Shown here one piece after another: positions 1 through 64,000 of a stretch of DNA of 64,000 nt. Both the position numbers and the translations under genes were made by a program. The stretch covers positions 62,001 through 126,000 of the forward strand of contig NZ_JAUCZC010000004.1 of NCBI RefSeq assembly GCF_030373265.1, read 5' to 3'. The notes under the pieces are model-generated. The model worked only from the letters and a program-made list of their open reading frames with translations. It searched no databases and was not told the DNA's origin. This DNA comes from Blastomonas sp. (GTDB lineage Bacteria; Pseudomonadota; Alphaproteobacteria; Sphingomonadales; Sphingomonadaceae). How positions within the stretch are numbered: the stretch's first letter is position 1; every line of letters starts with the position of its first letter.

Positions 1-674
1 GCCGGATCGATACCGATGTCCGTTCGGGCGCTATCGACCAGCGCACCGGCGCGCAGCTCAAGTCCGAATATTACGAGCTCGTGCAGCTGGAAGCACGCTA
101 TGGCGCCGATCGTCGTTTCACCACGCAGGAACGCGCGGATCTCGCTGACCGCTATGGCCAGTTGACCCAGATCATCGCCGACGGCGGGTATGACGGTGGC
201 GCGAACAACGATCTGGGGATTTCGATCGTCGACGGTCAGAGCGAGTTCAACCAGCGGGTTGACGCCTCTGTCTCGTCACGCCGTATCACCCGGGTCGCCG
301 GGGCGCGGTTGAAGACCGATTATGCAGCGCTGGTCCGCACCGAAGCCGGCTATCTGCGGGACGGCCGCCTGACCGATCAGGAGCGCGATGACCTCTATAC
401 CCGTCTCGAAGCGCTCGACGCCCGGGTCGGCGACATGGCGAGCACCGGTGGCGGCAGCACCACGCAAACACCGCGCGCGCGTCTCGACGCCATCGCCCGC
501 GCACTGCCCTCCAGCGGTCTTTCCGCCACCGCCCAGGCGCAATTGCGGGTCGAGCACGAGGACATTTCGCGTCTGGAAGCCGCGTATGCACGGATGAACG
601 CGAGCACCGACGAGCGCGCTTATGTCGAGCGTCGCTTGACCGATCTGGAAACGCGGGCCCGCATCCGCCGCTGA
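1..674 (+). CDS. Helical-repeat protein, C-terminal part (5' end outside window)
   Basis: An open frame runs from base 3 to the stop at 672-674 with no break, so the gene begins before the window. The visible 223 residues contain three related units of about 58-63 residues, at bases 3-176, 255-437 and 480-668. The first two align without gaps and share R-[IV]-D at the start, G-A-[QR]-L-K-[ST]-[ED]-Y in the middle, and [RL]-[FL]-T-x-Q-E-R-x-D-L near the end. The third is more diverged but keeps the L-E-x-x-Y and D-E-R pattern. All are rich in Arg, Glu, Asp and Leu and should form amphipathic helices. I do not recognise a named family. No catalytic motif is visible. The real N-terminus, and so any signal peptide, cannot be seen. 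Confidence 0.75.
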   Translation, partial: RIDTDVRSGAIDQRTGAQLKSEYYELVQLEARYGADRRFTTQERADLADRYGQLTQIIADGGYDGGANNDLGISIVDGQSEFNQRVDASVSSRRITRVAGARLKTDYAALVRTEAGYLRDGRLTDQERDDLYTRLEALDARVGDMASTGGGSTTQTPRARLDAIARALPSSGLSATAQAQLRVEHEDISRLEAAYARMNASTDERAYVERRLTDLETRARIRR

Positions 675-701
675 TCGACCTAATATCCGCAAGTTCGCTT
701 A

Positions 702-729
702 GGGTTGTCCGCGTTCGCGCGGGCAACCC
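702..729. terminator. Stable hairpin after the helical-repeat gene
   Basis: A 12-bp stem with one T-G wobble closes a TTCG tetraloop, 27 bases after the stop codon at 674. No T-run follows, so it is not a canonical intrinsic terminator. It could still end transcription or protect the 3' end of the mRNA. Confidence 0.45.
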
Positions 730-820
730 GATTGCGTGTCTGGCCGATTTTACATCTTCCATTGCTCCCCGGATATATCGGGTATAGCCTCCCGGTCACC
801 ACGACAGCGGGAGGGCGCTT

Positions 821-1771
821 ATGGGTGTTATCGACGAGTCGCTTTGGGCGGCGATCGCAGCGATGCGGATCGAGCCTGAGGGCGCGACACTCACCTTCAC
901 CCGGCGGCTGGCACGTGAAAATGGGTGGTCGCGGGCCTATGCTGCGAAGGTCGTCGAAGAATATCGGCGCTTCCTGTATCTCGCCGCCACCGACACCAAT
1001 TCCGTCACCCCTTCCGAGCAGGTCGATCAGGCCTGGCATCTGCATCTGGCCTATACCCGGCATTATTGGGAGGAGCTTTGTGCGCGGATCATCGGCAGAC
1101 CGCTGCACCACGGCCCGACCGCGGGCGGCGTGGCCGAGGGACGCCGATATCGCAGCATCTACGCCTCGACGCTGCAGCGGTATCGGGACACGTTCGGCGC
1201 CGAACCGCCCTCGGACATCTGGCCGCCGCACGATGTCCGGTTTGCCGTGCGCTATCAGTGGGTAGACCGCTCACGCTACTTCGTCCTGCCGCGCCGGTCG
1301 GTGTCGATCGCGGGCATTGCCGGTGGCGCGGTGCTGTTGGCAGCGTGCACCGCGCTGGCGGCGGACTCCGCAGGCGCGGCCAGCCCGCCGATGGTCAGAC
1401 AGTTTGCTGACATGCTGTTCGGCACCGACGCCGGCTTGATCGGGTTCGTCATCGTCGGCACCCTGGCGCTGTTCATCATCGCGATGCTCATCGACCGTGT
1501 GCGCGGTCGAGGCGGGCGACGCAGCCGGCAGGCCGATGGCAAGACGCAGCGCAACCGTAAACTGCGCGCCAGCCGCGACAGCAGCGGCGGTCTGGATGTT
1601 GCATCGGATGGCTGGTCGGGCAGCGCAACGGGCACCGCAGCGGCGGCAGGCGGCGCGGCGTTCATGGGAGCAGGCGGAGAGTTCAGCGGCAGCGGCGCCG
1701 ATGGCGACTGGGACAGCGGCGCAGGATCGGACGGCGCAGACAGTGGATGCAGCGGGTGTGGCGGCGACTAG
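821..1771 (+). CDS. Glycine-rich-domain-like membrane protein with Gly/Ser/Cys tail
   Basis: A 316-residue protein of unknown function. The N-terminal ~150 residues carry the signature V-D-x-A-W-H-L-H-L-x-Y-T-x-x-Y-W typical of the glycine-rich-domain-like (DUF1399/GRDP-like) family. Two hydrophobic segments follow, near residues 162-185 and 205-225. The last ~60 residues are almost only Gly, Ser, Ala and Asp and end in C-S-G-C-G-G-D. Proteins of the TIGR04222 type end in similar Gly/Cys tails. The start is supported by GGAGGG about 5 bases upstream. It stands alone, convergent with the potassium channel gene only 3 bases away. Family placement is from motif recall. Confidence 0.8.
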   Translation: MGVIDESLWAAIAAMRIEPEGATLTFTRRLARENGWSRAYAAKVVEEYRRFLYLAATDTNSVTPSEQVDQAWHLHLAYTRHYWEELCARIIGRPLHHGPTAGGVAEGRRYRSIYASTLQRYRDTFGAEPPSDIWPPHDVRFAVRYQWVDRSRYFVLPRRSVSIAGIAGGAVLLAACTALAADSAGAASPPMVRQFADMLFGTDAGLIGFVIVGTLALFIIAMLIDRVRGRGGRRSRQADGKTQRNRKLRASRDSSGGLDVASDGWSGSATGTAAAAGGAAFMGAGGEFSGSGADGDWDSGAGSDGADSGCSGCGGD

Positions 1772-1774
1772 CGC

Positions 1775-2824
1775 TTAATCCTCAACCATGGTGGCAGGCA
1801 CGCGTCCGTCACCCTGCGTAATCACGACGATCAGGTCGCCGGCACACAGGCAGGTGCTTTCCTCATCCCAGAAACCGTACGGTTTGCCGTTGCGATAGAC
1901 GCGCACGCCGACACCATCGGCGATGTCCTTCAACGGAATGCCGACTTCCTCCGGTCGCACCATCCGCTCGATCAGCACCACGCGCCCGCTCGCCGACGCG
2001 AGATCGGCAAGATAGCTGCTGATATGCGGCCCTTGGCATGATCCGGCGAGCAGCAGTCCGGCAAAGCTTACCGGGTTGATCACCGTGTTGGCGCCAGCCT
2101 GCCGCGCGAGCAGTTCGTTGTCCGCAGCGCGCACCACAACGCTGATCGGCAGGTCGGGCGCCAGATGACGGATGGTCAGCACCATCAGGATGGAGGTGTC
2201 GTCGCGGCCCGCCGACACGATGACCGAGCACGCCCGATCGATGTGCACGTCCCGCAAGGTTTCGTCGCGCGTCGCATCGGCGTTGAGCACATTGCAGCCC
2301 ATCGATTCTGCCCGGACGAGCGAGGCTTCATGCTGATCGATCACCACGATGCAGCTCGGATCGGTCCCGCGCGCGATCAGCTCGCGCACCGCCTCAGACC
2401 CGCTGGTGCCAAAGCCCAGCACCACAATGTGCCCCGTAAGGCGCTGCTGGATCCTGCTCATCTGCCATTTTTCCCATGTGCGCTTGAGGACGAAACTATA
2501 GGCGGTGCCGACGAAAATGAAAATCACCGCGACCCGCACCGGGGTTACCACCACCGACTCGAGCAGCCGCGCCCGGTCCGACACCGGCGCGATATCGCCA
2601 AAGCCGGTGGTGGTGACCGATATCATCGTGAAATAGACCACGTCCAGAAAGCTGATATGTCCGTCGACATTGTCGACCAGGCCGTCGCGGTCCAGCCAGT
2701 GGACGAGGATCACCAGCCCGATCAGAAAGAAGGCAATACCGAACCGCACCGCGACATCGGCCCACACCGGAAGGCGCGCCGCGCGCTTCAGCAAAGCCCT
2801 GGGCTTGGTTTCAGGTTCCGCCAC
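1775..2824 (-). CDS. Two-TM potassium channel with RCK (TrkA-N) domain
   Basis: A predicted inner-membrane potassium channel of about 349 residues. TM1 (F-G-I-A-F-F-L-I-G-L) is followed by a pore helix, a filter T-T-T-G-F-G-D and TM2 (V-A-V-I-F-I-F-V-G-T-A). A cytoplasmic RCK/TrkA-N Rossmann domain then begins with G-x-G-x-x-G (L-G-F-G-T-S-G), and a C-terminal TrkA-C-like part follows. The filter has Thr where most channels have Val (TVGYG). I chose the GTG at 2824, which has AGGA upstream and lies 10 bases after the nlpD stop. The longer frame to 2938 would overlap nlpD by about 100 bases and adds a non-conserved Cys/Arg-rich leader. It is probably transcribed with surE and nlpD. Confidence 0.85.
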   Translation of the reverse strand: MAEPETKPRALLKRAARLPVWADVAVRFGIAFFLIGLVILVHWLDRDGLVDNVDGHISFLDVVYFTMISVTTTGFGDIAPVSDRARLLESVVVTPVRVAVIFIFVGTAYSFVLKRTWEKWQMSRIQQRLTGHIVVLGFGTSGSEAVRELIARGTDPSCIVVIDQHEASLVRAESMGCNVLNADATRDETLRDVHIDRACSVIVSAGRDDTSILMVLTIRHLAPDLPISVVVRAADNELLARQAGANTVINPVSFAGLLLAGSCQGPHISSYLADLASASGRVVLIERMVRPEEVGIPLKDIADGVGVRVYRNGKPYGFWDEESTCLCAGDLIVVITQGDGRVPATMVED

Positions 2825-2834
2825 GTTGGTCCTG

Positions 2835-3935
2835 TCAACTCTTGGGGAGGTACAGCAGCGGATCGACCGGCTTGCGGTCCTTGCGCAGCTCGAAATGCAG
2901 CTTGGGCGTTTCGGCAAAGCCGCTCTGCCCTGCCGCACCCAGCACCTGCCCGGCCTTGACCGCCTGACCGCGGGTCACATCGATCCGTTCGGCATGGCCA
3001 TAAGCGCTGACCCAGCCATCGCCATGGCTGATAAGGATGAGCCCGCCATAGATCGCAACCTCGCTCCCGGCATAGCTGACCACGCCATCCGCCGCAGCGC
3101 GGAACGGCGAGCCGCGCGGGGCGGAAATATCGATGCCGTTGCTGATCTGGCCCTTGCCCACAGGGCCATAGCGCGTGAGCACCGAACCGGTGATCGGCCA
3201 GGCAAACCGTCCGGCAAACGCCCTGGGCACCGATACCGGGACAGCGGCCGATACCGGCGCGCGCGCAGACCGCGCCGCCGGGACCGCCGTGCCTTCGGCA
3301 ATCGCCGGCTGACTGCCGGTGACGACATCATCGATGTTGACCACCAGCGCTCCGATCCGGCTGGGATTTGCGTTGGTCGCGACCGCCGGACCAACCGCAG
3401 AGGGCGCAGCAGCCATGGCCGCGGCCGCTGCGGGCAGCTTCAGCCGCTGGCCGATGCGCAAGATGTAAGGTTCGGCGAGGGCATTGAGTTCGACGATATC
3501 GCTCCACGCGACGCCATAAGCGTGCGCGATGGCGATCCCGGTCTCGCCCTGCGAAACCGCGTGATAGCGCCCACCGGGAATGGTCAGCTGCTGGCCCGGC
3601 TGCAGCATATAGGGCGGGCTGAGCGCGTTGGCGGCGGCAATCGCCTCGGACCCTGCGCCGGTGCGGTTGCCGATGCCTCGCAGCGTATCGCCCGGCTGAA
3701 CCACGTAGACGGTGCCGATGACGTCAGCGGCACGAGGACTCACGCTGCGGCTGTCCCAGACCGGTGCATCGCTGCCGACGACCTGTGGTTCGGCAGCCGG
3801 GCGAGCGATATTGCCGGCCTCGGTGATTTCGGGCTGGATGCCCTGCTGGCTGACCCCGCCGGGGATACAGCCTCCCAGCAGCAATGTGCCCAGACCTGCG
3901 GTCAAGACTGCAGCCGACCTGAAATGATTGCGCAT
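2835..3935 (-). CDS. nlpD: NlpD-like LysM/LytM lipoprotein, probable amidase activator
   Basis: A 366-residue predicted lipoprotein with lipobox L-L-G-G-C near residue 25. Two LysM peptidoglycan-binding domains follow: the first begins Y-V-V-Q-P-G-D-T-L and the second Y-H-A-V-S-Q-G-E-T. The C-terminal 130 residues are an M23/LytM domain. Its first zinc motif reads S-N-G-I-D-I instead of H-x-G-x-D, while the later H-x-x-H-type residues (S-A-Y-G-H and L-H-F-E-L) remain. Loss of the first His matches E. coli NlpD, which activates amidases and is not itself a hydrolase. The gene lies directly after surE, as in the surE-(pcm)-nlpD order of proteobacteria. Start 3935 has GAGGGGA about 5 bases upstream; an ATG 5 codons earlier is the alternative. 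Confidence 0.85.
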   Translation of the reverse strand: MRNHFRSAAVLTAGLGTLLLGGCIPGGVSQQGIQPEITEAGNIARPAAEPQVVGSDAPVWDSRSVSPRAADVIGTVYVVQPGDTLRGIGNRTGAGSEAIAAANALSPPYMLQPGQQLTIPGGRYHAVSQGETGIAIAHAYGVAWSDIVELNALAEPYILRIGQRLKLPAAAAAMAAAPSAVGPAVATNANPSRIGALVVNIDDVVTGSQPAIAEGTAVPAARSARAPVSAAVPVSVPRAFAGRFAWPITGSVLTRYGPVGKGQISNGIDISAPRGSPFRAAADGVVSYAGSEVAIYGGLILISHGDGWVSAYGHAERIDVTRGQAVKAGQVLGAAGQSGFAETPKLHFELRKDRKPVDPLLYLPKS

Positions 3936-4019
3936 GTTTCCCCTCGCCATGTCAGCGATGTCTAGCACGATCTATCGGGTTTTCCACCGTTTCCCGGGCC
4001 AATATCCTCGCGCCGTGCT

Positions 4020-4790
4020 TCACTGCCCGTCAAAGGTGGCACGCAGCGCGGCGAGCGACTGATAGTGCGTGAGATCGAGATGCAGCGGTGTCACCGCGAC
4101 AAAGCCGTCCGCCACCGCTTCCAGATCGGTGCTGTGCGCTGGAGTCTGCTCCACCGCACCCAATGCAAACCAGTGATAATCGAACCCGCGCGGATCGGTG
4201 TTGGTGACGATCTTGAGGCGTCCGTAATCGCGGAAGCCCTGTGCCACGACGCGAACACCGCGCACCTGATCGGCAGGCATGGCGGGAAAGTTGATGTTGA
4301 TCAACGTGCGCGCGGGCATCGGTTGCGAGACGATCGGGCGCAGCACCCGCTCGCCCCATATGGCCGCCGCATCGAACGAGACATCCAGCCCGGCGCCTTC
4401 GCGCGCATAGACCTGGCTCAGCGCAATCGACGGCACCCCTGCCAGCGCGCCTTCCATCGCCGCGGACACGGTGCCCGAATAGGTCACGTCCTCGCCCAGA
4501 TTGGCCCCTCGGTTCACCCCCGACAGAATGAGGTCGGGCGGCGTATCCTTTATCAGCCGCGCAACCGCCATCATCACCGCATCGGTGGGCGTGCCCGTCA
4601 CCGCATAATGCTTGGGTCCATAGCTGTGCACCCGCAGCGGGCGGGTCAGCGTGAGCGAATGTCCCGCTCCCGACTGTTCTTCCGCCGGCGCCACAATCCA
4701 TACGTCATCGGACAGGCTCGCCGCGATTTTCGTCAACACCTCCAGCCCCGGGGCGTTGACGCCATCGTCGTTGGTCAGCAAAATGCGCAT
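4020..4790 (-). CDS. surE: 5'/3'-nucleotidase SurE
   Basis: A 256-residue SurE phosphatase, which removes phosphate from 5'- and 3'-nucleotides in the cytoplasm and needs a divalent metal. The N-terminus M-R-I-L-L-T-N-D-D-G-V holds the metal-binding Asp pair. The central S-G-x-N-x-G-x-N-x-G-x-D-V-x-Y-S-G-T-V block is the family signature and supplies the Asn and Ser ligands. I start at 4790, where the family begins, with AGGAG about 10 bases upstream; the open frame extends further but without conserved sequence. It is first in a surE-nlpD-K-channel row on the minus strand. pcm is absent between surE and nlpD. Confidence 0.95.
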   Translation of the reverse strand: MRILLTNDDGVNAPGLEVLTKIAASLSDDVWIVAPAEEQSGAGHSLTLTRPLRVHSYGPKHYAVTGTPTDAVMMAVARLIKDTPPDLILSGVNRGANLGEDVTYSGTVSAAMEGALAGVPSIALSQVYAREGAGLDVSFDAAAIWGERVLRPIVSQPMPARTLININFPAMPADQVRGVRVVAQGFRDYGRLKIVTNTDPRGFDYHWFALGAVEQTPAHSTDLEAVADGFVAVTPLHLDLTHYQSLAALRATFDGQ

Positions 4791-5056
4791 GCTAGATGGG
4801 CTCCTGTTTTGGGCAAGGTTCAGTCCTATCGCCCCGTGCGCCCAACCGCCACAGTCGATGCACATGACTGCAACATATGCAAAAAAACTGCCGCCGTGTT
4901 TGCCTTGCGACTCGACGTGTGTGGCGTCACGCGATAATGTCCATGGTGCAGCGCAACAAAAACACGGCATCCCGGCTGAGCAACCAGCCGGGTTTCCCGT
5001 CTAAAAAGCCGGGAAAAAGCCCAACAGGGCGCAGACTCGCAGAGGGAGACACAAAC
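4791..5056. other. Divergent intergenic region between surE and sseA
   Basis: 266 bases separating two divergent genes, so it must hold both promoters. Two GANTC sites are present (GACTC near 4908 and near 5034). I see no convincing -35/-10 pair or operator. A short open frame that continues upstream of sseA is judged non-coding. Confidence 0.5.
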
Positions 5057-5893
5057 ATGGATTCGCTGGTATCAACCGAATGGCTCGCCAACGAAATTGG
5101 CGCGTCCGATCTTCGCATCGTCGATGCGTCCAAGTTCCTGCCCGATACCGGCCGCAGCGCGCTTGCCGAGTACGAAGCCGGCCACATCCCCGGCGCGGTG
5201 TTCATGGATCTGGAAGAGCTGGTCGACAGCAATTCAGCCATCGACAACACCCTGCCCCCTGCCGAGAAGTTCGCCAGCCGCATGCAGTCGCTGGGTCTGG
5301 GTGATGGCAGCCGCATCGTGCTGTATGACGACAGCCCGCTGAAGTCCTCCGCCCGTGCCTGGTTCATGCTGACCATGTTCGGCGCGCACGCGGTCGCCGT
5401 TCTCGATGGCGGCATCGCCAAGTGGAAAGCTGAAAGCCGCCCGATCAAGACCGGCAAGGAAACGCTGCGTCACCGTCACTTCACCGTCTGGGAAGACAAG
5501 AAGAACGTTCGCACCAAGGCCGACATGCTGGGCAATCTGCACAGCAAGGCCGAACAGGTCATCGACGCGCGTCCCACGGCCCGCTTCACCGGTGCCGAGC
5601 CCGATCCGCGCCCCGGCATCGCCGCCGGTCATATCCCCGGTGCGGTCAACCTGCCGCATAGCGCATTGTTCAACGCCAATGGCACCTGGAAGACCGGCGA
5701 CGACCTCAAGGCGGCGTTCGAAGCCGCCGGTGTGGATCTCGAAAAGCCCATCGCCACCACCTGCGGCTCGGGCATGACCGCCAGCGTGCTCGCCTTCGGC
5801 GCGCACCTGCTCGGCAAGGCCGACGTCGCATTGTACGACGGCAGCTGGAGCGAATGGGGCGCCGACGCCGATACGCCCAAGGTTACGGGTTGA
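5057..5893 (+). CDS. sseA: 3-mercaptopyruvate sulfurtransferase
   Basis: A 278-residue two-domain rhodanese family enzyme that moves sulfur from 3-mercaptopyruvate to thiol acceptors or cyanide. The N-terminal inactive rhodanese domain contains D-A-S-x-x-L-P and the linker G-H-I-P-G-A-V-F. The C-terminal domain holds the active-site loop C-G-S-G-M-T, with the catalytic Cys at residue 236. That loop is typical of mercaptopyruvate sulfurtransferase, whereas thiosulfate sulfurtransferases have C-R-K-G-V-T. Start at 5057 has AGGGAG upstream. The longer open frame to 4877 lacks conserved sequence. Cysteine degradation links it to metC, which follows after a repeat. Confidence 0.92.
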   Translation: MDSLVSTEWLANEIGASDLRIVDASKFLPDTGRSALAEYEAGHIPGAVFMDLEELVDSNSAIDNTLPPAEKFASRMQSLGLGDGSRIVLYDDSPLKSSARAWFMLTMFGAHAVAVLDGGIAKWKAESRPIKTGKETLRHRHFTVWEDKKNVRTKADMLGNLHSKAEQVIDARPTARFTGAEPDPRPGIAAGHIPGAVNLPHSALFNANGTWKTGDDLKAAFEAAGVDLEKPIATTCGSGMTASVLAFGAHLLGKADVALYDGSWSEWGADADTPKVTG

Positions 5894-5900
5894 TCAGAAA

Positions 5901-6048
5901 TTATCCTCTCCCTTTACGGGAGAGGATACCAAAGCCTTGGCAGCTTGCTGCCTAGGCGACGTTGGAGAGGGTCGCCCCCCTCTCCCACTGCGACTAGGCC
6001 CGCTTTGCGGACCAAGTCTCGTTGCCCTCTCCCGCAAGGGGAGAGGGC
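5901..6048. repeat. Family C intergenic palindromic repeat, copy 1
   Basis: A composite of inverted repeats filling the sseA-metC gap. It begins with CCTCTCCC-loop-GGGAGAGG (5905-5925) and ends with CCCTCTCCC-loop-GGGGAGAGGG near 6034-6048, with GC-rich short palindromes between. Similar elements occur at 41761 and 55467. Confidence 0.75.
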
Positions 6049-6059
6049 GGAGATATGCC

Positions 6060-7289
6060 ATGTCCAAGCCCGACGATCCGCAATCGCCTGCCACCCGTCT
6101 CGTCACTGGCGGCCGTCGCGCGGAATGGACGGGGACCGCCGATCAGCCGGGCGCGGTGGTCAATCCGCCGGTGTGGCGTGCCAGCACCCACCTTTATCCG
6201 GATACAGCGGCTCTCAAGGCCGGCCCGCGCAGCAATGAGGACGGGCGGTTTTTCTACGGACGGCGCGGATCGCCCACCCAATGGGCGCTCGCCGAGGCGC
6301 TGACCGCGCTCGAACCGGGCGGGCACGGCACGATGCTGTACCCGTCGGGTGTCGCAGCGGTCACCGGCGCGCTGCTCAGCGTGCTCTCTCCGGGCGACGT
6401 GCTACTGATGACCGACAGCGCCTATGATCCCTCGCGCAGTTTCGCCGAAGGTTTTCTCAAGCGCTTCGGCGTCGAGACGCGTTACTACGACCCGACGATC
6501 GGCGCGGGGATAGCCGAGATGCTCTGTGAGCGCACGCGTGCGATCCTGATGGAAAGCCCCGGCAGCCTGACCTTCGAAGTGCAGGATGTCCCTGCAATCT
6601 GCGCCGCTGCACGCGCTGCGAACCCGGATATCGCGCTGCTGATCGACAACACCTGGGCCACCGGCCATTTCATGCCCGCGCTGGCGCTGGGCGTGGACAT
6701 GAGCATCCTGGCGTGCACCAAGTACATCGTCGGCCATTCGGATGTGATGCTCGGCTCGGTCACCACGACCGAGCGATACTATCTGCGGCTGCGCCAGACG
6801 GCTCAGGCGCTGGGCCAGGTCGTCTCACCCGACGACGCCTGGCTGGCGTTGCGCGGATTGCGCACGCTCGATGTCCGATTGCGGCAGCATCAGGCCTCGG
6901 CGCTCAAGATCGCGCGCTGGCTGGACGAGCAGCCGCAAGTTGCGCGCGTGCTGCATCCCGCCCTGCCCTCCTGTCCCGGGCACGCCATTTGGCAGCGCGA
7001 TTTCACCGGATCGTCCGGGCTGTTCTCGTTCGTGCTGAACGGCGGCTCGGATGCTGCGCGCGCGGCGCTGATCGACACGCTGACATTGTTCGGAATCGGG
7101 TATAGCTGGGGCGGGTTCGAAAGCCTTGCGATCCCGGTCGATCCGGCGCGCTGTCGCAGCGCCACATCCTGGCCAAGCGCCGGAGACGACAACGCGCTTG
7201 CCGTGCGCCTGCATATCGGTCTGGAAGACCCCGATGATCTGATCGCCGACCTTGCCAAGGGTCTGGCAGCGTTTACCATGACGCCATGA
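6060..7289 (+). CDS. metC: Cystathionine beta-lyase (PLP-dependent)
   Basis: A 409-residue Cys/Met-metabolism PLP enzyme that splits cystathionine to homocysteine, pyruvate and ammonia. Family blocks include Y-G-R-R-G-S-P-T in the N-terminal third, the D-N-T-W-A-T-G cofactor-Asp region, and C-T-K-Y-I-V-G-H-S-D with the Schiff-base Lys. The W-G-G-F-E-S-L block near the C-terminus is characteristic of MetC-type lyases. Start 6060 has GGAGA 6-7 bases upstream and matches the family start. The upstream open frame runs through repeat DNA. It overlaps the MscS gene by ATGA, so the two are co-transcribed. Assignment as beta-lyase and not gamma-synthase is from sequence blocks only. Confidence 0.9.
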   Translation: MSKPDDPQSPATRLVTGGRRAEWTGTADQPGAVVNPPVWRASTHLYPDTAALKAGPRSNEDGRFFYGRRGSPTQWALAEALTALEPGGHGTMLYPSGVAAVTGALLSVLSPGDVLLMTDSAYDPSRSFAEGFLKRFGVETRYYDPTIGAGIAEMLCERTRAILMESPGSLTFEVQDVPAICAAARAANPDIALLIDNTWATGHFMPALALGVDMSILACTKYIVGHSDVMLGSVTTTERYYLRLRQTAQALGQVVSPDDAWLALRGLRTLDVRLRQHQASALKIARWLDEQPQVARVLHPALPSCPGHAIWQRDFTGSSGLFSFVLNGGSDAARAALIDTLTLFGIGYSWGGFESLAIPVDPARCRSATSWPSAGDDNALAVRLHIGLEDPDDLIADLAKGLAAFTMTP

Positions 7290-8605
7290 ACGAAGCGATC
7301 ACGACGGCTTTTCTGCGCTGGGGCTGGATACGTCGCCCGGATGACCTGCAATATGTCGAGGGCATACTCGCAGCGTTGATCGCGACCACGGCGCTGATCT
7401 GCGGCTGGGGATTAAGCCGCCTGCTGTATATGCGGCTCGCCGCGGTCTGGGAGCGCCGTGCAGGCTATGAAAGCCCACTTGCGCGCCGCCGCATCCGCGA
7501 CATGCTGCGCCGCTTCACCACCGCGATGCTCATCGGCATGGCGCTCAACCTCTATGAGTGGAGCCTGATCGCCTCTGTGATCTTCGGGCTGACGCTGGCC
7601 ATTTCGCTGGCGCTGTTCGTAAACGATCTGGTGCGCGGAGTGCGGATGCCGGACTGGCTGGGCACCTTCCTGGGCCTGGCAACGCTGATCTCGATCCTCG
7701 CCAGCATGTTCGGCGGGCTGGATCCGATCACCATCGCGATGGACCGGGTGGGGTTCAACCTCGGCGAAAAGCGCTTCTCGCTGCTGTGGGTGGTAACGAT
7801 CGCGGTCACCGTGCTGGTGCTCTACACCGCTGCGCGCGTGGTCAACCGCATCGCCGGACACGTCATCGGCAGCAGCGACGGGCTGGATCCGACCCAAAAG
7901 CTGCTGGGTCAGAAGATCGCCAGCGTCCTCGTCATCGTGATGGCGTTTTTCGTCGGCATCGACGCGCTCGGCATCGATCTTACCGCGCTCAGCTTCTTCT
8001 CCGGGGCGTTTGGCCTGGCGGTCGGATTCGGGCTGCAGAAGACCATCGGCAACCTGTTTGCCGGTATCATCCTGCTGCTCGACCGGTCGATCAAGCCGGG
8101 CGATGTCATCGCGGTCCAGGACAGTTTCGGCTGGGTCAACAAGATCGGCGTGCGTGCGGTCTCCGTGATCACCCGCGATGGCAAGGAGCACCTGATCCCA
8201 AACGAGGACCTCATGACCCATCCGGTCGAGAACTGGTCCTATTCGGATCGCAACGTGCGCATGCGCATCCCGGTCGGCGTGGCGTATTCGAGCGACATGC
8301 AACTCGTGCAGGAACTGCTCTACCGTGCGGTCGATGAATCCGCCCGCGTGCTCAAGGACCCCGCGCCGCGGATCTGGATGACCGATTTTGGCGACAACAG
8401 CGTCAACTGGGAAATCCGCGCCTGGATCGGCGATCCCGAAGGCGGCATGGGCAACATCCGCGGCGATGTGCTGATGCGGGTGTGGATGCTGTTCAAGGAG
8501 CACGACATCGAGATTCCGTTCCCGCAGCGGGATTTGTACATCAAGGAAATGCCGGGGATGGGTGGGGAGCAACCCGCAGCAGCACTCCGAGACGGTACCG
8601 ACTGA
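7286..8605 (+). CDS. MscS-family mechanosensitive channel
   Basis: A 439-residue inner-membrane channel that opens under membrane tension to release solutes. There are about five predicted TM segments in the first 240 residues, more than the three of E. coli MscS. The pore helix and beta domain follow: G-A-F-G-L-A-V-G-F-G-L-Q-K-T-I-G-N-L-F-A-G is the MscS TM3 signature, and D-R-S-I-K-P-G-D-V-I follows it. The C-terminal domain has the usual W-x-x-F-K-E-H-x-I-E-I-P-F-P-Q ending. Start overlaps the metC stop (ATGA). Confidence 0.9.
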   Translation: MNEAITTAFLRWGWIRRPDDLQYVEGILAALIATTALICGWGLSRLLYMRLAAVWERRAGYESPLARRRIRDMLRRFTTAMLIGMALNLYEWSLIASVIFGLTLAISLALFVNDLVRGVRMPDWLGTFLGLATLISILASMFGGLDPITIAMDRVGFNLGEKRFSLLWVVTIAVTVLVLYTAARVVNRIAGHVIGSSDGLDPTQKLLGQKIASVLVIVMAFFVGIDALGIDLTALSFFSGAFGLAVGFGLQKTIGNLFAGIILLLDRSIKPGDVIAVQDSFGWVNKIGVRAVSVITRDGKEHLIPNEDLMTHPVENWSYSDRNVRMRIPVGVAYSSDMQLVQELLYRAVDESARVLKDPAPRIWMTDFGDNSVNWEIRAWIGDPEGGMGNIRGDVLMRVWMLFKEHDIEIPFPQRDLYIKEMPGMGGEQPAAALRDGTD

Positions 8606-8622
8606 AACAACACTAGATCATT

Positions 8623-8702
8623 GTCACCCCCGCGCACGCGGGGGTCCCGCTTATGCGCCGAGGTCTAGAAGAAAGCGGGATTCCCGCGTGCGCGGGAATG
8701 AC
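8623..8702. repeat. Family A intergenic palindrome, copy 1
   Basis: An 80-base imperfect palindrome. The left arm GTCACCCCCGCG...CCCGCTT pairs with the right arm AAGCGGGATTCCCGCG...GAATGAC, and each arm is itself palindromic around GCGCACGC or GCGTGCGC. It lies between the convergent MscS and lipoprotein genes. Related copies are at 11026, 24798 and 58227. Confidence 0.85.
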
Positions 8703-8738
8703 GCGAGGAGCGCAAAAGGTAGACTCTACCGAGCGAGA

Positions 8739-9494
8739 TTACCGCCCGCCGTTGGCCACGATATCGACTTCGGTCCCGCCATTGGCCATCGGCTTGAGGA
8801 ACAGCACGAAGGCCTGCTCACCCTTGGTGCCGCCCAAGACATGGTCGGCGCCGCGAAGCTCGTATTCGGCCGAATAGCCGCCGCGCCGCGCCTTGGTGTA
8901 ATAGAAATCGACGACGTTCTTGAGCGCCGCCGGGGTGGTGAAATTGACAACGCGGATGTTGCACTGGCCCTTGTCGACGCCGGCAGCCTCCTTGACGTTG
9001 GCGCGCGGATAGACCGCGAAGTCGGCGGGCATGCGGTTGGCCCAGCCCATCGCGTAGTCGAGCTTGCCGGTGCATGCGCCGGTCTGCTGCGCCGCCTTGG
9101 CGCCAAGGGTGCTGCCCTGGTTGCAATCCTTGCACTCTTCAGCAGCGACCTTTTTGGGTTCGGGGGCCTTCATCAGGCCGCGCGGGCCGATCGCAGCGGC
9201 AGCGGCCTTCTGGACCGCAGCCAGCTGACCCTTGGGCACGCTCGCGGACGGCACCGATCCATCGCTGCCTTCGCCCAAAACAGCGTTGCGGTTGGACTTG
9301 TCGACCAGATCGGGATCGACCAGGATCTGGTCTTCCAGCGCGCCCTTCATCGCGGGGTCGGCCGCGTCCTCGAGCAAGGCGGCGTCCTCATTCTGCGCGG
9401 CCGTGTCATCGCCCCGCTGGCAGGCGACCAGCACCAGAGTGGCGGCGCCCAGCGCCAGCAGGTTGCGCGACATCGCGAAGGAACGAAGTGCCAT
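8739..9494 (-). CDS. Predicted lipoprotein of unknown function
   Basis: A 251-residue protein with a lipoprotein signal: basic start, hydrophobic core and lipobox L-V-A-C near residue 25. The region after the lipid Cys is acidic and low-complexity. The C-terminal half looks folded. It has a C-K-D-C pair and an A-C-T-G-K-L-D-Y block, followed by mixed alpha/beta sequence ending in V-A-N-G-G-R. I do not recognise the family. I chose the ATG at 9494, which has AGGAC about 7 bases upstream. The frame could extend 7 codons further. No operon partner is evident. Confidence 0.8.
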   Translation of the reverse strand: MALRSFAMSRNLLALGAATLVLVACQRGDDTAAQNEDAALLEDAADPAMKGALEDQILVDPDLVDKSNRNAVLGEGSDGSVPSASVPKGQLAAVQKAAAAAIGPRGLMKAPEPKKVAAEECKDCNQGSTLGAKAAQQTGACTGKLDYAMGWANRMPADFAVYPRANVKEAAGVDKGQCNIRVVNFTTPAALKNVVDFYYTKARRGGYSAEYELRGADHVLGGTKGEQAFVLFLKPMANGGTEVDIVANGGR

Positions 9495-9661
9495 GGCGGA
9501 AGTCCTCATCATCAAACAAATGCCAGTCCTTCTAGGACAAGGCTCTTAGCATTCTGTTAGCCATGCCCCTGTCAGCGCAAGACTGTCCCGGCAAAAGAGG
9601 GTTAATCCCGAGGCTTTCAGCCTTCCACCTGTCCCAAAGCGGGAATCGGCTGCAAGCCGTT

Positions 9662-10216
9662 TCAGTATCGGACAAATTTCTTGCGGTTTTCCTGCCACTG
9701 CGCCTTCGACTGGCCATAACAATCGACGGGATGATCCTGATACGGCTCGGGCAACCGGGTCGGGCCCTGGTTGACCGACCCCAATCGCTCCGCGAGCGCT
9801 ATCGAAGCGGTATTTTCGGGATCGATGGTGTGGATGACATTGTCCCATCCGAGCAGATCGAACGCGTAATCGATCGTCGCGACGGCGGCTTCGAGCGCGT
9901 AACCCTTGCCTGCATGGCTGCGCAGCACGCCCCAGCCCACTTCTTCACCCGGCCAGCCATCGGGATACCACGGGCCGATCCGGCCGATCCACTCGCCGGT
10001 GTCGCGGGTGATCAGCGAGAACATGGCATAGCCCCGGATGTGCCACGCTCCCGCCATCGCACAGAGCCCGCGCCAAGCCACGGCGCGCGGCTGCACCCCG
10101 CCCAGATAGCGCATCGTCTCTTCGTCGGCGGAAAATTCGGCCCAGCCCTCGAAATCTTCAGGCCCCGGCGGGCGCAGGATGAGGCGTTGGGTCACCAGTA
10201 TCGGTCCGTTGATCAT
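9662..10216 (-). CDS. GNAT acetyltransferase, RimJ/RimL-like
   Basis: A 184-residue GNAT family enzyme that should transfer acetyl from acetyl-CoA to an amine. It begins with T-x-R-L-I-L-R-P, typical of the RimJ/RimL group. The acetyl-CoA motif A region reads G-W-G-V-L-R-S-H-A-G-K-G-Y-A-L-E-A, with the R/Q-x-x-G-x-G/A-type loop partly changed to S-H-A-G-K-G. The later I-D-P-E-N-T-A-S-I-A-L-A-E-R-L-G block matches the family. The substrate cannot be told. It stands alone on the minus strand. Confidence 0.85.
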   Translation of the reverse strand: MINGPILVTQRLILRPPGPEDFEGWAEFSADEETMRYLGGVQPRAVAWRGLCAMAGAWHIRGYAMFSLITRDTGEWIGRIGPWYPDGWPGEEVGWGVLRSHAGKGYALEAAVATIDYAFDLLGWDNVIHTIDPENTASIALAERLGSVNQGPTRLPEPYQDHPVDCYGQSKAQWQENRKKFVRY

Positions 10217-10298
10217 GCCATTTGCTCCCGCGAGTTTTTTGCACGCCGGGGATAGGCAGCGCCGCGCCGCTTGGCAAGCTGTGCTCCCGAAACGCGAA

Positions 10299-10328
10299 AC
10301 CCCTCCCCGCCTTGCAGCGGAGAGGGGT
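10299..10328 (-). terminator. Terminator-like hairpin downstream of the glycine-zipper gene
   Basis: A 12-bp stem with one mismatch around a 6-base loop, 45 bases past the stop of the minus-strand gene at 10374. Only a short T-run follows on the minus strand, so termination is possible but not certain. Its CCCCTCCCC core resembles the family C repeats. Confidence 0.4.
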
Positions 10329-10373
10329 CTCCCCGTTCACCTCGCCCTGAAGAAGGGCGTGGGCGAAAGCTGG

Positions 10374-10856
10374 TTAGCGGCAGCTGTAGCCGTTGTTGCC
10401 ACCGCGATCGATCGTCCGACCAAGCAGCGCACCACCGATGCCGCCGATGATTGCGCCGACGGTGCGGTCACCGCGTCCTGCAATCTCGTTGCCGGCCAAG
10501 GCGCCGACTGCGCCGCCGATCAGCAGACCGGTGGTGCCGTTGTCACGGCGGCAGTAGGTGCGGCCATCGTTACCGCGCCAGGACTGGCCGTTCCAGCCGC
10601 GCACCGGACGACGGTCGTAGCGATCGTTGTACTGGTTGTTGTAGCCGCGATTGCCGTAACGGTTGTTGTCATAGCCGCGACGCTGCCAGTCGTTGTCATA
10701 GCCACGGCGATACTGATGCGCGGTAGGCGCTTCATACGTCATGCCATAAGCAGCAGCGGCGCTGGGCGCGGAATGGGGCAACGGAGCCGCCATCGCGGGG
10801 GCTGCGGAAAGGGTGACTGCACCGGCAGCGGCAGCAGCAATAAGAAACTTCTTCAT
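10374..10856 (-). CDS. Secreted glycine-zipper 2TM-type protein
   Basis: A 160-residue envelope protein. The Sec signal peptide ends at A-P-A-M-A-A. The middle section (residues 45-85) is rich in Arg, Tyr, Asn and Asp, with repeated R-G-Y-D-N and Y-N-N-Q-Y-N-D-R units. The C-terminal 55 residues hold two glycine-zipper stretches, G-L-L-I-G-G-A-V-G-A-L-A-G and G-A-I-I-G-G-I-G-G-A-L-L-G, which can form paired hydrophobic helices (glycine zipper 2TM, Rick_17kDa_Anti-like). A single Cys pair near the end could form a disulfide. Start has GGGAG upstream. Function is unknown. Confidence 0.8.
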   Translation of the reverse strand: MKKFLIAAAAAGAVTLSAAPAMAAPLPHSAPSAAAAYGMTYEAPTAHQYRRGYDNDWQRRGYDNNRYGNRGYNNQYNDRYDRRPVRGWNGQSWRGNDGRTYCRRDNGTTGLLIGGAVGALAGNEIAGRGDRTVGAIIGGIGGALLGRTIDRGGNNGYSCR

Positions 10857-11025
10857 AATCTGTCTCCCTAGAGACCGGGCAGCGCTGATTCGCCATCCGT
10901 TGTGTTCATGTTTAAGGGAGCGAAGGTGAACGGATTGTGGAAGGGCCGTTCATCGAACAGCAGGGTTTGGTGAACGGCAGAGTTTCAATCGAATTGGCGT
11001 AGGAAGTTAAACAGAAGCCAGCTTC

Positions 11026-11105
11026 GTCACCCCCGCGAACGCGGGGGTCCCGCTTTCGAGCCGACGGCAGTGAAATAGCGGGATTCCCGCGTTCGCGGGA
11101 ATGAC
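11026..11105. repeat. Family A intergenic palindrome, copy 2
   Basis: The same 80-base design as the copy at 8623: GTCACCCCCGCG...CCCGCTTTC on the left and AGCGGGATTCCCGCG...GAATGAC on the right. It lies in the 297-base gap between the glycine-zipper gene and the MDR dehydrogenase, 48 bases past the latter's stop. The rest of that gap shows only an unassigned run with several GTGAACGG/CCGTTCA elements near 10940-10975. Confidence 0.85.
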
Positions 11106-11153
11106 GGGGCGGCGGACAGGGGAGGTCCCCCTGCCCGCCCGCACCCGAAACGC

Positions 11154-12287
11154 TTACTTCTGCGGGCAGATCAGGAACTTTTCGCCCGTAGACTTTGCAT
11201 TGTACCGCGCGACGACATCGGCCTGCAGCGCCTGCACGAGCGACAGTTCGTCGGTGTAGTGGCTGGCAAAGGTGGTCTTCAGCTCGTCCGCCACCCGCGC
11301 GCGCAGGCGCTGGGCAACATCGCCGCCGGCCTTGGCGAGGAAGTTGGGGAGCAGCCAGCCGCCGACGCCCCACGCCATGCCATAGCCGCGGTTGAGCGTG
11401 GTCGCCGAGGTATCGAGCCCGCCGTAGAGATAGACCTGCTTGTGCTTGACCGATCCGTAGATGCTGTATGCCCCTGGCGTACGCGCCGCAGCCGCCTCCA
11501 TTGCGCTGAGGATCGTCGAGGCGAGCGTGCCACCGCCGGTAGCATCAAACGCCAGCGTCGCGCCGGTGGCATGGATCGCATCGGTCAGCTCGGCCATGAA
11601 GTTGTCGCTGCTCGAATCGACGACATGTTTCGCGCCCATCCCGCGCAGCAGCTCGGCCTGTTCGGGCTTGCGGACGATGTTGACCAGCTCGACCCCATCG
11701 GCCTGACAGATGCGGTTGAGCATCTGTCCGAGGTTCGACGCAGCAGCAGTGTGGACCAAAGCGGTATGGTCTTCCATTCGCATCGTCTCGACCATCGACA
11801 AGGCGGTCAGCGGGTTGACGAAGCACGAAGCGCCATCGCGCGCGGTGTGGCCTTCCTTGAGCGGCAGGCACATCATCGCAGGCGCCAGACGGTACTGCGC
11901 ATACATGCCGCCGCCCATCACCGCGACGACCTTGCCCATCAGGCTCTGCGCATAGTCACCCGACCCGGCGGCAACGACCGTGCCCGCACCTTCGTTACCG
12001 ACCGAAAGCGGCTGGCCGACCCGTGCCTTCATCACGCCCATGCCCTGCGGCGTGACGGGAGCGGTCAGTTTGGTGTGCGCGCCGCTGCCCGATGACGTCG
12101 CCTTGGCCATGCTCGCCCAGCCGAACATCACGCCCTGGTCGGACGGATTGATCGGGGTCGCCTCGACGCGGATCACCACTTCGTCGGGACCGGGAACGGG
12201 CATGGGCTTTTCGACCAGCTCCATGGTCAGTTCGCCTTCGGCGCTGACGGTGGAGATCATCTGCAGATAGCTTTGGGGAAGGGTCAT
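11154..12287 (-). CDS. Zinc-type (MDR superfamily) alcohol dehydrogenase/quinone reductase-like
   Basis: A 377-residue medium-chain dehydrogenase/reductase. The N-terminal GroES-like domain includes P-x-P-G-P-D-E-V-V-I-R-V and G-N-E-G-A-G-T-V-V. The Rossmann domain follows with an A-A-A-S-N-L-G-Q-M-L nucleotide loop in place of the usual G-x-G-x-x-G. I do not see the Cys/His zinc ligand set of true alcohol dehydrogenases, so it is more like the quinone oxidoreductase branch. Substrate is unknown. I chose the ATG at 12287 because the upstream part of the open frame is antisense to rluE. It is divergent from rluE with 97 bases between. Confidence 0.85.
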   Translation of the reverse strand: MTLPQSYLQMISTVSAEGELTMELVEKPMPVPGPDEVVIRVEATPINPSDQGVMFGWASMAKATSSGSGAHTKLTAPVTPQGMGVMKARVGQPLSVGNEGAGTVVAAGSGDYAQSLMGKVVAVMGGGMYAQYRLAPAMMCLPLKEGHTARDGASCFVNPLTALSMVETMRMEDHTALVHTAAASNLGQMLNRICQADGVELVNIVRKPEQAELLRGMGAKHVVDSSSDNFMAELTDAIHATGATLAFDATGGGTLASTILSAMEAAAARTPGAYSIYGSVKHKQVYLYGGLDTSATTLNRGYGMAWGVGGWLLPNFLAKAGGDVAQRLRARVADELKTTFASHYTDELSLVQALQADVVARYNAKSTGEKFLICPQK

Positions 12288-12384
12288 GATTTCAAGCCTC
12301 TCGATTATGATTGGTGTGCGATGCCCCCATGTGCCAAGCCTTGGACAACATTGCCACCCATTCACCGCAGAAAGTCGCTTACCC

Positions 12385-12924
12385 GTGTCCCGGCTCATCC
12401 TGTTCAACAAACCTTATGGCGTCATCTGCCAGTTCAGCAGGGATGGTGACCGGCCGACACTGGCGGACTTTATCGACGTTCCCGGCGTGTACCCGGCAGG
12501 ACGGCTCGATCATGACAGCGAAGGGCTGGTGCTGCTCACCGCCGATGGCCGGTTGCAGGCGCGCATCGCCGACCCGAAGTTCAAGATGGCCAAGACCTAC
12601 TCGGTGCAGGTCGAAGGCACCATTACCGACGAGGCGCTTGCGGCGTTGCGCAAGGGGGTACAGCTCAAGGATGGGGTGACCCGCCCCGCCGAAGCCGACC
12701 GCATAGATGACCCGGAGCTATGGCCGCGCGATCCACCGGTGCGCTTCCGCAAGACCGTCACCGACGGCTGGATCAGTCTGACGATCCGCGAGGGCCGCAA
12801 CCGCCAGGTCCGGCGGATGACCGCCGCGGTGGGCTTTCCGACCTTGCGGCTGGTGCGTCAGGCGGTGGGGCCGTGGTCGATCGAGGGACTGCCACCGGGC
12901 CACTGGCGCGCGGTGGACGTCTGA
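12385..12924 (+). CDS. rluE: 23S rRNA pseudouridine synthase, RluE/RsuA family
   Basis: A 179-residue RsuA-family pseudouridine synthase. It starts with L-I-L-F-N-K-P-Y-G-V and carries the catalytic Asp in G-R-L-D-H-D-S-E-G-L-V-L-L-T. The C-terminal R-E-G-R-N-R-Q-V-R-R-M block is typical. It lacks the N-terminal S4 domain, as does E. coli RluE, which modifies U2457 of 23S rRNA. The start is most likely the GTG at 12385, just before the conserved block; the frame upstream is not conserved. Its stop abuts the roxA stop, with TGATCA shared across the two strands. Confidence 0.85.
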   Translation: MSRLILFNKPYGVICQFSRDGDRPTLADFIDVPGVYPAGRLDHDSEGLVLLTADGRLQARIADPKFKMAKTYSVQVEGTITDEALAALRKGVQLKDGVTRPAEADRIDDPELWPRDPPVRFRKTVTDGWISLTIREGRNRQVRRMTAAVGFPTLRLVRQAVGPWSIEGLPPGHWRAVDV

Positions 12925-14079
12925 TCAGGCGTCCTCGTCCTCGTCGAGGAATGCCAGGCTGCCCATGTTGCACAGCTCCAGCAGCAGTTCGCACGCCGCA
13001 TCGCTCATGACTTCGACCGTGAGGCTGTCGTTGGCGCAGATCGCCTCGGCGATCGCCGAGGTGTCTTTGCTGCACTCGAAGGTCTCGCCGTCGACGAACA
13101 GCACCAGCGTATCGCCACCCTCGCGCACAAAGGCAAACCGGCTCGCGGGGTTACGCTGCAACTCCAGCCCCTGCCCGATGGCGTCGCGGATATCGTCCAG
13201 GCCCAGCGGCTCTTCTGGACGCCAGTCGATGTCGGCATATTTGCGTGTGCTGCTGAAGGCGCCGAACCAGCGCGCAAACCGCTGCCGGTCGCCCAGCGCC
13301 TCGATCATCATCGCGCGCAACTGTTCTAGCGCCTCCGCACCGATCTCGCCGGGGTTGGCCTGAACCGCTAGCCCAGGGTCGGAATACCGGTCGTCGTCGC
13401 TCATGTCCTCGAGCAAATGATCGCTCCAGTCGCCGATCAGTTCGGCACGCGAAGGCGCGCGAAAGCCGATCGACAATGTCATGCAATCATCCCCCATAGC
13501 GATGCCGTTGTGCGAAATGCCGGGCGGAACATAGAGCATGTCGCCGGGCTCGAGCACGAACTCCTCGGTCCCGACAAAATCACGCAGCAGCTTGAGGTCG
13601 CCATGCGGCAGCAACGGGCTGGTCTCGTTGCACGCCGCGCCGATCTGCCAGCGCCGCCGCCCCTGCCCCTGGATCAGGAAAACGTCATACTGGTCGAAAT
13701 GCGGCCCGACCCCCCCGCCGTCGCTCGCAAAGCTGACCATCACGTCATCAATCCGCCAGTTGGGCACGAAGCGGAACTGCGCCAGCAATGCCGCAACCTC
13801 GGGCACATGATGATCGACCGCCTGCACCAGCAGCGTCCACGGCGTCGCTCCCAGCGAAGCAAAGCGATCTTCGGCCAGCGGCCCATGCTCGACCGCCCAT
13901 CCTGCATCGACCGTCTGCTCGATCAGCCGCGACTCCACCTGCGGCTCGCAGGCCAGCCCGGCGAGCTCGTCGGCCTCGACCGGGCACGCCCAGTCATCCC
14001 ACGGATTGCGGATCAGCAGCGGCTTGCGCTGCCAATGGGTGGCGAGGAACTGCGCGGGATCAAAATGGGCAAGCTTCAT
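12925..14079 (-). CDS. roxA: Ribosomal protein uL16 arginine hydroxylase (JmjC/cupin oxygenase)
   Basis: A 384-residue JmjC-type 2-oxoglutarate/Fe(II) oxygenase like E. coli YcfD/RoxA, which hydroxylates an Arg of ribosomal protein L16. The N-terminus F-L-A-T-H-W-Q-R-K-P-L-L-I-R matches the family. The metal motif is H-F-D-Q-Y-D-V-F-L-I-Q (H-x-D), with a later His in P-P-G-I-S-H-N-G. The C-terminal winged-helix part is acidic. It follows the secreted protein and pspF genes on the minus strand at a 41-base distance. It is convergent with rluE, another ribosome modifier, with no spacer. Confidence 0.85.
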   Translation of the reverse strand: MKLAHFDPAQFLATHWQRKPLLIRNPWDDWACPVEADELAGLACEPQVESRLIEQTVDAGWAVEHGPLAEDRFASLGATPWTLLVQAVDHHVPEVAALLAQFRFVPNWRIDDVMVSFASDGGGVGPHFDQYDVFLIQGQGRRRWQIGAACNETSPLLPHGDLKLLRDFVGTEEFVLEPGDMLYVPPGISHNGIAMGDDCMTLSIGFRAPSRAELIGDWSDHLLEDMSDDDRYSDPGLAVQANPGEIGAEALEQLRAMMIEALGDRQRFARWFGAFSSTRKYADIDWRPEEPLGLDDIRDAIGQGLELQRNPASRFAFVREGGDTLVLFVDGETFECSKDTSAIAEAICANDSLTVEVMSDAACELLLELCNMGSLAFLDEDEDA

Positions 14080-14120
14080 CCGCGTCCCTTTTCAGCCGAT
14101 CGCCGCCGCGTCCAGCCCTT

Positions 14121-14936
14121 TCAGCTGCGTGTCTGCGGATCGGGCTGTTCGACATATTCCAGCCTGCCCTTGTGCGCGGTCCACATGTCCTTGCTCTGAA
14201 AGATGATCGCCAGTGGGAACGGCACCGTCCGACTGAGAAAGGCATGGATTTCCGTGGGCTGGTCGTCCAGCAGATGGTTCATGACGAATGCTGCCGCGCC
14301 CTTTTTCGGCGGGGGTATCGTCAGGCAGCTGTTGGTGAACTTGCGGTGGCTCGAAAGCTGGTTATCGCTGTCGAAATCGAAACGGTAATGGCCCCCCGCC
14401 GAGACATATCCGGTCCTTATCTGCGGCGTCATGACATAGACGGAAACCTTGCCGCTTGAATCCGGCGGCAGCACGACGGTATTGGGCCGGACGTTAGCAC
14501 ACAGACCCAGTTGGTTGGACGCAGCATATTCCAGCGCAGTCTCGCGCGCGGCGATCATGCGCATCGCTGTGGCGGACAGCGGGCTGCCGTTATCCGCGGT
14601 CAGACGCACGACCGAATTGTCGGTGCCCATGCTATAGGATCGAAACGCAACCAGTCCACTGGCCGAGGTGGCGTAATAGATCGCGCGCAGCCGTCCGTCA
14701 GGATCGGGCACCACGATATAGCCGCGCAGCGACGGGTTGGCCGACACATCGACATCTTTCAGGAATGCATCGGTGCTGTGCCAGGCGGCCTGATCATAGG
14801 CATAGATCTGCGCGCCCCTGTCTTCGGCCAGCTTCGCGGCGTCGATGCTGGACTGGCTCGGCATTGCAAGCACCGCAGCGGGCATGCAGGCAAGGCTGGC
14901 AGAGATAATAGCAGTCCTGAAAAGCAGCCTCAACAT
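14121..14936 (-). CDS. Secreted protein of unknown function, pspF operon
   Basis: A 271-residue exported protein with a Sec signal peptide (hydrophobic residues 5-22, cleavage near V-L-A-M). The mature part is mixed alpha/beta, with two Cys (in L-C-A-N and S-C-L-T) that could pair. It holds a Y-R-F-D-F-D-S-D-N motif and an I-P-P-P-K-K-G segment. I do not recognise the family. It lies 12 bases after pspF and 41 before roxA, so it should be transcribed with pspF. That makes an envelope-stress role possible, by position only. Confidence 0.75.
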   Translation of the reverse strand: MLRLLFRTAIISASLACMPAAVLAMPSQSSIDAAKLAEDRGAQIYAYDQAAWHSTDAFLKDVDVSANPSLRGYIVVPDPDGRLRAIYYATSASGLVAFRSYSMGTDNSVVRLTADNGSPLSATAMRMIAARETALEYAASNQLGLCANVRPNTVVLPPDSSGKVSVYVMTPQIRTGYVSAGGHYRFDFDSDNQLSSHRKFTNSCLTIPPPKKGAAAFVMNHLLDDQPTEIHAFLSRTVPFPLAIIFQSKDMWTAHKGRLEYVEQPDPQTRS

Positions 14937-14948
14937 CCGAAAACCTCC

Positions 14949-16004
14949 CTAACCCAGCAGATCGTGCTTCTTCAGGCAGTGGCGCAATTGGTCGTAACTC
15001 AGGCCGAGGGCCTTGGCGGTTTGGCGCTGGTTGTAGCGGTGGCGGGCGAGCGCGGCCTGGAGGATGCGTTTTTCGTGTGCGTCGACCGCGCCGCGCAGAT
15101 CGTCCACCGCATCGAAATTGAGCGTCTGGTCGAGCGTTGCGCGCACGCCCGAATCCGCCAGCGCGGCATCGATCACCTCGTCGCACGGGGATGCGGCTGC
15201 GGCGGCAGGGCGTTTCGACGGCTGCGGCTTCCACGGCGATTCGAACGGGTCGAAGACGATATGATCCACCGCGCGGTCAGGGTCGTCCCAGCGATAGACA
15301 GCGCGTTCGACGACGTTGCGCAGTTCGCGGACATTGCCCGGCCAGCTGTGCCGCTTCATCGCCTCGGTCGCCATCGCGCCGAAGCCGGGCCAGTCTGCCC
15401 AGTCGAGCTCGGCGGCCATGCGCCGCCCGAAGAAATCGGCGAGCACCATCACATCGCCCTCGCGCACCCGCAAGGGAGGCAGCGTCACCACCTCGAACGA
15501 CAGCCGGTCGAGAAGATCGGCGCGGAAGCGGCCCTGGTCGACCAGTTCGGGCAGATGTTCATTGGTCGCCGCGACGATGCGGACATCGACCTTGATCGCG
15601 CGCGACGATCCGATGCGGGTGATCTCGCCATATTCGACCGCGCGCAGCAGCCGCTCCTGCGCAGCCGAACTCAAGGTCGCCAGCTCATCGAGGAACAAGG
15701 TGCCGCCATCGGCCTCCTCGAACCGCCCCTGCCGCGCGCGCGTCGCGCCGGTGAAGGCGCCTGCCTCGTGGCCGAACAGCTCGGCCTCGATCAGCGTCTC
15801 GGGAAGCGCCGCGCAGTTCAAGGTGATCAGGGGCCCATCCCATCGCGAGGACAGGCGGTGGAGGCGCTCGGCGATCAGCTCCTTGCCGGTGCCGCGCTCG
15901 CCGATGACCAGCACCGGGCGGTTGAGCATGGCCGCGCGGCTGGCGCGTTCAACCGCGTCCAGAAACGCGCCGGATTCCCCGATGAACTGACTGCCCCGTT
16001 CCAT
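14949..16004 (-). CDS. pspF: Sigma-54 activator of the phage-shock operon
   Basis: A 351-residue bacterial enhancer-binding protein with no regulatory receiver domain, as expected for PspF. The AAA+ domain carries Walker A G-E-R-G-T-G-K-E at residues 35-42 and the sigma-54 contact loop G-A-F-T-G-A at 82-87. Walker B reads G-G-T-L-F-L-D-E-L, and R-x-D-L-L-x-R-L-S-F supplies the arginine finger region. The C-terminal Fis-type helix-turn-helix reads R-Y-N-Q-R-Q-T-A-K-A-L-G-L-S-Y. In E. coli PspA binds this domain and inhibits it. It is divergent from the psp operon, whose sigma-54 promoter lies 100 bases away. I used the ATG at 16004 because it fits the family. Confidence 0.93.
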   Translation of the reverse strand: MERGSQFIGESGAFLDAVERASRAAMLNRPVLVIGERGTGKELIAERLHRLSSRWDGPLITLNCAALPETLIEAELFGHEAGAFTGATRARQGRFEEADGGTLFLDELATLSSAAQERLLRAVEYGEITRIGSSRAIKVDVRIVAATNEHLPELVDQGRFRADLLDRLSFEVVTLPPLRVREGDVMVLADFFGRRMAAELDWADWPGFGAMATEAMKRHSWPGNVRELRNVVERAVYRWDDPDRAVDHIVFDPFESPWKPQPSKRPAAAAASPCDEVIDAALADSGVRATLDQTLNFDAVDDLRGAVDAHEKRILQAALARHRYNQRQTAKALGLSYDQLRHCLKKHDLLG

Positions 16005-16104
16005 GCACCAAGAGATAGTGCAGAATCCCAACCTATGGCAATCCTAACCAACAGCTCCGCCGCCAGAATTTCGCAAAACCCTGTTTTTTCGATGTTTTTT
16101 GAAT

Positions 16105-16120
16105 TGGCACGCACCCTGCA
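16105..16120 (+). promoter_or_regulatory. Sigma-54 promoter of the psp operon
   Basis: TGGCAC, five bases, then CTGCA. GG (16106-16107) and GC (16118-16119) are 10 bases apart, which is the sigma-54 -24/-12 spacing, with one mismatch from TGGCACN5TTGCA. Transcription should start near 16131. The divergent pspF gene is the obvious activator; its upstream binding sites should lie between 16005 and 16090 but I cannot define them. Confidence 0.88.
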
Positions 16121-16166
16121 ATGCTTCTGACAACACCGACACACAGCGGTAAAAGGGAGAAAGCCA

Positions 16167-16367
16167 GTGCGTTACGCGAACCAGACCAACGATCAGACGA
16201 CGCAGGAAGACAGTGTCTTCAAGTCCACTCTGGTCACCACGGTCGCAGCGCTGATGCTGGTCACCACGCTGTTTGTCACCGCCTTCGCCAGCATCGAGGC
16301 AGCCGCCTCGCCCGCCCGTCACGGGCTCGATGCCGGCAAAATGGTTTCCGTCCGGTATCTTGCCTGA
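16167..16367 (+). CDS. Small membrane/exported protein, first gene of psp operon
   Basis: A 66-residue protein starting at GTG with GGGAG about 8 bases upstream, 36 bases past the predicted sigma-54 start site. A polar N-terminus (residues 1-19) is followed by one hydrophobic segment, residues 20-45. A short tail follows with A-A-A-S-P-A, which could be a signal-peptidase site. I do not recognise it. It is the first gene under the sigma-54 promoter and is cut off from pspA by a hairpin at 16374-16412. A role in membrane stress is inferred from position. Confidence 0.7.
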   Translation: MRYANQTNDQTTQEDSVFKSTLVTTVAALMLVTTLFVTAFASIEAAASPARHGLDAGKMVSVRYLA

Positions 16368-16373
16368 CGGATT

Positions 16374-16412
16374 TGGCCGGGACGCTTACCCCCCCTTGCC
16401 CCGTCCCGGCCA
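16374..16412 (+). terminator. Terminator-like hairpin between the first psp gene and pspA
   Basis: An 11-bp perfect stem TGGCCGGGACG/CGTCCCGGCCA with a 17-base C-rich loop, followed by ATCTCTTTTATT. It lies 7 bases after the small gene's stop and 82 bases before pspA. It could act as a partial terminator that sets the ratio of the small protein to PspA, or as a 3' end stabiliser. Confidence 0.6.
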
Positions 16413-16494
16413 ATCTCTTTTATTCACCCGGCAAAAGGGGGTATGTTGGATCCTGATCAGATCGACTGACCTTTAGAAGAACGGAGTTTTCGCC

Positions 16495-17181
16495 ATGGGT
16501 ATTTTCTCTCGAACCCGCGACATCATCGCCGCCAATGTTACCGAGCTGCTCGACAAGGCCGAAGACCCGGCGAAGATGATCCGCATGATCATCCTCGAGA
16601 TGGAGGAAACCCTGGTCGAAGTCCGCGCCTCGGCTGCGCGCACCATCGCCGACCAGAAGGAAATGAAGCGCCATGTGAGCAAGCTGGAACAGCTGCAGGC
16701 CGACTGGACCGACAAGGCCGAACTCGCCTTGTCCAAGGACCGCGAAGACCTCGCCCGCGCCGCTTTGCTCGAGAAGAAGAAAGCCGCCGATATGGCCGAC
16801 CAGCTCAATGTCGAAATCAACGTGCTCGATGACGCATTGCGCGCCTCGGAGCAGGACATCGCCAAGCTGCAGGCCAAACTGCGTGAAGCCCGGATGCGCC
16901 AGAACAACATCATGAGCCGTCTGGAAAGCGCCGAGAACCGCGTCAAGCTGCGCACGATGTACAATGGCGACAAGGTCCGCGAAGCGTTCAGCCGCTTCGA
17001 CCTGCTCGAGCGCCGCGTCGATATGGCCGAAGGCCGCGCCGATGCGCTGGGCATGGCCGAAGACGAACGCAAGGTTCTGGGCCAGCGCAACCTCGACGAC
17101 GAGTTCGCTGCTCTGGCGGGCTCCGACAAGGTCGACGAAGAGCTTGAGGCGATGAAACGCGCCTTGAAGAAGGAGGGCTGA
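16495..17181 (+). CDS. pspA: Phage shock protein A
   Basis: A 228-residue PspA/IM30 protein, the same size as the family norm of about 222. It is nearly all helical, with the amphipathic start G-I-F-S-R-T-R-D-I-I-A-A-N and the conserved D-P-x-K-M-I-R-x-M-I-x-E-M-E block. A long coiled coil runs through residues 25-190. PspA-family proteins form ESCRT-III-like assemblies on damaged inner membrane, and in enterobacteria also hold PspF inactive. GGAG lies 8 bases before the ATG. pspB follows 4 bases after the stop. Confidence 0.95.
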   Translation: MGIFSRTRDIIAANVTELLDKAEDPAKMIRMIILEMEETLVEVRASAARTIADQKEMKRHVSKLEQLQADWTDKAELALSKDREDLARAALLEKKKAADMADQLNVEINVLDDALRASEQDIAKLQAKLREARMRQNNIMSRLESAENRVKLRTMYNGDKVREAFSRFDLLERRVDMAEGRADALGMAEDERKVLGQRNLDDEFAALAGSDKVDEELEAMKRALKKEG

Positions 17182-17185
17182 TCCG

Positions 17186-17485
17186 ATGGATTGGGGAAGC
17201 GAAATCATCGTCATTCCGGCGATCTTCCTGGGCCTGCCCTGGATCATCTTTCACTACATTACCAAATGGAAGACGTCGGCAACGCTCACCAGCTCGGATG
17301 AAAACCTGCTGGAAGAGCTGCACGCCATGGCGCGCCGCCTCGACGACCGCATGGATACCGTCGAGCGGATCATTTCCTCCGACAATCCCGACTGGCGCCC
17401 GGCGCGGCTGACCAGCTCGGATGACCAGGACGATTACGGCCTGGAACAGGTTGAGCGCCTGATGAAGGAAAGGGCAAGAAAATGA
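17186..17485 (+). CDS. pspB: Phage shock protein B
   Basis: A 99-residue PspB, longer than the 74 residues of E. coli. One N-terminal TM (I-V-I-P-A-I-F-L-G-L-P-W-I-I-F) is followed by a basic turn and a cytoplasmic helix. The helix contains R-L-D-D-R-M-D-T-V-E-R-I-I and D-N-P-D-W-R, matching the R-I-x-x-L-E-x-I-L and H-P-N-W-R core of E. coli PspB. About 30 extra residues follow. PspB with PspC senses inner-membrane stress and binds PspA. It overlaps pspC by ATGA. Confidence 0.88.
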   Translation: MDWGSEIIVIPAIFLGLPWIIFHYITKWKTSATLTSSDENLLEELHAMARRLDDRMDTVERIISSDNPDWRPARLTSSDDQDDYGLEQVERLMKERARK

Positions 17486-17889
17486 GCCGGCTGGACAAAT
17501 ACGGGTACGAAACCTCTGCACCGCGCAAGACCAAGTTCTATCGCAACAAGCAGAATGGCAAGTTCATGGGCGTGTGCGCAGGCGTCGCCGATTACACCGG
17601 GATCGATGTCGTGTGGATCCGTGTCGCGGCCATCCTGCTGACGCTGATGACGGGTTGGGCGCTGATTGGCTATTTCGCGATGGGCTTCCTCGCCGAAAAG
17701 AAGCCGGCGCATCTGTACACCGACGATCAGGACCAGAAGTTCTGGCAGGGTGTGCGCCAGTCGCCGACCCGCACCGCCCGCGACGTCAAGGCCCGGTTCC
17801 GCGAGATCGACCGCCGCCTGGCCGATGTCGAGCTGTTCTATACCGCCAAGAACACGCGGCTGGCCGACGAGATCGAAAGCCTGCGCTGA
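17482..17889 (+). CDS. pspC: Phage shock protein C with PspB-like C-terminal helix
   Basis: A 135-residue PspC. The N-terminal PspC domain reads N-G-K-F-M-G-V-C-A-G-V-A-D-Y and contains the TM segment V-W-I-R-V-A-A-I-L-L-T-L-M. The C-terminal helix, residues 100-135, has R-E-I-D-R-R-L-A-D-V-E-L and ends in R-L-A-D-E-I-E-S-L-R. That ending is the same pattern as in the PspB-like proteins encoded downstream, so the C-terminus may pair with them as a coiled coil. Start overlaps pspB (ATGA). Known role: inner-membrane sensor and PspA recruiter. Confidence 0.88.
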   Translation: MSRLDKYGYETSAPRKTKFYRNKQNGKFMGVCAGVADYTGIDVVWIRVAAILLTLMTGWALIGYFAMGFLAEKKPAHLYTDDQDQKFWQGVRQSPTRTARDVKARFREIDRRLADVELFYTAKNTRLADEIESLR

Positions 17890-17925
17890 CAGGCGCAGCG
17901 TTCAACAAGGGTTTAGGAGAGCATC

Positions 17926-18246
17926 ATGAGCTGGGGTGGACCAGGGTTTGTAATCGCGATTGTCATGCTGTCGATGAGCGCATGGGTGTTCACCACCTGG
18001 ATCCGCGCCAAGCATGGCTATCCGCTCGAAGATCAGTGGACCGGCAAAGTCATTGAACGAACCGATCCCGACGCTGATCGAAAAATATCGCTGCTCACCA
18101 ACGAAAACGAGCAGTTAACCGGAAAGATCGGACGGTTGGAAGAAAGGATCGCGGTGCTCGAACGCATTGCCACCGACGCCAACAGTTCTAGCAGCCGCCT
18201 CGCCGACGAAATCGAGCGCCTGAGAGTACAGAAGGACCGCGCATAA
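17926..18246 (+). CDS. PspB-like membrane coiled-coil protein 1
   Basis: A 106-residue protein: TM at about residues 8-25, a basic turn W-I-R-A-K-H-G-Y-P-L-E-D-Q-W, then a cytoplasmic coiled coil. The helix carries L-E-E-R-I-A-V-L-E-R-I-A-T-D and closes with R-L-A-D-E-I-E-R-L-R. This matches the PspB layout, with the L-E-R-I block equal to L-E-S-I in E. coli PspB. It follows pspC by 36 bases with an AGGAG site. The W-x-R-x-K-x-G-Y-P-L-E block is shared with the next protein, which suggests recent duplication. Function is unknown beyond the family link. Confidence 0.8.
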   Translation: MSWGGPGFVIAIVMLSMSAWVFTTWIRAKHGYPLEDQWTGKVIERTDPDADRKISLLTNENEQLTGKIGRLEERIAVLERIATDANSSSSRLADEIERLRVQKDRA

Positions 18247-18569
18247 TGGAGAAGCTGGCAATCATCGAAGCGCTCGCCCCGGTAATGGCAGGCGGCATAA
18301 TGATGATCACGATCGGCTGGGTTATGAACACCTGGCTGCGGATCAAGAACGGATATCCGCTCGAAAGCAGCTGGGGTAAGGCCATCTATCCCAAGACCGA
18401 CCTGGAATCGGTCGAGCGGATCAAGCTGCTGAGCCAGGAAAACGCGCAGCTGCGCGCCGAACTGGGATCGATCAAGGATCGCCTGGGCAATGTCGAGCGC
18501 ATCGTCACCGATGACGCGCACCGACTGACCCACGAAATCGAGGCGCTTCGCGACAAGCGCGCGAATTGA
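18246..18569 (+). CDS. PspB-like membrane coiled-coil protein 2
   Basis: A 107-residue paralogue of the preceding protein. The TM segment spans about residues 10-29, followed by N-T-W-L-R-I-K-N-G-Y-P-L-E-S-S-W-G-K. The coiled coil holds R-L-G-N-V-E-R-I-V-T-D and ends in R-L-T-H-E-I-E-A-L-R. Its ATG overlaps the upstream stop as TAATG, so translation is coupled. Of the array members it is closest to protein 1. Confidence 0.8.
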   Translation: MEKLAIIEALAPVMAGGIMMITIGWVMNTWLRIKNGYPLESSWGKAIYPKTDLESVERIKLLSQENAQLRAELGSIKDRLGNVERIVTDDAHRLTHEIEALRDKRAN

Positions 18570-18620
18570 TGGGGCGCGACAGGCGGGCCCACTGACACAC
18601 CGACTACTGGGGTAAACGGC

Positions 18621-18881
18621 ATGCTCGACTTCAATTTCCTCTTCGCACTGATCCCGATCGCACCGTTCGCACTGGGCGGCCTTGCGATCTGGACCACCCA
18701 CAAGCGCAAGGTGCTGAAGCTCGAACTCGAAATTGCCAAGGCCCGTGCATTGGAACGTCCACCGGTGAACGACAAGCTCGAGCAGCGCGTCCGCACGCTG
18801 GAACGCATCATCACCGATGGCCGCGGCCGCGATGACCTGGCTCAGCAGATCGAGGATCTGCGAGAGAAGCAGCCGGGCTGA
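18621..18881 (+). CDS. PspB-like membrane coiled-coil protein 3
   Basis: An 86-residue protein with an N-terminal TM (residues 5-24, F-L-F-A-L-I-P-I-A-P-F-A-L-G-G-L). A basic stretch H-K-R-K-V-L-K-L-E follows, and this member lacks the K-H-G-Y-P-L-E turn. The helix contains R-V-R-T-L-E-R-I-I-T-D and ends D-L-A-Q-Q-I-E-D-L-R. Layout and signature match PspB. The upstream gap of 51 bases has GGGGT but no strong AGGAG. Confidence 0.78.
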   Translation: MLDFNFLFALIPIAPFALGGLAIWTTHKRKVLKLELEIAKARALERPPVNDKLEQRVRTLERIITDGRGRDDLAQQIEDLREKQPG

Positions 18882-18913
18882 GACACTGAAGTCAGATTGA
18901 GGGAAAAGGCGTC

Positions 18914-19183
18914 ATGAATCCGTTTGAAATGGTGATCGGTATCGTCCTGATCGTGATGATCGGAAATGTTCTGAAGGCTCGCTACAAGGCCAAGCACGGT
19001 ATCCTGGAAGACGAGGACGGCAACGAGCGGCTGGCCCAGCGTGCCGACACCGGGGAGGCCGTTCGCCTTCGCGAAGACGTCCGCGCCCTCAAGGAGCGGG
19101 TGCAGGTGCTCGAGCGGGTGATCACCGATCAGCGCCAGACCAGCGATCTCAGCCTCGAAATCGAGAAATTGCGCGACCGCTGA
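18914..19183 (+). CDS. PspB-like membrane coiled-coil protein 4
   Basis: An 89-residue protein: TM at residues 5-20 (M-V-I-G-I-V-L-I-V-M-I-G), then K-A-R-Y-K-A-K-H-G-I-L-E, a degenerate version of the K-H-G-Y-P-L-E turn of proteins 1 and 2. The coiled coil has R-V-Q-V-L-E-R-V-I-T-D and ends D-L-S-L-E-I-E-K-L-R. It follows protein 3 by 32 bases with GAGGG upstream. Confidence 0.78.
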   Translation: MNPFEMVIGIVLIVMIGNVLKARYKAKHGILEDEDGNERLAQRADTGEAVRLREDVRALKERVQVLERVITDQRQTSDLSLEIEKLRDR

Positions 19184-19234
19184 GGCGGCGCATGAACCTT
19201 CAACCGGGCGGCGGGGGCCGTAAAGGGTAACATC

Positions 19235-19477
19235 ATGGAAAGCGCCTATCTCTATCTGACGATAGCCACATCGGCCTTGCTGGCCATTGCCCTGGTCTCA
19301 TCCACCGCATTGCGCGGCTGGCGTGACTGGCTGGCGTTCAAGCGCCACGAAATGGAAACGCACAGCCACTCGATCAACGATGGCGGATCGCCGTCGACCC
19401 ATTCGCGGATCGAGATCGCCGACCTCAAGGAACGCATCCGCAAGCTCGAGGCGATCGCCGCCGGGGTGGAGCTGTAA
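19235..19477 (+). CDS. PspB-like membrane coiled-coil protein 5
   Basis: An 80-residue protein, the most diverged of the array. A longer hydrophobic N-terminus (residues 4-24) is followed by a polar His/Ser linker (H-S-H-S-I-N-D-G) and a short helix, L-K-E-R-I-R-K-L-E-A-I-A. The T-D and terminal L-x-x-E-I-E-x-L-R parts are missing. It closes the psp array, 55 bases before sufE. Confidence 0.7.
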   Translation: MESAYLYLTIATSALLAIALVSSTALRGWRDWLAFKRHEMETHSHSINDGGSPSTHSRIEIADLKERIRKLEAIAAGVEL

Positions 19478-19531
19478 CAATCGCGCACGCGGCGGGGTGA
19501 CTTTGCTCCGCCGCGACCCTATCTGCGCCCC

Positions 19532-19951
19532 ATGACAACTCCCACGCCAAAGCTGGCCGATCTGGCCGAAGAATATGAATTCCTCGACGCCGATGACCGC
19601 TACCGGCTGATCATCGATCTGGGCCGCACGCTCGATCCGATGCCCGACGCGCTCAAGACCGATGCCACGCTGGTCCGCGGCTGCTCGGCCTCGGTCTGGG
19701 TCTACCCCACCCGCACCGACGACGGCGACCTGCACTTCCTTGCCGACAGCAACGCCGCGATCACCAAGGGCATCATCGCTTTGGTGCTGCTGAGCGTTCA
19801 GGACAAGGCGCCTGCCGACGTGGCGAACGCGGATATCGAGGGCGCGCTTGGCCCGTTCGACCTGAAGAACCAGCTGTCGTCGAACCGCACGCAAGGCATC
19901 CCCAACATGATCGCACTGATCCGCGAGACGGCGGGGCGGTATACGGGTTAG
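19532..19951 (+). CDS. sufE: Cysteine desulfurase sulfur acceptor SufE
   Basis: A 139-residue SufE, which takes persulfide sulfur from SufS and passes it to the Fe-S scaffold. The active-site loop V-R-G-C-S-A-S-V-W puts Cys at residue 51, the same number as in E. coli SufE. The C-terminal S-S-N-R-T-Q-G-I-P-N-M block is also conserved. No other suf genes are nearby. Whether the psp transcript reads into it is unknown; I saw no terminator in the 55-base gap. Confidence 0.93.
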   Translation: MTTPTPKLADLAEEYEFLDADDRYRLIIDLGRTLDPMPDALKTDATLVRGCSASVWVYPTRTDDGDLHFLADSNAAITKGIIALVLLSVQDKAPADVANADIEGALGPFDLKNQLSSNRTQGIPNMIALIRETAGRYTG

Positions 19952-20040
19952 ACTGTAAGGTCATTTTCCGGAGACGGGCGGCTGCGTTCGGGCGGTGTTA
20001 TGCGATGGCCGGATGGCTAAAATTGGGTGGTTTGCGGACT

Positions 20041-20742
20041 TCAGGCAGCGCGGGCTTCGTCGAGACTTTTTTTGTGCAGGTAAGTCTCGGGCGAAATGCC
20101 AGCCGGCTCAAGCTTTCCATGCTCCGCCGAGAGAGAGGTGAGGATTGACCAACGATCTGCTGGTCTTCCGCCGAGCTCCTTCAGCAGCTTTGAGTTGAGC
20201 GGGACCGCACGATTGACGAGATCACCGAGCGTTTGGATTCCCTTTGGAAAACGGCTTGGATCACGCCACACCAGAATGAGTGCAATCATCGCTACACAGG
20301 CCGAAGCGCCAGCAAATCCCCAATGTGCATTGAATGAGGCGACAACAGTCAGAACAATCCCAGCAAGCAACAAGACTGCGCCGATGGCACCGAGCCCGGT
20401 AAGTGTGTGTAAAGGCAAACGAAGCCCCGTTCGCTTCGAAAGTCCATCCATTAGTTTGCTTGGGCTAGGTGCCAAAAGGGCAAGAGGGGTGCTTGGCGTT
20501 ATCGACCGTTTGTCGTCGGGCCGAAGCGCCCTTCGCAGTCGATAGAAGACCATGGATGACCCGCATAGACCTTCCTGATCGTCCCATTCAGCGGTGTGAG
20601 CGCAAATCAGATCGTAGACATCGCCTACGGTGCAGCAGCGTTCTGCCTCTTCATCTTGTATCTTGAACCCGAAAGTGGCTTCGAGTTCTTCGATCAGGTC
20701 GATTGCGCCCCATTCGGGGTCAAGGTCCAACGTGTCCGCCAT
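20041..20742 (-). CDS. Membrane protein with acyl-carrier-protein-like N-terminal domain
   Basis: About 233 residues if it starts at the ATG at 20742. The N-terminal ~70 residues resemble the ACP fold: I-D-L-I-E-E-L-E-A-T-F-G-F-K-I and C-T-V-G-D-V-Y-D-L-I match helices 2-3 of carrier proteins. However, the D-S-L phosphopantetheine site is replaced by W-G-A-I-D-L. Two hydrophobic segments follow near residues 125-170. The C-terminal ~60 residues are soluble. The open frame extends upstream to a GTG at 20943, but that stretch is repeat DNA, so I reject it. Base composition is less GC-biased than its neighbours. Function is unknown. Confidence 0.65.
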   Translation of the reverse strand: MADTLDLDPEWGAIDLIEELEATFGFKIQDEEAERCCTVGDVYDLICAHTAEWDDQEGLCGSSMVFYRLRRALRPDDKRSITPSTPLALLAPSPSKLMDGLSKRTGLRLPLHTLTGLGAIGAVLLLAGIVLTVVASFNAHWGFAGASACVAMIALILVWRDPSRFPKGIQTLGDLVNRAVPLNSKLLKELGGRPADRWSILTSLSAEHGKLEPAGISPETYLHKKSLDEARAA

Positions 20743-21105
20743 GAGTAAAATATGGAGCGGATCAATGTGGCGCGCAACGACCGTTTTGGGGTCGTTTTCT
20801 GAAACGTGGATTTTTTCCAGCGGAGGGGCAAAGCTGCCATCGCCCGCTGACCCTGAGGCTGTCGAAGGCCTCGCGCCAAGGGTTGCCAACAAGCGCCACC
20901 GTTTTCCGGCGAACTCCGGAATCCAGGGCGACGGCAGGGCCACCCGGCTGCTGGACTCCGGGGTTCGCTGGAGAGCGCGGGGGACTATACTGTCGTTGTT
21001 TACGCGCGGCCTTCGGCAAGATCAGCCTCCACGCAGTGCGCAAGTCACCAACCTTATTTCATTTCTATCCACAAGGGGGTGAACCATCGGCCCGCCCGTG
21101 TATTG
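20743..21105. other. Repeat-bearing gap between divergent genes
   Basis: About 360 bases without a supported gene. It holds a CCTGAGGCTGTCGAAGG element near 20850, of a type I recall as scattered through sphingomonad genomes, and a near-perfect inverted repeat at 20906-20971. Promoters for both flanking genes must be here but none is clear. Confidence 0.5.
20906..20971. repeat. Family D inverted repeat
   Basis: CCGGCGAACTCCGGAATCCAG (20906-20926) is repeated inverted at 20951-20971 with three mismatches, separated by 24 bases. It differs in sequence from families A-C. Confidence 0.75.
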
Positions 21106-22374
21106 ATGCTCGACATGAAAAAATTGGCAGCGACCTGGTTCGGCATCCCCCTGTGGCAGCGCATATTGGCTGCGCTCGCGCTTGGCGCGCTGACCGGCTG
21201 GCTGATGGGCCCGGCCGCCGCGCAGCTGCAGTGGATCGGCGATCTGTTCATCCGCATGATACGCATGCTGATAGTGCCCTTGGTGTTCGTGACGCTGGTC
21301 TCGGGCGTGGCGTCGATGGCCGCCCCCGCCAAACTGGGCGCGATCGGGCTCAAGGCGATGGCGCTTTATATGGGTACGACGTTCGTTGCGATCCTGTTCG
21401 GGCTGGCGGGCGCGCTGATCCTCCAGCCCGGGCGCGGCGTGACGCTCGATGCGGGGGCGACATCCGAGGCGCTGCCCGCACCGATGCCGCTGGGCGAACG
21501 GCTGATGGCGATCGTGCCCGAAAACGTCTTCGCAGCCTTTGCCGCAGGCGACATCCTCGCGATCATCTTCTTTGGCGTGCTGCTGGGCGCGGGGCTGCTG
21601 ATGGCGGGCGAGGCCGCCAAGCCGCTCACCCGACTGTTCGCCGCCGGATCCGAGGCCATGCTCAAGGTCACCCATATCGTGATGGAGGTCGCACCGATCG
21701 GGGTGTTCGCCTTGGTCGCATCGGTAATGGGCAGCGAGGGCGTATCGACCTTCGTCACCGTGTTTGCGCTGGTGCTGGTGATCTATCTCGGCGGCGCTGC
21801 GCACATGATCGTGGTGCATGGCGGGATGGTTCGCTTCTTCGCGGGCCGCTCGCCACTGGCCTTCTTCTCGGTCGCCCGCGCGCCGCAATTGCTGGCCTTT
21901 TCGACCAGCTCGAGCGCGGCCACGCTGCCATTGACGCTGACCGCCGCCGAAGAGGGCATGCGCATTCGTCCGGCGGTCGCATCCTCGGTGATTCCGCTGG
22001 GCGCGACGATCAACATGGATGGCACCGCGCTCTATGTGGCAGCGGTGGCGGTGTTCGCCGCACAGATCTTCGGCGTGCCGCTCACCATCGGCGACTATGC
22101 GACAATCGCGCTTACCACGGTGCTGGTCTCGATCGGAACGGCCTCGGTGCCGTCGGCATCGTTGTTCCTGATGGCCGCGGTGCTCGACGTCATCGGCATC
22201 ACCCCCGATCAGACCGCACTCGTGATCGGTTTCCTGCTGCCGTTCGATCGCATTCTCGATATGTGGCGCACGGTGATCAACGTCACCGGCGATCTTGCGG
22301 TGGCGACCAGCGTCGCGGCGATGGAAGGCGAATTGGACGACGAACCGGGGGCCGTGGGCGCGCAGCCGGTGTGA
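21106..22374 (+). CDS. Dicarboxylate/amino acid:cation symporter (DAACS family)
   Basis: About 422 residues with eight TM segments and two re-entrant loops, as in GltP/DctA/GltPh. The diagnostic loops are S-S-S-A-A-T-L-P-L-T (hairpin 1) and N-M-D-G-T-A-L-Y (TM7, cation and substrate site). It should take up glutamate/aspartate or C4-dicarboxylates with H+ or Na+. The residue that separates dicarboxylate from amino acid carriers cannot be judged safely by eye. The start is uncertain: GTG 21079, ATG 21106 or ATG 21115. None has a good ribosome-binding site. Confidence 0.88.
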   Translation: MLDMKKLAATWFGIPLWQRILAALALGALTGWLMGPAAAQLQWIGDLFIRMIRMLIVPLVFVTLVSGVASMAAPAKLGAIGLKAMALYMGTTFVAILFGLAGALILQPGRGVTLDAGATSEALPAPMPLGERLMAIVPENVFAAFAAGDILAIIFFGVLLGAGLLMAGEAAKPLTRLFAAGSEAMLKVTHIVMEVAPIGVFALVASVMGSEGVSTFVTVFALVLVIYLGGAAHMIVVHGGMVRFFAGRSPLAFFSVARAPQLLAFSTSSSAATLPLTLTAAEEGMRIRPAVASSVIPLGATINMDGTALYVAAVAVFAAQIFGVPLTIGDYATIALTTVLVSIGTASVPSASLFLMAAVLDVIGITPDQTALVIGFLLPFDRILDMWRTVINVTGDLAVATSVAAMEGELDDEPGAVGAQPV

Positions 22375-22437
22375 TTGCATAGGCCAGCTGTGCCGCCGGG
22401 TTTGACGCGCACCCTCCCGCACACCATATAGCGGCGC

Positions 22438-23337
22438 ATGACCTCACCCTTCGAAGCCCTGCCCGTCCATTTCACCCTACCTGCCCGCGATGCGCGCGGC
22501 CGTTTCGTGCGGCTCGACAGCGTGCTGCGCGAGATCCTCGCGGCGCATGATTACCCGACCTGCATCAAGCTGGTGCTGGCCGAGGCGATCACGCTGGCCG
22601 CGCTGATCGGATCGCTGATGAAGCAGGATGGCGGCCAGGTGACCATCCAGGCGCAGACCGAGGGCGGCATCGTCGAACTGCTGGTGGTCGATTATCGCGG
22701 CGGCGAACTGCGCGGGCATGTGCGGTTCGATGCCGAACGGCTGGCCCGGCTGGGCGCCAACCCGTCGCTGTTCGCGCTGTTCGGCAAGGGATACCTTGCG
22801 ATGACCTTCGATCAGAGCTTCGGCAAGGGCCGCTATCAGGGCATCGTGCCGCTCGACGGGGATTCGCTGTCGCAGGCGTGCGAGAGCTATTTCACCCAGT
22901 CCGAACAGGTGCCGACGATGATCCGCATCGCGATCGAGAGCGACGCCACCGGCTGCCGTAGCGCGGGCTATCTGGTTCAGCACCTGCCCGAGGGCGAAGA
23001 GGGCCGCGAGCGGCTGCACGTGCGGCTCGACCATCCCGAGTGGGAGCATGTCTCGATCCTGTCGAGCACGCTCACCCATTCCGAGCTGCTCGATCCTGCG
23101 GTCGACGGCCGCGACCTGCTGTGGCGGCTGTTCCACGAGGAGGACGAAGTGGGCGGCGAGGATGGCGTGGTGCTGGTCAAAGGGTGCCGCTGCAATCTCG
23201 ACCATATCCGCGATGTCATCGGCCGCTTTCCGCCCGACGAACAGGCCGAGATGGTCGGCGACACCGGCACCATCGTGGTCGATTGCGCGTTCTGCTCGCG
23301 CGCCTTCCACATCGATCCACCAGCGGCGGCGCGCTAG
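22438..23337 (+). CDS. hslO: Redox-regulated chaperone Hsp33
   Basis: A 299-residue Hsp33, a cytoplasmic holdase switched on by oxidation and unfolding. The N-terminal domain has D-A-R-G-R-F-V-R-L-D and the G-G-Q-V-T-I-Q-A substrate-binding block. The C-terminal zinc/redox switch is complete: C-R-C followed 42 residues later by C-A-F-C. Start ATG 22438 begins right at the family's usual N-terminus. Confidence 0.93.
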   Translation: MTSPFEALPVHFTLPARDARGRFVRLDSVLREILAAHDYPTCIKLVLAEAITLAALIGSLMKQDGGQVTIQAQTEGGIVELLVVDYRGGELRGHVRFDAERLARLGANPSLFALFGKGYLAMTFDQSFGKGRYQGIVPLDGDSLSQACESYFTQSEQVPTMIRIAIESDATGCRSAGYLVQHLPEGEEGRERLHVRLDHPEWEHVSILSSTLTHSELLDPAVDGRDLLWRLFHEEDEVGGEDGVVLVKGCRCNLDHIRDVIGRFPPDEQAEMVGDTGTIVVDCAFCSRAFHIDPPAAAR

Positions 23338-23517
23338 GCGATCTGCTGGCGCTGTCCGATTTCGGGCCGCAAACCCGCCACAATTACCGGGTGATTTGGC
23401 CATCATTTGCGGGTAATAGCCAAACATTGCCTGGGGCAAGAAACCTGTATCGGGTCGCACACTCATGACTGTTCCTGTTGCCGATTGGCGCGGGAACCAA
23501 CGATAGGGTTACACCAG

Positions 23518-23934
23518 ATGACGATTTTTTCCCTTCGCTGGAAAGGCTTGGCCGTTATTGCGGCAACGGCTGGGCTCGCCTGCGTCCCCGCACCGGCCCA
23601 GGGCCCCGAGCTTGCGATGCTCAACAAGGTCCAGCCGGGATTGTGGAAGCTGCAGGAACGCGGCAGCGCGGATACGGCGAACAAATTGTGCGTGCGCGAC
23701 CCGCGCAAGCTGCTCCAGCTTCGCCACAAGGACGTCCAGTGCAACCGCTTCGTCGTTTCTGACAGCCCGTACGAGGTCACTGTGACCTATCGCTGCCCCA
23801 GCGGCGGATCGGGCCGCACCACGATCAAATATGAAGGCCGCGGCCTGATCCAGATCGATTCCCAGGGTATTGCCCAGAACTCGCCATTCGCCTTCGCGAT
23901 GGAGGGCCGGTACGCAGGCACGTGCATCGACTGA
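23518..23934 (+). CDS. DUF3617-like secreted protein
   Basis: A 138-residue exported protein with a signal peptide (cleavage near A-P-A-Q-G). The P-G-L-W block after the signal and the later C-V-R-D-P, C-N-R-F and Y-R-C-P segments match DUF3617 proteins common in sphingomonads. Four Cys in the mature part could form two disulfides. Start 23518 has AGGG upstream. A perfect intrinsic terminator begins 5 bases after the stop. Function is unknown. Confidence 0.75.
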   Translation: MTIFSLRWKGLAVIAATAGLACVPAPAQGPELAMLNKVQPGLWKLQERGSADTANKLCVRDPRKLLQLRHKDVQCNRFVVSDSPYEVTVTYRCPSGGSGRTTIKYEGRGLIQIDSQGIAQNSPFAFAMEGRYAGTCID

Positions 23935-23938
23935 CCCC

Positions 23939-23961
23939 GCGTGCACGATGCACGCTTTTTT
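23939..23961 (+). terminator. Intrinsic terminator of the DUF3617 gene
   Basis: A perfect 7-bp stem GCGTGCA/TGCACGC with a 3-base loop and six T's directly after it. It begins five bases downstream of the stop codon. Confidence 0.85.
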
Positions 23962-24071
23962 AACCGCAATGCAGATAAGGTCATCCGGTGCCGGACTCGG
24001 TACGCTTTCCTCCATTCAGGTCTCAATGACCTCACTGGGCCGCCGGACAAGTCCGCGCGGCCCGTTTTTTT
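23962..24071 (+). ncRNA. Candidate leader or small RNA upstream of queC
   Basis: About 110 bases between two intrinsic terminators. AGGTCAT (23978-23984) can pair with ATGACCT (24026-24032), while AGGT at 24018 can pair alternatively with ACCT within the same second arm. That gives two mutually exclusive stems ahead of the second terminator. Either an attenuating leader of queC or an independent small RNA would fit. I do not recognise a known preQ1 riboswitch motif and see no clear promoter. Confidence 0.35.
24037..24071 (+). terminator. Strong intrinsic terminator upstream of queC
   Basis: GGGCCGC...GCGGCCC stem with an inner GGA/TCC extension, then seven T's. It ends 39 bases before the queC start. 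The DUF3617 gene already has its own terminator, so this one closes a separate transcript or a queC leader. Confidence 0.85.
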
Positions 24072-24110
24072 GATTTGCCCGCGGTGCCGGCGCGCAATAT
24101 GCGCGGTCCT

Positions 24111-24794
24111 ATGACCCAGCCCCAGAAAACCGCTGTCGTCCTGCTCTCGGGTGGGCTTGATTCCATGGTGTCGGCCGCGCGCGCGATCGAGCAGGGCTTT
24201 GCCGTTGCTGCGCTCACCATCGATTACAACCAGCGCCACCGGGTCGAGATCGAGGCGGCACGGACCATCGCAGCGCATATCGGCGCGGTGCGGCACATCG
24301 TGCTGCCGCTCGACCTGCGCCAGTTCGGCGGGTCGGCGCTGACCGACGATATCGACGTGCCCAAGACCGGGGTCGGCGATGACATCCCGGTGACCTACGT
24401 GCCCGCGCGCAACCTCATCTTCCTGTCGTTGACGTTGGGCTGGGCCGAGGCGCTGGGGGCGCGCGACATCTTCATCGGGGTCAATGCGCTCGACTATTCG
24501 GGATATCCCGATTGCCGGCCAGAATTCATCCAGGGCTTCGAGCGGCTGGCCGATCTTGCCACCAAGGCGGGCGATCAGGGCGAGCCGTTCACCATCCACG
24601 CGCCGCTGCAGTTTCTGGGCAAGGCGGAGATCGCCGCCGAGGCCGCGCGGCTGGGGCTCGATCCGGGCATGAGCTGGTCATGCTATGACCCCACGCCCGA
24701 AGGCAAGGCCTGCGGCCTGTGCGACAGTTGCCGGCTGCGCAAACAAGGGTTTGCCGATGCCGGGCTTGTCGATCCGACGGTGTACGCGCGTTAA
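24111..24794 (+). CDS. queC: 7-cyano-7-deazaguanine (preQ0) synthase
   Basis: A 227-residue QueC, which converts 7-carboxy-7-deazaguanine to preQ0 with ATP and ammonia in queuosine synthesis. The ATP-pyrophosphatase loop S-G-G-L-D-S is at residues 13-18. The C-terminal zinc site is C-Y-D plus C-G-L-C-D-S-C-R, with four Cys in the expected C-x9-C-x2-C-x2-C layout. I used the ATG at 24111, the family start. queD and queE are not in the window. Confidence 0.95.
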
Positions 24795-24797
24795 GCC

Positions 24798-24878
24798 GTC
24801 ATTCCCGCGAACGCGGGAACCCCGCCTTGGTCGAACCGTCAGCGAAGAAGCGGCCCCCCCCGCCTTCGCGGGGGTGAC
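24798..24878. repeat. Family A intergenic palindrome, copy 3
   Basis: Same design as the copies at 8623 and 11026 but in the opposite orientation: GTCATTCCCGCG on the left and GCGGGGGTGAC on the right. It sits between the convergent queC and small lipoprotein genes. Confidence 0.8.
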
Positions 24879-24892
24879 GGTCAGCGCGACGG

Positions 24893-25213
24893 TTACTCCG
24901 CAATCGAACCCTCGAGCGCAGGCTCGGCCGGAGCGGGCGCGGGCGCGGCCTGAGGCGCATCGTCCGATGCCTCGGGGGCGGCGGGCGCTGCAGGCCCGCT
25001 CACTCCGGGCACAGGCGGCAGATCGGCAGGGTCGGCCAGCGGCGCATCATTGGGCAACATGTCCAGATTGGGCAGCTCGTCGCTGATCGTCCCCTCGGGC
25101 GCCCTGCCCTGCGCTACCCCGGCACCATCGGCAGCCTTTTTCTCGCACGCGCCCAGCGTCAGCGCCGCTGCCGCGAGCGATGTCGCCAGAATGTTTCGCT
25201 TCAATCTCATCAT
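24893..25213 (-). CDS. Small Pro/Ala-rich predicted lipoprotein
   Basis: A 106-residue lipoprotein with lipobox L-G-A-C followed by E-K-K. The mature part is about 60% Ala, Pro, Asp and Glu with no Cys other than the lipid anchor, and is probably unstructured. Start has AGGAG 5 bases upstream and overlaps the lipB stop by four bases (ATGA), so it is co-translated with lipB. I do not recognise a function. Confidence 0.7.
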
Positions 25214-25917
25214 GATGTCTCCTGTGCCGCGACGCCTTGGCACGTCCCGCCCAGCGCCGCAAGAAAGCGCGGGGCGTGCGCCGCCAGCGCCGTGTCGAGA
25301 TCGGCCATGGTCGCGGTGATTCCCAGATCGGCCAGGCTGGTGACCGGATATTCGGCGATCCCGCAGGGCACGATACCACCGAAATGCGACAGGTCGGGGC
25401 TCACATTGACCGCAAAGCCGTGCATCGTCACCCAGCGGCGCACCCGCACGCCGATTGCGCCGATCTTCGCCTCGCGGCCTGCCGGTGTATCGGTCCAGAT
25501 GCCGATACGGCCTTCGGCGCGGCGCGCAGAGACGCCCATATCGCCCAATGCGGCGATCACCCAGTCCTCCAGCGCGTGGACGAAGCAGCGCACATCCCTG
25601 CCGCGCTGGCGCAGATCGAGCAGGACATAGCCCACCCGCTGGCCTGGACCGTGATAGGTGTACCGACCGCCACGCCCGGTATCATAGACCGGAAACTGCT
25701 GGCTGAGCAGTTCGGCAGGGTCGGCGCTGGTGCCGCCGGTATACAGCGGCGGATGCTCGACCAGCCAGATCAGTTCGCTTGCCTCGCTTGCCTCGATCTG
25801 GCGGTTGCGGTCTTCCATCGCGGCGAGCGCCTGCGGATAGGCCAGCAGCCCAGGCTCTATCCGCCACTCGGGGATCGCGCCACCGCTTGCCTGTGCTGTC
25901 GTATCTCTCGCTGCCAT
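25210..25917 (-). CDS. lipB: Octanoyl-[ACP]:protein N-octanoyltransferase
   Basis: A 235-residue LipB, which moves octanoate from ACP to the lipoyl domains of dehydrogenase complexes. Family blocks are [12 protein letters not shown] near residue 80 and [17 protein letters not shown] with the catalytic Lys. The catalytic Cys lies in I-V-P-C-G-I. The ATG at 25917 is preferred over the TTG 12 codons upstream. It is divergent from the next gene across 109 bases. Confidence 0.93.
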
Positions 25918-26026
25918 ACTGCCCTTGCCTTCCAGCCGGTGGCGGATCGCCAAATGCCTTGCGCCCCGTGCCTGTGCCGTTTAGCGCAGCGCTTTAATCG
26001 CTTTAGGCAGTGAGGCCAATCCCGCC

Positions 26027-26788
26027 ATGACCCGCAAGCTTGATCTTTCCGCCTGCTGGAACGACGTGATGCACCTGTTCCGGGCCAACCGCGACCTGCT
26101 GCTCGGTGTCGCCGGGGTGTTCATCCTGCTGCCGGGTCTCGCCTTCGCGTTTTTCGTTCCGCCGCCCGTGACCGCGCCTGAAGCGACGCTGGAGACCATC
26201 TATCAGGGTATGCAGCAGTTCTACACGAGCAACATCGTCTGGATCGTGCTGATCGGTCTTGCCAGCGGGTTTGCCAGCGTGGTGATGCTGGTGCTGATCC
26301 TCGATCGCAGCCAGCCTTCGGTGAGCGAGGCCATGCGGCGGGGACTGTCGATCCTGCTGCCCTATTACGCGATGGGAATCCTGAGCGGGGTGATGGTGTT
26401 CCTGGGCTCGCTCGCCTTTGTGCTTCCCGGGATCTATCTGTTCATCAAGCTGGCGGTGGCAGGCCCCGCCATGGTGGCCGAGCGCAATTACAACGTTCTT
26501 GCCGCTTTACGGCGATCCTGGGCGCTGACCAAAGGCAATAGCGGTCGCATCCTGCTGTTTCTGGTCGTCGTCGCGGTAACGGCGTTCTTCGTCTACCTGA
26601 CCACGGTCACCATTGTCGGTCTGGTGATCCGTCTGGCGGTCGAGGAGTCGCTCGCGACAACATTGACGACCCTGGTCGATTCAGTGCTCAGCATGTTCAT
26701 CACCGTGCTGATGGTGTGCATCTATGCCGCGCTTTACCGACAGTTGGCCGGCCCCGCCGCCGATGAGGTGGCCGAGACCTTCAGCTAA
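26027..26788 (+). CDS. Multi-pass membrane protein, GDPD-membrane-domain-like
   Basis: A 253-residue integral membrane protein with about six TM helices. The N-terminus D-x-x-A-C-W-N-D-V-M-H-L-F-R-A-N and the middle block V-A-E-R-N-Y-N-V-L-A-A-L-R-R-S-W-A-L-T-K-G are typical of proteins annotated as glycerophosphodiester phosphodiesterase membrane-domain or DUF975-like. No catalytic domain is present. Function is unknown. It is convergent with the GNAT gene and overlaps it by four bases. Confidence 0.78.
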   Translation: MTRKLDLSACWNDVMHLFRANRDLLLGVAGVFILLPGLAFAFFVPPPVTAPEATLETIYQGMQQFYTSNIVWIVLIGLASGFASVVMLVLILDRSQPSVSEAMRRGLSILLPYYAMGILSGVMVFLGSLAFVLPGIYLFIKLAVAGPAMVAERNYNVLAALRRSWALTKGNSGRILLFLVVVAVTAFFVYLTTVTIVGLVIRLAVEESLATTLTTLVDSVLSMFITVLMVCIYAALYRQLAGPAADEVAETFS

Positions 26789-27378
26789 GGCTCGATCAGC
26801 GGCACATGCGGCGCGGCTTCGCGCGGGATGAGGCCGGTTAGCCGGGGGTCATCGAGCATCTCGATCTCGCGCGCGATCGGCACGAAGCCCTGGGCGACAT
26901 AGAACCCCGGCGCGCGCGGATCGTCGAGCGTGCAGGTGTGCACCCACACCCGCTCAACCCCGGCGCGCCACGCGAGTGACAGCGCCTGCGCCATCATCCA
27001 GCCACCAAAGCCTTGGCCGGTCAGCTGCGGGATCAGACCGAAGAAGGCAATCTCGCAGGCCCCGGCCTCACGAAAATCGAGCTCGAGCAGGCCCACCTCG
27101 ATCCCCTGCGGATCCAGCACCGCGAAGATCTCGACTGCAGGATCGTGGATGATCGCGGTCAGCGCGTCGTCCGTCATCGCCAGCCGCGAAAACCACAGCC
27201 ACGGCTCCCCCACCCGGCGATACAGCAACCGATACTTCTCGGTCGCCGGGGTTGGCCAGCGCTTCAGCCTGAGCGGCACCGGCTTGAGCGGACGCGATCG
27301 CGGCCGCTCGGCCATCTCGAGATGGGTGACGATGGTCGCCAGCTTGCCAGGCGCGACGGGCGTGAACTGCGATGTCAT
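26785..27378 (-). CDS. GNAT acetyltransferase
   Basis: A 197-residue GNAT protein. The acetyl-CoA site is in Q-L-T-G-Q-G-F-G-G-W-M-M (Q-x-x-G-x-G). Strand 4 and helix 4 appear as V-W-V-H-T-C-T-L-D-D-P-R-A-P-G-F-Y. The L-L-Y-R-R-V-G-E-P-W-L-W-F-S-R block resembles proteins seen next to biotin or tRNA genes in alphaproteobacteria. The substrate is unknown. Start 27378 is chosen over the longer frame. Confidence 0.82.
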   Translation of the reverse strand: MTSQFTPVAPGKLATIVTHLEMAERPRSRPLKPVPLRLKRWPTPATEKYRLLYRRVGEPWLWFSRLAMTDDALTAIIHDPAVEIFAVLDPQGIEVGLLELDFREAGACEIAFFGLIPQLTGQGFGGWMMAQALSLAWRAGVERVWVHTCTLDDPRAPGFYVAQGFVPIAREIEMLDDPRLTGLIPREAAPHVPLIEP

Positions 27379-27529
27379 GGCACGGCTCTGGCGACATTGG
27401 GATTGGCTTGCCAACATCCGCCAGCATGAGACCCGGTCGGGACATGCCGCCGCCCGCAGGACGCGCCTGTCGCAAGGGCATCGCGGCCGAACCCGACGCG
27501 CGGCCGAGGCGATTGCCGACGCGGCGTGA

Positions 27530-28222
27530 TCAGCGGAAGACGCAGTTCACGCCCGACCACAAATTGGTGACCTTGGCCGTTCCGCTCGTTCCATCCAGGA
27601 TGCCCGAAAGGCCGGCGGTGTTGAACTCGGTGCCCAGCGTGGTCTGTTCGATCTTGGCGTCATAGACTTCGAGCAACTGCGCGCGGGTCGATCCGATGCC
27701 GATCCCGCTGATCGTGGTCAGCCGCGCAGGTGGCTCGCCCTTCGCCGCAGCTTTTGCAGGCGGCGATGGCGCGCCGCGTTCATCCAGCGCCCAGCCGGCA
27801 AACAGGCCATCGAGCGAATACAGTGTCAGCCCGTCGTTCCAGCTGAGATACGCCATTGGACCTGCGCCGCATTCGGTGTTGCGACCGGCCTTGGCCGGGC
27901 CCTTCAATCTCTCGGCCACCAGTTTCAACTGCGCCTCGTCGATGCCGAAGGCCAGCGGGCGGGTGGCCCCGCTTTTTGGGTCGACCAGCCGCAGGCCTTC
28001 GCCATCCAGGCTGATCACTGGCGGATGCGCCGAAGCCGAGGCCGTCGTTTCTGCAGTCGCTTCGCCGGGAACGGCGATAGCCGGATGTCCCGGAGGCAGC
28101 TCAATTCCCTGATGCGGGTCGCCTTCAACCGCAGCCTGTTGCTGTGGCTCGGCCTGACAGGCAGCAAGCAAGGTCGCGGCCAGCAGCGGCAGCACGAAGA
28201 GGGTCTGGCGGTGATGTGTCAT
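27530..28222 (-). CDS. Predicted lipoprotein of unknown function
   Basis: A 230-residue lipoprotein with lipobox L-A-A-C. After a disordered Pro/Ala/Glu linker come two similar half-domains. The second contains I-S-G-I-G-I-G-S-T-R-A-Q-L-L-E-V-Y, a pattern seen in small bacterial proteins of unknown function. One Cys near the middle (T-E-C-G) and one near the end (N-C-V-F) could form a disulfide. Start is the ATG at 28222; 28258 is an alternative. It follows bactofilin on the same strand after about 70 bases. Confidence 0.72.
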   Translation of the reverse strand: MTHHRQTLFVLPLLAATLLAACQAEPQQQAAVEGDPHQGIELPPGHPAIAVPGEATAETTASASAHPPVISLDGEGLRLVDPKSGATRPLAFGIDEAQLKLVAERLKGPAKAGRNTECGAGPMAYLSWNDGLTLYSLDGLFAGWALDERGAPSPPAKAAAKGEPPARLTTISGIGIGSTRAQLLEVYDAKIEQTTLGTEFNTAGLSGILDGTSGTAKVTNLWSGVNCVFR

Positions 28223-28292
28223 GGCCCGGATGAATACGCGGACCCGGCGTTTTGGCATAGCGGCTTTTTGCTGCAATGCCGGTTTGGCGCGG

Positions 28293-28778
28293 TCAGTTGG
28301 AGAGCAGCAACGCCGGACGGTCCTCGCTGCCGGCAGCGCCGCTGGCAAGAACGGGTGTCGTCACGTGGCCGCCCTTGCTCTTGTGACGGAACTGGCCATC
28401 GACATGGCCGCCCTGTTCGATGGTGATCGTCTCGTAACTGACATCGCCGGTTACATGCGCGCTGGCGGTGATCACCAGTTCGCGCGCATCGACCGAACCG
28501 TTGACCGTGCCCGCAAGGCGAGCGGTTTCGGCGGTGATCGCACCGTGGATCGCGCTCGCTTCGCCCTGGACCAGCGAGGCGCAGGCGATGTCGCCTTCCA
28601 CCCGGCCATCGATATGCAGGTCGACCTTGGCGGATATGTTGCCGGTGATCACCACATCGGCACCGATCACGGAAAAGGTGGAACTGCCGACCATGCTGGA
28701 TCCTGACCTGGCTGCGCGAGCGTTAGCGGGCGGAGTCGTCGGTCCGCTGTTCGGCGACGGCTTGGATCTTGAGAACAT
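28293..28778 (-). CDS. Bactofilin
   Basis: A 161-residue bactofilin, a cytoskeletal protein that polymerises without nucleotide. A disordered N-tail, M-F-S-R-S-K-P-S-P-N, typical for the family, leads into the beta-helix domain. The domain starts F-S-V-I-G-A-D-V-V-I-T-G-N-I and has the repeated I-D-G-R-V-E-G-D-I turns. Start 28778 overlaps the upstream M23 gene by 56 bases. A second ATG at 28694 has a better AGGA site but would remove the tail. Bactofilins recruit M23 hydrolases for local cell-wall shaping. Confidence 0.88.
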   Translation of the reverse strand: MFSRSKPSPNSGPTTPPANARAARSGSSMVGSSTFSVIGADVVITGNISAKVDLHIDGRVEGDIACASLVQGEASAIHGAITAETARLAGTVNGSVDARELVITASAHVTGDVSYETITIEQGGHVDGQFRHKSKGGHVTTPVLASGAAGSEDRPALLLSN

Positions 28779-29895
28779 CACGGTTGGCCTCCAGAAACGG
28801 ACGAGGGTTCATGGCGCGATCATTGTGGCGCACCTCGAAGTGCAGGTGGGTTCCGGTCGAACGGCCGGTGCTGCCCATGCCGCCGAGACGCTCGCCCTTG
28901 CCGACTCGCTGGCCGGCGCGAACGCCAAGCGAGGACAGGTGAGCATAGCGCGTGACAAGGCCGTTGCCATGGGCAACTTCGACGGACTTGCCATAACCAT
29001 TCTTGATCCCGGCAAAGACGACCTTGCCCTGCGCAGCCGCCAGAATGGCCGAACCGTGCGCACCCTTGAAGTCGATGCCGCTGTGCAGTGCCGCAGCGCC
29101 GGTGAACGGGTCGCGACGATAGCCATAGCCGCTGGTGATGGCCGGTGCGAGCGCGGGCGCGCCCGACGGGATGGCGACCAAGCCGCGCTCGAGCGCGTCC
29201 ATGCGCGCCAGCGTCTTGCCCAATGTGGTAAAGCGCGGATCAAGCCGAACGTTGCGCGAGCCTTTGAACGGAATGAACGGACCACCCTGCGCGGATGCGC
29301 TGGCGCGGGCCACGCTGTCCGGGTTGAGCCCGAAATTGCGGATGGCCTGCTCGGCCTTGCTGGCGCGAAGCAGTGCCGACTTGGTGAGTTGCTCGACAAA
29401 AGCGATCTGCCGCGCCTCCATCCTGGCCAGGCCTGCAGCCTCAGGCACCAGCGCGCTGATCTTGGTGGCGGTCTTGGCGGCCTCGTCGCTACCGGCCTTC
29501 AACGCAGTGTCGCCTACGACAGCGCTTGCATCCTCGGTCGCGGCTTGCTCGCCGATATAGCTGGTCACGATATCTTCCAGAAACGCCTGGCGCTTTTCAA
29601 GATCAGCAGCGACATCGTTCACCGACGACCGATACGCCGCAACCCGGCTGGCAGAGCTTTCCACCTGCGCCTGCTGGCGGACCAGAGCCATACGTTCGGC
29701 CGAAATGCTGTACTGGCTGATCACCATCGTCAGCGTTACCAGCAGCCACAGCAGTATGGCTGCCATCACTCCACCAGCGATGGTCATCTGAAGACGGCCA
29801 GAAACCTTTACGAATTTTATTTGTCCCTGCGACCGCATAAAAAATTCGCGGTCAGGGAACCAAAGCGCAAGCGTGTCCGTAACACGCTTGCGCAT
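28723..29895 (-). CDS. LmdC-like M23 peptidase, partner of bactofilin
   Basis: About 390 residues: a short cytoplasmic N-terminus, one TM (A-G-G-V-M-A-A-I-L-L-W-L-L-V), a periplasmic coiled coil, then a C-terminal M23 domain. The zinc site is complete: H-S-G-I-D-F supplies His and Asp, and H-L-H-F-E-V supplies the last His pair. It should therefore cut peptidoglycan cross-links, unlike the other two LytM proteins here. The cytoplasmic tail and the overlap with bactofilin match the BacA-LmdC pairing known in stalked and budding alphaproteobacteria. The start is not certain (29895 ATG or 29910 GTG). Confidence 0.85.
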   Translation of the reverse strand: MRKRVTDTLALWFPDREFFMRSQGQIKFVKVSGRLQMTIAGGVMAAILLWLLVTLTMVISQYSISAERMALVRQQAQVESSASRVAAYRSSVNDVAADLEKRQAFLEDIVTSYIGEQAATEDASAVVGDTALKAGSDEAAKTATKISALVPEAAGLARMEARQIAFVEQLTKSALLRASKAEQAIRNFGLNPDSVARASASAQGGPFIPFKGSRNVRLDPRFTTLGKTLARMDALERGLVAIPSGAPALAPAITSGYGYRRDPFTGAAALHSGIDFKGAHGSAILAAAQGKVVFAGIKNGYGKSVEVAHGNGLVTRYAHLSSLGVRAGQRVGKGERLGGMGSTGRSTGTHLHFEVRHNDRAMNPRPFLEANRDVLKIQAVAEQRTDDSAR

Positions 29896-30168
29896 TCCTG
29901 AAATGTGCACGACCCGTTTGACCCTAAAGTTAACCCCGAAGCGCGGCTAGCAAAGCGGATCGTGATAAGCGAATCGAGTCCGCCGGGATTGCCACGAGTC
30001 GGACGAGTCGTGCGATGAGCCGCGTTTTATCGTGATTTTTTTGCAATTATCGTGGGTGGCGGCGCTAGAAAACCCGCCTGCAATCGGTTGCGAGTCCGTT
30101 TTTTCCTATCCTGGGTTGATGTCGAGTCGTTGCTTGGAACGTCGGCGTGCCGCTGATACAGGCGAGCG
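29896..30168. promoter_or_regulatory. Divergent promoter region with a GANTC cluster
   Basis: This 273-base gap between the M23/bactofilin pair and proA has six GANTC sites, at 29971, 29976, 29996, 30005, 30092 and 30124. GANTC is the CcrM methylation site in alphaproteobacteria and directs GcrA-dependent cell-cycle transcription. It also holds AT-rich runs near 30025-30050. No -35/-10 pair is obvious. Confidence 0.6.
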
Positions 30169-31449
30169 ATGGCCACCAATATGAGCTCACCGTCTGATCC
30201 AACCGCCGCAGCGCTGATCGAGCTATGCTGTCGCAGGGCGCGCAGCAGCGCTCAAAGCGTCCGCCGCATGAACGGCCAGGCCAAGGCCGCCGCCCTGCAT
30301 GCTGCTGCCGACGCGTTGCGCGCGGATGCCGATACGATCCTTGCTGCCAACACCCTTGACTGCGATGCCGGTGCGGCACGCGGGCTCTCTTCGGCCATGC
30401 TGGACCGGCTGCGCCTCGATCCCGCTCGTCTTGGCGCGATTGCCGATAGCGTCGACGCAGTCGCCGACCTGCCCGATCCTGTCGGCGAGGAAATCGACCG
30501 TCGGATCGCCCCCGCCGGGATGGTTCTGCGCCGGGTCCGTGTGCCAATCGGCGTCATCGGCATCATCTACGAAAGCCGCCCGAATGTAACGATCGATGCG
30601 GCCGCGCTGTGCGTGCGGTCGGGCAATGCGGTGATCCTGCGCGGCGGAAGCGAAGCGGTGCACAGCAACCGCGCGCTGCATTCCAGCTTCACGCGCGGAC
30701 TTGCCAGGGCCGGAATGGATGCAGACGCTGTGCAATTGGTGCCGACCCAGGACCGCGACGCCGTGGGTGCCATGCTGGCCGCGAGCGGCGGGATCGACCT
30801 CATCATCCCGCGTGGCGGCAAGTCACTGGTCGCGCGCGTGCAGGCCGACGCACGGGTTCCCGTGCTCGCGCATCTCGACGGCATTTGCCACAGTTTCGTC
30901 CACGCCGCCGCCAACCCGGATATGGCGCGCGCGATCGTCGTCAACGCCAAGCTGCGCCGCACCGGCATCTGCGGGGCGATGGAAACGCTGCTGATCGACC
31001 GCGACTATCCCGATTCCGCCACCCTTCTGGCTGCACTGGTCGATGGCGGCTGCGAAGTCCGCGGCGACGACATGGTGCTGGAACTAGAGCCGCGGGCGGT
31101 CTCGGTCAGTGACGAGGACTGGGACACCGAATATCTCGATGCGATTGTCTCGGTTGCATTAGTTGCGGGACTGGACGGCGCGCTAGCCCATATCGCCGCG
31201 CACAGCTCGGGGCATACCGACGCAATCATCACCGATGATCCGGCAGCGGCGGCGCGGTTCCAGACCGAGGTCGATAGCGCAATCGTCATGGTCAATGCTT
31301 CCAGCCAGTTTGCCGACGGCGGCGAATTCGGCCTCGGCGCGGAGATCGGCATCGCCACCGGACGGCTGCACGCGCGCGGGCCGGTCGCGCTGGAAGGGCT
31401 GACCACCTACAAATGGCTGGTCGAGGGTACAGGCCAGGTCCGTACGTGA
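30169..31449 (+). CDS. proA: Gamma-glutamyl phosphate reductase
   Basis: A 426-residue ProA, the second step of proline synthesis, reducing gamma-glutamyl phosphate with NADPH. Family blocks are V-P-I-G-V-I-G-I-I-Y-E-S-R-P-N-V-T, R-G-G-S-E-A near the middle, and the active-site Cys in R-R-T-G-I-C-G-A-M-E-T. The C-terminal G-L-T-T-Y-K-W-L is the usual ending. It opens the proA-nadD-rsfS-rlmH row; proB is not present. Confidence 0.95.
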   Translation: MATNMSSPSDPTAAALIELCCRRARSSAQSVRRMNGQAKAAALHAAADALRADADTILAANTLDCDAGAARGLSSAMLDRLRLDPARLGAIADSVDAVADLPDPVGEEIDRRIAPAGMVLRRVRVPIGVIGIIYESRPNVTIDAAALCVRSGNAVILRGGSEAVHSNRALHSSFTRGLARAGMDADAVQLVPTQDRDAVGAMLAASGGIDLIIPRGGKSLVARVQADARVPVLAHLDGICHSFVHAAANPDMARAIVVNAKLRRTGICGAMETLLIDRDYPDSATLLAALVDGGCEVRGDDMVLELEPRAVSVSDEDWDTEYLDAIVSVALVAGLDGALAHIAAHSSGHTDAIITDDPAAAARFQTEVDSAIVMVNASSQFADGGEFGLGAEIGIATGRLHARGPVALEGLTTYKWLVEGTGQVRT

Positions 31450-31534
31450 TCGCTACTCGCCTGCGCGACGTCCACATTGGCCACCTGCAGCCATTGCGAA
31501 GGCACCACGCGCGCCAGAACCGGGGCATCGACGC

Positions 31535-32179
31535 ATGAACGGCCGCCCCGTTCGCACCGGCCTGCTCGGCGGATCGTTCAATCCCGCACACCGCGGCCAC
31601 CGCGCGATCAGCCTGTTCGCGATGGAGGCGCTGGGGCTGGATGAAATCTGGTGGATGGTGAGCCCGGGCAATCCGCTGAAGGCAAACGCTGCCGACATGG
31701 CGAGCCTCAAGGCACGGTTGGCATCGGCCCGAAGGATAGCCCGCCGCAGCCGGATTCGCGCGACGGCCATCGAGTCGAATCTCGGAACCCGCTATACGGT
31801 GGATACACTCTCCAAACTGCGCAGACGGTACGCCAAACGCGACTTCGTTTGGATCATGGGCGCCGACAATCTCGCCAATTTCCACCATTGGCACCGGTGG
31901 CGCGATATAGCGCGGCAAATGCCGATTGCAGTCATCGCCCGCCCGGGATATGATGGGAGTGCCATTTCGGCCCCCGCAATGGCCTGGTTCGGGCATCGTG
32001 TCCGTCCCCGGGACCAGGCAAGTGACTGGACACGATGGAGTATGCCGGCACTCGTGCTGCTGCGCTTTCGTCCCGATCCGCGATCTGCAACCGCTTTGCG
32101 CAGGAGTGATCCTGACTGGTTTCTGGATCACGCCGACGCGCCGGTGCGGGATGCAGTGACCCGGCAGGTTCTGGTGTGA
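31535..32179 (+). CDS. nadD: Nicotinate-nucleotide adenylyltransferase
   Basis: A 214-residue NadD, which joins ATP and nicotinate mononucleotide in NAD synthesis. The nucleotidyltransferase motif is G-G-S-F-N-P-A-H-R-G-H, and W-I-M-G-A-D-N-L precedes the Trp-His region H-H-W-H-R-W. The second motif I-x-S-T-x-I-R appears only as weak sequence near the C-terminus (L-R-R-S-D-P). The start overlaps no gene and is 85 bases past proA. Confidence 0.92.
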   Translation: MNGRPVRTGLLGGSFNPAHRGHRAISLFAMEALGLDEIWWMVSPGNPLKANAADMASLKARLASARRIARRSRIRATAIESNLGTRYTVDTLSKLRRRYAKRDFVWIMGADNLANFHHWHRWRDIARQMPIAVIARPGYDGSAISAPAMAWFGHRVRPRDQASDWTRWSMPALVLLRFRPDPRSATALRRSDPDWFLDHADAPVRDAVTRQVLV

Positions 32180-32306
32180 CAAGACCGGGCGGACCTTCAT
32201 CGATCCCAACCTGGGATATGTTTTCAACCCTTCAACCTGTGCCATTCTCGCGGCCGCCATGTCGGCGCCGGACCCATTATCAAGCGTATTTTCGCAAGGA
32301 GCTCAA

Positions 32307-32735
32307 TTGACCAATCTTTCTTCCACCCCGTCCGGCACCCCTCCGACCAGAGCTGCCGGACCGGCCCCGAGGACCGCAGAGACCCAGCTCGCCGAGGCCA
32401 CCGAACTGCACGCGCTGGTGATGCAGTCGCTCGACGATGATCAGGCCCAGGAAGTGGTCTCGATCCCGCTGGCGGGCAAGAGCAACATCGCCGACTTCAT
32501 GGTCATTGCATCGGGCCGGTCGACGCGGCAGGTCGCCTCGATGGCGCAAAAGCTCGCTGAGCGGATCAAGCAGTCCGGCGGCACGGCGCGGATCGAGGGA
32601 CTGACCAACGCCGATTGGGTGCTGATCGATGCCGGCGACGTCATCGTCCACCTGTTCCGTCCCGAAGTCCGCACGTTCTACAATCTTGAGCGCATGTGGG
32701 CCTTTGGCGACGCACCCGAGACGCCGAACGCCTGA
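32307..32735 (+). CDS. rsfS: Ribosome silencing factor RsfS
   Basis: A 142-residue RsfS, which binds L14 on the 50S subunit and blocks joining under starvation. Core blocks are S-N-I-A-D-F-M-V-I-A-S-G-R-S and W-V-L-I-D-A-G-D-V-I-V-H-L-F. I take the TTG at 32307 as start because a perfect AAGGAG sits 5 bases upstream. The longer frame has no such site. A ~30-residue Pro/Ala/Thr-rich N-terminal leader precedes the fold. Confidence 0.9.
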   Translation: MTNLSSTPSGTPPTRAAGPAPRTAETQLAEATELHALVMQSLDDDQAQEVVSIPLAGKSNIADFMVIASGRSTRQVASMAQKLAERIKQSGGTARIEGLTNADWVLIDAGDVIVHLFRPEVRTFYNLERMWAFGDAPETPNA

Positions 32736-32786
32736 TCGGGCGTTTCCGTGACCGGCTGCTGGCCCATCCAGGCAGGATGACCGACT

Positions 32787-33209
32787 ATGCGCCTGCATAT
32801 CATCGCGCGCGGGAAGATCGGCCGGTCACCCGAGGCCGAGCTGGTGCAGCGCTATGTCAAGCGCATCCAGTGGCCGCTGGCGATCACCGAACTGCCCGAC
32901 CGGGGCGGCACAGTCCCGGCGCAACCGCTCGGCGGCCGCACGGTGATGCTCGATGAAACCGGGCGGCATCTGGGCTCAATGGAATTCGCGCAGGTGCTCG
33001 ATCGCTGGCGCGGCGAAGGCGTGCGCGAGGCACGGTTCCTGATCGGCGCGGCCGACGGCTTTGACGAGACCGAACGGGCCGGTGCGGATTTGCTGGTCGC
33101 ATTCGGCAAGGCGACCTGGCCGCATCTGCTGGCCCGCGCCATGCTCGCCGAACAGCTCTACCGCGCCACCAGCATTCTGGCTGGTCACCCCTATCACCGC
33201 GAGGGTTGA
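32787..33209 (+). CDS. rlmH: 23S rRNA pseudouridine-1915 N3-methyltransferase
   Basis: A 140-residue RlmH, a SPOUT enzyme that methylates Psi1915 in 23S rRNA. The knot region reads F-L-I-G-A-A-D-G-F (SAM loop), and the C-terminus ends R-A-T-S-I-L-A-G-H-P-Y-H. It is adjacent to rsfS, as in most bacteria, and 3 bases before the EnvC-like gene. Confidence 0.94.
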   Translation: MRLHIIARGKIGRSPEAELVQRYVKRIQWPLAITELPDRGGTVPAQPLGGRTVMLDETGRHLGSMEFAQVLDRWRGEGVREARFLIGAADGFDETERAGADLLVAFGKATWPHLLARAMLAEQLYRATSILAGHPYHREG

Positions 33210-33212
33210 GCG

Positions 33213-34430
33213 ATGCATCGACGCGGGCTGGCACTGGCGTTGGTGGTGGGGGGCCTGGTCGCATTGCCGTTGCCGGGAAGCGCGGCCCCTGCCCCGGGAT
33301 CGGGCGGTATTGACCGGCTCGAACAGGAACGCGCGGCCCTGGCCCGATCGCTGGCCGACGCCAAAGCCGCCGCACGCCGCAGCCTTCAGCTCGAACAGCA
33401 GGCTGCCAATGCCACCGAGGCCGCCGACCGCGCGCGGCGCGAAGCGCGAGCGCTCGCATCGCGGGTGCAGGAGGCCGAAGCCGACATCGCCGCCGCCGAA
33501 GCGCGGGTGACAATTGTCGCAACGTTGCAACGTGCCCAGAAAGCCCGGCTCGCCAGACGCCAGCAGCCCCTGGTGCGCCTCACTGCCGCGCTGCAGTCGC
33601 TGGCCCGGCGCCCGACCCTGTTGGCGCTGGTCCAGCCCGGATCGATCGACGATATGGTCCGCGTCCGCGCCGTGCTGGCAACCACCCTGCCGCGGGTCGA
33701 GGCAGAAACCGCCTTGCTGCGCCAGGACATAGAGCGCTCGGCCGATCTGGCCGCGCAAGCAACACGCGCCGCACGGTTGCAGCGCGAAGGTGCAATAGAG
33801 CTTGCCGAACGCCGCGCCGCGTTGGCCAGGCTTGAGACCCAATCGCGCACCCGGTCTCGTCAACTGGCGAGCACCTCGCGGCTGGAAGAGGAGCGCGCGC
33901 TGGGCCTGGGCGAGCGCGCACGCGATCTCAATGCGCTGGTCAGCGATATCGAGGCTAGCGGGTCACTGCGTGAAAGACTGGCTGCGCTGGATGGCCCGGT
34001 GCTCCGGCCACCACGCCCGCAGCAATCGCAGGTTGTCGAAAACGCGCCGCTGAGAGCCGGCAACGCCCGTCCCGCCTATCGCCTGCCGGTGATGGGCGCG
34101 GTGGTGGCTGGCTTCGGCGAGGTTGCCTCGAGCGGTGTCCGCTCACGCGGATTGACGATCGCCGCGCGCCCGGGAGCGCAGCTGATCGCGCCTGCCGATG
34201 GCCGTATCGGCTTTGCCGGCCGATACCGCGGCTTCGGACGGATCGTGATCATCGAGCATGTCGGCGGCTGGACCAGCCTGATCACCGGCATGGACCGCAC
34301 CGCGCTCAAGGTCGGAGAACGGGTCGCGCAGGGAGACCCCATCGGCCGTGCCGGGGACAGTCGCCCCCGGATCACGGTGGAATTGCGGCGCAACGGGCGA
34401 CCAATCGACATCGCGGCGCTGATAGCCTGA
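33213..34430 (+). CDS. EnvC-like amidase activator (degenerate LytM)
   Basis: A 405-residue periplasmic protein with a signal peptide (residues 1-25) and a long Ala/Arg/Glu coiled coil (residues 30-265). The C-terminal LytM domain has lost both zinc motifs: S-R-G-L-T-I replaces H-x-G-x-D and R-I-T-V-E-L-R replaces H-x-H. That is the state of E. coli EnvC, which activates AmiA/AmiB at the septum. It lies between rlmH and ctpA, a place typical for this family. GAGGG lies 8 bases upstream of the ATG. Confidence 0.88.
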   Translation: MHRRGLALALVVGGLVALPLPGSAAPAPGSGGIDRLEQERAALARSLADAKAAARRSLQLEQQAANATEAADRARREARALASRVQEAEADIAAAEARVTIVATLQRAQKARLARRQQPLVRLTAALQSLARRPTLLALVQPGSIDDMVRVRAVLATTLPRVEAETALLRQDIERSADLAAQATRAARLQREGAIELAERRAALARLETQSRTRSRQLASTSRLEEERALGLGERARDLNALVSDIEASGSLRERLAALDGPVLRPPRPQQSQVVENAPLRAGNARPAYRLPVMGAVVAGFGEVASSGVRSRGLTIAARPGAQLIAPADGRIGFAGRYRGFGRIVIIEHVGGWTSLITGMDRTALKVGERVAQGDPIGRAGDSRPRITVELRRNGRPIDIAALIA

Positions 34431-34671
34431 ATCGGCCGGGTTCACCTGCCAGAAAGGTCCGGCTGCTAGCTGTGTCATCTGGTCGAAGCGTATTGCGCGC
34501 TGATGGCAAAGCATCTGGCAATTCTCTGTCCGGACGCCTAGATTACACCTGCCGCGCTTTGGGGAATGCGTGACGATCATTGCCTGGGGGAACGCACTGG
34601 CCATCTGCATGGGCCTGGCGAACGAATCCGGGACCCAAGTTCGAGCCAGTTCAACAACAAGGTTGCGTTTG

Positions 34672-36048
34672 ATGATGAAGTCCCGCCTCGCCCGAGTTTC
34701 CGCAATCGCGCTCACCGTCGCGCTGGTGCCGGTGACGACGTCGGCTATCTCTCAGGTCGAATCCGACACCCAGGCAGAGATCGCCCGGTTCGTTGATATC
34801 TTCGAGCGCGTGAAAACCGATTATGTCGAGCCGGTGGACGACGACAAGCTGGTGCGCGGCGCCATCGACGGGATGCTGGCCAGCCTCGACCCGCACAGCA
34901 GCTATCTCGACGCGCGCGATTTCGACAATCTTCGCGCCCAAACCGAAGGCAAATACGGCGGGCTCGGCCTGTCGGTCACCATGCAGGACGGCGCGGTCAA
35001 GGTGATCGCCCCCACCCGCGAAACCCCCGCCGACAAGGCCGGGATCAAAGCGGGCGACTATATCACCCATCTTGACGGCAAGCTGATCTATGGCGGCACG
35101 CTCGACGATGCCGTCGACCAGATGCGCGGCGAGCCCGGCACCTCGATCAAGCTGACAATCGTGCGCGAAGGGCGCGACAAGCCGTTCGACGTCAGCCTGA
35201 CCCGCGCCATCATCGATCTCAAGCCCGTGAGCTGGGAGATCAAGGACGATATCGGCATCATCACCATCGCCAGCTTCACTGCCAGCGTTGGCGGCGACGT
35301 CGCCCAGGCGGTGCTGGGGATCGAGGAGAAGCTGGGTCGCAAGCCGGTGGGCTATGTGATCGACATGCGCTCCAACCCCGGCGGATTGCTGGACGAGGCG
35401 GTCGCGGTATCGGACGCGTTCCTTGAACGCGGCGAGATCGTGTCCCAGCGCGGTCGGCACAAAGGCGATATTGAACGCTATTACGCTCGCCCCGGCGATG
35501 TCACCGGCGGATTGCCGCTGATCGTGCTGGTCGATTCCGGCTCGGCGTCGGCCTCGGAGATCGTCGCAGGCGCGTTGCAGGATCACCGCCGCGCGCTGGT
35601 CATGGGTGAACGCAGTTTCGGCAAGGGTTCGGTACAGACGCTGTTGCCGCTGTCGCGCACCACCGCGCTCAAGCTCACCACCGCGCGCTATTTCACGCCG
35701 TCAGGCAATTCCGTGCAGGAAGGCGGGATCGAACCCGACATCGCGGTGCCACAGCTGTCCGACCCGGACTACAAGACCCGGATGAAGCTGCGCGAATCCG
35801 ATCTGCGTGGTCACCTGATCAACGAGATCGGGCTCGACGACAAGGACCTGGAAATCGACAAGCTTGCCGATCCGCGCTTCTCGATGACCACCGAACAGCT
35901 CAAGGAAAAGGGCATCGAGGACTTCCAGCTCTATTATGCGATGGCGACGCTCCAGCGCACCACGCTGGCAAGTGCTCGGTTGGCTGCAACCGGGCGGTCT
36001 CCTGCGCGTTCTACCGGGGTGACGCGCCCTTCGGTGCGCCGCAACTGA
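34672..36048 (+). CDS. ctpA: C-terminal processing protease CtpA (S41)
   Basis: A 458-residue periplasmic S41A protease with a signal sequence at the start. A PDZ domain (Y-G-G-L-G-L-S-V and G-I-K-A-G-D-Y-I) precedes the protease core. The catalytic Ser is in S-G-S-A-S-A-S-E-I, and the Lys in G-K-G-S-V-Q. R-S-N-P-G-G-L-L is also conserved. An Arg/Ser/Thr-rich tail of about 25 residues follows. I chose the ATG at 34672 (AAGG upstream; ATG-ATG tandem). The 241-base gap before it shows no other feature. CtpA proteins trim cell-wall endopeptidases and other envelope proteins. Confidence 0.92.
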   Translation: MMKSRLARVSAIALTVALVPVTTSAISQVESDTQAEIARFVDIFERVKTDYVEPVDDDKLVRGAIDGMLASLDPHSSYLDARDFDNLRAQTEGKYGGLGLSVTMQDGAVKVIAPTRETPADKAGIKAGDYITHLDGKLIYGGTLDDAVDQMRGEPGTSIKLTIVREGRDKPFDVSLTRAIIDLKPVSWEIKDDIGIITIASFTASVGGDVAQAVLGIEEKLGRKPVGYVIDMRSNPGGLLDEAVAVSDAFLERGEIVSQRGRHKGDIERYYARPGDVTGGLPLIVLVDSGSASASEIVAGALQDHRRALVMGERSFGKGSVQTLLPLSRTTALKLTTARYFTPSGNSVQEGGIEPDIAVPQLSDPDYKTRMKLRESDLRGHLINEIGLDDKDLEIDKLADPRFSMTTEQLKEKGIEDFQLYYAMATLQRTTLASARLAATGRSPARSTGVTRPSVRRN

Positions 36049-36105
36049 GCACGCGCTTTGCCGCTGCTCCGGTTTTCACTGCTCGTTTCGGGGGCCTGAT
36101 CTGAC

Positions 36106-36612
36106 ATGACATCGCGCGCGCCGCGTATCGCCGCTTGGCTGGCAATGCTCATTCCCGCCTTCATGCTGGCAGGGGCATTGGTCAGCCAGTACGTCTTTGG
36201 TCTCTACCCCTGCGAGATGTGCTACTGGCAGCGCTGGCCGCACTGGGTGGCGCTGGCGCTCGGTGTCATCGCCGTGCTTGCGGTCCGCCGCGTTCAGGGG
36301 CTCGCGATCGCGATGGCCGCACTGGCTGCGGTGGCGATCGCTGTCAGCGGTCTTATCGGCGGTTTCCACGCCGGTGTAGAATATGGCTGGTGGGAAGGAC
36401 TGACAAGCTGCGCCACCTCGGTGCCGGCAGGCGCCACCACCGACGACGTGCTCAATTCGATCATGGCTGCACCGCTGGTGCGCTGCGATACCGCGCCATG
36501 GTCAATGTTCGGCATCTCGCTCGCCGGCTATAATTTCCTCTTGTCGCTGGCCGGGGCCGCCGCCATCTATCTGCTGCTACGCCGCAGGAAACCGGGAACG
36601 ATAGTCGCATGA
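36106..36612 (+). CDS. dsbB: Disulfide bond formation protein B
   Basis: A 168-residue DsbB, an inner-membrane quinone oxidoreductase that reoxidises DsbA. Four TM helices. The first periplasmic loop has C36-E-M-C39, and the second has C102 and C127. R43 in W-Q-R-W is a quinone-contact candidate. It overlaps coq7 by ATGA, pairing a quinone-using enzyme with a quinone-making one. Confidence 0.92.
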   Translation: MTSRAPRIAAWLAMLIPAFMLAGALVSQYVFGLYPCEMCYWQRWPHWVALALGVIAVLAVRRVQGLAIAMAALAAVAIAVSGLIGGFHAGVEYGWWEGLTSCATSVPAGATTDDVLNSIMAAPLVRCDTAPWSMFGISLAGYNFLLSLAGAAAIYLLLRRRKPGTIVA

Positions 36613-37157
36613 CCCAGCAGAACGAGCAGCTTGAACCTGTAAAGCGGGATCTCAATCTCGAAGAGATGATCCGGGTGAACCAGGCTGGCGAGTATGGCGC
36701 GACACGGATTTACGCCGGGCAGCGGGCGGTGATGGGCGATACCGGTCCAGAAGCCCGCGCGATTGCCGGGATGGCAGAACAGGAGGAGGTGCATCGCGCG
36801 TTCTTCGACAAGATGATGGCCGAACGCGGGGTCCGCCCGACGGCGTTGCAGCCGTTCTGGAACGTCGCAGGCTTTGGCCTTGGCGCAGTCACCGCGCTGA
36901 TCGGCCCCAAGGCAGCGATGGCGTGCACCGTCGCGGTCGAAACCGAAATTGACCGGCATTATTCCGAGCAGCTCGACGCGCTCGGCGAGAGCGATCCCGA
37001 GCTGAGCGCGGCAATTTCGAAGTTCCGCGACGAAGAGCTTGAGCACAAGGAACGGGCACTCGCCGAAGGCGCCGAACAGGCGTTTGGCTATCCGGTGATG
37101 AGTGCGGTGATCCGCATGGGATGCCGCGCTGCAATCTCGCTGTCCAAGCGAATTTGA
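36609..37157 (+). CDS. coq7: Coq7-type 5-demethoxyubiquinone hydroxylase
   Basis: A 182-residue di-iron hydroxylase of ubiquinone synthesis. Iron ligands sit in V-N-Q-A-G-E-Y-G-A (Glu), E-Q-E-E-V-H-R-A-F (Glu, His), T-E-I-D-R-H-Y (Glu) and E-L-E-H-K-E (Glu, His), the full Coq7 set. It is membrane-associated through the F-G-L-G-A-V-T-A-L region. It overlaps dsbB. Confidence 0.93.
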   Translation: MTQQNEQLEPVKRDLNLEEMIRVNQAGEYGATRIYAGQRAVMGDTGPEARAIAGMAEQEEVHRAFFDKMMAERGVRPTALQPFWNVAGFGLGAVTALIGPKAAMACTVAVETEIDRHYSEQLDALGESDPELSAAISKFRDEELEHKERALAEGAEQAFGYPVMSAVIRMGCRAAISLSKRI

Positions 37158-37233
37158 CCCCGGCCATAACCCCCCGTTCATCCGGGGACAGATAGACGCA
37201 AGGCAGCAATGCCGAAATGTGGAGGAATTGACG

Positions 37234-37824
37234 ATGAAGACCGGAACCCTGGCAGCACTGCTGCTCATCGGAACGGCCATCGCCGCGCCCGCCACGGCTC
37301 AGGATTCTGCCGGCGACAAGGTCGTGCAGAGGATCGTCTATGGGAACGAGGCGTGCGAGCCATCAACCAATCCCAATGAGATCGTCGTCTGCATGCGGAT
37401 GGACGAGCAGGAGCGCTACCGCATTCCGGAAAAGCTGCGCAGCGATCCCAATTCGATCGCCAACACATCCTGGACCGAACGCGTCCGTTCGATGGAAACC
37501 GTCGGCAATTTCGGCACTGACAGCTGCTCGCCCGTCGGCGCAGGCGGCTTTACCGGTTGCACCCAGTCGCTGGTTCAGGCGGCACGCGCCGAAAAGCGCA
37601 CGGGTGAAGAGGCAGTTGCCGGGCGCCTGATCGAGGAAGAGCGCCAGCGGCGTCTGTCGAACATCGATTCCGATGCCGCTGCGGTCGAGGCCCGCGAGGA
37701 AGAAATTTCGGTCGAGCTCGAGCAGCGCAGGGCGGAGCGCGAGGCGGCAGCCGCAGCGATGCAGGCCCAGGCCAGCGGCGAGCCTGCACCCAGGCCAGAG
37801 CCCGAAGCCCCCTCTCCCGAGTAA
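37234..37824 (+). CDS. Secreted Cys-containing protein with charged tail, unknown function
   Basis: A 196-residue exported protein; the signal peptide ends at A-T-A-Q. The first 90 mature residues contain A-C-E, V-V-C-M-R-M, D-S-C-S-P-V and F-T-G-C-T, four Cys likely to pair. The last ~80 residues are a Glu/Arg/Ala helix ending in a Pro/Glu tail. The P-N-E-I-V-V-C block recurs in small sphingomonad envelope proteins as I remember them, but I know no function. GGAGG precedes the ATG at 37234. Confidence 0.75.
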   Translation: MKTGTLAALLLIGTAIAAPATAQDSAGDKVVQRIVYGNEACEPSTNPNEIVVCMRMDEQERYRIPEKLRSDPNSIANTSWTERVRSMETVGNFGTDSCSPVGAGGFTGCTQSLVQAARAEKRTGEEAVAGRLIEEERQRRLSNIDSDAAAVEAREEEISVELEQRRAEREAAAAAMQAQASGEPAPRPEPEAPSPE

Positions 37825-37934
37825 CGGCCTGCGCCATTCAGCCATCTACCGACTTGCGCGACTAACACACCTCCCCCATATATGCGGTGCGGGCCTGTTC
37901 TGGCCGCGCGTCACTGTCGGGAGTATCGGGGAAC

Positions 37935-38462
37935 ATGTCGACGTCCATGGCTGAAATGCTCGCTCCGCCCGTCGAGCCGGTTTCGGCTCTGAGCGAAGGC
38001 CTGCGCCCGGTGGAACCCGGCTATGCCCATGTCATCCGGCTGACCGTCTTAATCACCGTCCTGCCCTTCGTGGTCGGCGCAGGCGTCCTCGAGACCGTGA
38101 CGGCCGTGAAGGGATGGATGCAGCCCGGCGCGATCCTCGTACCGGTGCTAGCCTTGGCCGCGTTCATCGTGGTGTTCCTGCCACAGCGCAAATGGCGGCG
38201 CTGGGGCTATAGCGGCGCCGACGAACAGCTGCGCGTGGCACGCGGCTGGCTGTTCCGCACGGACACGATCGTTCCGTTCAAGCGCATCCAGCATATCGAT
38301 GTCGCACAAGGGCCGGTCGAGCGTCTCTTTGGCCTGGCCAGCCTGACGGTGCATACCGCGGGCACGCACAACTCCATCGTCACCCTGCCCGGCCTCACCC
38401 GCGACGACGCCGAGGTGATGCGCGATGCGATGCGGCTGCACATCCGCCGCGAGGCCGAATGA
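37935..38462 (+). CDS. PH-domain membrane protein (YdbS-like)
   Basis: A 175-residue protein with two TM segments (residues 36-56 and 66-82) and one bacterial PH-like domain (bPH2/DUF304). The domain has R-I-Q-H-I-D-V-A-Q-G-P-V-E-R-L-F-G-L-A-S-L and a T-A-G-T-H block. It overlaps the next, larger PH protein by ATGA, the same order as ydbS-ydbT in Bacillus. The start uses the ATG at 37935 with GGGGA upstream. Confidence 0.85.
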   Translation: MSTSMAEMLAPPVEPVSALSEGLRPVEPGYAHVIRLTVLITVLPFVVGAGVLETVTAVKGWMQPGAILVPVLALAAFIVVFLPQRKWRRWGYSGADEQLRVARGWLFRTDTIVPFKRIQHIDVAQGPVERLFGLASLTVHTAGTHNSIVTLPGLTRDDAEVMRDAMRLHIRREAE

Positions 38463-39970
38463 GCGACGTTTCGGGCATGGTCGCCTCTTCGGTGCCGACC
38501 GAACCGGGAACCGAGCGGCGGCTGCATCCGCTGACCCTCATGCTCGACCTGTCACGCCAGCTTCCTCAAGCGCTGATCGGCCTGATCGCACTGAGGCTCA
38601 GCGGACCTGACGAGATCCGCAGCTGGGTTGCCCTTATCGCCTTTGTCGCCATCGTTGCGATGTTCGGCACCACTTTCTGGAAGTGGTGGCGCTTTTCCTA
38701 CCGGCTCGATCCGCAAGAGCTCCGCATCGCCAGCGGCATCATCAGCCGCAACGTGCGATCGATACCCTACGAGCGCATTCAGGACGTGAACCTCGAACAG
38801 GGGTTGCTCTCCCGGATGCTGGGCATGGCCAAGGTCCGGCTGGAGACCGGCAGCAGCGGCAGTGGCGACGAGGGCGTGCTCGACTCGGTCGATCTGGCTG
38901 AAGCAGGACGGCTGCGCGACGTCATCCGCCTGCGCAAAGCGGTTCAGGCGGGGGCTTCCGACCCGCAAGCCGATGCTGTGCCCTTACCAGCCGAAGCCGA
39001 TACCCCCCCAATGTTCGCGATGGACACCCGCCGCGTGCTGACCGCAGGCGTGTTCAATTTCTCGCTGGTGTTCTTCGCGCTCATCGGCGCGCTGGTCAAC
39101 AACCTCGATTTTCTGCTGCCCGGCGATATCTGGGATCCGCGCCGCCTGCTCGACCTGCTGGGGCTGGATGACCTTTTCGCTGCGCTCGATATCGCCGCGC
39201 GCGTGCTGTCGGTGATCGCGGCGCTGTTCGGCCTGCTGGTGATCGGTCTGATCGGCGGCATCATCCGCACCGGCTTGCGCGAACACGGCTTCCGGCTCGA
39301 CCGCACCGAAACCGGCTTTCGCAGGCGGCGCGGGCTGATCACGCTGACCGATGTGGTGATGCCGCTGCACCGTATCCAGGCGGCGGTGATCGCGACCGGC
39401 CCGGTGCGGCGGCGGCTGGGCTGGTTCGAGCTCAAGGTGCAGAGCCTTGCCAGCGACAGCGAGAAGGACAGCGACCATTCGGTCGCCCCGCTGGCGCATG
39501 CCGAGGAGGTTCGCGCGATCCTGAACGAGACCGGCATCCGCTGGGACACCGACTATCCTCAGATGCGGAGCGTCGATCCGGCGATGTGGTGGGTGCCTTT
39601 GGTCTTCGCGTTGCCCGTGCCGATGGTCGGTATCGCGGTTTCCGCCACGCTGGCAAATCCCTGGCTCGCGCTGCTGTATGTCCTGCTTCCCGTCGTGCCT
39701 CTGTGCAGCTGGCTGCATTGGCGGGCGCACCGTTACGCGCTTGAGGGCGGCCAGCTTTATGTCCGCGACGGATTTTGGGCGCAACGGTTGACACTGCTTC
39801 CGCTGCGCCGGGTGCAGAGCGTCGACATCAAGCAGAGCGCGGTCAGCCGCTTCATCGGGCTGGCAGAGGTCGAGATTGGCGTAGCGGGACGGTCAACCGC
39901 GGTGACGGTCCACGCCATCCCGCTCCAAGAGGCAATCGCGTTGCGAACCCGGCTGATTGCGATCAGCTGA
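38459..39970 (+). CDS. PH-domain membrane protein (YdbT-like)
   Basis: A 503-residue protein with paired TM segments and three bPH2 domains. The domains show as R-I-Q-D-V-N-L-E-Q-G-L-L-S-R-M-L-G, R-I-Q-A-A-V-I-A-T-G-P-V-R-R-R-L-G and R-V-Q-S-V-D-I-K-Q-S-A-V-S-R-F-I-G. The triple repeat is typical of YdbT. With the upstream gene it should form one membrane complex; the pair has been tied to resistance to amphipathic antimicrobials in Bacillus. Its end overlaps the DUF2306-like gene by 8 bases. Confidence 0.88.
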   Translation: MSDVSGMVASSVPTEPGTERRLHPLTLMLDLSRQLPQALIGLIALRLSGPDEIRSWVALIAFVAIVAMFGTTFWKWWRFSYRLDPQELRIASGIISRNVRSIPYERIQDVNLEQGLLSRMLGMAKVRLETGSSGSGDEGVLDSVDLAEAGRLRDVIRLRKAVQAGASDPQADAVPLPAEADTPPMFAMDTRRVLTAGVFNFSLVFFALIGALVNNLDFLLPGDIWDPRRLLDLLGLDDLFAALDIAARVLSVIAALFGLLVIGLIGGIIRTGLREHGFRLDRTETGFRRRRGLITLTDVVMPLHRIQAAVIATGPVRRRLGWFELKVQSLASDSEKDSDHSVAPLAHAEEVRAILNETGIRWDTDYPQMRSVDPAMWWVPLVFALPVPMVGIAVSATLANPWLALLYVLLPVVPLCSWLHWRAHRYALEGGQLYVRDGFWAQRLTLLPLRRVQSVDIKQSAVSRFIGLAEVEIGVAGRSTAVTVHAIPLQEAIALRTRLIAIS

Positions 39971-40472
39971 ACAGCCAGCGACCGAGCATCCGATCGAACG
40001 GGAAGGTGAAGAATCCCGCGATCAGAAGCGCGCCGAACACCATGCCACGCACCGCGCTGCGGTGACGGTCGATCTTGTGGTTGCGCGCGGTCCACCAGAT
40101 GATCGGCACCTGGATCACCGTCCAGACCGACAGGATGTGGATCGGGCTGAAGCCGCCCCATTGATTGGTGCGGATGCCGAAGGACAAGGCGGCGGTGGCG
40201 AACATCGCCAGCACCCACACGGTGCCCAGCCGACGATGGGTCCTGTCGCCGCGGCGGCGCAGCAGCATCACCGGGGTCAGCGCGAGGGCGGTGGTGATGG
40301 TTGCCAGATGCAGCAGGACGAACGCTGGCACACGCGGCAGATCGGCCGCGCCCTTAGTTACTGCGATGACCACGCACCCCAGCAACACCAGTGCCGCAAT
40401 GGCCATCGCCTGTTCCAAACGATCTGGCGCGAGCGATCGCACCGGTGCTGAAGTTCCTGCAATGCTGGCCAT
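39963..40472 (-). CDS. DUF2306-like multi-TM protein
   Basis: A 169-residue integral membrane protein with four to five TM helices. The H-R-R-L-G-T-V-W-V block after the second TM and the conserved His and Trp residues match DUF2306 proteins. Function is unknown. I used the ATG at 40472. Confidence 0.75.
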   Translation of the reverse strand: MASIAGTSAPVRSLAPDRLEQAMAIAALVLLGCVVIAVTKGAADLPRVPAFVLLHLATITTALALTPVMLLRRRGDRTHRRLGTVWVLAMFATAALSFGIRTNQWGGFSPIHILSVWTVIQVPIIWWTARNHKIDRHRSAVRGMVFGALLIAGFFTFPFDRMLGRWLFS

Positions 40473-40553
40473 GATTTGAGCGCCCCCCCTCAAAACGGAC
40501 TCGCCAAATTATGAATTGTCAGCCGCTGGCATGCAAGACGCGGGCACCGGAAA

Positions 40554-40733
40554 TCAAAAATCGATGGCGATGCCTTTGAGCTCCCAGTCGCCGAACCGGG
40601 TCGGGCCACGCGCGGCCTCTTCTGCCTGAACGTCGGAGATCGGTTGCGGCGTGGGAGCCGGATCGGCATTGGCCCAGTGCGCAGGCGGCTTGACGTGATC
40701 AGGGCGGCGGGTTGCGCGGGGTGTTTCGGGCAT
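40554..40733 (-). CDS. DUF1674 / SDHAF4-type succinate dehydrogenase assembly factor
   Basis: A 59-residue protein. It ends in T-R-F-G-D-W-E-L-K-G-I-A-I-D-F, the defining C-terminus of DUF1674. Eukaryotic SDHAF4 has the same ending and helps load flavinylated SdhA into complex II. The N-terminal part is Pro/Ala-rich and disordered. It is divergent from htpX across 139 bases. Confidence 0.85.
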   Translation of the reverse strand: MPETPRATRRPDHVKPPAHWANADPAPTPQPISDVQAEEAARGPTRFGDWELKGIAIDF

Positions 40734-40872
40734 CGGATCGGGTCCTCATGTCAGCGCAGCGCGGATTGAAAGCCCGCCGCGCGATATTACATCTGATGCA
40801 GGCAATATGGGGCAGACCGGCGCAATGTGAACCGGCGCCAAGCCCGATAGACAAGGACTGAAGAGAAAAACG

Positions 40873-41754
40873 ATGAACGGGATGAAGACGACCATGCTGT
40901 TGGCGGCGCTCACCGCGCTGTTCATGGCGCTGGGCTTTACGCTGGGCGGTCCGCGTGGTGCGGTGATCGCGCTGCTGTTTGCCGCGGGCATGAATCTGTT
41001 CACGTTCTGGAACGCCGACAAGATCGTACTGAAGATGCACAATGCGGTCGAGGTGGATGCCAACAGCCACCCCGATTTCTACACGCTGGTCGCCAGGCTG
41101 GCTGAGCGTGGCGGGCTGCCGATGCCGCGCGTGTACATCATCGATCAGCCGGCGCCCAACGCGTTCGCAACGGGCCGCAACCCTGAAAACGCCGCGGTCG
41201 CAGCGACCACCGGGCTGCTTGATATGCTCAGCCGCGACGAGGTCGAGGGCGTGATGGCGCACGAGCTGGCGCATGTGAAGAACCGCGATACCTTGATCAT
41301 GACCATGGTCGCGACGATCGCCGGCGCGATCTCGATGCTCGCCAATTTCGGCCTGTTCTTCCGTGACGACAACCGCAACCCGTGGGCGTCGATCCTCGCC
41401 GTGATCGTCGCACCGTTCGCGGCGATGATCGTCCAGATGGCGATCAGCCGCACCCGCGAGTTCGGTGCCGACCGGGGCGGTGCGGAGATCAGCGGCAAGC
41501 CGATGGCGCTCGCCTCGGCGCTCGCGCGGATATCGAGCCAGGCGCAGCGGATTCGCAACCCGGTGGTCGAACGCAATCCGGCCGCAGCGCAGCTGTATAT
41601 CGTGCCCTCGGGAGTCAAGGCGCTGTTCTCGACTCACCCGGACACCGGCGACCGCATCGCCGCGCTGGAAGCGATCGCGCGCGACATGGGGGCTGCGCCT
41701 GCCGCTGTGCCCTCACGCCGAGGCAGCGCGCTCGATCCGCTGGGGCGTGGGTGA
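40873..41754 (+). CDS. htpX: Membrane zinc protease HtpX
   Basis: A 293-residue M48B protease that degrades damaged inner-membrane proteins. Two N-terminal TM helices are followed by H-E-L-A-H-V (zinc HExxH), two more TM segments, and S-R-T-R-E-F-G-A-D with the third ligand Glu. Its C-terminus ends in a Pro/Ser/Arg tail. It sits upstream of rsmB across a repeat. Confidence 0.94.
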
Positions 41755-41760
41755 CAGATG

Positions 41761-41896
41761 TCCTCTCCCCTACCGCTTGCGGGAGGGGCAGGTCCGGCTT
41801 GCCGGACCGGGGTGGGCTGGGGCACAATTGGCTGTTCAGGCCCACCCCGTCTTCGCCTTCGGCTCAGCCACCCCTCCCGCATGCGGGAGGGGAGAG
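41761..41896. repeat. Family C intergenic palindromic repeat, copy 2
   Basis: CCTCTCCCCTACCGCTTGCGGGAGGGG starts the element and CCCCTCCCGCATGCGGGAGGGG closes it. Between are GGTCCGGCTTGCCGGACC and the pair GGGTGGGCTGGG/CCCACCC. It fills most of the htpX-rsmB gap. Confidence 0.8.
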
Positions 41897-41953
41897 ACAG
41901 CGGGCAAAATCGACGCATTTGATTTGTACCGCCACCAGGCCTAACGCGCTGCG

Positions 41954-43243
41954 ATGACCACACAGACGCCCTCGCCCTCCGCCCCCACCCCCGGCCTGCC
42001 CGCCCGCCAGGCCGCCTTGCGCATGCTCGATGCCGTCATGCGGCGCGGCGAGTCGCTCGACACCGCGCAGCATGCCGCCTGCCAGGGGATCGACGAACGC
42101 TCGGACCGTGCGCTGGCGATGGCGATTGCTGGCGAGGTGCTGCGGCATCTGCCCGGGCTGGATCTGATGATCGACAGCATGACCCGGCTGCCGCTGGCCG
42201 ACGATGCCAAGGCGCGGATGGTGCTGCGCATCATGCTCGCCCAGACCCTGGTTTTGGAAACCCCGCCGCACGCTACCATCGCGACCGCATTGCCGCTGCT
42301 GCAGGGTGGCCCGCGCAAGCTGGCGCATGGCGTCTTCGGCAGCCTGATGCGCGCTGGCGCCACCCTGCCCGCGCCCGAGCTTCCTCCCGCCATCGCACAC
42401 CGCTGGCAGGCGGCATGGGGTGATGCGATGGTCGAAGCCGCAGCTGCCGCACTGGGCACGCCTCCCCCGCTCGACCTCGCGCTGGCCGATGCCGCCGCGA
42501 CCGATCCGCTCGCGGCCGAACTCGGCGGCACCAGCCTGATCCCGGGCCATGTCCGCCTGCCCCGCGGCGGCGCGGTCGAACTGATCCCCGGCTTCGAAGA
42601 GGGCGGATGGTGGGTTCAGGACATCGCCGCCAGCCTGCCCGCGCGCCTGCTCGGCACCAGCCGGGGCGGCCATGTGCTCGACCTGTGTGCTGCGCCCGGG
42701 GGCAAGACGATGCAGCTCGCCGCCGCAGGCTGGCGCGTCACCGCGCTCGACAACTCCGAAAAACGCCTGCGCCGTCTGCGCCAGAACCTGAAGCGCACCG
42801 GGCTCGAGGCAGAGACGGTCACCGCCAACCTGCTCGAATGGCGGCCCGACGAGCAGGCCGACGCGGTGCTGCTCGATGCACCGTGCAGCGCCACCGGCAT
42901 CTTCCGCCGCCACCCCGATGTGCTCTACCGGATCGCACCGCGCCATATCGAGGAGCGCGCAGAGCAACAGGCCGTGCTGCTCGATCGCGCATCGAACTGG
43001 GTCAAGCCCGGCGGCCTGCTGGTCTATGCCGTGTGCTCGCTCGAACCGGAAGAAGGCGAGGCGGTGATCGACCAGTTTCTGGCCGCCGACAGCCGCTTCA
43101 CCATCGACCCTGTGCGCGCCGACGAGCTGCCTGCCGGAGTCGCGCCGGCCCCCCAGGGCCGGGTGCGGACCCTGCCCGGCATGCTGGCCGATGCAGGCGG
43201 GCTCGATGGATTCTTCATGGCGCGACTGCGGCGCACGGCATAA
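41954..43243 (+). CDS. rsmB: 16S rRNA (cytosine-967-C5)-methyltransferase
   Basis: A 429-residue RsmB. The N-terminal ~135 residues are the NusB-like RNA-binding domain. The methyltransferase domain holds L-D-L-C-A-A-P-G-G-K-T (SAM site). The two catalytic Cys lie in D-A-P-C-S-A-T-G (motif IV) and Y-A-V-C-S-L-E-P-E-E (motif VI). It lies upstream of rpe at an 89-base gap. Confidence 0.93.
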   Translation: MTTQTPSPSAPTPGLPARQAALRMLDAVMRRGESLDTAQHAACQGIDERSDRALAMAIAGEVLRHLPGLDLMIDSMTRLPLADDAKARMVLRIMLAQTLVLETPPHATIATALPLLQGGPRKLAHGVFGSLMRAGATLPAPELPPAIAHRWQAAWGDAMVEAAAAALGTPPPLDLALADAAATDPLAAELGGTSLIPGHVRLPRGGAVELIPGFEEGGWWVQDIAASLPARLLGTSRGGHVLDLCAAPGGKTMQLAAAGWRVTALDNSEKRLRRLRQNLKRTGLEAETVTANLLEWRPDEQADAVLLDAPCSATGIFRRHPDVLYRIAPRHIEERAEQQAVLLDRASNWVKPGGLLVYAVCSLEPEEGEAVIDQFLAADSRFTIDPVRADELPAGVAPAPQGRVRTLPGMLADAGGLDGFFMARLRRTA

Positions 43244-43332
43244 AAATACCGGGGCGTCCGGGGATGGGCCAAATCATGTGGAAAAGCCTGCGGACAAACC
43301 TTGCTCCCCCACATGTTGAGGGTTAAGCGCGA

Positions 43333-44001
43333 ATGCATATGTCGCAGCCCCCACTGATAGCCCCCTCGATCCTGTCTGCCGACTTCGCGCGTCTGGGCGA
43401 GGAAGTGCGTGCGATCGATGCGGCCGGCGCCGACTGGATCCACATCGATGTGATGGACGGGCATTTCGTGCCCAACATCACCATCGGCCCGGCGGTGGTG
43501 AAGGCGTTGCGCCCGCACACGACCAAGCCTTTCGACGTGCATCTGATGATTTCGCCGGTCGACCAGTATGTCGAGGCCTTTGCCGATGCCGGCGCGGACA
43601 TCATCACCGTCCATCCCGAGGCCGGCCCGCATGTCCACCGCACCGTCCAGCTGATCAAGTCGCTGGGCAAGAAGGCAGGCGTGGTGCTCAATCCCGCGAC
43701 CCCGGCCAAGATGCTGGATTATCTGATCGACGATATCGATCTGGTGCTGGTGATGAGCGTCAATCCCGGCTTTGGCGGACAAAGCTTCATCTCCAGCCAG
43801 CTGCGCAAGATCGAGGCGATCGCCAAGATGATTTCCAAGACCGGCCGGCATATCGATCTGGAGGTGGACGGCGGTATCGACACGGTCACCGCGCCCCAGG
43901 CGGTGAATGCGGGAGCCACCGCGCTGGTCGCAGGCACCGCGACGTTCAAGGGCGGGCCAGACCATTACGCTGCCAACATCAAGGCGCTCAAAGGCCAATG
44001 A
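43333..44001 (+). CDS. rpe: Ribulose-phosphate 3-epimerase
   Basis: A 222-residue TIM-barrel epimerase of the pentose-phosphate pathway. Metal ligands are in [12 protein letters not shown] and the catalytic Asp in [16 protein letters not shown] is the family signature. The start is either the ATG at 43333 or 43339. It overlaps the heparinase-like gene by ATGA. Confidence 0.95.
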
Positions 44002-45860
44002 CCGATGCCCTGTCCGATAGCCGCCGGACAGGCGCCCTTGCTGCCCAGGCCAGCGAATCCGAGCGGCAGTTGCCGATGATAGGCAGCGATGTGACAGAAT
44101 CCCGACCCGATTTGATCCACACCAGCGAGGCGGATGCGTTGAACGAGCGCAAGCAGCTGATCCGGGTGGACAACGACCGGGGGCTCTCGCTCACCGAGAG
44201 CGTCTTGCATTATTTCACCCGGCTGACCTGGCGCACACCGCTGCACAAATTGCGCCTCAAAGGCCGGTCGCCGCTGCGGCTGCTCGCAGCGCCCGATGAT
44301 CCGTTCATCGGCGATGCGCGACGCGGCAAGGCGATCCGCGCGGGGAATTTCCAGGTGGCAGGCGTCAGCATCGCCACGGCCAAGCTGGATTACGCCAGCC
44401 TCAAGGCCCCCGATGCGGCGTTAGACTATATCCACAGCTTTGCCTGGCTGCGCGATCTTGCCGCCGCTGCGCCGCGCGAGACGTGCGTCCCAGTGGCGGA
44501 GGCTCTGGTCGACCACTGGCTCGACGCCCATCTGGAAACCGTGTCCGACCCCGCCTGGCGCGCGGATATCGCTGCCCGCCGCATCCTCAACTGCGCCGCG
44601 CATGCCCCCCTGATCCTGTCGAGCAGCAATCTGGTGTATCGCTCGCGCGTGCTGCGCAACTTTGCCAGCACCGCAAGGCATCTCGATCACGTCGCCGACA
44701 AGGCGCCCGAAGGCCTTGCGCGGCTGACCGCTTGGGCAGGCGTGGTCGCGGCCTCGCTGCTGCTGCCCGACGGCGAACCGCGCCGGATTTTCGGCGAGGC
44801 GGGCCTGAAGCGCGCGGTCGAAACCTTCATGGGCGAGGACGGTGGTGCATTGTCGCGTTCGCCTCTCGCACAGATCGAGGCGATTCGCGTACTGGCGATG
44901 CTGAAGTCGGTCTATGCCGCGCGCAACGAGCTGCTCTCGCCGATCGTCGAACTCGCGTTGGGCCGTGCGGTGCCGGCGCTGCAGGGGCTGACACATCACG
45001 ATGGCTCGCTCGGAAGCTGGCAGGGATCGGCAGCGATTCCCGCCGAGGCGATGACCACGCTGATCCGTGCCACCGGCGTGCGTTCGCGGCCATTGCGCCA
45101 GGCGCGGCACTGGGGTTTCCAGCGCATTCCTGCCGGGCGCACGGTCGTTCTGGTTGATGGCGGAACCCCGCCGATGGCGCGCCATGCGGTTACGGGCTGC
45201 GCCTCCACGCTCGCCTTCGAGATGAGCCACGGCCCCCATCGCCTGATCGTCAACTGCGGCGGTGCCGGCATGTTGCCGCCCGATATGCCCGCATCGCTGA
45301 TCCGGGGCCTGCGCGCCACAGCCGCGCATTCGACTCTGTGCCTCGACGATACCAACAGCACCGCCGTGCTTCCCAAGGGGCAGCTCGGCAAGGGCGTCGG
45401 CCTGGTCGAACTCGATCGCCGCGATACTGATGATTCGGTGCGGCTGGACATGAGCCATGATGGCTATGCCAAGCGCCACGGCCTGCTCCACCGCCGCCTG
45501 CTGGTGCTGCGCAGCGACGGGCGTGAGCTGCGCGGCGAGGATGTGCTGCTGCCTGTGCCGAAAACTGGCCTGGGACGCGGCTTCGGACGCAGCCGGACCG
45601 GCGAGGTGCCGTTCGCGATCCGCTTCCATCTTGGGCTCGATGTCGAAGCCCATCTGGCCGCCGATGCCCTGAGCGTGTTCCTGCGCGTCGCCGATGGCTC
45701 GCTGTGGCAGTTCCGTTCGGCAGCGGCCAGCGTCACCCTCGAAGAAAGCCTGTGGGTCGACGACCGCGGGCAAATCCAGCCCAGCCAGCAGATTGTGCTC
45801 ACCGGCTCCGCGTCCAGCGGCGGTGGCAACTATGGCTGGCTTCTCAAACACATGGGATGA
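43998..45860 (+). CDS. Heparinase II/III-family protein
   Basis: A 620-residue protein. The N-terminal alpha-helical half and the C-terminal beta-sandwich match heparinase II/III-like polysaccharide lyases. The latter includes [16 protein letters not shown] and V-P-F-A-I-R-F-H-L. No clear signal peptide is present at the start, which is unusual for a lyase acting outside the cell. It is flanked by rpe and purH. This rsmB-rpe-heparinase-purH row is, as I recall, conserved in alphaproteobacteria, so the protein may have a core cellular role. Confidence 0.85.
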
Positions 45861-45866
45861 GTTGAA

Positions 45867-47456
45867 TTGACTGATATTGCGATCAAGCGCGCGCTGCTTT
45901 CCGTCTCGGACAAAAGCGGTCTGGCTGAACTCGGGGCAAAGCTAGCCGCGCACGGCGTCGAACTGGTCTCGACCGGCGGCACCGCCAAGGCCCTGCGCGA
46001 TGCGGGCCTCGCCGTGCGCGACATCTCCGAGATCACCGATTTCCCCGAAATGATGGACGGCCGCGTCAAGACCTTGCACCCGATGGTGCATGGCGGGCTG
46101 CTTGCGGTGCGGGACAACGCCGACCATGTCGCCGCGATGGAAGCGCACGGCATCGGCGCGATCGATCTGGTGGTGGTCAACCTCTACCCCTTCGCTGCGA
46201 CCGTCGCCAAGGGCGCCGAGCGTGACGAGATCATCGAGAATATCGACATCGGCGGCCCCAGCATGGTGCGTTCGGCGGCCAAGAATCACGCCTTCGTGAC
46301 CATCGTCACCGATCCTGCCGATTATGCGACGCTGACCGCCGAGATGGACGCCAGCAACGGCGCCACCACCCTCGCCTTCCGCCGCAAGCTCGCCGCGAAG
46401 GCCTATGCCGCCACCGCAGAATATGACGCGATGATCGCCAGCTGGTTCGCCTTTGCCGACCAGGGCGAGATGTTCCCCGAAAAGCTCTCGGTGCCGTTCC
46501 GCAAGGGCCAGGCGCTGCGCTATGGCGAAAACCCGCACCAGAATGCGGCTCTATACCTCCCCGCCTTCGCGCCCGGCGGATCGCTCGCCGACCACCGCCA
46601 GGTGCAGGGCAAGGAGCTGAGCTACAACAACTTGAACGACGCCGATGCCGCGCTCGAACTAGTCGCCGAATTCCGCGACGGCCCGCCGACCGTGGTCATC
46701 GTCAAGCACGCCAACCCGTGCGGTGTGGCGAGCGGCGATGATCTGGTCAGCGCCTACAAGGCCGCGCTGCAGTGCGACAGCGTATCGGCTTTCGGCGGGA
46801 TCATCGCGGTCAATCGTCCGCTCGACGGTCCAACCGCCGAGGCGATCAGCGACATCTTCACCGAAGTGGTCTGCGCGCCCGATGCCGATGAGGCCGCGAA
46901 AGCCGTGTTCGCTAAAAAGAAGAATCTGCGCCTGATCCTCACCGGCGATCTGCCCGATCCCGCGCGCGGCGGCATGAGCCTGCGCACGATCGCGGGCGGT
47001 GCGCTGTTCCAGTCGCGCGACAACGGCCGGATCACCCGCGATGACCTCAAGGTCGTGACCAAGCGCGCACCGAGCGAGCAGGAGCTCACCGATTGCCTGT
47101 TCGCCTGGACCGTCGCCAAGCACGTCAAGTCGAACGCGATCGTCTACGCCAAGGATGGATCGACCGCAGGAATTGGCGCAGGCCAGATGAACCGCCGCGA
47201 TTCGGCGCGGATCGCCGCTTCCAAGGCGATCGAGGCCGCAGAAACCTTTGGCTGGTCCGAACCCCGCACCAAGGGCTCCTCGGTCGCGTCGGACGCGTTC
47301 TTTCCCTTCGCCGATGGGCTATTGGCAGCGGTCGAAGCAGGCGCCACCGCGGTGATCCAGCCGGGCGGCTCGATGCGCGATGACGAAGTGATCGCCGCAG
47401 CCGATGAGGCGGGCCTGGCGATGGTCTTCACCGGGATGCGCCATTTCAGGCACTGA
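45867..47456 (+). CDS. purH: AICAR transformylase/IMP cyclohydrolase
   Basis: A 529-residue bifunctional PurH doing the last two purine steps to IMP. The N-terminal cyclohydrolase domain has L-L-S-V-S-D-K-S-G and [15 protein letters not shown]. The C-terminal transformylase has K-H-A-N-P-C-G-V-A and F-F-P-F-A-D-G. It starts at TTG 45867; no in-frame ATG lies near, and a GATGAG site lies about 8 bases upstream. Confidence 0.94.
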
Positions 47457-47472
47457 TGATGCTGCGCGGTGA

Positions 47473-49176
47473 TCAAACGCCAAAGGCGTTGAGCACCGCG
47501 TCGCCTACGCCCTTCAGCCCGCGCCCCAGAAACCCGCGTCGGACCGCCCCGTCTGGCCGGGGCTGGTGGATATAGCTGCCTGTCCCATCGAACCGGTCGT
47601 CGAACAGACTGGCCTGACCGAAGAGATACGGGCGGAACGAGGCGGAGCGCACCGCGCTGTAAGCCAGCCCGGCATCGAACCCGAGCACCAGCCGCCGGCT
47701 GATCGCCCGGCCATCGGTCGCCTGGGTGACCTGCACCCCCCGGTTGCCCTGCACGATCAAGGTGCACGGCCCTGCAAAGATCAGATACCGAAACTGCATC
47801 GTCATCCACGAGACCAGCGACCCGAACCGCCACCGGCGCTCGATGACCAGACGTTCGCCGCGCGGCTTGATCACACCGATCAGCGCGCGCGGCTTGAGCA
47901 CCACGGCCCCACCAGCCGGGACCGTCACCAGCGCCAGTTCATGGTGCTGCTCGCCATCGGCTGCCGAAACCGTGACATGATCGGGCTGGGGGCTTTTAAA
48001 GCGTTGCAGATTGACCAGACCCGCTGCCAGGCAGGTCAACGGAATCGACCAGTCGAGCACCAGAACATCATCGGCGCGCGCATGGACCGCGCGTTCCTGC
48101 ACGCCTGATCGCAGCAGCAATTCGGTGTGGCTGTCGATCGGAACCTGGATCGAGGTTTCCGATCGGCTGGCAGCGGAACCGGGACCAGCGTCGCGAAGCG
48201 TCAGCCCGGTGCTTCGGTCGATCAACCTTGCCAGCACGAAGTAGCGGAACATCGCATAAACCGGCGGAAGCAGCACCGCGAGCAGCACCAGCAGGGCCGC
48301 ATGCAATCCGTGCTGCTTCAGCGCCGAGCGAACCAGATTAGGGGCTCTGGAAGCGGCATCTGCCGACAGAGCATCGACCCTCTGAGCCAATGCGCGGTTG
48401 GCCTCGCGAGCGATCTGCGCGCTATCCGCCACGGTCTCGCGCTGCAGCGACATGGCGCGCACAGCCGCGCGCCGGCCCGCGAGCGTTTGAGCGCTGGCCG
48501 CCAGCGCCGCACGCGCTGTGTCCAGTTCGCTGTCCATCTGCCGAAGCTGGATCACCCGTGTGCAGACCACCGGGACAGCCACACTGCGGCACAGCGGATC
48601 GCGACGCTGGGTCCGCGCCAGCTGGGCCAGGGCATTGCGCTGGCGCACCCGCGCATTGAAGGCCTGGCGTTGGCGTTCGTGCGCCGCTGTTGCCGATGCA
48701 AGCGATTGGCGCTCAAACGCGGTCGCCAGATTCTGCCGCCGCAATGCGACGAGCGCGGCCGCCCGTGTGAGCACCGGACTGTCGACATATTCGGCGCGGT
48801 AGCTCGCAAGGATACGCTCCGATGATCCCTGGGCGGCGGCCAGAGCCAGCTGCGTCGGCGACAGGATACGCGCGTCCGTCCGACGACGCCTGTCCGCGAT
48901 GTCACGCGCTGCGATATCGAGCTGCGCCGCCGTGGCCCCGCGCAAACGTTCGATTTCGGCGTCGGCGGATCGGACAGCACTGTCGGCCTGCTGCGCGAAC
49001 GCGCCCTGCGATGCGGTCAGCGTATCCGATGTCGACTGGATCGCAACCGCTTCGCGTTGCCATTCGGCGACCCGGCCGGGCAGGTTCTGCCACAATGCGA
49101 GGATCGTCACGATCAGCAGGAACAGCGCCAAGAGCTGAAAGCCGCGCTTGAGCACCCATTGCATTATTGGCAGCAT
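47473..49176 (-). CDS. Large membrane coiled-coil protein of unknown function
   Basis: A 567-residue protein. TM1 at residues 12-29; a periplasmic (inferred) Ala/Arg/Gln coiled coil, 35-275, with two Cys at 196 and 205; TM2 at 291-315; then a beta-rich cytoplasmic C-terminus. The section [14 protein letters not shown] and [13 protein letters not shown] recalls AIM24/TIGR00266 folds, but the match is weak. I do not recognise a function. It is convergent with purH and is not in an operon. Confidence 0.75.
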
Positions 49177-49282
49177 GGCGGCGATCCAGGTTCAAGGCGA
49201 ATATCCCGGCAAACCATGGCCGAGAGCCCGGTTCGGCATCCGAAAAGCGCCGCTACAGAACCGTATAACGCATCAGACACAA

Positions 49283-49310
49283 AAAAGGCGGCCCGCAAGA
49301 GCCGCCTTTT
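49283..49310 (-). terminator. Intrinsic terminator of etfBA
   Basis: A perfect 10-bp stem AAAAGGCGGC/GCCGCCTTTT with an 8-base loop; six T's on the minus strand. It starts 24 bases past the etfA stop. Confidence 0.88.
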
Positions 49311-49333
49311 CTGCAATAGGTTGGTCCCGTCGA

Positions 49334-50263
49334 TCAAAGCTTGCTGGTCAGCTCCGGTACCGCGGTGAACAGGTCCGCGACCAGGCCGATATCGGCCACC
49401 TGGAAAATCGGGGCGTCCTCGTCCTTGTTGATGGCGACGATGGTCTTGGAGTCCTTCATGCCGGCAAGGTGCTGGATCGCGCCGGAAATGCCGACCGCGA
49501 TGTACACCTCAGGCGCAACGATCTTGCCGGTCTGGCCGACCTGATAGTCGTTGGGGACATAGCCGGCATCGACCGCGGCGCGCGATGCACCGATGCCTGC
49601 GCCGAGCTTGTCGGCGAGCGGCGTGATCACTTCCTCGAACTTCTCGCCCGAACCCAGCGCACGGCCACCCGATACGATGATCTTGGCGCTGGTCAGTTCA
49701 GGCCGCTCGCTCTTGGCGATCTCGGCGCTGACGAAGCTCGACAGGCCGGCATCCGATGCGCCGCCGATCGATTCGACCTTGCCCGAGCCGCCTTCGGTCG
49801 CGGCCTTGTCGAACGCGGTGCCGCGCACAGTGATCACCAGCTTTGCATCCGACGATTCGACGGTGGCAATCGCGTTGCCGGCATAGATCGGACGGGTGAA
49901 GGTCTTGGGACCCTCGACCGAAAGGATGTCCGAGATCTGCATCACGTCAAGCAGCGCAGCCACGCGCGGCGCGATGTTCTTGCCGGTGGTGGTGGCGGGC
50001 GCGAGGAACGCGTCGTGATGGCCCATCAGGTCGGCGATCAGCGGCGCGACGTTTTCAGCCAATGCGTTTTCGAGTGCCGCGTCATCTGCGAGGTGCACGG
50101 TGCTGACACCGGCGACCTTGGCGACCTGATCGGCCACCGCAGCACAGCCCTTGCCCGCGACCAGCGCGTGGACTTCACCCAGCTGGCTGGCGGCGGTGAC
50201 CACAGCCAGCGTTGCATCCTTCATGACCGCATTGTCATGTTCAACCCATACGAGCGTCTTCAT
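49334..50263 (-). CDS. etfA: Electron transfer flavoprotein alpha subunit
   Basis: A 309-residue EtfA, which with EtfB passes electrons from acyl-CoA dehydrogenases to the ubiquinone pool. The C-terminal FAD domain shows V-S-G-G-R-A-L-G-S (phosphate loop), [10 protein letters not shown] and G-I-S-G-A-I-Q-H. The N-terminus holds the ETF fold. It overlaps etfB by ATGA. Confidence 0.95.
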
Positions 50264-51009
50264 GCGCCAACTCCCATTGTCTTGAGCTTTTCAACCAGAG
50301 CGTCGACATCCGCCACCTTGATGCCGGCGCTGCGCACCGGCGGTTCGGCAACCTTGAGCGTGGTCAGACGCGGGGTGATGTCCACGCCGTAATCCGCAGG
50401 GGTCTTGGTATCGAGCGGCTTCTTCTTCGCCTTCATGATGTTGGGCAGCGAGGCATACCGCGGCTCGTTGAGGCGAAGATCGGTGGTGACGATCGCAGGC
50501 GTATTGAGCTTGACCGTCTGCAGGCCGCCATCGACGTCGCGCGCGACGGTGATGCTGCCGGCTTCTACGGTGACCGTGTTGGCGAACGTCGCCTGGCCCC
50601 AGCCGAGCAAGGCTGCGAGCATCTGGCCGGTCTGGTTGCTGTCATCGTCGATCGCCTGCTTGCCCAGCAGGATCAGGCCGGGATTTTCCTCAGCCGCCAC
50701 CTTGGCGAGCAGCTTGGCGACGGCCAAAGGCTCGACGGTTTCGTCGGTTTCGATCAGGATCGCGCGATCGGCGCCCATGGCGAGCGCGGTGCGCAGCGTT
50801 TCGGCAGCCTTGGCAGGCCCGACCGAGACGGCGATGACCTCTTCGGCGTTGCCCGCTTCCTTGATGCGCAGCGCCTCTTCGACGGCGATTTCGTCGAACG
50901 GGTTCATGCTCATCTTGACGTTGGCGAGGTCGACACCCGACCCATCCGCCTTCACGCGCGGCTTCACGTTGTAATCGATAACCCGTTTCACGGGCACAAG
51001 GATCTTCAT
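50260..51009 (-). CDS. etfB: Electron transfer flavoprotein beta subunit
   Basis: A 249-residue EtfB that binds AMP and docks dehydrogenases. Family blocks are [24 protein letters not shown] and the signature [19 protein letters not shown]. It opens the etfBA pair. A repeat separates it from sucC. Confidence 0.95.
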
Positions 51010-51098
51010 GGCGCTTCCTTCCCTAATGGTCGTGAGACAGATTTAGTTTCCGTTCACGTAAACGTCAAGTGGTGCACAGATGTCCCCTGCGCCCCAAG

Positions 51099-51192
51099 CC
51101 CCGGTCCCCCGCGAAGGCGGGGGTCCATCTCCTAAGCTGTCAACTGGACGCAGCGGTCAGGAGATGGGCCCCTGCCTTCGCAGGGGACCGGG
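51099..51192. repeat. Family B intergenic palindrome, copy 1
   Basis: CCCCGGTCCCCCGCGAAGGCGGGGGTCCATCTCC on the left, inverted at the right as GGAGATGGGCCCCTGCCTTCGCAGGGGACCGGG. Each arm has an inner hairpin around GCGAAGGC or GCCTTCGC. It lies between sucC and etfB. The second copy is at 57001. Confidence 0.82.
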
Positions 51193-51201
51193 ATCGCAAG
51201 C

Positions 51202-52401
<1,200 letters not shown>

Positions 52402-52562
52402 GAAGGATCCCATGCCTTTCTGAGCGGGCCGGGCGTGCGACTCACAAGCGGTCGACACCGGGCCAGTAAGCGGTCGATGAACGGTTGTGAGGGGCGCTAA
52501 AGCATAGACGCGCCGTAAAGGAAACCCCGCAATCGCGCCAGTCGGTCTGTGTTGGGTGCCGC

Positions 52563-52901
52563 TCAGTTGCGCACAACGCACACCACTCCCGACGAACTGA
52601 CCACAGCCAGGATTTCAGGATCGCGCAAGCCGCGCGTCAGCCGCAGGAATTCTTCGAAGTCGCCAGCGCGCTGTAGGCGCCCGAGGCGACCAAGCCGCTG
52701 CAACTGCGCCAGCGAAAGCCGGTCGACCATCCGCTGCGCCATGCACTCCGAGACCGGAGCGCTGAGACCGGTGTTTTCCAGCGCGGCGCGGGTGCGCGCC
52801 TCAGGGGTCGCGCACCCGGCAAGCATCAGGGCAGAGGCACCGATCGCGACCAGCGCGCAGATGCGCGGCGTCGTGCGACGATCCCCTGGCCCGCGGCGCA
52901 T
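52563..52901 (-). CDS. Small predicted lipoprotein downstream of ppa
   Basis: A 112-residue lipoprotein with lipobox L-A-G-C-A-T. The mature part is one helical domain with two Cys (E-C-M-A, V-V-C-V) that may pair. It starts inside the ppa stop codon (TGATG overlap), so it is translated together with ppa. I do not recognise a function. Confidence 0.7.
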
Positions 52902-53440
52902 CAGCCGGCCTTGGTCGTCTTGGCGCGTTCGATCGCCTCGATGATCACCTGACGCGCTTCTGCAGCGTCGCCCCATTTGCCGATTCGCACCCACTTTTCG
53001 GCTTCCAGATCCTTGTAGTGGGTGAAGAAGTGCTCGATCTGCGCAAAGACGATGTCGGGCAGGTCGCTCTTTTCGCGGACATCGGTATAGTACGGGAAGG
53101 TGTCGGTGTCGGGAACACAGACAATCTTCTCGTCGCCGCCGTGTTCGTCTTCCAGATTGAGCACCGCAATCGGCCGGGCGCGGACCACGCATCCGGGGAT
53201 GAACGGTGAACGTGCCACCACCAGCGCATCGAGCGGATCGCCATCGGGCGACAGCGTGTGCGGGATAAAGCCGTAATTGGCGGGGTAGCGCATCGGCGTG
53301 TGCAGGATACGGTCAACGAACAGCGCGCCCGACGTCTTGTCGAACTCGTACTTCACCGGTTCGCCGCCAGTGGGCACCTCGATGATGACATTGACATTGT
53401 TTGGCGGATTCTTGCCGATCGGAATTTCTTTGATAAACAT
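52901..53440 (-). CDS. ppa: Inorganic pyrophosphatase (family I)
   Basis: A 179-residue soluble pyrophosphatase. The signature D-G-D-P-L-D-A-L-V-V with the metal Asp residues is intact, as are K-Y-E-x-D-K-x-S-G and Y-P-A-N-Y-G-F-I. It drives biosynthesis by removing pyrophosphate. Confidence 0.95.
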   Translation of the reverse strand: MFIKEIPIGKNPPNNVNVIIEVPTGGEPVKYEFDKTSGALFVDRILHTPMRYPANYGFIPHTLSPDGDPLDALVVARSPFIPGCVVRARPIAVLNLEDEHGGDEKIVCVPDTDTFPYYTDVREKSDLPDIVFAQIEHFFTHYKDLEAEKWVRIGKWGDAAEARQVIIEAIERAKTTKAG

Positions 53441-53498
53441 AAGGAAGAAGGCCTTTGTTCTGGTTTTTCGCTGAACGGTCGCGCCCGTTTTTCAGCGT

Positions 53499-55460
53499 TC
53501 AGCGGGTTTGCGGCGCAAGCAGCCGGTCAAGGCCTGTCTCGCCCTGCCCCGTCTTGCGGAGCGCCGGATAGCGCAAGCCGCCTTTATAGGAAAGCGTGGT
53601 TTCACGGTATCTTTTGCCACGCTTGACCAACAGCTCGAGCTTGGTGCCGCTGCTGGTTGCGGCAACCGCCGCCTTCAGCGCATCGCCGGAGTAATCGCGG
53701 CCGCCGACACCGGTGATCTGATCGCCCACCGTCATCCCGGCGTCAAACGCCGGGCTGCCCCACATCACCTGCGTGACCTTGCCTTCGCGGTCCACGGTCA
53801 GGCCGATCGAATGGCTCAAATCCGCAGTGCCCGACGCGGCTTCGCCGGACCGGATATAGGCGCTGGGTTCCGCCACATAGACCAGCTCATAGCCCCCCAG
53901 CTCGAGCCCCTGCTTGGGGGCTTCCTTGGTGACCTCGTAAACGCGCCTCTGGAGAAATCCCTGCCAATCGTACGGTTGCACGGCGTTGAGAGCGGCGATC
54001 ACATCAGGCAGCTCGTAGGTCACGACGCCCCAATCGCCATCGCGCCCGGCCATGAAGCTGCGCGCAAAATCCTGCAGGGATTTGGTGCCCGCCGATTCGC
54101 GGCGGATGATCTGGTCGGCCTCGAGCCACACCAGCATCCCCTCATTGTAATAGTCCTCGCTGCGCTGCCAGCTCGCCCAGGCCTTGGGGCGCCTCGCGGA
54201 AATGATGGGATCATGCGCGGTATCGACCAGCGGTCGCCATTCGCGCCCCGTGCGGCGGTCCAGCCCTGCGGCGATATTGGCCAAGGCATCGAGCGTGTCC
54301 TGAAAGCTGAACAGCCCCGATCGCGCGCCCAGCACATAGCCCCAGAACTGGGTCTGGCCTTCATACACCCACAACAGATCGTCGCGGCTGGGGGTGCGAA
54401 AATCCGGCGCCCATATGCCCTGCGGACGGCGGAACTTGCCATTCCAGCTGTGCGTCATCTCGTGCGGCAGCAGGTTGCGCGATCCCGGTCCCTTGGCCCA
54501 GTCGGTGAAATAGCCCGTGCCGACACCGTTTTCGCTGCTGCGGTGATGCTCTATGCCGATCCCGCTCATTTCGTCCGACAGCGACAGCAGGAAATCGTAG
54601 CGGTCATACTGGCGCGCGCCGAACAGATGCTCGGCCTCGGCCACCAGCCTTTTGTGCGCCTCGATCTGGTCGGGGGTGGCGGCGAGGAACTCGGGCGCAT
54701 CGGCCACGACGTTGAGCGTCACCTTGTCGGACAGCGGCCAGCTTCTGAAATGCGCGCCGGCGAACATCGGGCTGTCGACCAGGGTATCGAAATCGACGCG
54801 TTCGTAGGCGACTTTGGCCCCTGTCGTGCGCTTGGCGCGCATCGCACTGCCCGCCTGCCAGCCTGCAGGCCAGGTGACGCTGGCATCGACGGGGATGTTG
54901 CGGGCAAAATAGCCCGCCGGGTACAGCGACACGTTGTTCCAGCGCAGGTTCATCATCTTGGGCGCCATCACCACCCGGCCCTGGTTCGAGGCCGTAGGAC
55001 TGACGAACTGGAAGTTCGCGACGATATCGCGCGCGCCTGCCGGAACGGTGACATGGAACGCGTTGACGTCGAGCGAATCACGCTGCCACGCCAAAGGCTT
55101 GCCGCCGGCACTGAATGTCAGTCCCACCACCTTCTCGATCTCGCCGCGCGGTGCGTGGTTGCCCGGCAGCCATTGCGGGTACAGCACGGTAAACCGCCCG
55201 GCGGCGCGAGCATCCTGCGGTACCGGAATGGTCTGCTTGACCGAAAAGATCGCGCGTTGGACGTCGGTTGCGTCGACCTCGATCGCCATGACCCCGGGGA
55301 AGGCAATGTCGCGCGCGGCGGGGACCGTATCGACGATTGGCTGCGGCTGCGGCACGCTGTTCTGCACCGGTGCCTGAGCAAAGGCGGGAAAGGCTGCGAG
55401 GGAAATGGCAAGGCAGGAGGCAGTGAGGAGATGACGCAAGTGTTCGACCCTTCTTATCAT
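53499..55460 (-). CDS. M61 glycyl aminopeptidase-like protease with PDZ domain
   Basis: A 653-residue exported M61 peptidase. The signal peptide ends at A-F-A-Q-A. The N-terminal beta domain is followed by the catalytic domain with L-L-P-H-E-M-T-H-S-W (zinc HExxH), and by a helical domain. The C-terminal PDZ domain reads A-F-D-A-G-M-T-V-G-D-Q-I-T-G-V. GGAGG lies 7 bases upstream of the ATG. M61 enzymes remove N-terminal Gly or Ala from peptides. A long open frame on the opposite strand is a shadow. Confidence 0.88.
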   Translation of the reverse strand: MIRRVEHLRHLLTASCLAISLAAFPAFAQAPVQNSVPQPQPIVDTVPAARDIAFPGVMAIEVDATDVQRAIFSVKQTIPVPQDARAAGRFTVLYPQWLPGNHAPRGEIEKVVGLTFSAGGKPLAWQRDSLDVNAFHVTVPAGARDIVANFQFVSPTASNQGRVVMAPKMMNLRWNNVSLYPAGYFARNIPVDASVTWPAGWQAGSAMRAKRTTGAKVAYERVDFDTLVDSPMFAGAHFRSWPLSDKVTLNVVADAPEFLAATPDQIEAHKRLVAEAEHLFGARQYDRYDFLLSLSDEMSGIGIEHHRSSENGVGTGYFTDWAKGPGSRNLLPHEMTHSWNGKFRRPQGIWAPDFRTPSRDDLLWVYEGQTQFWGYVLGARSGLFSFQDTLDALANIAAGLDRRTGREWRPLVDTAHDPIISARRPKAWASWQRSEDYYNEGMLVWLEADQIIRRESAGTKSLQDFARSFMAGRDGDWGVVTYELPDVIAALNAVQPYDWQGFLQRRVYEVTKEAPKQGLELGGYELVYVAEPSAYIRSGEAASGTADLSHSIGLTVDREGKVTQVMWGSPAFDAGMTVGDQITGVGGRDYSGDALKAAVAATSSGTKLELLVKRGKRYRETTLSYKGGLRYPALRKTGQGETGLDRLLAPQTR

Positions 55461-55466
55461 TCAAAA

Positions 55467-55601
55467 TCCTCCCCGGTACAGGGAGGGGGACCGCGTAGCG
55501 GCGGAGGGGAAGCGGGATTGCGCCTTTTGGCAGAAAAGGCGCAATCCCGCTTCCCCTCCGTCAGCCCTGGCGGGCTGCCACCTCTCCGTTCCAGGAGAGG
55601 A
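55467..55601. repeat. Family C palindromic repeat, copy 3, with a perfect 27-bp hairpin
   Basis: CTCCCCGG...GGGAGGG opens and CCTCTCC...GGAGAGG closes the element, as in copies 1 and 2. Its centre differs: bases 55502-55528 and 55534-55560 form a perfect 27-bp inverted repeat around a 5-base loop. It lies between the divergent M61 and hisS genes, so it is in a promoter region and not at gene ends. Confidence 0.85.
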
Positions 55602-55718
55602 TTTGATGGCGCTTGCGTTCCGGTGACCGGCAATTGAACCTCACCATAAGCCTCCGTCCCAAAAAAATGCACCCGCCTGTTTGGCGTGACGCGAAAAAGT
55701 CGCTAATGGCGGCGGATT

Positions 55719-56969
55719 ATGGGCAAAATTACAACACCGGGCGCGATCCGCGGGACGCAGGACATCTTTGGCGACGAGCAGGAGCGCTTCGGCCATGTGG
55801 TCGATACGTTCGGTCGCGTGCGCCGCCTCTACAACTTTCGCCGGGTGGAAATGCCGGTGTTCGAGGCGACTGCGGTGTTCGCGCGGTCGCTGGGCGAGAC
55901 CACCGATGTGGTGTCGAAAGAAATGTATTCGTTCGATGACAGGGGCGGCGATTCGCTGACGCTGCGGCCCGAGTTCACCGCAGGGCTAGCGCGCGCGTAT
56001 CTCACCAATGGCTGGCAGCAATATGCGCCGCTCAAGCTGGCGACGCACGGACCGCTGTTCCGCTACGAGCGCCCGCAAAAGGGGCGCTACCGCCAGTTCC
56101 ACCAGATCGACGCCGAGATCATTGGTGCGGGCGACGCCCATGCCGATGTCGAACTGCTGGTGATGGCCGACCATATTCTCCGCGAACTTGGCATCACCGA
56201 TGGCGTGACGCTGCAGCTCAACACGCTGGGCGATGCCACGAGCCGCGAGGCGTGGCGCGCCGCGCTGATCGCGCATTTTCAGGCGCATGAAGGCGATCTT
56301 TCCAAGGATTCGCAGGATCGGCTGGAGCGCAATCCCTTGCGCATTCTTGACAGCAAGGAGGCGCAGGACCGCCCGATCGCCGACAGTGCGCCCGATATCG
56401 ATGGGTTCCTGACCGACGAGGCGGGTGCATTTTTCGAGAGCGTGACCAGCGGTCTCGATGCCGCTGGCGTTGCCTGGACGCGCAACGCGCGGCTGGTGCG
56501 CGGGCTCGATTATTACCGCCACACCGCGTTCGAGTTCGTCACCGACCGGCTTGGCGCGCAGGGCACGGTGCTGGCGGGTGGCCGCTATGACGGGCTGATC
56601 GAGACCCTTGGCGGCCCCGCCACCCCTGCGGTCGGCTGGGCCGCAGGGATCGAGCGGCTGGCGATGCTGTGTGACACTGCAGCCCTGGGCAATGGCCTCG
56701 ACGTGATTATCGCGCTTGAGGATGACCGGGCGCTCGCGGATGCCACGTCCGCGCAGGCGACGTTGCGCAACCACGGCATTTCCAGCGACATGATCACCAC
56801 CGGATCGCCGCGCAAGCGCTACGACAAGGCAGCAAAGATCAACGCCAAGGTGCTGATTTCCTTCCAGCATGATGGCGAGGCGGCGAAGGCCAACATCAAG
56901 GCCGCGCCGGATAGCGCTATCCACGCGAGGGTGGCCGAACTGTTGGATCAGGGAATCGCCAGGGAATGA
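55719..56969 (+). CDS. hisS: Histidyl-tRNA synthetase
   Basis: A 416-residue class II aminoacyl-tRNA synthetase. Motif 2 reads [15 protein letters not shown]. The His-specific block is [14 protein letters not shown], and motif 3 is A-A-G-I-E-R-L. The C-terminal anticodon domain is complete. It starts [14 protein letters not shown] as in other alphaproteobacteria. Confidence 0.95.
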
Positions 56970-57000
56970 AGGTCGCGTTGACCTCTCCACGCCCGATCAT

Positions 57001-57088
57001 GATCCCCTGCGAAGGCAGGGGTCCATCTCCTGCGCTCGCATCCGGCACCACCTTGCGGAGACGGTCCCCTGCCTTCGCAGGGGACCGG
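57001..57088. repeat. Family B intergenic palindrome, copy 2
   Basis: ATCCCCTGCGAAGGCAGGGGTCCATCTCCTGC on the left, with GAGACGGTCCCCTGCCTTCGCAGGGGACC on the right. It fills the gap between hisS and prfA, 20 bases from the prfA start. Confidence 0.82.
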
Positions 57089-57108
57089 ACCATCGGCAGG
57101 GCGTCTAA

Positions 57109-58197
57109 ATGACCCGCATCTCCCCCGAACGGATCGCGCAGATCGAGGCGCGCTATCAGGAACTGCAGGCGCGGATGGCGTCGGGCGCGCTCGATGGCGA
57201 GGAGTTCGTGCGGACCTCGAAGGACTATGCCGAGCTCGAGCCGGTCGCGCGCGCCGCGGGGGAAGTGCGGCGATTGCGTGCCGAGCTCGACGTGCTGCAG
57301 GGGCTGATCGCAGCGCCCGATTCCGAACCCGAAATCATCGAAATGGCGGCCGAGGAAGCACAGGATCTGCGCGACCGGTTGCCCGCGGCCGAACAGCACC
57401 TCGCGATCCAGCTGCTGCCGCGCGACAGTGCCGATATGCGCCCGGCGATGCTCGAGATCCGCGCTGGCACCGGCGGCGATGAAGCCGCGTTGTTTGCGGG
57501 TGACCTGTTGCGGATGTATTCGCGCTTTGCCGAAGAGCAGGGCTGGAAGATCGAGATCATGTCGGCGAGTTCGTCAGACGTCGGCGGGTTCAAGGAAGTC
57601 ATCGCCTCGGTCAACGGTGCGGGCGTGTTCGCCAGATTGAAATACGAAAGCGGCGTGCACCGGGTGCAGCGAGTCCCCGTCACCGAAAGCGGCGGGCGCA
57701 TCCACACCTCGGCCGCGACAGTCGCGGTGCTGCCCGAGCCCGAAGCGGTGGACATCCAGATCAACGACAACGATCTGCGCATCGATGTCTATCGCGCATC
57801 GGGATCGGGCGGGCAGCACGTCAACACCACCGACAGCGCGGTGCGGATCACCCACCTGCCCTCGGGCCTCGTCGTCACCCAGCAAGACGAGAAATCGCAG
57901 CACAAGAACAAGGCCAAGGCGCTGAAGGTGCTGGGTGCGCGGCTGTACGAGCTCGAACGCAGCAAGGCGGCGGCAACCGAGGCCGATGCGCGAAAGTCGA
58001 TGGTCGGATCGGGCGACCGGTCCGAACGCATCCGCACCTACAATTTCCCGCAAGGCCGCGTGACCGACCACCGCATCAACCTGACGCTGCACCGGCTCGA
58101 CGAGATTTTGGCGGGTGCCGGCCTGAGCGAACTGATCGACGCGCTCACCGCGCAGGACCAAGCGAGCCGGCTGGCGAACATGGAAATGGCGGGGTGA
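57109..58197 (+). CDS. prfA: Peptide chain release factor 1
   Basis: A 362-residue RF1. G-S-G-G-Q-H-V-N-T contains the GGQ that triggers peptide release, with Gln the target of PrmC. V-P-V-T-E-S contains the RF1 stop-codon tripeptide. It precedes prmC, as is usual. Confidence 0.95.
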
Positions 58198-58226
58198 TGG
58201 CCTTGGCTGCACCACACACCTGCGCC

Positions 58227-58302
58227 GTCGCCCCGGCGACGGGGGTCCCGCTTCTCGGCAACGGCTGCGCAAAAGCGGGATTCCCGCCTTCGCAGGAATG
58301 AC
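58227..58302. repeat. Family A intergenic palindrome, copy 4
   Basis: GTCGCCCCGGCGACGGGGGTCCCGCTT pairs with AAAAGCGGGATTCCCGCC...GGAATGAC. It fills the prfA-prmC gap and ends 12 bases before the prmC start. Confidence 0.8.
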
Positions 58303-58314
58303 GAGAGTGGTAGG

Positions 58315-59163
58315 GTGACACCTATTGCAGACGCGCTGCGCGATGCGGCGCAGACGTTGGCAGGGGCCTCCGACACCCCCAGGCTCGACGCCGAGCTGCT
58401 GATGGCCGAGTGCCTGGGCATCGACCGCAGCGCGCTATTGCTCAGCCGCATGCGCGATGAAGCCCCGCACAGCTTCGCTGCCCTGCTCGCCCGCCGCCAG
58501 GCGCACGAGCCAGTGGCCTATATTATCGGTCGGCAGGACTTCTGGACGCTGACCCTCAAGGTGACCCCAGCCGTTCTGATCCCGCGCAGCGACAGCGAAA
58601 CGCTGATTGAGGCGGCAATCGACGCGCTGGCGGACCACCCCCCGCAACGTATTCTCGATCTGGGCACCGGATCCGGCGCGCTGTTACTGGCGGCGCTCGC
58701 GCAATGGCCCGCAGCACAGGGCATCGGTATCGATGCCAGCCCCGACGCCCTGGACATTGCTCGGACCAATGCCACGGCGCTCGGGTTCGATGACCGCGCG
58801 CACATGCTCGATGGGAACTGGCTGAAGGACGGCTGGCACCGCGGCATGCCCGGCCCGTTCGACCTGATCCTGTGCAATCCGCCCTATGTCGAGACCGATG
58901 CCGCGCTTGCCGAACAGGTCATGCAGCACGAACCGCACAGCGCCTTGTTCGCAGGCGCCGATGGGCTCGACGATTACCGGATCTTCATCCCCGCCCTGCC
59001 CCATCTGCTGGCCGGAGACGGCATCGCGATCTTAGAGATCGGCGCGAGCCAGCGTGCAGATGTGTCCGCGCTGGCGGCAGCATGTGGTTTCGAGGTCACG
59101 TGCCGTCAGGACCTCGCCGGGCACGACCGCGCACTGATGTTGCGCCGGAACAGCGTCGCTTGA
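58315..59163 (+). CDS. prmC: Release factor glutamine methyltransferase
   Basis: A 282-residue PrmC/HemK that methylates Gln of the GGQ loop in RF1 and RF2. The SAM site is L-D-L-G-T-G-S-G-A and the catalytic motif L-C-N-P-P-Y-V. An N-terminal helical domain recognises the factor. It starts at GTG 58315 with GAGAG and AGGG upstream, directly after repeat A4. Confidence 0.94.
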   Translation: MTPIADALRDAAQTLAGASDTPRLDAELLMAECLGIDRSALLLSRMRDEAPHSFAALLARRQAHEPVAYIIGRQDFWTLTLKVTPAVLIPRSDSETLIEAAIDALADHPPQRILDLGTGSGALLLAALAQWPAAQGIGIDASPDALDIARTNATALGFDDRAHMLDGNWLKDGWHRGMPGPFDLILCNPPYVETDAALAEQVMQHEPHSALFAGADGLDDYRIFIPALPHLLAGDGIAILEIGASQRADVSALAAACGFEVTCRQDLAGHDRALMLRRNSVA

Positions 59164-59396
59164 TATTTCGCTTGGCAAGGCATTGGCGACCCGCTACCAC
59201 CGGAACAGCAAGGCAGGTGATGTAGGCAGATGGCCCGTCACGCTTGCTGACCCCAGTCATCTTATTAGGGCAGCTTATCAAGGCCACTCAAAGCAGATGA
59301 AAGGCTTGGGACGCGCCGCGCACCTCTTAGGTGTCGGGCTGCACGGGCGCGCAGAGGACACGCAGGCAATTTGCGACTGATAAGGAAGCGTCTATC
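59164..59396 (+). other. Intergenic region before the DUF4167 gene
   Basis: 233 bases with no supported gene. One small open frame at 59183-59380 has no conserved-looking sequence. The region is less GC-rich than its neighbours and probably carries the promoter of the DUF4167 gene. Confidence 0.45.
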
Positions 59397-60362
59397 TTGA
59401 ACAACAATCGTGGAACGAGCCGTCGTCGCGGCCGTGGCAATAACCGTCCGCAGCCCACCGGCCGCAGCGGCGGCATGGATCAGGGCAACCGGATCGACAG
59501 CCGGGCACGTGGCAATGCCACCCAGATGCTCGAGAAATACAAGAAGATGGCGCACGACGCGCAGATGAACGGCGACCGCGTGGCCACCGAATATTATCTG
59601 CAGTTTGCCGATCACTATTTCCGCGTGCTGGCCGACAACCGGGCTCGCCAGGACGAATATCGTCGTCCCCGCGAAGACCAGGGACGCGATGCCGGCAGCG
59701 ACTATGCCGATGACGATGACGACAACACCGGCGGCTATTCAGGCAATCAGGGCAATGGCCAGCGCGGCTATACCTCGTCGCTCGACCATGCCGACGAGCA
59801 GAGCCGCAACGGTCAGGATGACGATCAGGACGAAGGCGACGACGACAATCGGGGCAACGTCCGTTCGGGCAACCGTCACAATGAGGGCCGCCAGAACGAA
59901 AGCCGCCAGGGTGAATCCCGCCAGAGCGAAGGCCGCAGCAACGAGGCGCGCGACAACCAGCCTCGGCGTGAACGGCGTCCGCGTGAGGATCGGCCGGAAG
60001 GCCGCGACTCCAACCGCGATGCCAGCCGCAACGATGATTCCAGTGGTGAGCGTTCGTCGCGGCCGCGTGGGGAACGCACTGCCCGCCCGCAGGCCGGACA
60101 AGATACTCCCCAGGCGCCCTCGCCTGTCGCTTCTGCCCAACAGGATCAGTCTGCGGCTCCGCGCCGGGGCCGTGGTCGTCCGCCGCGCGCGGCCGAAGGC
60201 GCCGAAGGCAACGGTCTCGATCCGATGATCCTGCCGCCTGCCATCGGCGCAGCGCCTGAAACCGCTCCGGAAGCAGACGCTCCCAAGCCCAAGCGCCGCG
60301 CGGCCCCGCGTCGCAAGGCTGCCGAGTCGGGCGATGTCGAGGCTGCCACAGCCGAAAGCTGA
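59397..60362 (+). CDS. DUF4167 protein with long charged disordered tail
   Basis: A 321-residue protein. The N-terminal ~85 residues are the DUF4167 domain: basic N-N-N-R-G-T-S-R-R-R-G-R-G start, then Y-K-K-M-A-H-D-A-Q-M-N-G-D-R-V and Y-Y-L-Q-F-A-D-H-Y-F-R-V. The remaining ~235 residues are disordered, first acidic (Asp-rich), then Arg/Asn/Glu/Ser repeats of the S-R-Q-x-E-[SG]-R type, ending in Pro/Ala/Lys. RNA or ribosome binding is likely from composition but not proven. TTG 59397 is the start, with AAGGA about 10 bases upstream. Confidence 0.85.
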   Translation: MNNNRGTSRRRGRGNNRPQPTGRSGGMDQGNRIDSRARGNATQMLEKYKKMAHDAQMNGDRVATEYYLQFADHYFRVLADNRARQDEYRRPREDQGRDAGSDYADDDDDNTGGYSGNQGNGQRGYTSSLDHADEQSRNGQDDDQDEGDDDNRGNVRSGNRHNEGRQNESRQGESRQSEGRSNEARDNQPRRERRPREDRPEGRDSNRDASRNDDSSGERSSRPRGERTARPQAGQDTPQAPSPVASAQQDQSAAPRRGRGRPPRAAEGAEGNGLDPMILPPAIGAAPETAPEADAPKPKRRAAPRRKAAESGDVEAATAES

Positions 60363-60392
60363 GGATCCTTCCCCGGCGGCAAGGCCACTGAA

Positions 60393-60437
60393 ACGAGAAA
60401 GGGGTGCGATCCAAGCCGGATCGCACCCCTTTCTCGT
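60393..60437. terminator. Bidirectional terminator between DUF4167 and sciP
   Basis: A perfect 20-bp stem with a 5-base loop, starting 30 bases past the DUF4167 stop and ending 24 bases before the sciP stop. Short T and A tracts (CCCCTTTCT / AGAAAGGGG) lie in the arms. It can serve both convergent genes. Confidence 0.9.
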
Positions 60438-60460
60438 GTCTCGTCGCCGATTGGCGGGCG

Positions 60461-60760
60461 TCAGTAACGCTGCTGGCGCTCGTAAAGATCGCGATAGTGC
60501 TGGATGCGGGTCACCCGCAGCCCGGGCATGCCCGACCGATCGACCGCGCGCTGCCAAGAGGCAAACTCTTCCAGTGTGAGGTCATACCGTTCGCAGACCT
60601 CGTCGATCGTCAGCAGTCCGCCGTTGACCGCAGCCACGACCTCAGCCTTGCGACGTACAACCCAGCGCTTGGTGCCGGGGGCCGGCAGGTTATCCAGAGT
60701 CAAAGGCTCGCCGAGCGGACCAATGACCTGGGCTGGTTTGATTTTCTGATTCTCGATCAT
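60461..60760 (-). CDS. sciP: CtrA-inhibitor SciP (DUF1153)
   Basis: A 99-residue DUF1153 protein. The core reads N-L-P-A-P-G-T-K-R-W-V-V-R-R-K-A-E-V-V and G-L-L-T-I-D-E-V-C-E-R-Y-D-L-T-L-E-E-F, a helix-turn-helix. This matches Caulobacter SciP, which blocks CtrA-driven transcription in the swarmer-to-stalked window. An ATG-ATG tandem lies at 60763/60760. An upstream open frame ends only 5 bases away. Confidence 0.9.
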   Translation of the reverse strand: MIENQKIKPAQVIGPLGEPLTLDNLPAPGTKRWVVRRKAEVVAAVNGGLLTIDEVCERYDLTLEEFASWQRAVDRSGMPGLRVTRIQHYRDLYERQQRY

Positions 60761-60767
60761 CATGTCC

Positions 60768-61187
60768 TCAAAAGGCCTGATTTGTTTCAATGGGTGCGTT
60801 CGAACGGAGTAATCGAGCGGCTTTGCGATTGACTGAAGCAGAATGGTAAACGCCAGTTTCATCTTGCTGTTCCGCCACGCTCAACTGGTCGAGCGCCACG
60901 GCAAAGTGTGGATTGAAGCTTCCCATCGCGACATGATCAGCCCGTCCGGTGCCGGCAAACAGCGCCATCAGAGTGTGGTCACCACCTTGTATCGCAGACC
61001 CCGCGAACCGCGCACGCCTCAACGCCATCACTGGCGAAAAGGCGAGCACGCGCAGAATGTCCATATCCAGGCGGCGCAGGCTTATCGCGGTGCTGCTGGC
61101 CGGAACGGGCATGTCATGGGGGAAGCTCATTTCCATAGTGAGCCGTCTACCAACCAATCCGTAAGAGCAGGTAAAAGCGGCCTTCAT
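60768..61187 (-). CDS. Possible unknown gene upstream of sciP
   Basis: An open frame of 139 residues just upstream of sciP on the same strand (5-base gap). Its middle half has a GC-rich third codon position like real genes here, and AAGG precedes the ATG, but the ends are less biased. There is no domain I recognise. A competing open frame on the plus strand (60843-61193) covers the same DNA. The two genes around it leave about 580 bases otherwise unexplained. Confidence 0.35.
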   Translation of the reverse strand: MKAAFTCSYGLVGRRLTMEMSFPHDMPVPASSTAISLRRLDMDILRVLAFSPVMALRRARFAGSAIQGGDHTLMALFAGTGRADHVAMGSFNPHFAVALDQLSVAEQQDETGVYHSASVNRKAARLLRSNAPIETNQAF

Positions 61188-61339
61188 CGCTGATTAGCCT
61201 TGGTTAATTCGGCATGACCAATGCTGCTGAACCCCCGCAATTCCGGCATTTTGGCGCGATGACGCGGCGGCAATTTTTTGCCGGTGCGGGCTGGCAGAAA
61301 GCTGCCGTCACCGCTACATGGTGCCGCATGCAGCCCCTT

Positions 61340-62464
61340 ATGACCCCCGATTTCCAGCTGAACGGCGAAATGAAGGCCCGGCGAATCGTCGTGGCGATGT
61401 CGGGTGGAGTCGATTCGTCGGTGGTGGCGGGGCTGGCAGCCGCAACGGGCGCTGAAACCATCGGCATCACGCTGCAGCTTTATGATCATGGCGCTGCGGT
61501 CAAGCGCGCGGGATCATGCTGCGCAGGCCAGGATATCCGCGATGCGCGCGCCGTCGCCGATCGCCTCGGAATCTCGCACTACGTTTTCGACCACGAAAGC
61601 CGCTTCCGCGAATCCGTGGTTGAGCGCTTTGCCGACGAATATATGGCCGGCAGGACGCCGATCCCCTGCATCCAGTGCAACATGGGGGTGAAATTCACCG
61701 ATCTGTTGCAGATGGCGCGCGATCTGGGGGCGGACTGCCTTGCCACCGGGCACTATGTCCGCCGGATGACGGGCAGCGATGGCCGCTCCGAATTGCACCG
61801 CGCGCACGACCCTGCGCGTGACCAGAGCTATTTCCTGTTCGCGACCACCGATGCTCAGATGGATTTCCTGCGCTTTCCGTTGGGCGATCTGCCCAAGCCG
61901 CAGGTGCGCGAACTGGCGCAGCAGATGGGGCTGATTGTTGCGGCCAAGCCTGACAGCCAGGACATCTGTTTCGTCCCCGATGGCGATTATGCCTCGGTGG
62001 TGCGCAAGATCCGCCCCGACGCGGATACCGGCGGTGCGATCGTGCATATCGATGGCCGCGTGCTGGGCGAGCACAAGGGGCTGATCCATTTCACCATCGG
62101 CCAGCGCAAGGGGCTCGAGATCGGCGGACAGCCCGAGCCACTCTATGTCGTCAAGATCGACGCGGCCACGCGCCAGGTGATCGTCGGCCCGCGCGAGGCA
62201 CTGGCAACCCGCGCTGCGCAGGTGGTGGACATGAACTGGATCGGCGGCAGCTATGAAGGCCCGATGCAGGTCAAGGTGCGTTCGCTTGCCAAGCCTGCGC
62301 CCGCGCGGATTGAAGGCACCGGGCCGGACCGCAGGCTGGTGTTCCTGCAGCCCGAATACGGCGTCGCGCCCGGCCAGGCCGCGGTGCTCTATGCGGGCAC
62401 CCGCGTGCTGGGCGGCGGCTGGATCGCCAGCACCGAGCCGGTCGTTGCCGCCCTCGCTGCCTGA
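61340..62464 (+). CDS. mnmA: tRNA 2-thiouridylase MnmA
   Basis: A 374-residue MnmA that makes the 2-thio group of U34 in tRNA-Lys, Glu and Gln. The ATP loop is M-S-G-G-V-D-S-S at residues 20-27. Catalytic Cys residues lie in I-P-C-I-Q-C-N and [15 protein letters not shown]-type G-H-Y-V and the I-G-Q-R-K-G-L block are intact. The start is uncertain among several in-frame ATGs (61214, 61328, 61340). I prefer M-T-P-D-F-Q-L at 61340, which I recall as the usual beginning in sphingomonads. Confidence 0.9.
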
Positions 62465-62516
62465 GCGGTTCGCTCTCAACAACCTGCGGCAATTGGGCTA
62501 TCCCTTCGCACGGGGG

Positions 62517-63854
62517 ATGTCCGTGCGCACGTTTGCAATCCTATCTGTGATGACGGCAGCCTGCATGGCCACTGCCCCGGCGCACGCGCAATCATCGGAC
62601 GAGGATGGCCTCACCCTCTCGGGTGCGCTGCGCGTGCGCTATGAAATGCTCGAAGGGCAGTACCGCCCCGCCCTGCCGTCCCGCGACGATGGTCTCTTTG
62701 TCCAGACCGCCATTGCCGCCGATTATCGCAGCGGGCCATGGCACCTCTCGGCCGAGCTTGTCGACGCGCGCGGCTATTGGATCGATGCGCCCGGGGCCAC
62801 CGGCGCCAATGAGATCAACGCGCTCGAGCTCAGCCGCGCGTCTATCGGCTATCGCGACGGGCCGGTGGCGCTGACGGCGGGGCGGCTGCATCTCAACCTC
62901 GGCTCGCGCAGGCTGTCTGCCCGCAACGCCTTTCGCAACACGATCAACAGCTTCACCGGGCTGCGGCTCGACTGGAACGGCCCGAACGACGACACCCTCA
63001 CCGCCTTTTATGTCCTGCCGCATACCCGGCTGCCCAACGATCGTGAGGGGGTGATCGCCAACCGCGTCCGCTGGGACCGCGAGAGCTTCGACCTCGCTTT
63101 CTGGGGGGCGCATTACACCCGGCCGGATCTGTTCGATGGCATAACGCTGCAGGCCAACGTCTTCGGCCTGAACGAACGCGATGGCGACAATGGCGCCACG
63201 CGCAACCGCCAGTTGCTGACCGCGGGCGCAAGGCTGCATCGCGCGCCGGAGGCCGGCACGTGGGATATCGACATGGAAGGGGCTGTCCAGACCGGCACCA
63301 TCCGCCAGTCGTTGGCGCCCAATGCGCAGCGCCAGGACGTCAGGGCGTTCTTCGGGCATGCCGAAATCGGCTATAGCGCCGACCTGCCGGGCGATCCGCG
63401 GGTGTCGCTGATGTTCGACATCGCCAGCGGCGACGATCCACGCAGCGCGACGTTCACGCGTTTCGACACTCTGTATGGGGCGCGCCGATGGGAGTTCGGC
63501 CCAAGTGGTATTTTCGGCCCGCTTGCGCGGACCAACATCATCGCGCCCGGGCTGAGGCTTGAGGCAGCACCCGCATCGCGCTGGGACGTGATGGCGTTGT
63601 GGCGCCCCGCTTGGGTGCACAGCCGGCGGGACCGGTTCAGCAACAGCGGTCCTGCCGACCCTTCAGGAACATCGGGCCGATTTGCCGGGCACATGCTTGA
63701 AGTGCGACTCGGCCACTGGCTGATCGAAGACAGGGTGCGGCTGGAGGCCGGTACCGCGCTGCTCACCACTGGCAGCTATCTGGATGACGCACCCAATGCA
63801 CCGGGGTTTGGCGATACCCGTTACGCCTATGGACAGATGATCCTCAACTTTTGA
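62517..63854 (+). CDS. Alginate-export-family outer-membrane barrel
   Basis: A 445-residue outer-membrane protein. The signal peptide ends A-P-A-H-A-Q. Repeated amphipathic strands and G-A-L-R-V-R-Y-E-M-L, L-S-A-R-N-A-F-R-N-T-I-N-S-F-T-G, and a terminal Phe (M-I-L-N-F) fit an alginate-export (AlgE-like) 18-strand porin. The R-R-L-S-A-R-N-A-F-R-N block is a family hallmark. The substrate may not be alginate. The start is at ATG 62517 or GTG 62523. Confidence 0.82.
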   Translation: MSVRTFAILSVMTAACMATAPAHAQSSDEDGLTLSGALRVRYEMLEGQYRPALPSRDDGLFVQTAIAADYRSGPWHLSAELVDARGYWIDAPGATGANEINALELSRASIGYRDGPVALTAGRLHLNLGSRRLSARNAFRNTINSFTGLRLDWNGPNDDTLTAFYVLPHTRLPNDREGVIANRVRWDRESFDLAFWGAHYTRPDLFDGITLQANVFGLNERDGDNGATRNRQLLTAGARLHRAPEAGTWDIDMEGAVQTGTIRQSLAPNAQRQDVRAFFGHAEIGYSADLPGDPRVSLMFDIASGDDPRSATFTRFDTLYGARRWEFGPSGIFGPLARTNIIAPGLRLEAAPASRWDVMALWRPAWVHSRRDRFSNSGPADPSGTSGRFAGHMLEVRLGHWLIEDRVRLEAGTALLTTGSYLDDAPNAPGFGDTRYAYGQMILNF

Positions 63855-63865
63855 TCATCGACCGC

Positions 63866-64000
63866 TCAGCGCGCGGCCTCGCGCGCCTTCTCGGTCATCA
63901 GCACACAGCCGAAACCTTCTCTAAACTCGGCCGCTTCACTCGCCATCAGCGGCACCGTCGCATCGATGCGTTTCGCATTGGCGGCTTCGCTAAGGCTGAC
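63866..64000 (-). CDS. C-terminal end of a gene cut by the window edge
   Basis: An open minus-strand frame with 44 codons before a TGA at 63866-63868. The sequence E-A-A-E-F-R-E-G-F-G-C-V-L-M-T-E-K-A-R-E-A-A-R is Glu/Ala/Arg-rich with one Cys. It could be a beta-lactamase-like serine hydrolase or an enoyl-CoA hydratase-like end, but I cannot decide. It is convergent with the barrel gene. Confidence 0.5.
   Translation of the reverse strand, partial: VSLSEAANAKRIDATVPLMASEAAEFREGFGCVLMTEKAREAAR

What the first reader, a model, noticed from the sequence alone, without database searches (positions are those of the whole stretch)
16005..19477. Psp operon enlarged with a row of five extra PspB-like membrane coiled-coil proteins
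Downstream of pspABC lie five small genes (17926, 18246, 18621, 18914, 19235). Each encodes one N-terminal TM, a basic turn and a cytoplasmic helix. Four of the five carry the same [RK]-[IVL]-x-x-[LV]-E-R-[IV]-x-T-D block and end in L-x-x-[EQ]-I-E-x-L-R. PspB has the first block (V-E-R-I-I). PspC has the ending (L-A-D-E-I-E-S-L-R) fused behind its own domain. Proteins 1, 2 and 4 also share R-x-K-[HN]-G after the TM. Known: E. coli has one PspB. Inference: an alphaproteobacterial stress sensor built from a set of related TM/coiled-coil adaptors that may form mixed bundles with PspC and PspA.
Basis: partly seen in the sequence, partly recalled or inferred. Interest (0 to 1): 0.85.

Follow-up and report, generated by a model that had tools for sequence, protein, structure and literature searches.

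The report
Stress operon with repeated membrane-sensor genes
In sphingomonad bacteria the membrane-stress (phage shock) operon carries a row of small related membrane proteins, each with its own membrane anchor and a similar coiled-coil end resembling that of the known sensors PspC and PspB, plus an unnamed small protein at the front; the role is untested but the array is real and conserved.

Summary
Window 14949-19477 holds pspF, a sigma-54 site, a small leader ORF, pspA, pspB, pspC and five small genes (P1-P5). P1-P4 are paralogues (blastp to 2e-23); P5 is a distant member. Over the whole 3.66-Mb genome the array profile has seven matches at E<=1: P1-P4, the PspC tail, PspB and P5. The four NCBIfam models matched by most of 59 array proteins are two PspC and two PspB models, at sub-membership scores; PspC's tail is closest. 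In the order sample 211 of 213 genomes of the window's family match, 206 of them two to seven times. Six classes share one zipper block behind differing TM segments (P5's is divergent). Elsewhere one or two relatives per genome occur, mostly outside psp. New here: a conserved leader ORF (66 of 68 loci), two chimeric array genes, no general gene conversion. Best reading: PspF/sigma-54-controlled membrane adaptors that dock on PspC/PspA through a PspC-type zipper. Docking is inferred from E. coli PspC work; mixed bundles are untested. A 2024 survey mentions 'PspB duplicates' in one phrase. New variant of a known system.

The parts
14949..16031 (-). pspF, sigma-54 enhancer-binding activator, divergent (TTG start as listed; true start may be internal)
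   Evidence: TIGR02974 488.9 bits, cut-off 443.55
16105..16120 (+). sigma-54 (-24/-12) promoter-like site TGGCACGCACCCTGCA
   Evidence: same pattern between pspF and pspA in 67 of 75 loci, 1.26 expected from shuffles (pattern chosen after seeing the window's site); RpoN domain in the genome; sequence
16167..16367 (+). small leader ORF, 66 aa (GTG start), one TM or signal-peptide-like segment, ends VRYLA
   Evidence: 66 of 68 leaders have such an ORF, 1.4 expected; 64 end in Ala, 0.2 expected; no Pfam/NCBIfam family over cut-off
16373..16413 (+). GC-rich hairpin with 12-bp arms followed by TCTCTTTTATTC, between the leader ORF and pspA; possible attenuator
   Evidence: a comparable stem in 4 of 13 loci looked at (window, L034, L091, L101)
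16495..17181 (+). pspA
   Evidence: TIGR02977 266.3 bits, cut-off 242.95
17186..17485 (+). pspB
   Evidence: TIGR02976 91.7 bits, cut-off 51.7
17482..17889 (+). pspC, with a C-terminal tail ending LADEIESLR
   Evidence: TIGR02978 127.7 bits, cut-off 104; tail found by the array profile at E=1.7e-5 over the whole genome
17926..18246 (+). P1, array class A: TM + zipper block
   Evidence: dN/dS 0.014-0.111
18246..18569 (+). P2, array class B; AlphaFold model: helices 2-35 and 53-106, mean pLDDT 87.3, pTM 0.39
   Evidence: dN/dS 0.080-0.282
18621..18881 (+). P3, array class C
   Evidence: dN/dS 0.148-0.247
18914..19183 (+). P4, array class D
   Evidence: dN/dS 0.076-0.157
19235..19477 (+). P5, array class E, divergent, last array gene in 77 of 79 loci; AlphaFold model: helices 2-44 and 54-75, mean pLDDT 79.6, pTM 0.43
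   Evidence: hhalign to classes D and F prob 95-96%; dN/dS 0.067-0.204
19532..19951 (+). sufE-like gene, usual downstream neighbour, taken as the end marker (not part of the finding)
   Evidence: found in 76 of the 81 loci with pspC; 'SufE family protein' in a RefSeq relative

Best explanation
The five genes are an expanded set of small membrane proteins of PspB/PspC type, placed behind pspABC and a PspF/sigma-54 promoter. P1-P4 each have an N-terminal TM helix and a coiled coil whose conserved end (R-x-x-[LV]-E-[RK]-[IV]-x-T-D ... I-E-x-L-R) matches PspC's tail; P5 is a divergent member. The likely mechanism: this block is a common docking zipper by which the paralogues pair with PspC (and PspB, and each other) and with PspA at the membrane. 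They would thereby set how PspA is recruited and how PspF is released, while the class-specific TM segments set what each one senses or where it sits. Shown here: gene reality, shared ancestry, class structure, operon conservation, sigma-54 site. Inferred: co-transcription, docking partners, topology, and a sensing or tuning role.
For: Whole-genome search with the array profile: 7 hits at E<=1, all in this operon, including the PspC tail (1.7e-5), PspB (0.115), P5 (0.19). NCBIfam scan of 59 array proteins: the four most-matched of 18,950 models are PspC (37 of 59), PspB (23), PspB (16), PspC (14). hhalign to the PspC tail: B P=7e-8, A 5e-6, D 2e-5; best reversed control P=3e-4. R, E, T, I, R invariant in all 59 aligned proteins, taken from 13 genomes. 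Overlapping or abutting genes at 193 of 329 junctions in relatives suggest coupled translation. Sigma-54 site in 67 of 75 loci, RpoN present. In E. coli, PspC with a mutated leucine zipper no longer interacts with PspA in two-hybrid tests and is impaired in psp induction (PMC3068692, section read).
Against: No interaction or expression data. No array protein of the window reaches any Pfam or NCBIfam cut-off. Pfam coiled-coil models (bZIP_1 14, ZapB 10 of 59) match nearly as many members as PspB (15 of 59), so part of the signal may be generic coiled coil. Classes C and F match the PspC tail only weakly (14-20%), and PspB and the PspC tail do not find each other at all (0.8%). The paper on E. 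coli places the PspC zipper in a putative periplasmic region and reports two PspC topologies, whereas I take the array tails as cytoplasmic; that both are the same segment is inferred. In the window only P1/P2 overlap; the other array gaps are 32-51 bases. G269 keeps pspABC with P5 alone, so P1-P4 are dispensable for the operon's survival there.
Confidence: 0.5

Rival explanations
1. Effector anchors: the paralogues do not sense or regulate. They are made on induction and serve as extra membrane attachment points for PspA scaffolds at damaged sites.
For: They sit downstream of pspABC behind the sigma-54 site, so they should rise with induction; many copies of one docking block suit valency more than specificity.
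Against: TM segments are recognisably class-specific across families (42% identity within, 25% between classes), which pure valency does not require; classes were defined by similarity, so part of this difference is built in.
Confidence: 0.22
2. Negative tuning: the paralogues compete with PspC/PspB for PspA or for each other and damp the response (decoys).
For: Same block as the PspC tail without the PspC domain. For Yersinia the cytoplasmic domains of PspB/PspC were proposed to take part in negative regulation (Gueguen 2009, as cited in PMC3068692).
Against: No direct data either way.
Confidence: 0.1
3. Unrelated cargo: small membrane proteins with another role (a general TM-zipper family found alone elsewhere) that happen to be co-regulated with psp, like the small Psp effectors of E. 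coli.
For: Relatives stand outside psp in other Sphingomonadales families and other proteobacteria: 16 of 19 such loci show no psp gene within about 1.5 kb, and 11 of 12 larger neighbourhoods show none among the displayed neighbours.
Against: The same profile recovers PspC tail and PspB. Relatives also sit in psp operons of family f8 (L160-L162) and family f21 (L119, L120).
Confidence: 0.13
4. Artefact: chance coiled-coil similarity, or copies homogenised by gene conversion without selection.
For: Coiled coils give weak cross-matches. Two chimeric genes show that recombination does happen. In the last 12 residues the same-genome pairs A-B and A-C are slightly more alike than expected (+0.05, +0.06).
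Against: Low dN/dS in all five; classes A, B and C occur in all four named families on the tree; in the block, same-genome paralogues are not more alike than paralogues of different genomes, weighted difference -0.006.
Confidence: 0.05

Closest known systems
PspC (PF04024 / TIGR02978), C-terminal tail
   Same: Ending L-x-x-E-I-E-x-L-R and a related helix before it; array class B against the tail, hhalign prob 94.6%, P=7e-8
   Different: No PspC domain; best TIGR02978 match of a window array protein 18.2 bits against a cut-off of 104 (P2)
PspB (PF06667 / TIGR02976)
   Same: Size, one N-terminal TM, following helix, [LV]-E-R-I block; 23 of 59 array proteins match TIGR02976 at E<=0.1, best 1.9e-7
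   Different: P1, P3 and P4 score 9.1-15.9 bits against PspB models with cut-offs of 25.6 to 90; P2 and P5 show no PspB match. Ending like PspC's instead. The operon also keeps a true PspB
'PspB duplicates' in the psp operon (Ravi et al. 2024, PMC11237479, example AOL22920.1)
   Same: Extra PspB-like genes in a psp operon; may be part of the same phenomenon
   Different: One phrase (section read); no organism, class structure, PspC-tail link, array size or leader ORF in the parts I saw; Table S3 and web app not seen
E. coli small Psp effectors PspD and PspG (PspG-PspC contact: abstract passage of PMC3068692; the rest recalled)
   Same: Small membrane proteins under PspF
   Different: No sequence comparison was made here

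Membership tests
PspF-PspABC (classical Psp) system | pspF divergent, sigma-54 site, pspA, pspB, pspC together | tested here: met
   TIGR02974, 02977, 02976, 02978 all over cut-off; sigma-54 site
PspB family | score over the curated PF06667 / TIGR02976 cut-off | tested here: not met
   P1, P3, P4 far below, P2 and P5 no match; pspB itself 91.7 bits
PspB family | N-terminal TM followed by a helix | tested here: met
   hydropathy of all five and AlphaFold helices for P2 and P5; that the second helix is cytoplasmic is inferred from basic residues after the TM
PspC family | PspC domain (PF04024) | tested here: not met
   no PF04024 match; only the tail region of TIGR02978 matches (model 72-121 for P2)
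PspC family | C-terminal tail resembling PspC's | tested here: met
   for classes A, B, D; weak for C and F; not for E
PspB/PspC function | binding to PspA or PspC and control of PspF | not testable with these tools
   needs two-hybrid, co-purification and reporter assays
Array superfamily defined here | P1-P4 share R-x-x-[LV]-E-x-I-x-T-D ... I-x-x-[LM]-R | tested here: met
   (P4 has V for the first I)
Array superfamily defined here | P5 belongs to it | tested here: inconclusive
   hhalign D-E 5e-8 and F-E 1e-8, but A-E, B-E and C-E 21-53%; P5 lacks T-D and I-E-x-L-R; profile E=0.19 in the genome

The most novel reading that the evidence does not exclude
A combinatorial membrane-stress sensor: an expandable array, often with overlapping genes, in which different TM helices sample different membrane disturbances and all report through one PspC-type zipper to PspA/PspF, together with a small exported or membrane leader protein, encoded first behind the same promoter, that acts as a periplasmic ligand or feedback signal for the array.
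Probability: 0.15. Interest if true: 0.88.

Novelty: new variant of a known kind. Interest (0 to 1): 0.64.

Why it matters
How PspB and PspC read membrane stress and pass it to PspA is still unclear (my reading of the field). Here evolution has repeated one zipper behind several different TM anchors, with classes A, B and C kept in four named families. That gives a natural set of TM swaps with which to ask which part senses and which part docks. It also defines a protein family without a Pfam or NCBIfam model and an overlooked small ORF at the head of the operon.

Tried and rejected
Gene conversion as the cause of the shared block: rejected as a general explanation. Same-genome paralogues of different classes share no more block residues than those of different genomes (weighted difference -0.006); the 12-residue ending shows +0.011 overall (A-B +0.05, A-C +0.06); third positions +0.035, which base composition can explain. 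Of 328 proteins screened, 312 have front and end of the same class and 16 do not. Two of the 16 I take as chimeras: L083 gene 1 (class C front, F end; DNA identity to L090 genes 78% and 83% over the two parts) and the L042 D gene (F front, D end; protein level only). The other 14 have margins of 7 bits or less.

Chance coiled coil: rejected for the family as a whole, though Pfam coiled-coil models do match.

Solved structures: no PspC match; PspB only chance-level matches. Foldseek of the P2 model: no PDB match. The models are two helices and say nothing about partners.

Rfam at gathering threshold: nothing in the window. Literature searches that named sphingomonads gave no study of this operon; only 20 of 121 papers were listed. 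PMC5443232 and PMC9241875 mention PSP genes in passing (passages).

Survey limits: the 80 named loci came from a search with the window's PspB (best 80 of 166 kept), so they lean to close relatives. The order, class and phylum counts do not depend on that search, but at most 17, 13 and 13 candidates per genome were scored. Array genes in the named loci were called by blastp to the window's proteins at E<=1e-3; spaces over 200 bp in 40 loci could hide more divergent genes. Classes were defined by similarity clustering of the same proteins, so the within/between difference and the clustering on the tree are partly built in. The patterns for the sigma-54 site and the leader ORF were set after looking at examples, and their controls are single-base shuffles.
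Full report
WHAT IS THERE. The ORFs are at the stated coordinates. NCBIfam identifies PspF (TIGR02974, 488.9 bits over 443.55), PspA (TIGR02977, 266.3 over 242.95), PspB (TIGR02976, 91.7 over 51.7) and PspC (TIGR02978, 127.7 over 104). P1-P5 reach no Pfam or NCBIfam cut-off. The motif R-x-K-[HN]-G holds in P1 and P2, but P4 has K-A-K-H-G.

ARE THEY RELATED. Within the window, blastp gives P1-P2 2e-23, P1-P4 8e-11, P2-P4 2e-7, P3-P4 4e-8 and P1-P3 6e-5. Using 80 named relatives and the window, 408 array proteins (402 different) were clustered into six classes: A=P1, B=P2, C=P3, D=P4, E=P5, and F, which the window lacks. Profile-profile comparison joins A, B, C, D and F (P from 1e-35 to 5e-12). 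E is joined to D and F (P 5e-8 and 1e-8, 95-96%); A-E, B-E and C-E are weak (29, 53, 21%). Reversed-alignment controls reach at most P=3e-4, prob 38%. In 59 proteins of classes A-D and F from 13 genomes, five columns are invariant: R79, E84, T88, I98, R102 in P2 numbering.

RELATION TO PspB AND PspC. hhalign with the PspC tail gives B 95%, A 86%, D 76%, F 20%, C 17%, E 0.2%. With PspB it gives A 63%, B 53%, C 35%, D 7%, F 5%, E 5%. PspB and the PspC tail do not find each other (0.8%). Two searches not aimed at psp genes bear on this. First, the A1 profile against the whole genome (3.66 Mb, six frames) has seven matches at E<=1: P1, P2, P4, P3, then the PspC tail (1.7e-5), PspB (0.115) and P5 (0.19), all inside this operon. 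Second, of 18,950 NCBIfam models, the four matched by most of the 59 members at E<=0.1 are PspC (37), PspB (23, best 1.9e-7), PspB (16) and PspC (14). Against this, Pfam gives PspB 15 of 59 with bZIP_1 at 14 and ZapB at 10. I conclude remote kinship with both, closest to the PspC tail, but no membership of either family.

DISTRIBUTION. In the order-level sample, 268 of 296 genomes match A1 at E<=1e-5. By my count of the rows and handles, 211 of 213 genomes of the window's family match, 206 of them two to seven times and five once; 57 of 83 genomes of other families match, nine of them twice and none more often. Of the two misses in the family, G269 keeps pspABC followed by P5 alone and G266 gave nothing at E<=0.01. 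The 30 loci kept all lie beside psp genes. At class level 26 of 385 genomes match at E<=1e-3. Five are of the window's family. Of the other 21 loci, seven lie beside psp genes (PspB, the PspC tail, or in L119 and L120 an extra relative beside pspABC), one is a pair of relatives outside psp (L117), and 13 were not resolved; most of those are longer ORFs. A broader profile finds relatives in 46 of 398 genomes of the phylum sample, 21 of them outside the class with one or two matches each. Of 19 loci of relatives outside the window's family, 16 show no psp gene within about 1.5 kb; in the other three, all family f8, a relative follows pspB, pspC and a second PspC-like gene (L160-L162). Of 12 larger neighbourhoods that I chose, only L211 (f8) shows psp genes among the displayed neighbours; three hold two relatives in tandem.

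ARCHITECTURE AND EVOLUTION. Of 81 loci with pspC, 79 have array genes; the other two end at a contig end shortly after pspC. Counting P5, sizes run from 1 to 9, most often 5 (33 loci) and 6 (26). P5 is last in 77 of 79; L098 has a class D gene only and L102 is cut by its contig end. Neighbouring genes overlap or abut at 193 of 329 junctions with the start codons chosen; in the window only P1 and P2 overlap. On a tree of 96 proteins from 20 genomes the class labels need 6 changes (4 is the least possible, 57.8 for shuffled labels), although few forks are well supported and the classes came from clustering the same proteins. Classes A, B and C occur in all four named families there (Blastomonadaceae, Sphingobiaceae, Erythrobacteraceae, Sphingomonadaceae), so these duplications are probably older than their split. 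The first 32 residues are 42% identical within and 25% between classes; the 17-residue block 73% and 50% (2,500 sampled pairs each). Hydrophobic positions before and in the block repeat at 3.3-3.4 residues in four of five classes, as in a coiled coil; class A gave a value at the edge of the range. dN/dS is 0.01-0.28 for P1-P5 against each of six relatives, similar to pspB (0.14-0.35). There is no general gene conversion, but two array genes look like chimeras made by recombination through the shared block.

THE FRONT OF THE OPERON. A sigma-54 site lies between pspF and pspA in 67 of 75 loci (1.26 expected by shuffling) and the genome encodes a sigma-54 domain protein. The site is about 390 bases upstream of pspA here. 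The leader between them holds a small ORF in 66 of 68 loci (40-95 aa, one hydrophobic segment, start within 110 nt of the site; 1.4 expected), and 64 of the 68 have one ending in alanine (0.2 expected). The criteria were set after I had looked at some leaders. In 19 selected loci, mostly Qipengyuania/Erythrobacter, its median dN/dS is 0.17 over 163 pairs. In the window's own clade it is 0.16-0.29 against three relatives and 0.6-0.95 against three others. Seven examples match no Pfam or NCBIfam family over cut-off. By eye it looks like a signal peptide or TM segment with a short end, often -[LI]A. In Sphingomonas parapaucimobilis RefSeq annotates a 147-bp gene at this place and the genes between pspC and sufE as hypothetical proteins (the 147-bp gene was not compared).

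HOW IT MOST LIKELY WORKS. In E. coli, PspF with sigma-54 drives the operon when PspA lets go of PspF (PMC3068692, passages). PspC with a mutated leucine zipper loses contact with PspA in two-hybrid assays and signals poorly, while PspB-PspC contact runs through the membrane segments (same paper, one section read). That paper puts the zipper in a putative periplasmic region and argues for two topologies. If the conserved block corresponds to that zipper, as I infer, each array protein is a membrane-anchored copy of PspC's docking end on a different TM helix. They would then form mixed bundles with PspC and PspB and change how PspA is held and released. Sensing, anchoring and decoy roles cannot be told apart from sequence. 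AlphaFold models of P2 and P5 show a long N-terminal helix, a linker and a second helix, as expected but not decisive.

NOVELTY. Ravi et al. 2024 (PMC11237479; [quoted passage not shown] its main text has no word beginning with 'sphingo'. The 2022 survey PMC9239133 (12 passages) has none either and does not use 'alphaproteobacteria'. The eight paper searches listed no paper whose title or abstract start describes this array or the leader ORF; subscription journals are mostly not held and supplements were not open to me. I rate it a new variant of a known system built on a protein family without a curated model.

Noticed in passing
window 16167-16367: Conserved small leader ORF between the sigma-54 site and pspA, one TM or signal peptide, often ending -[LI]A; such an ORF is in 66 of 68 leaders and in no Pfam or NCBIfam family over cut-off.
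   Followed up: partly
window 16373-16413: GC-rich hairpin with 12-bp arms and a T-rich tail right after the leader ORF; a comparable stem follows the ORF in L034, L091 and L101 but not in nine other loci looked at. May attenuate read-through into pspA.
   Followed up: partly
L083 5690-5995; L042 6734-7021: Chimeric array genes: class C front with F end (DNA evidence), and class F front with D end (protein evidence only); they look like deletions by recombination through the shared block.
   Followed up: partly
L160, L161, L162, L211: In another family of the order the psp operon has a second small PspC-like gene followed by a single array relative.
   Followed up: partly
L203, L204, L207: Tandem pairs of array relatives outside psp operons, in other families and another class.
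   Followed up: no
L202 2778-5168; L200 1321-5222: A relative starts 34 bases (L202) or about 1.7 kb (L200) behind a large gene that looks like rpoD (recognised by eye, not tested).
   Followed up: no
L213 (NZ_CP155749.1): The psp operon with its array lies on an 880-kb replicon filed as a plasmid in Sphingomonas parapaucimobilis; the last array-region gene is annotated at 222 aa, about twice the usual size.
   Followed up: no
G269 (L159): A family member whose psp operon is reduced to pspABC plus P5, suggesting that P5 has a role separable from P1-P4.
   Followed up: partly
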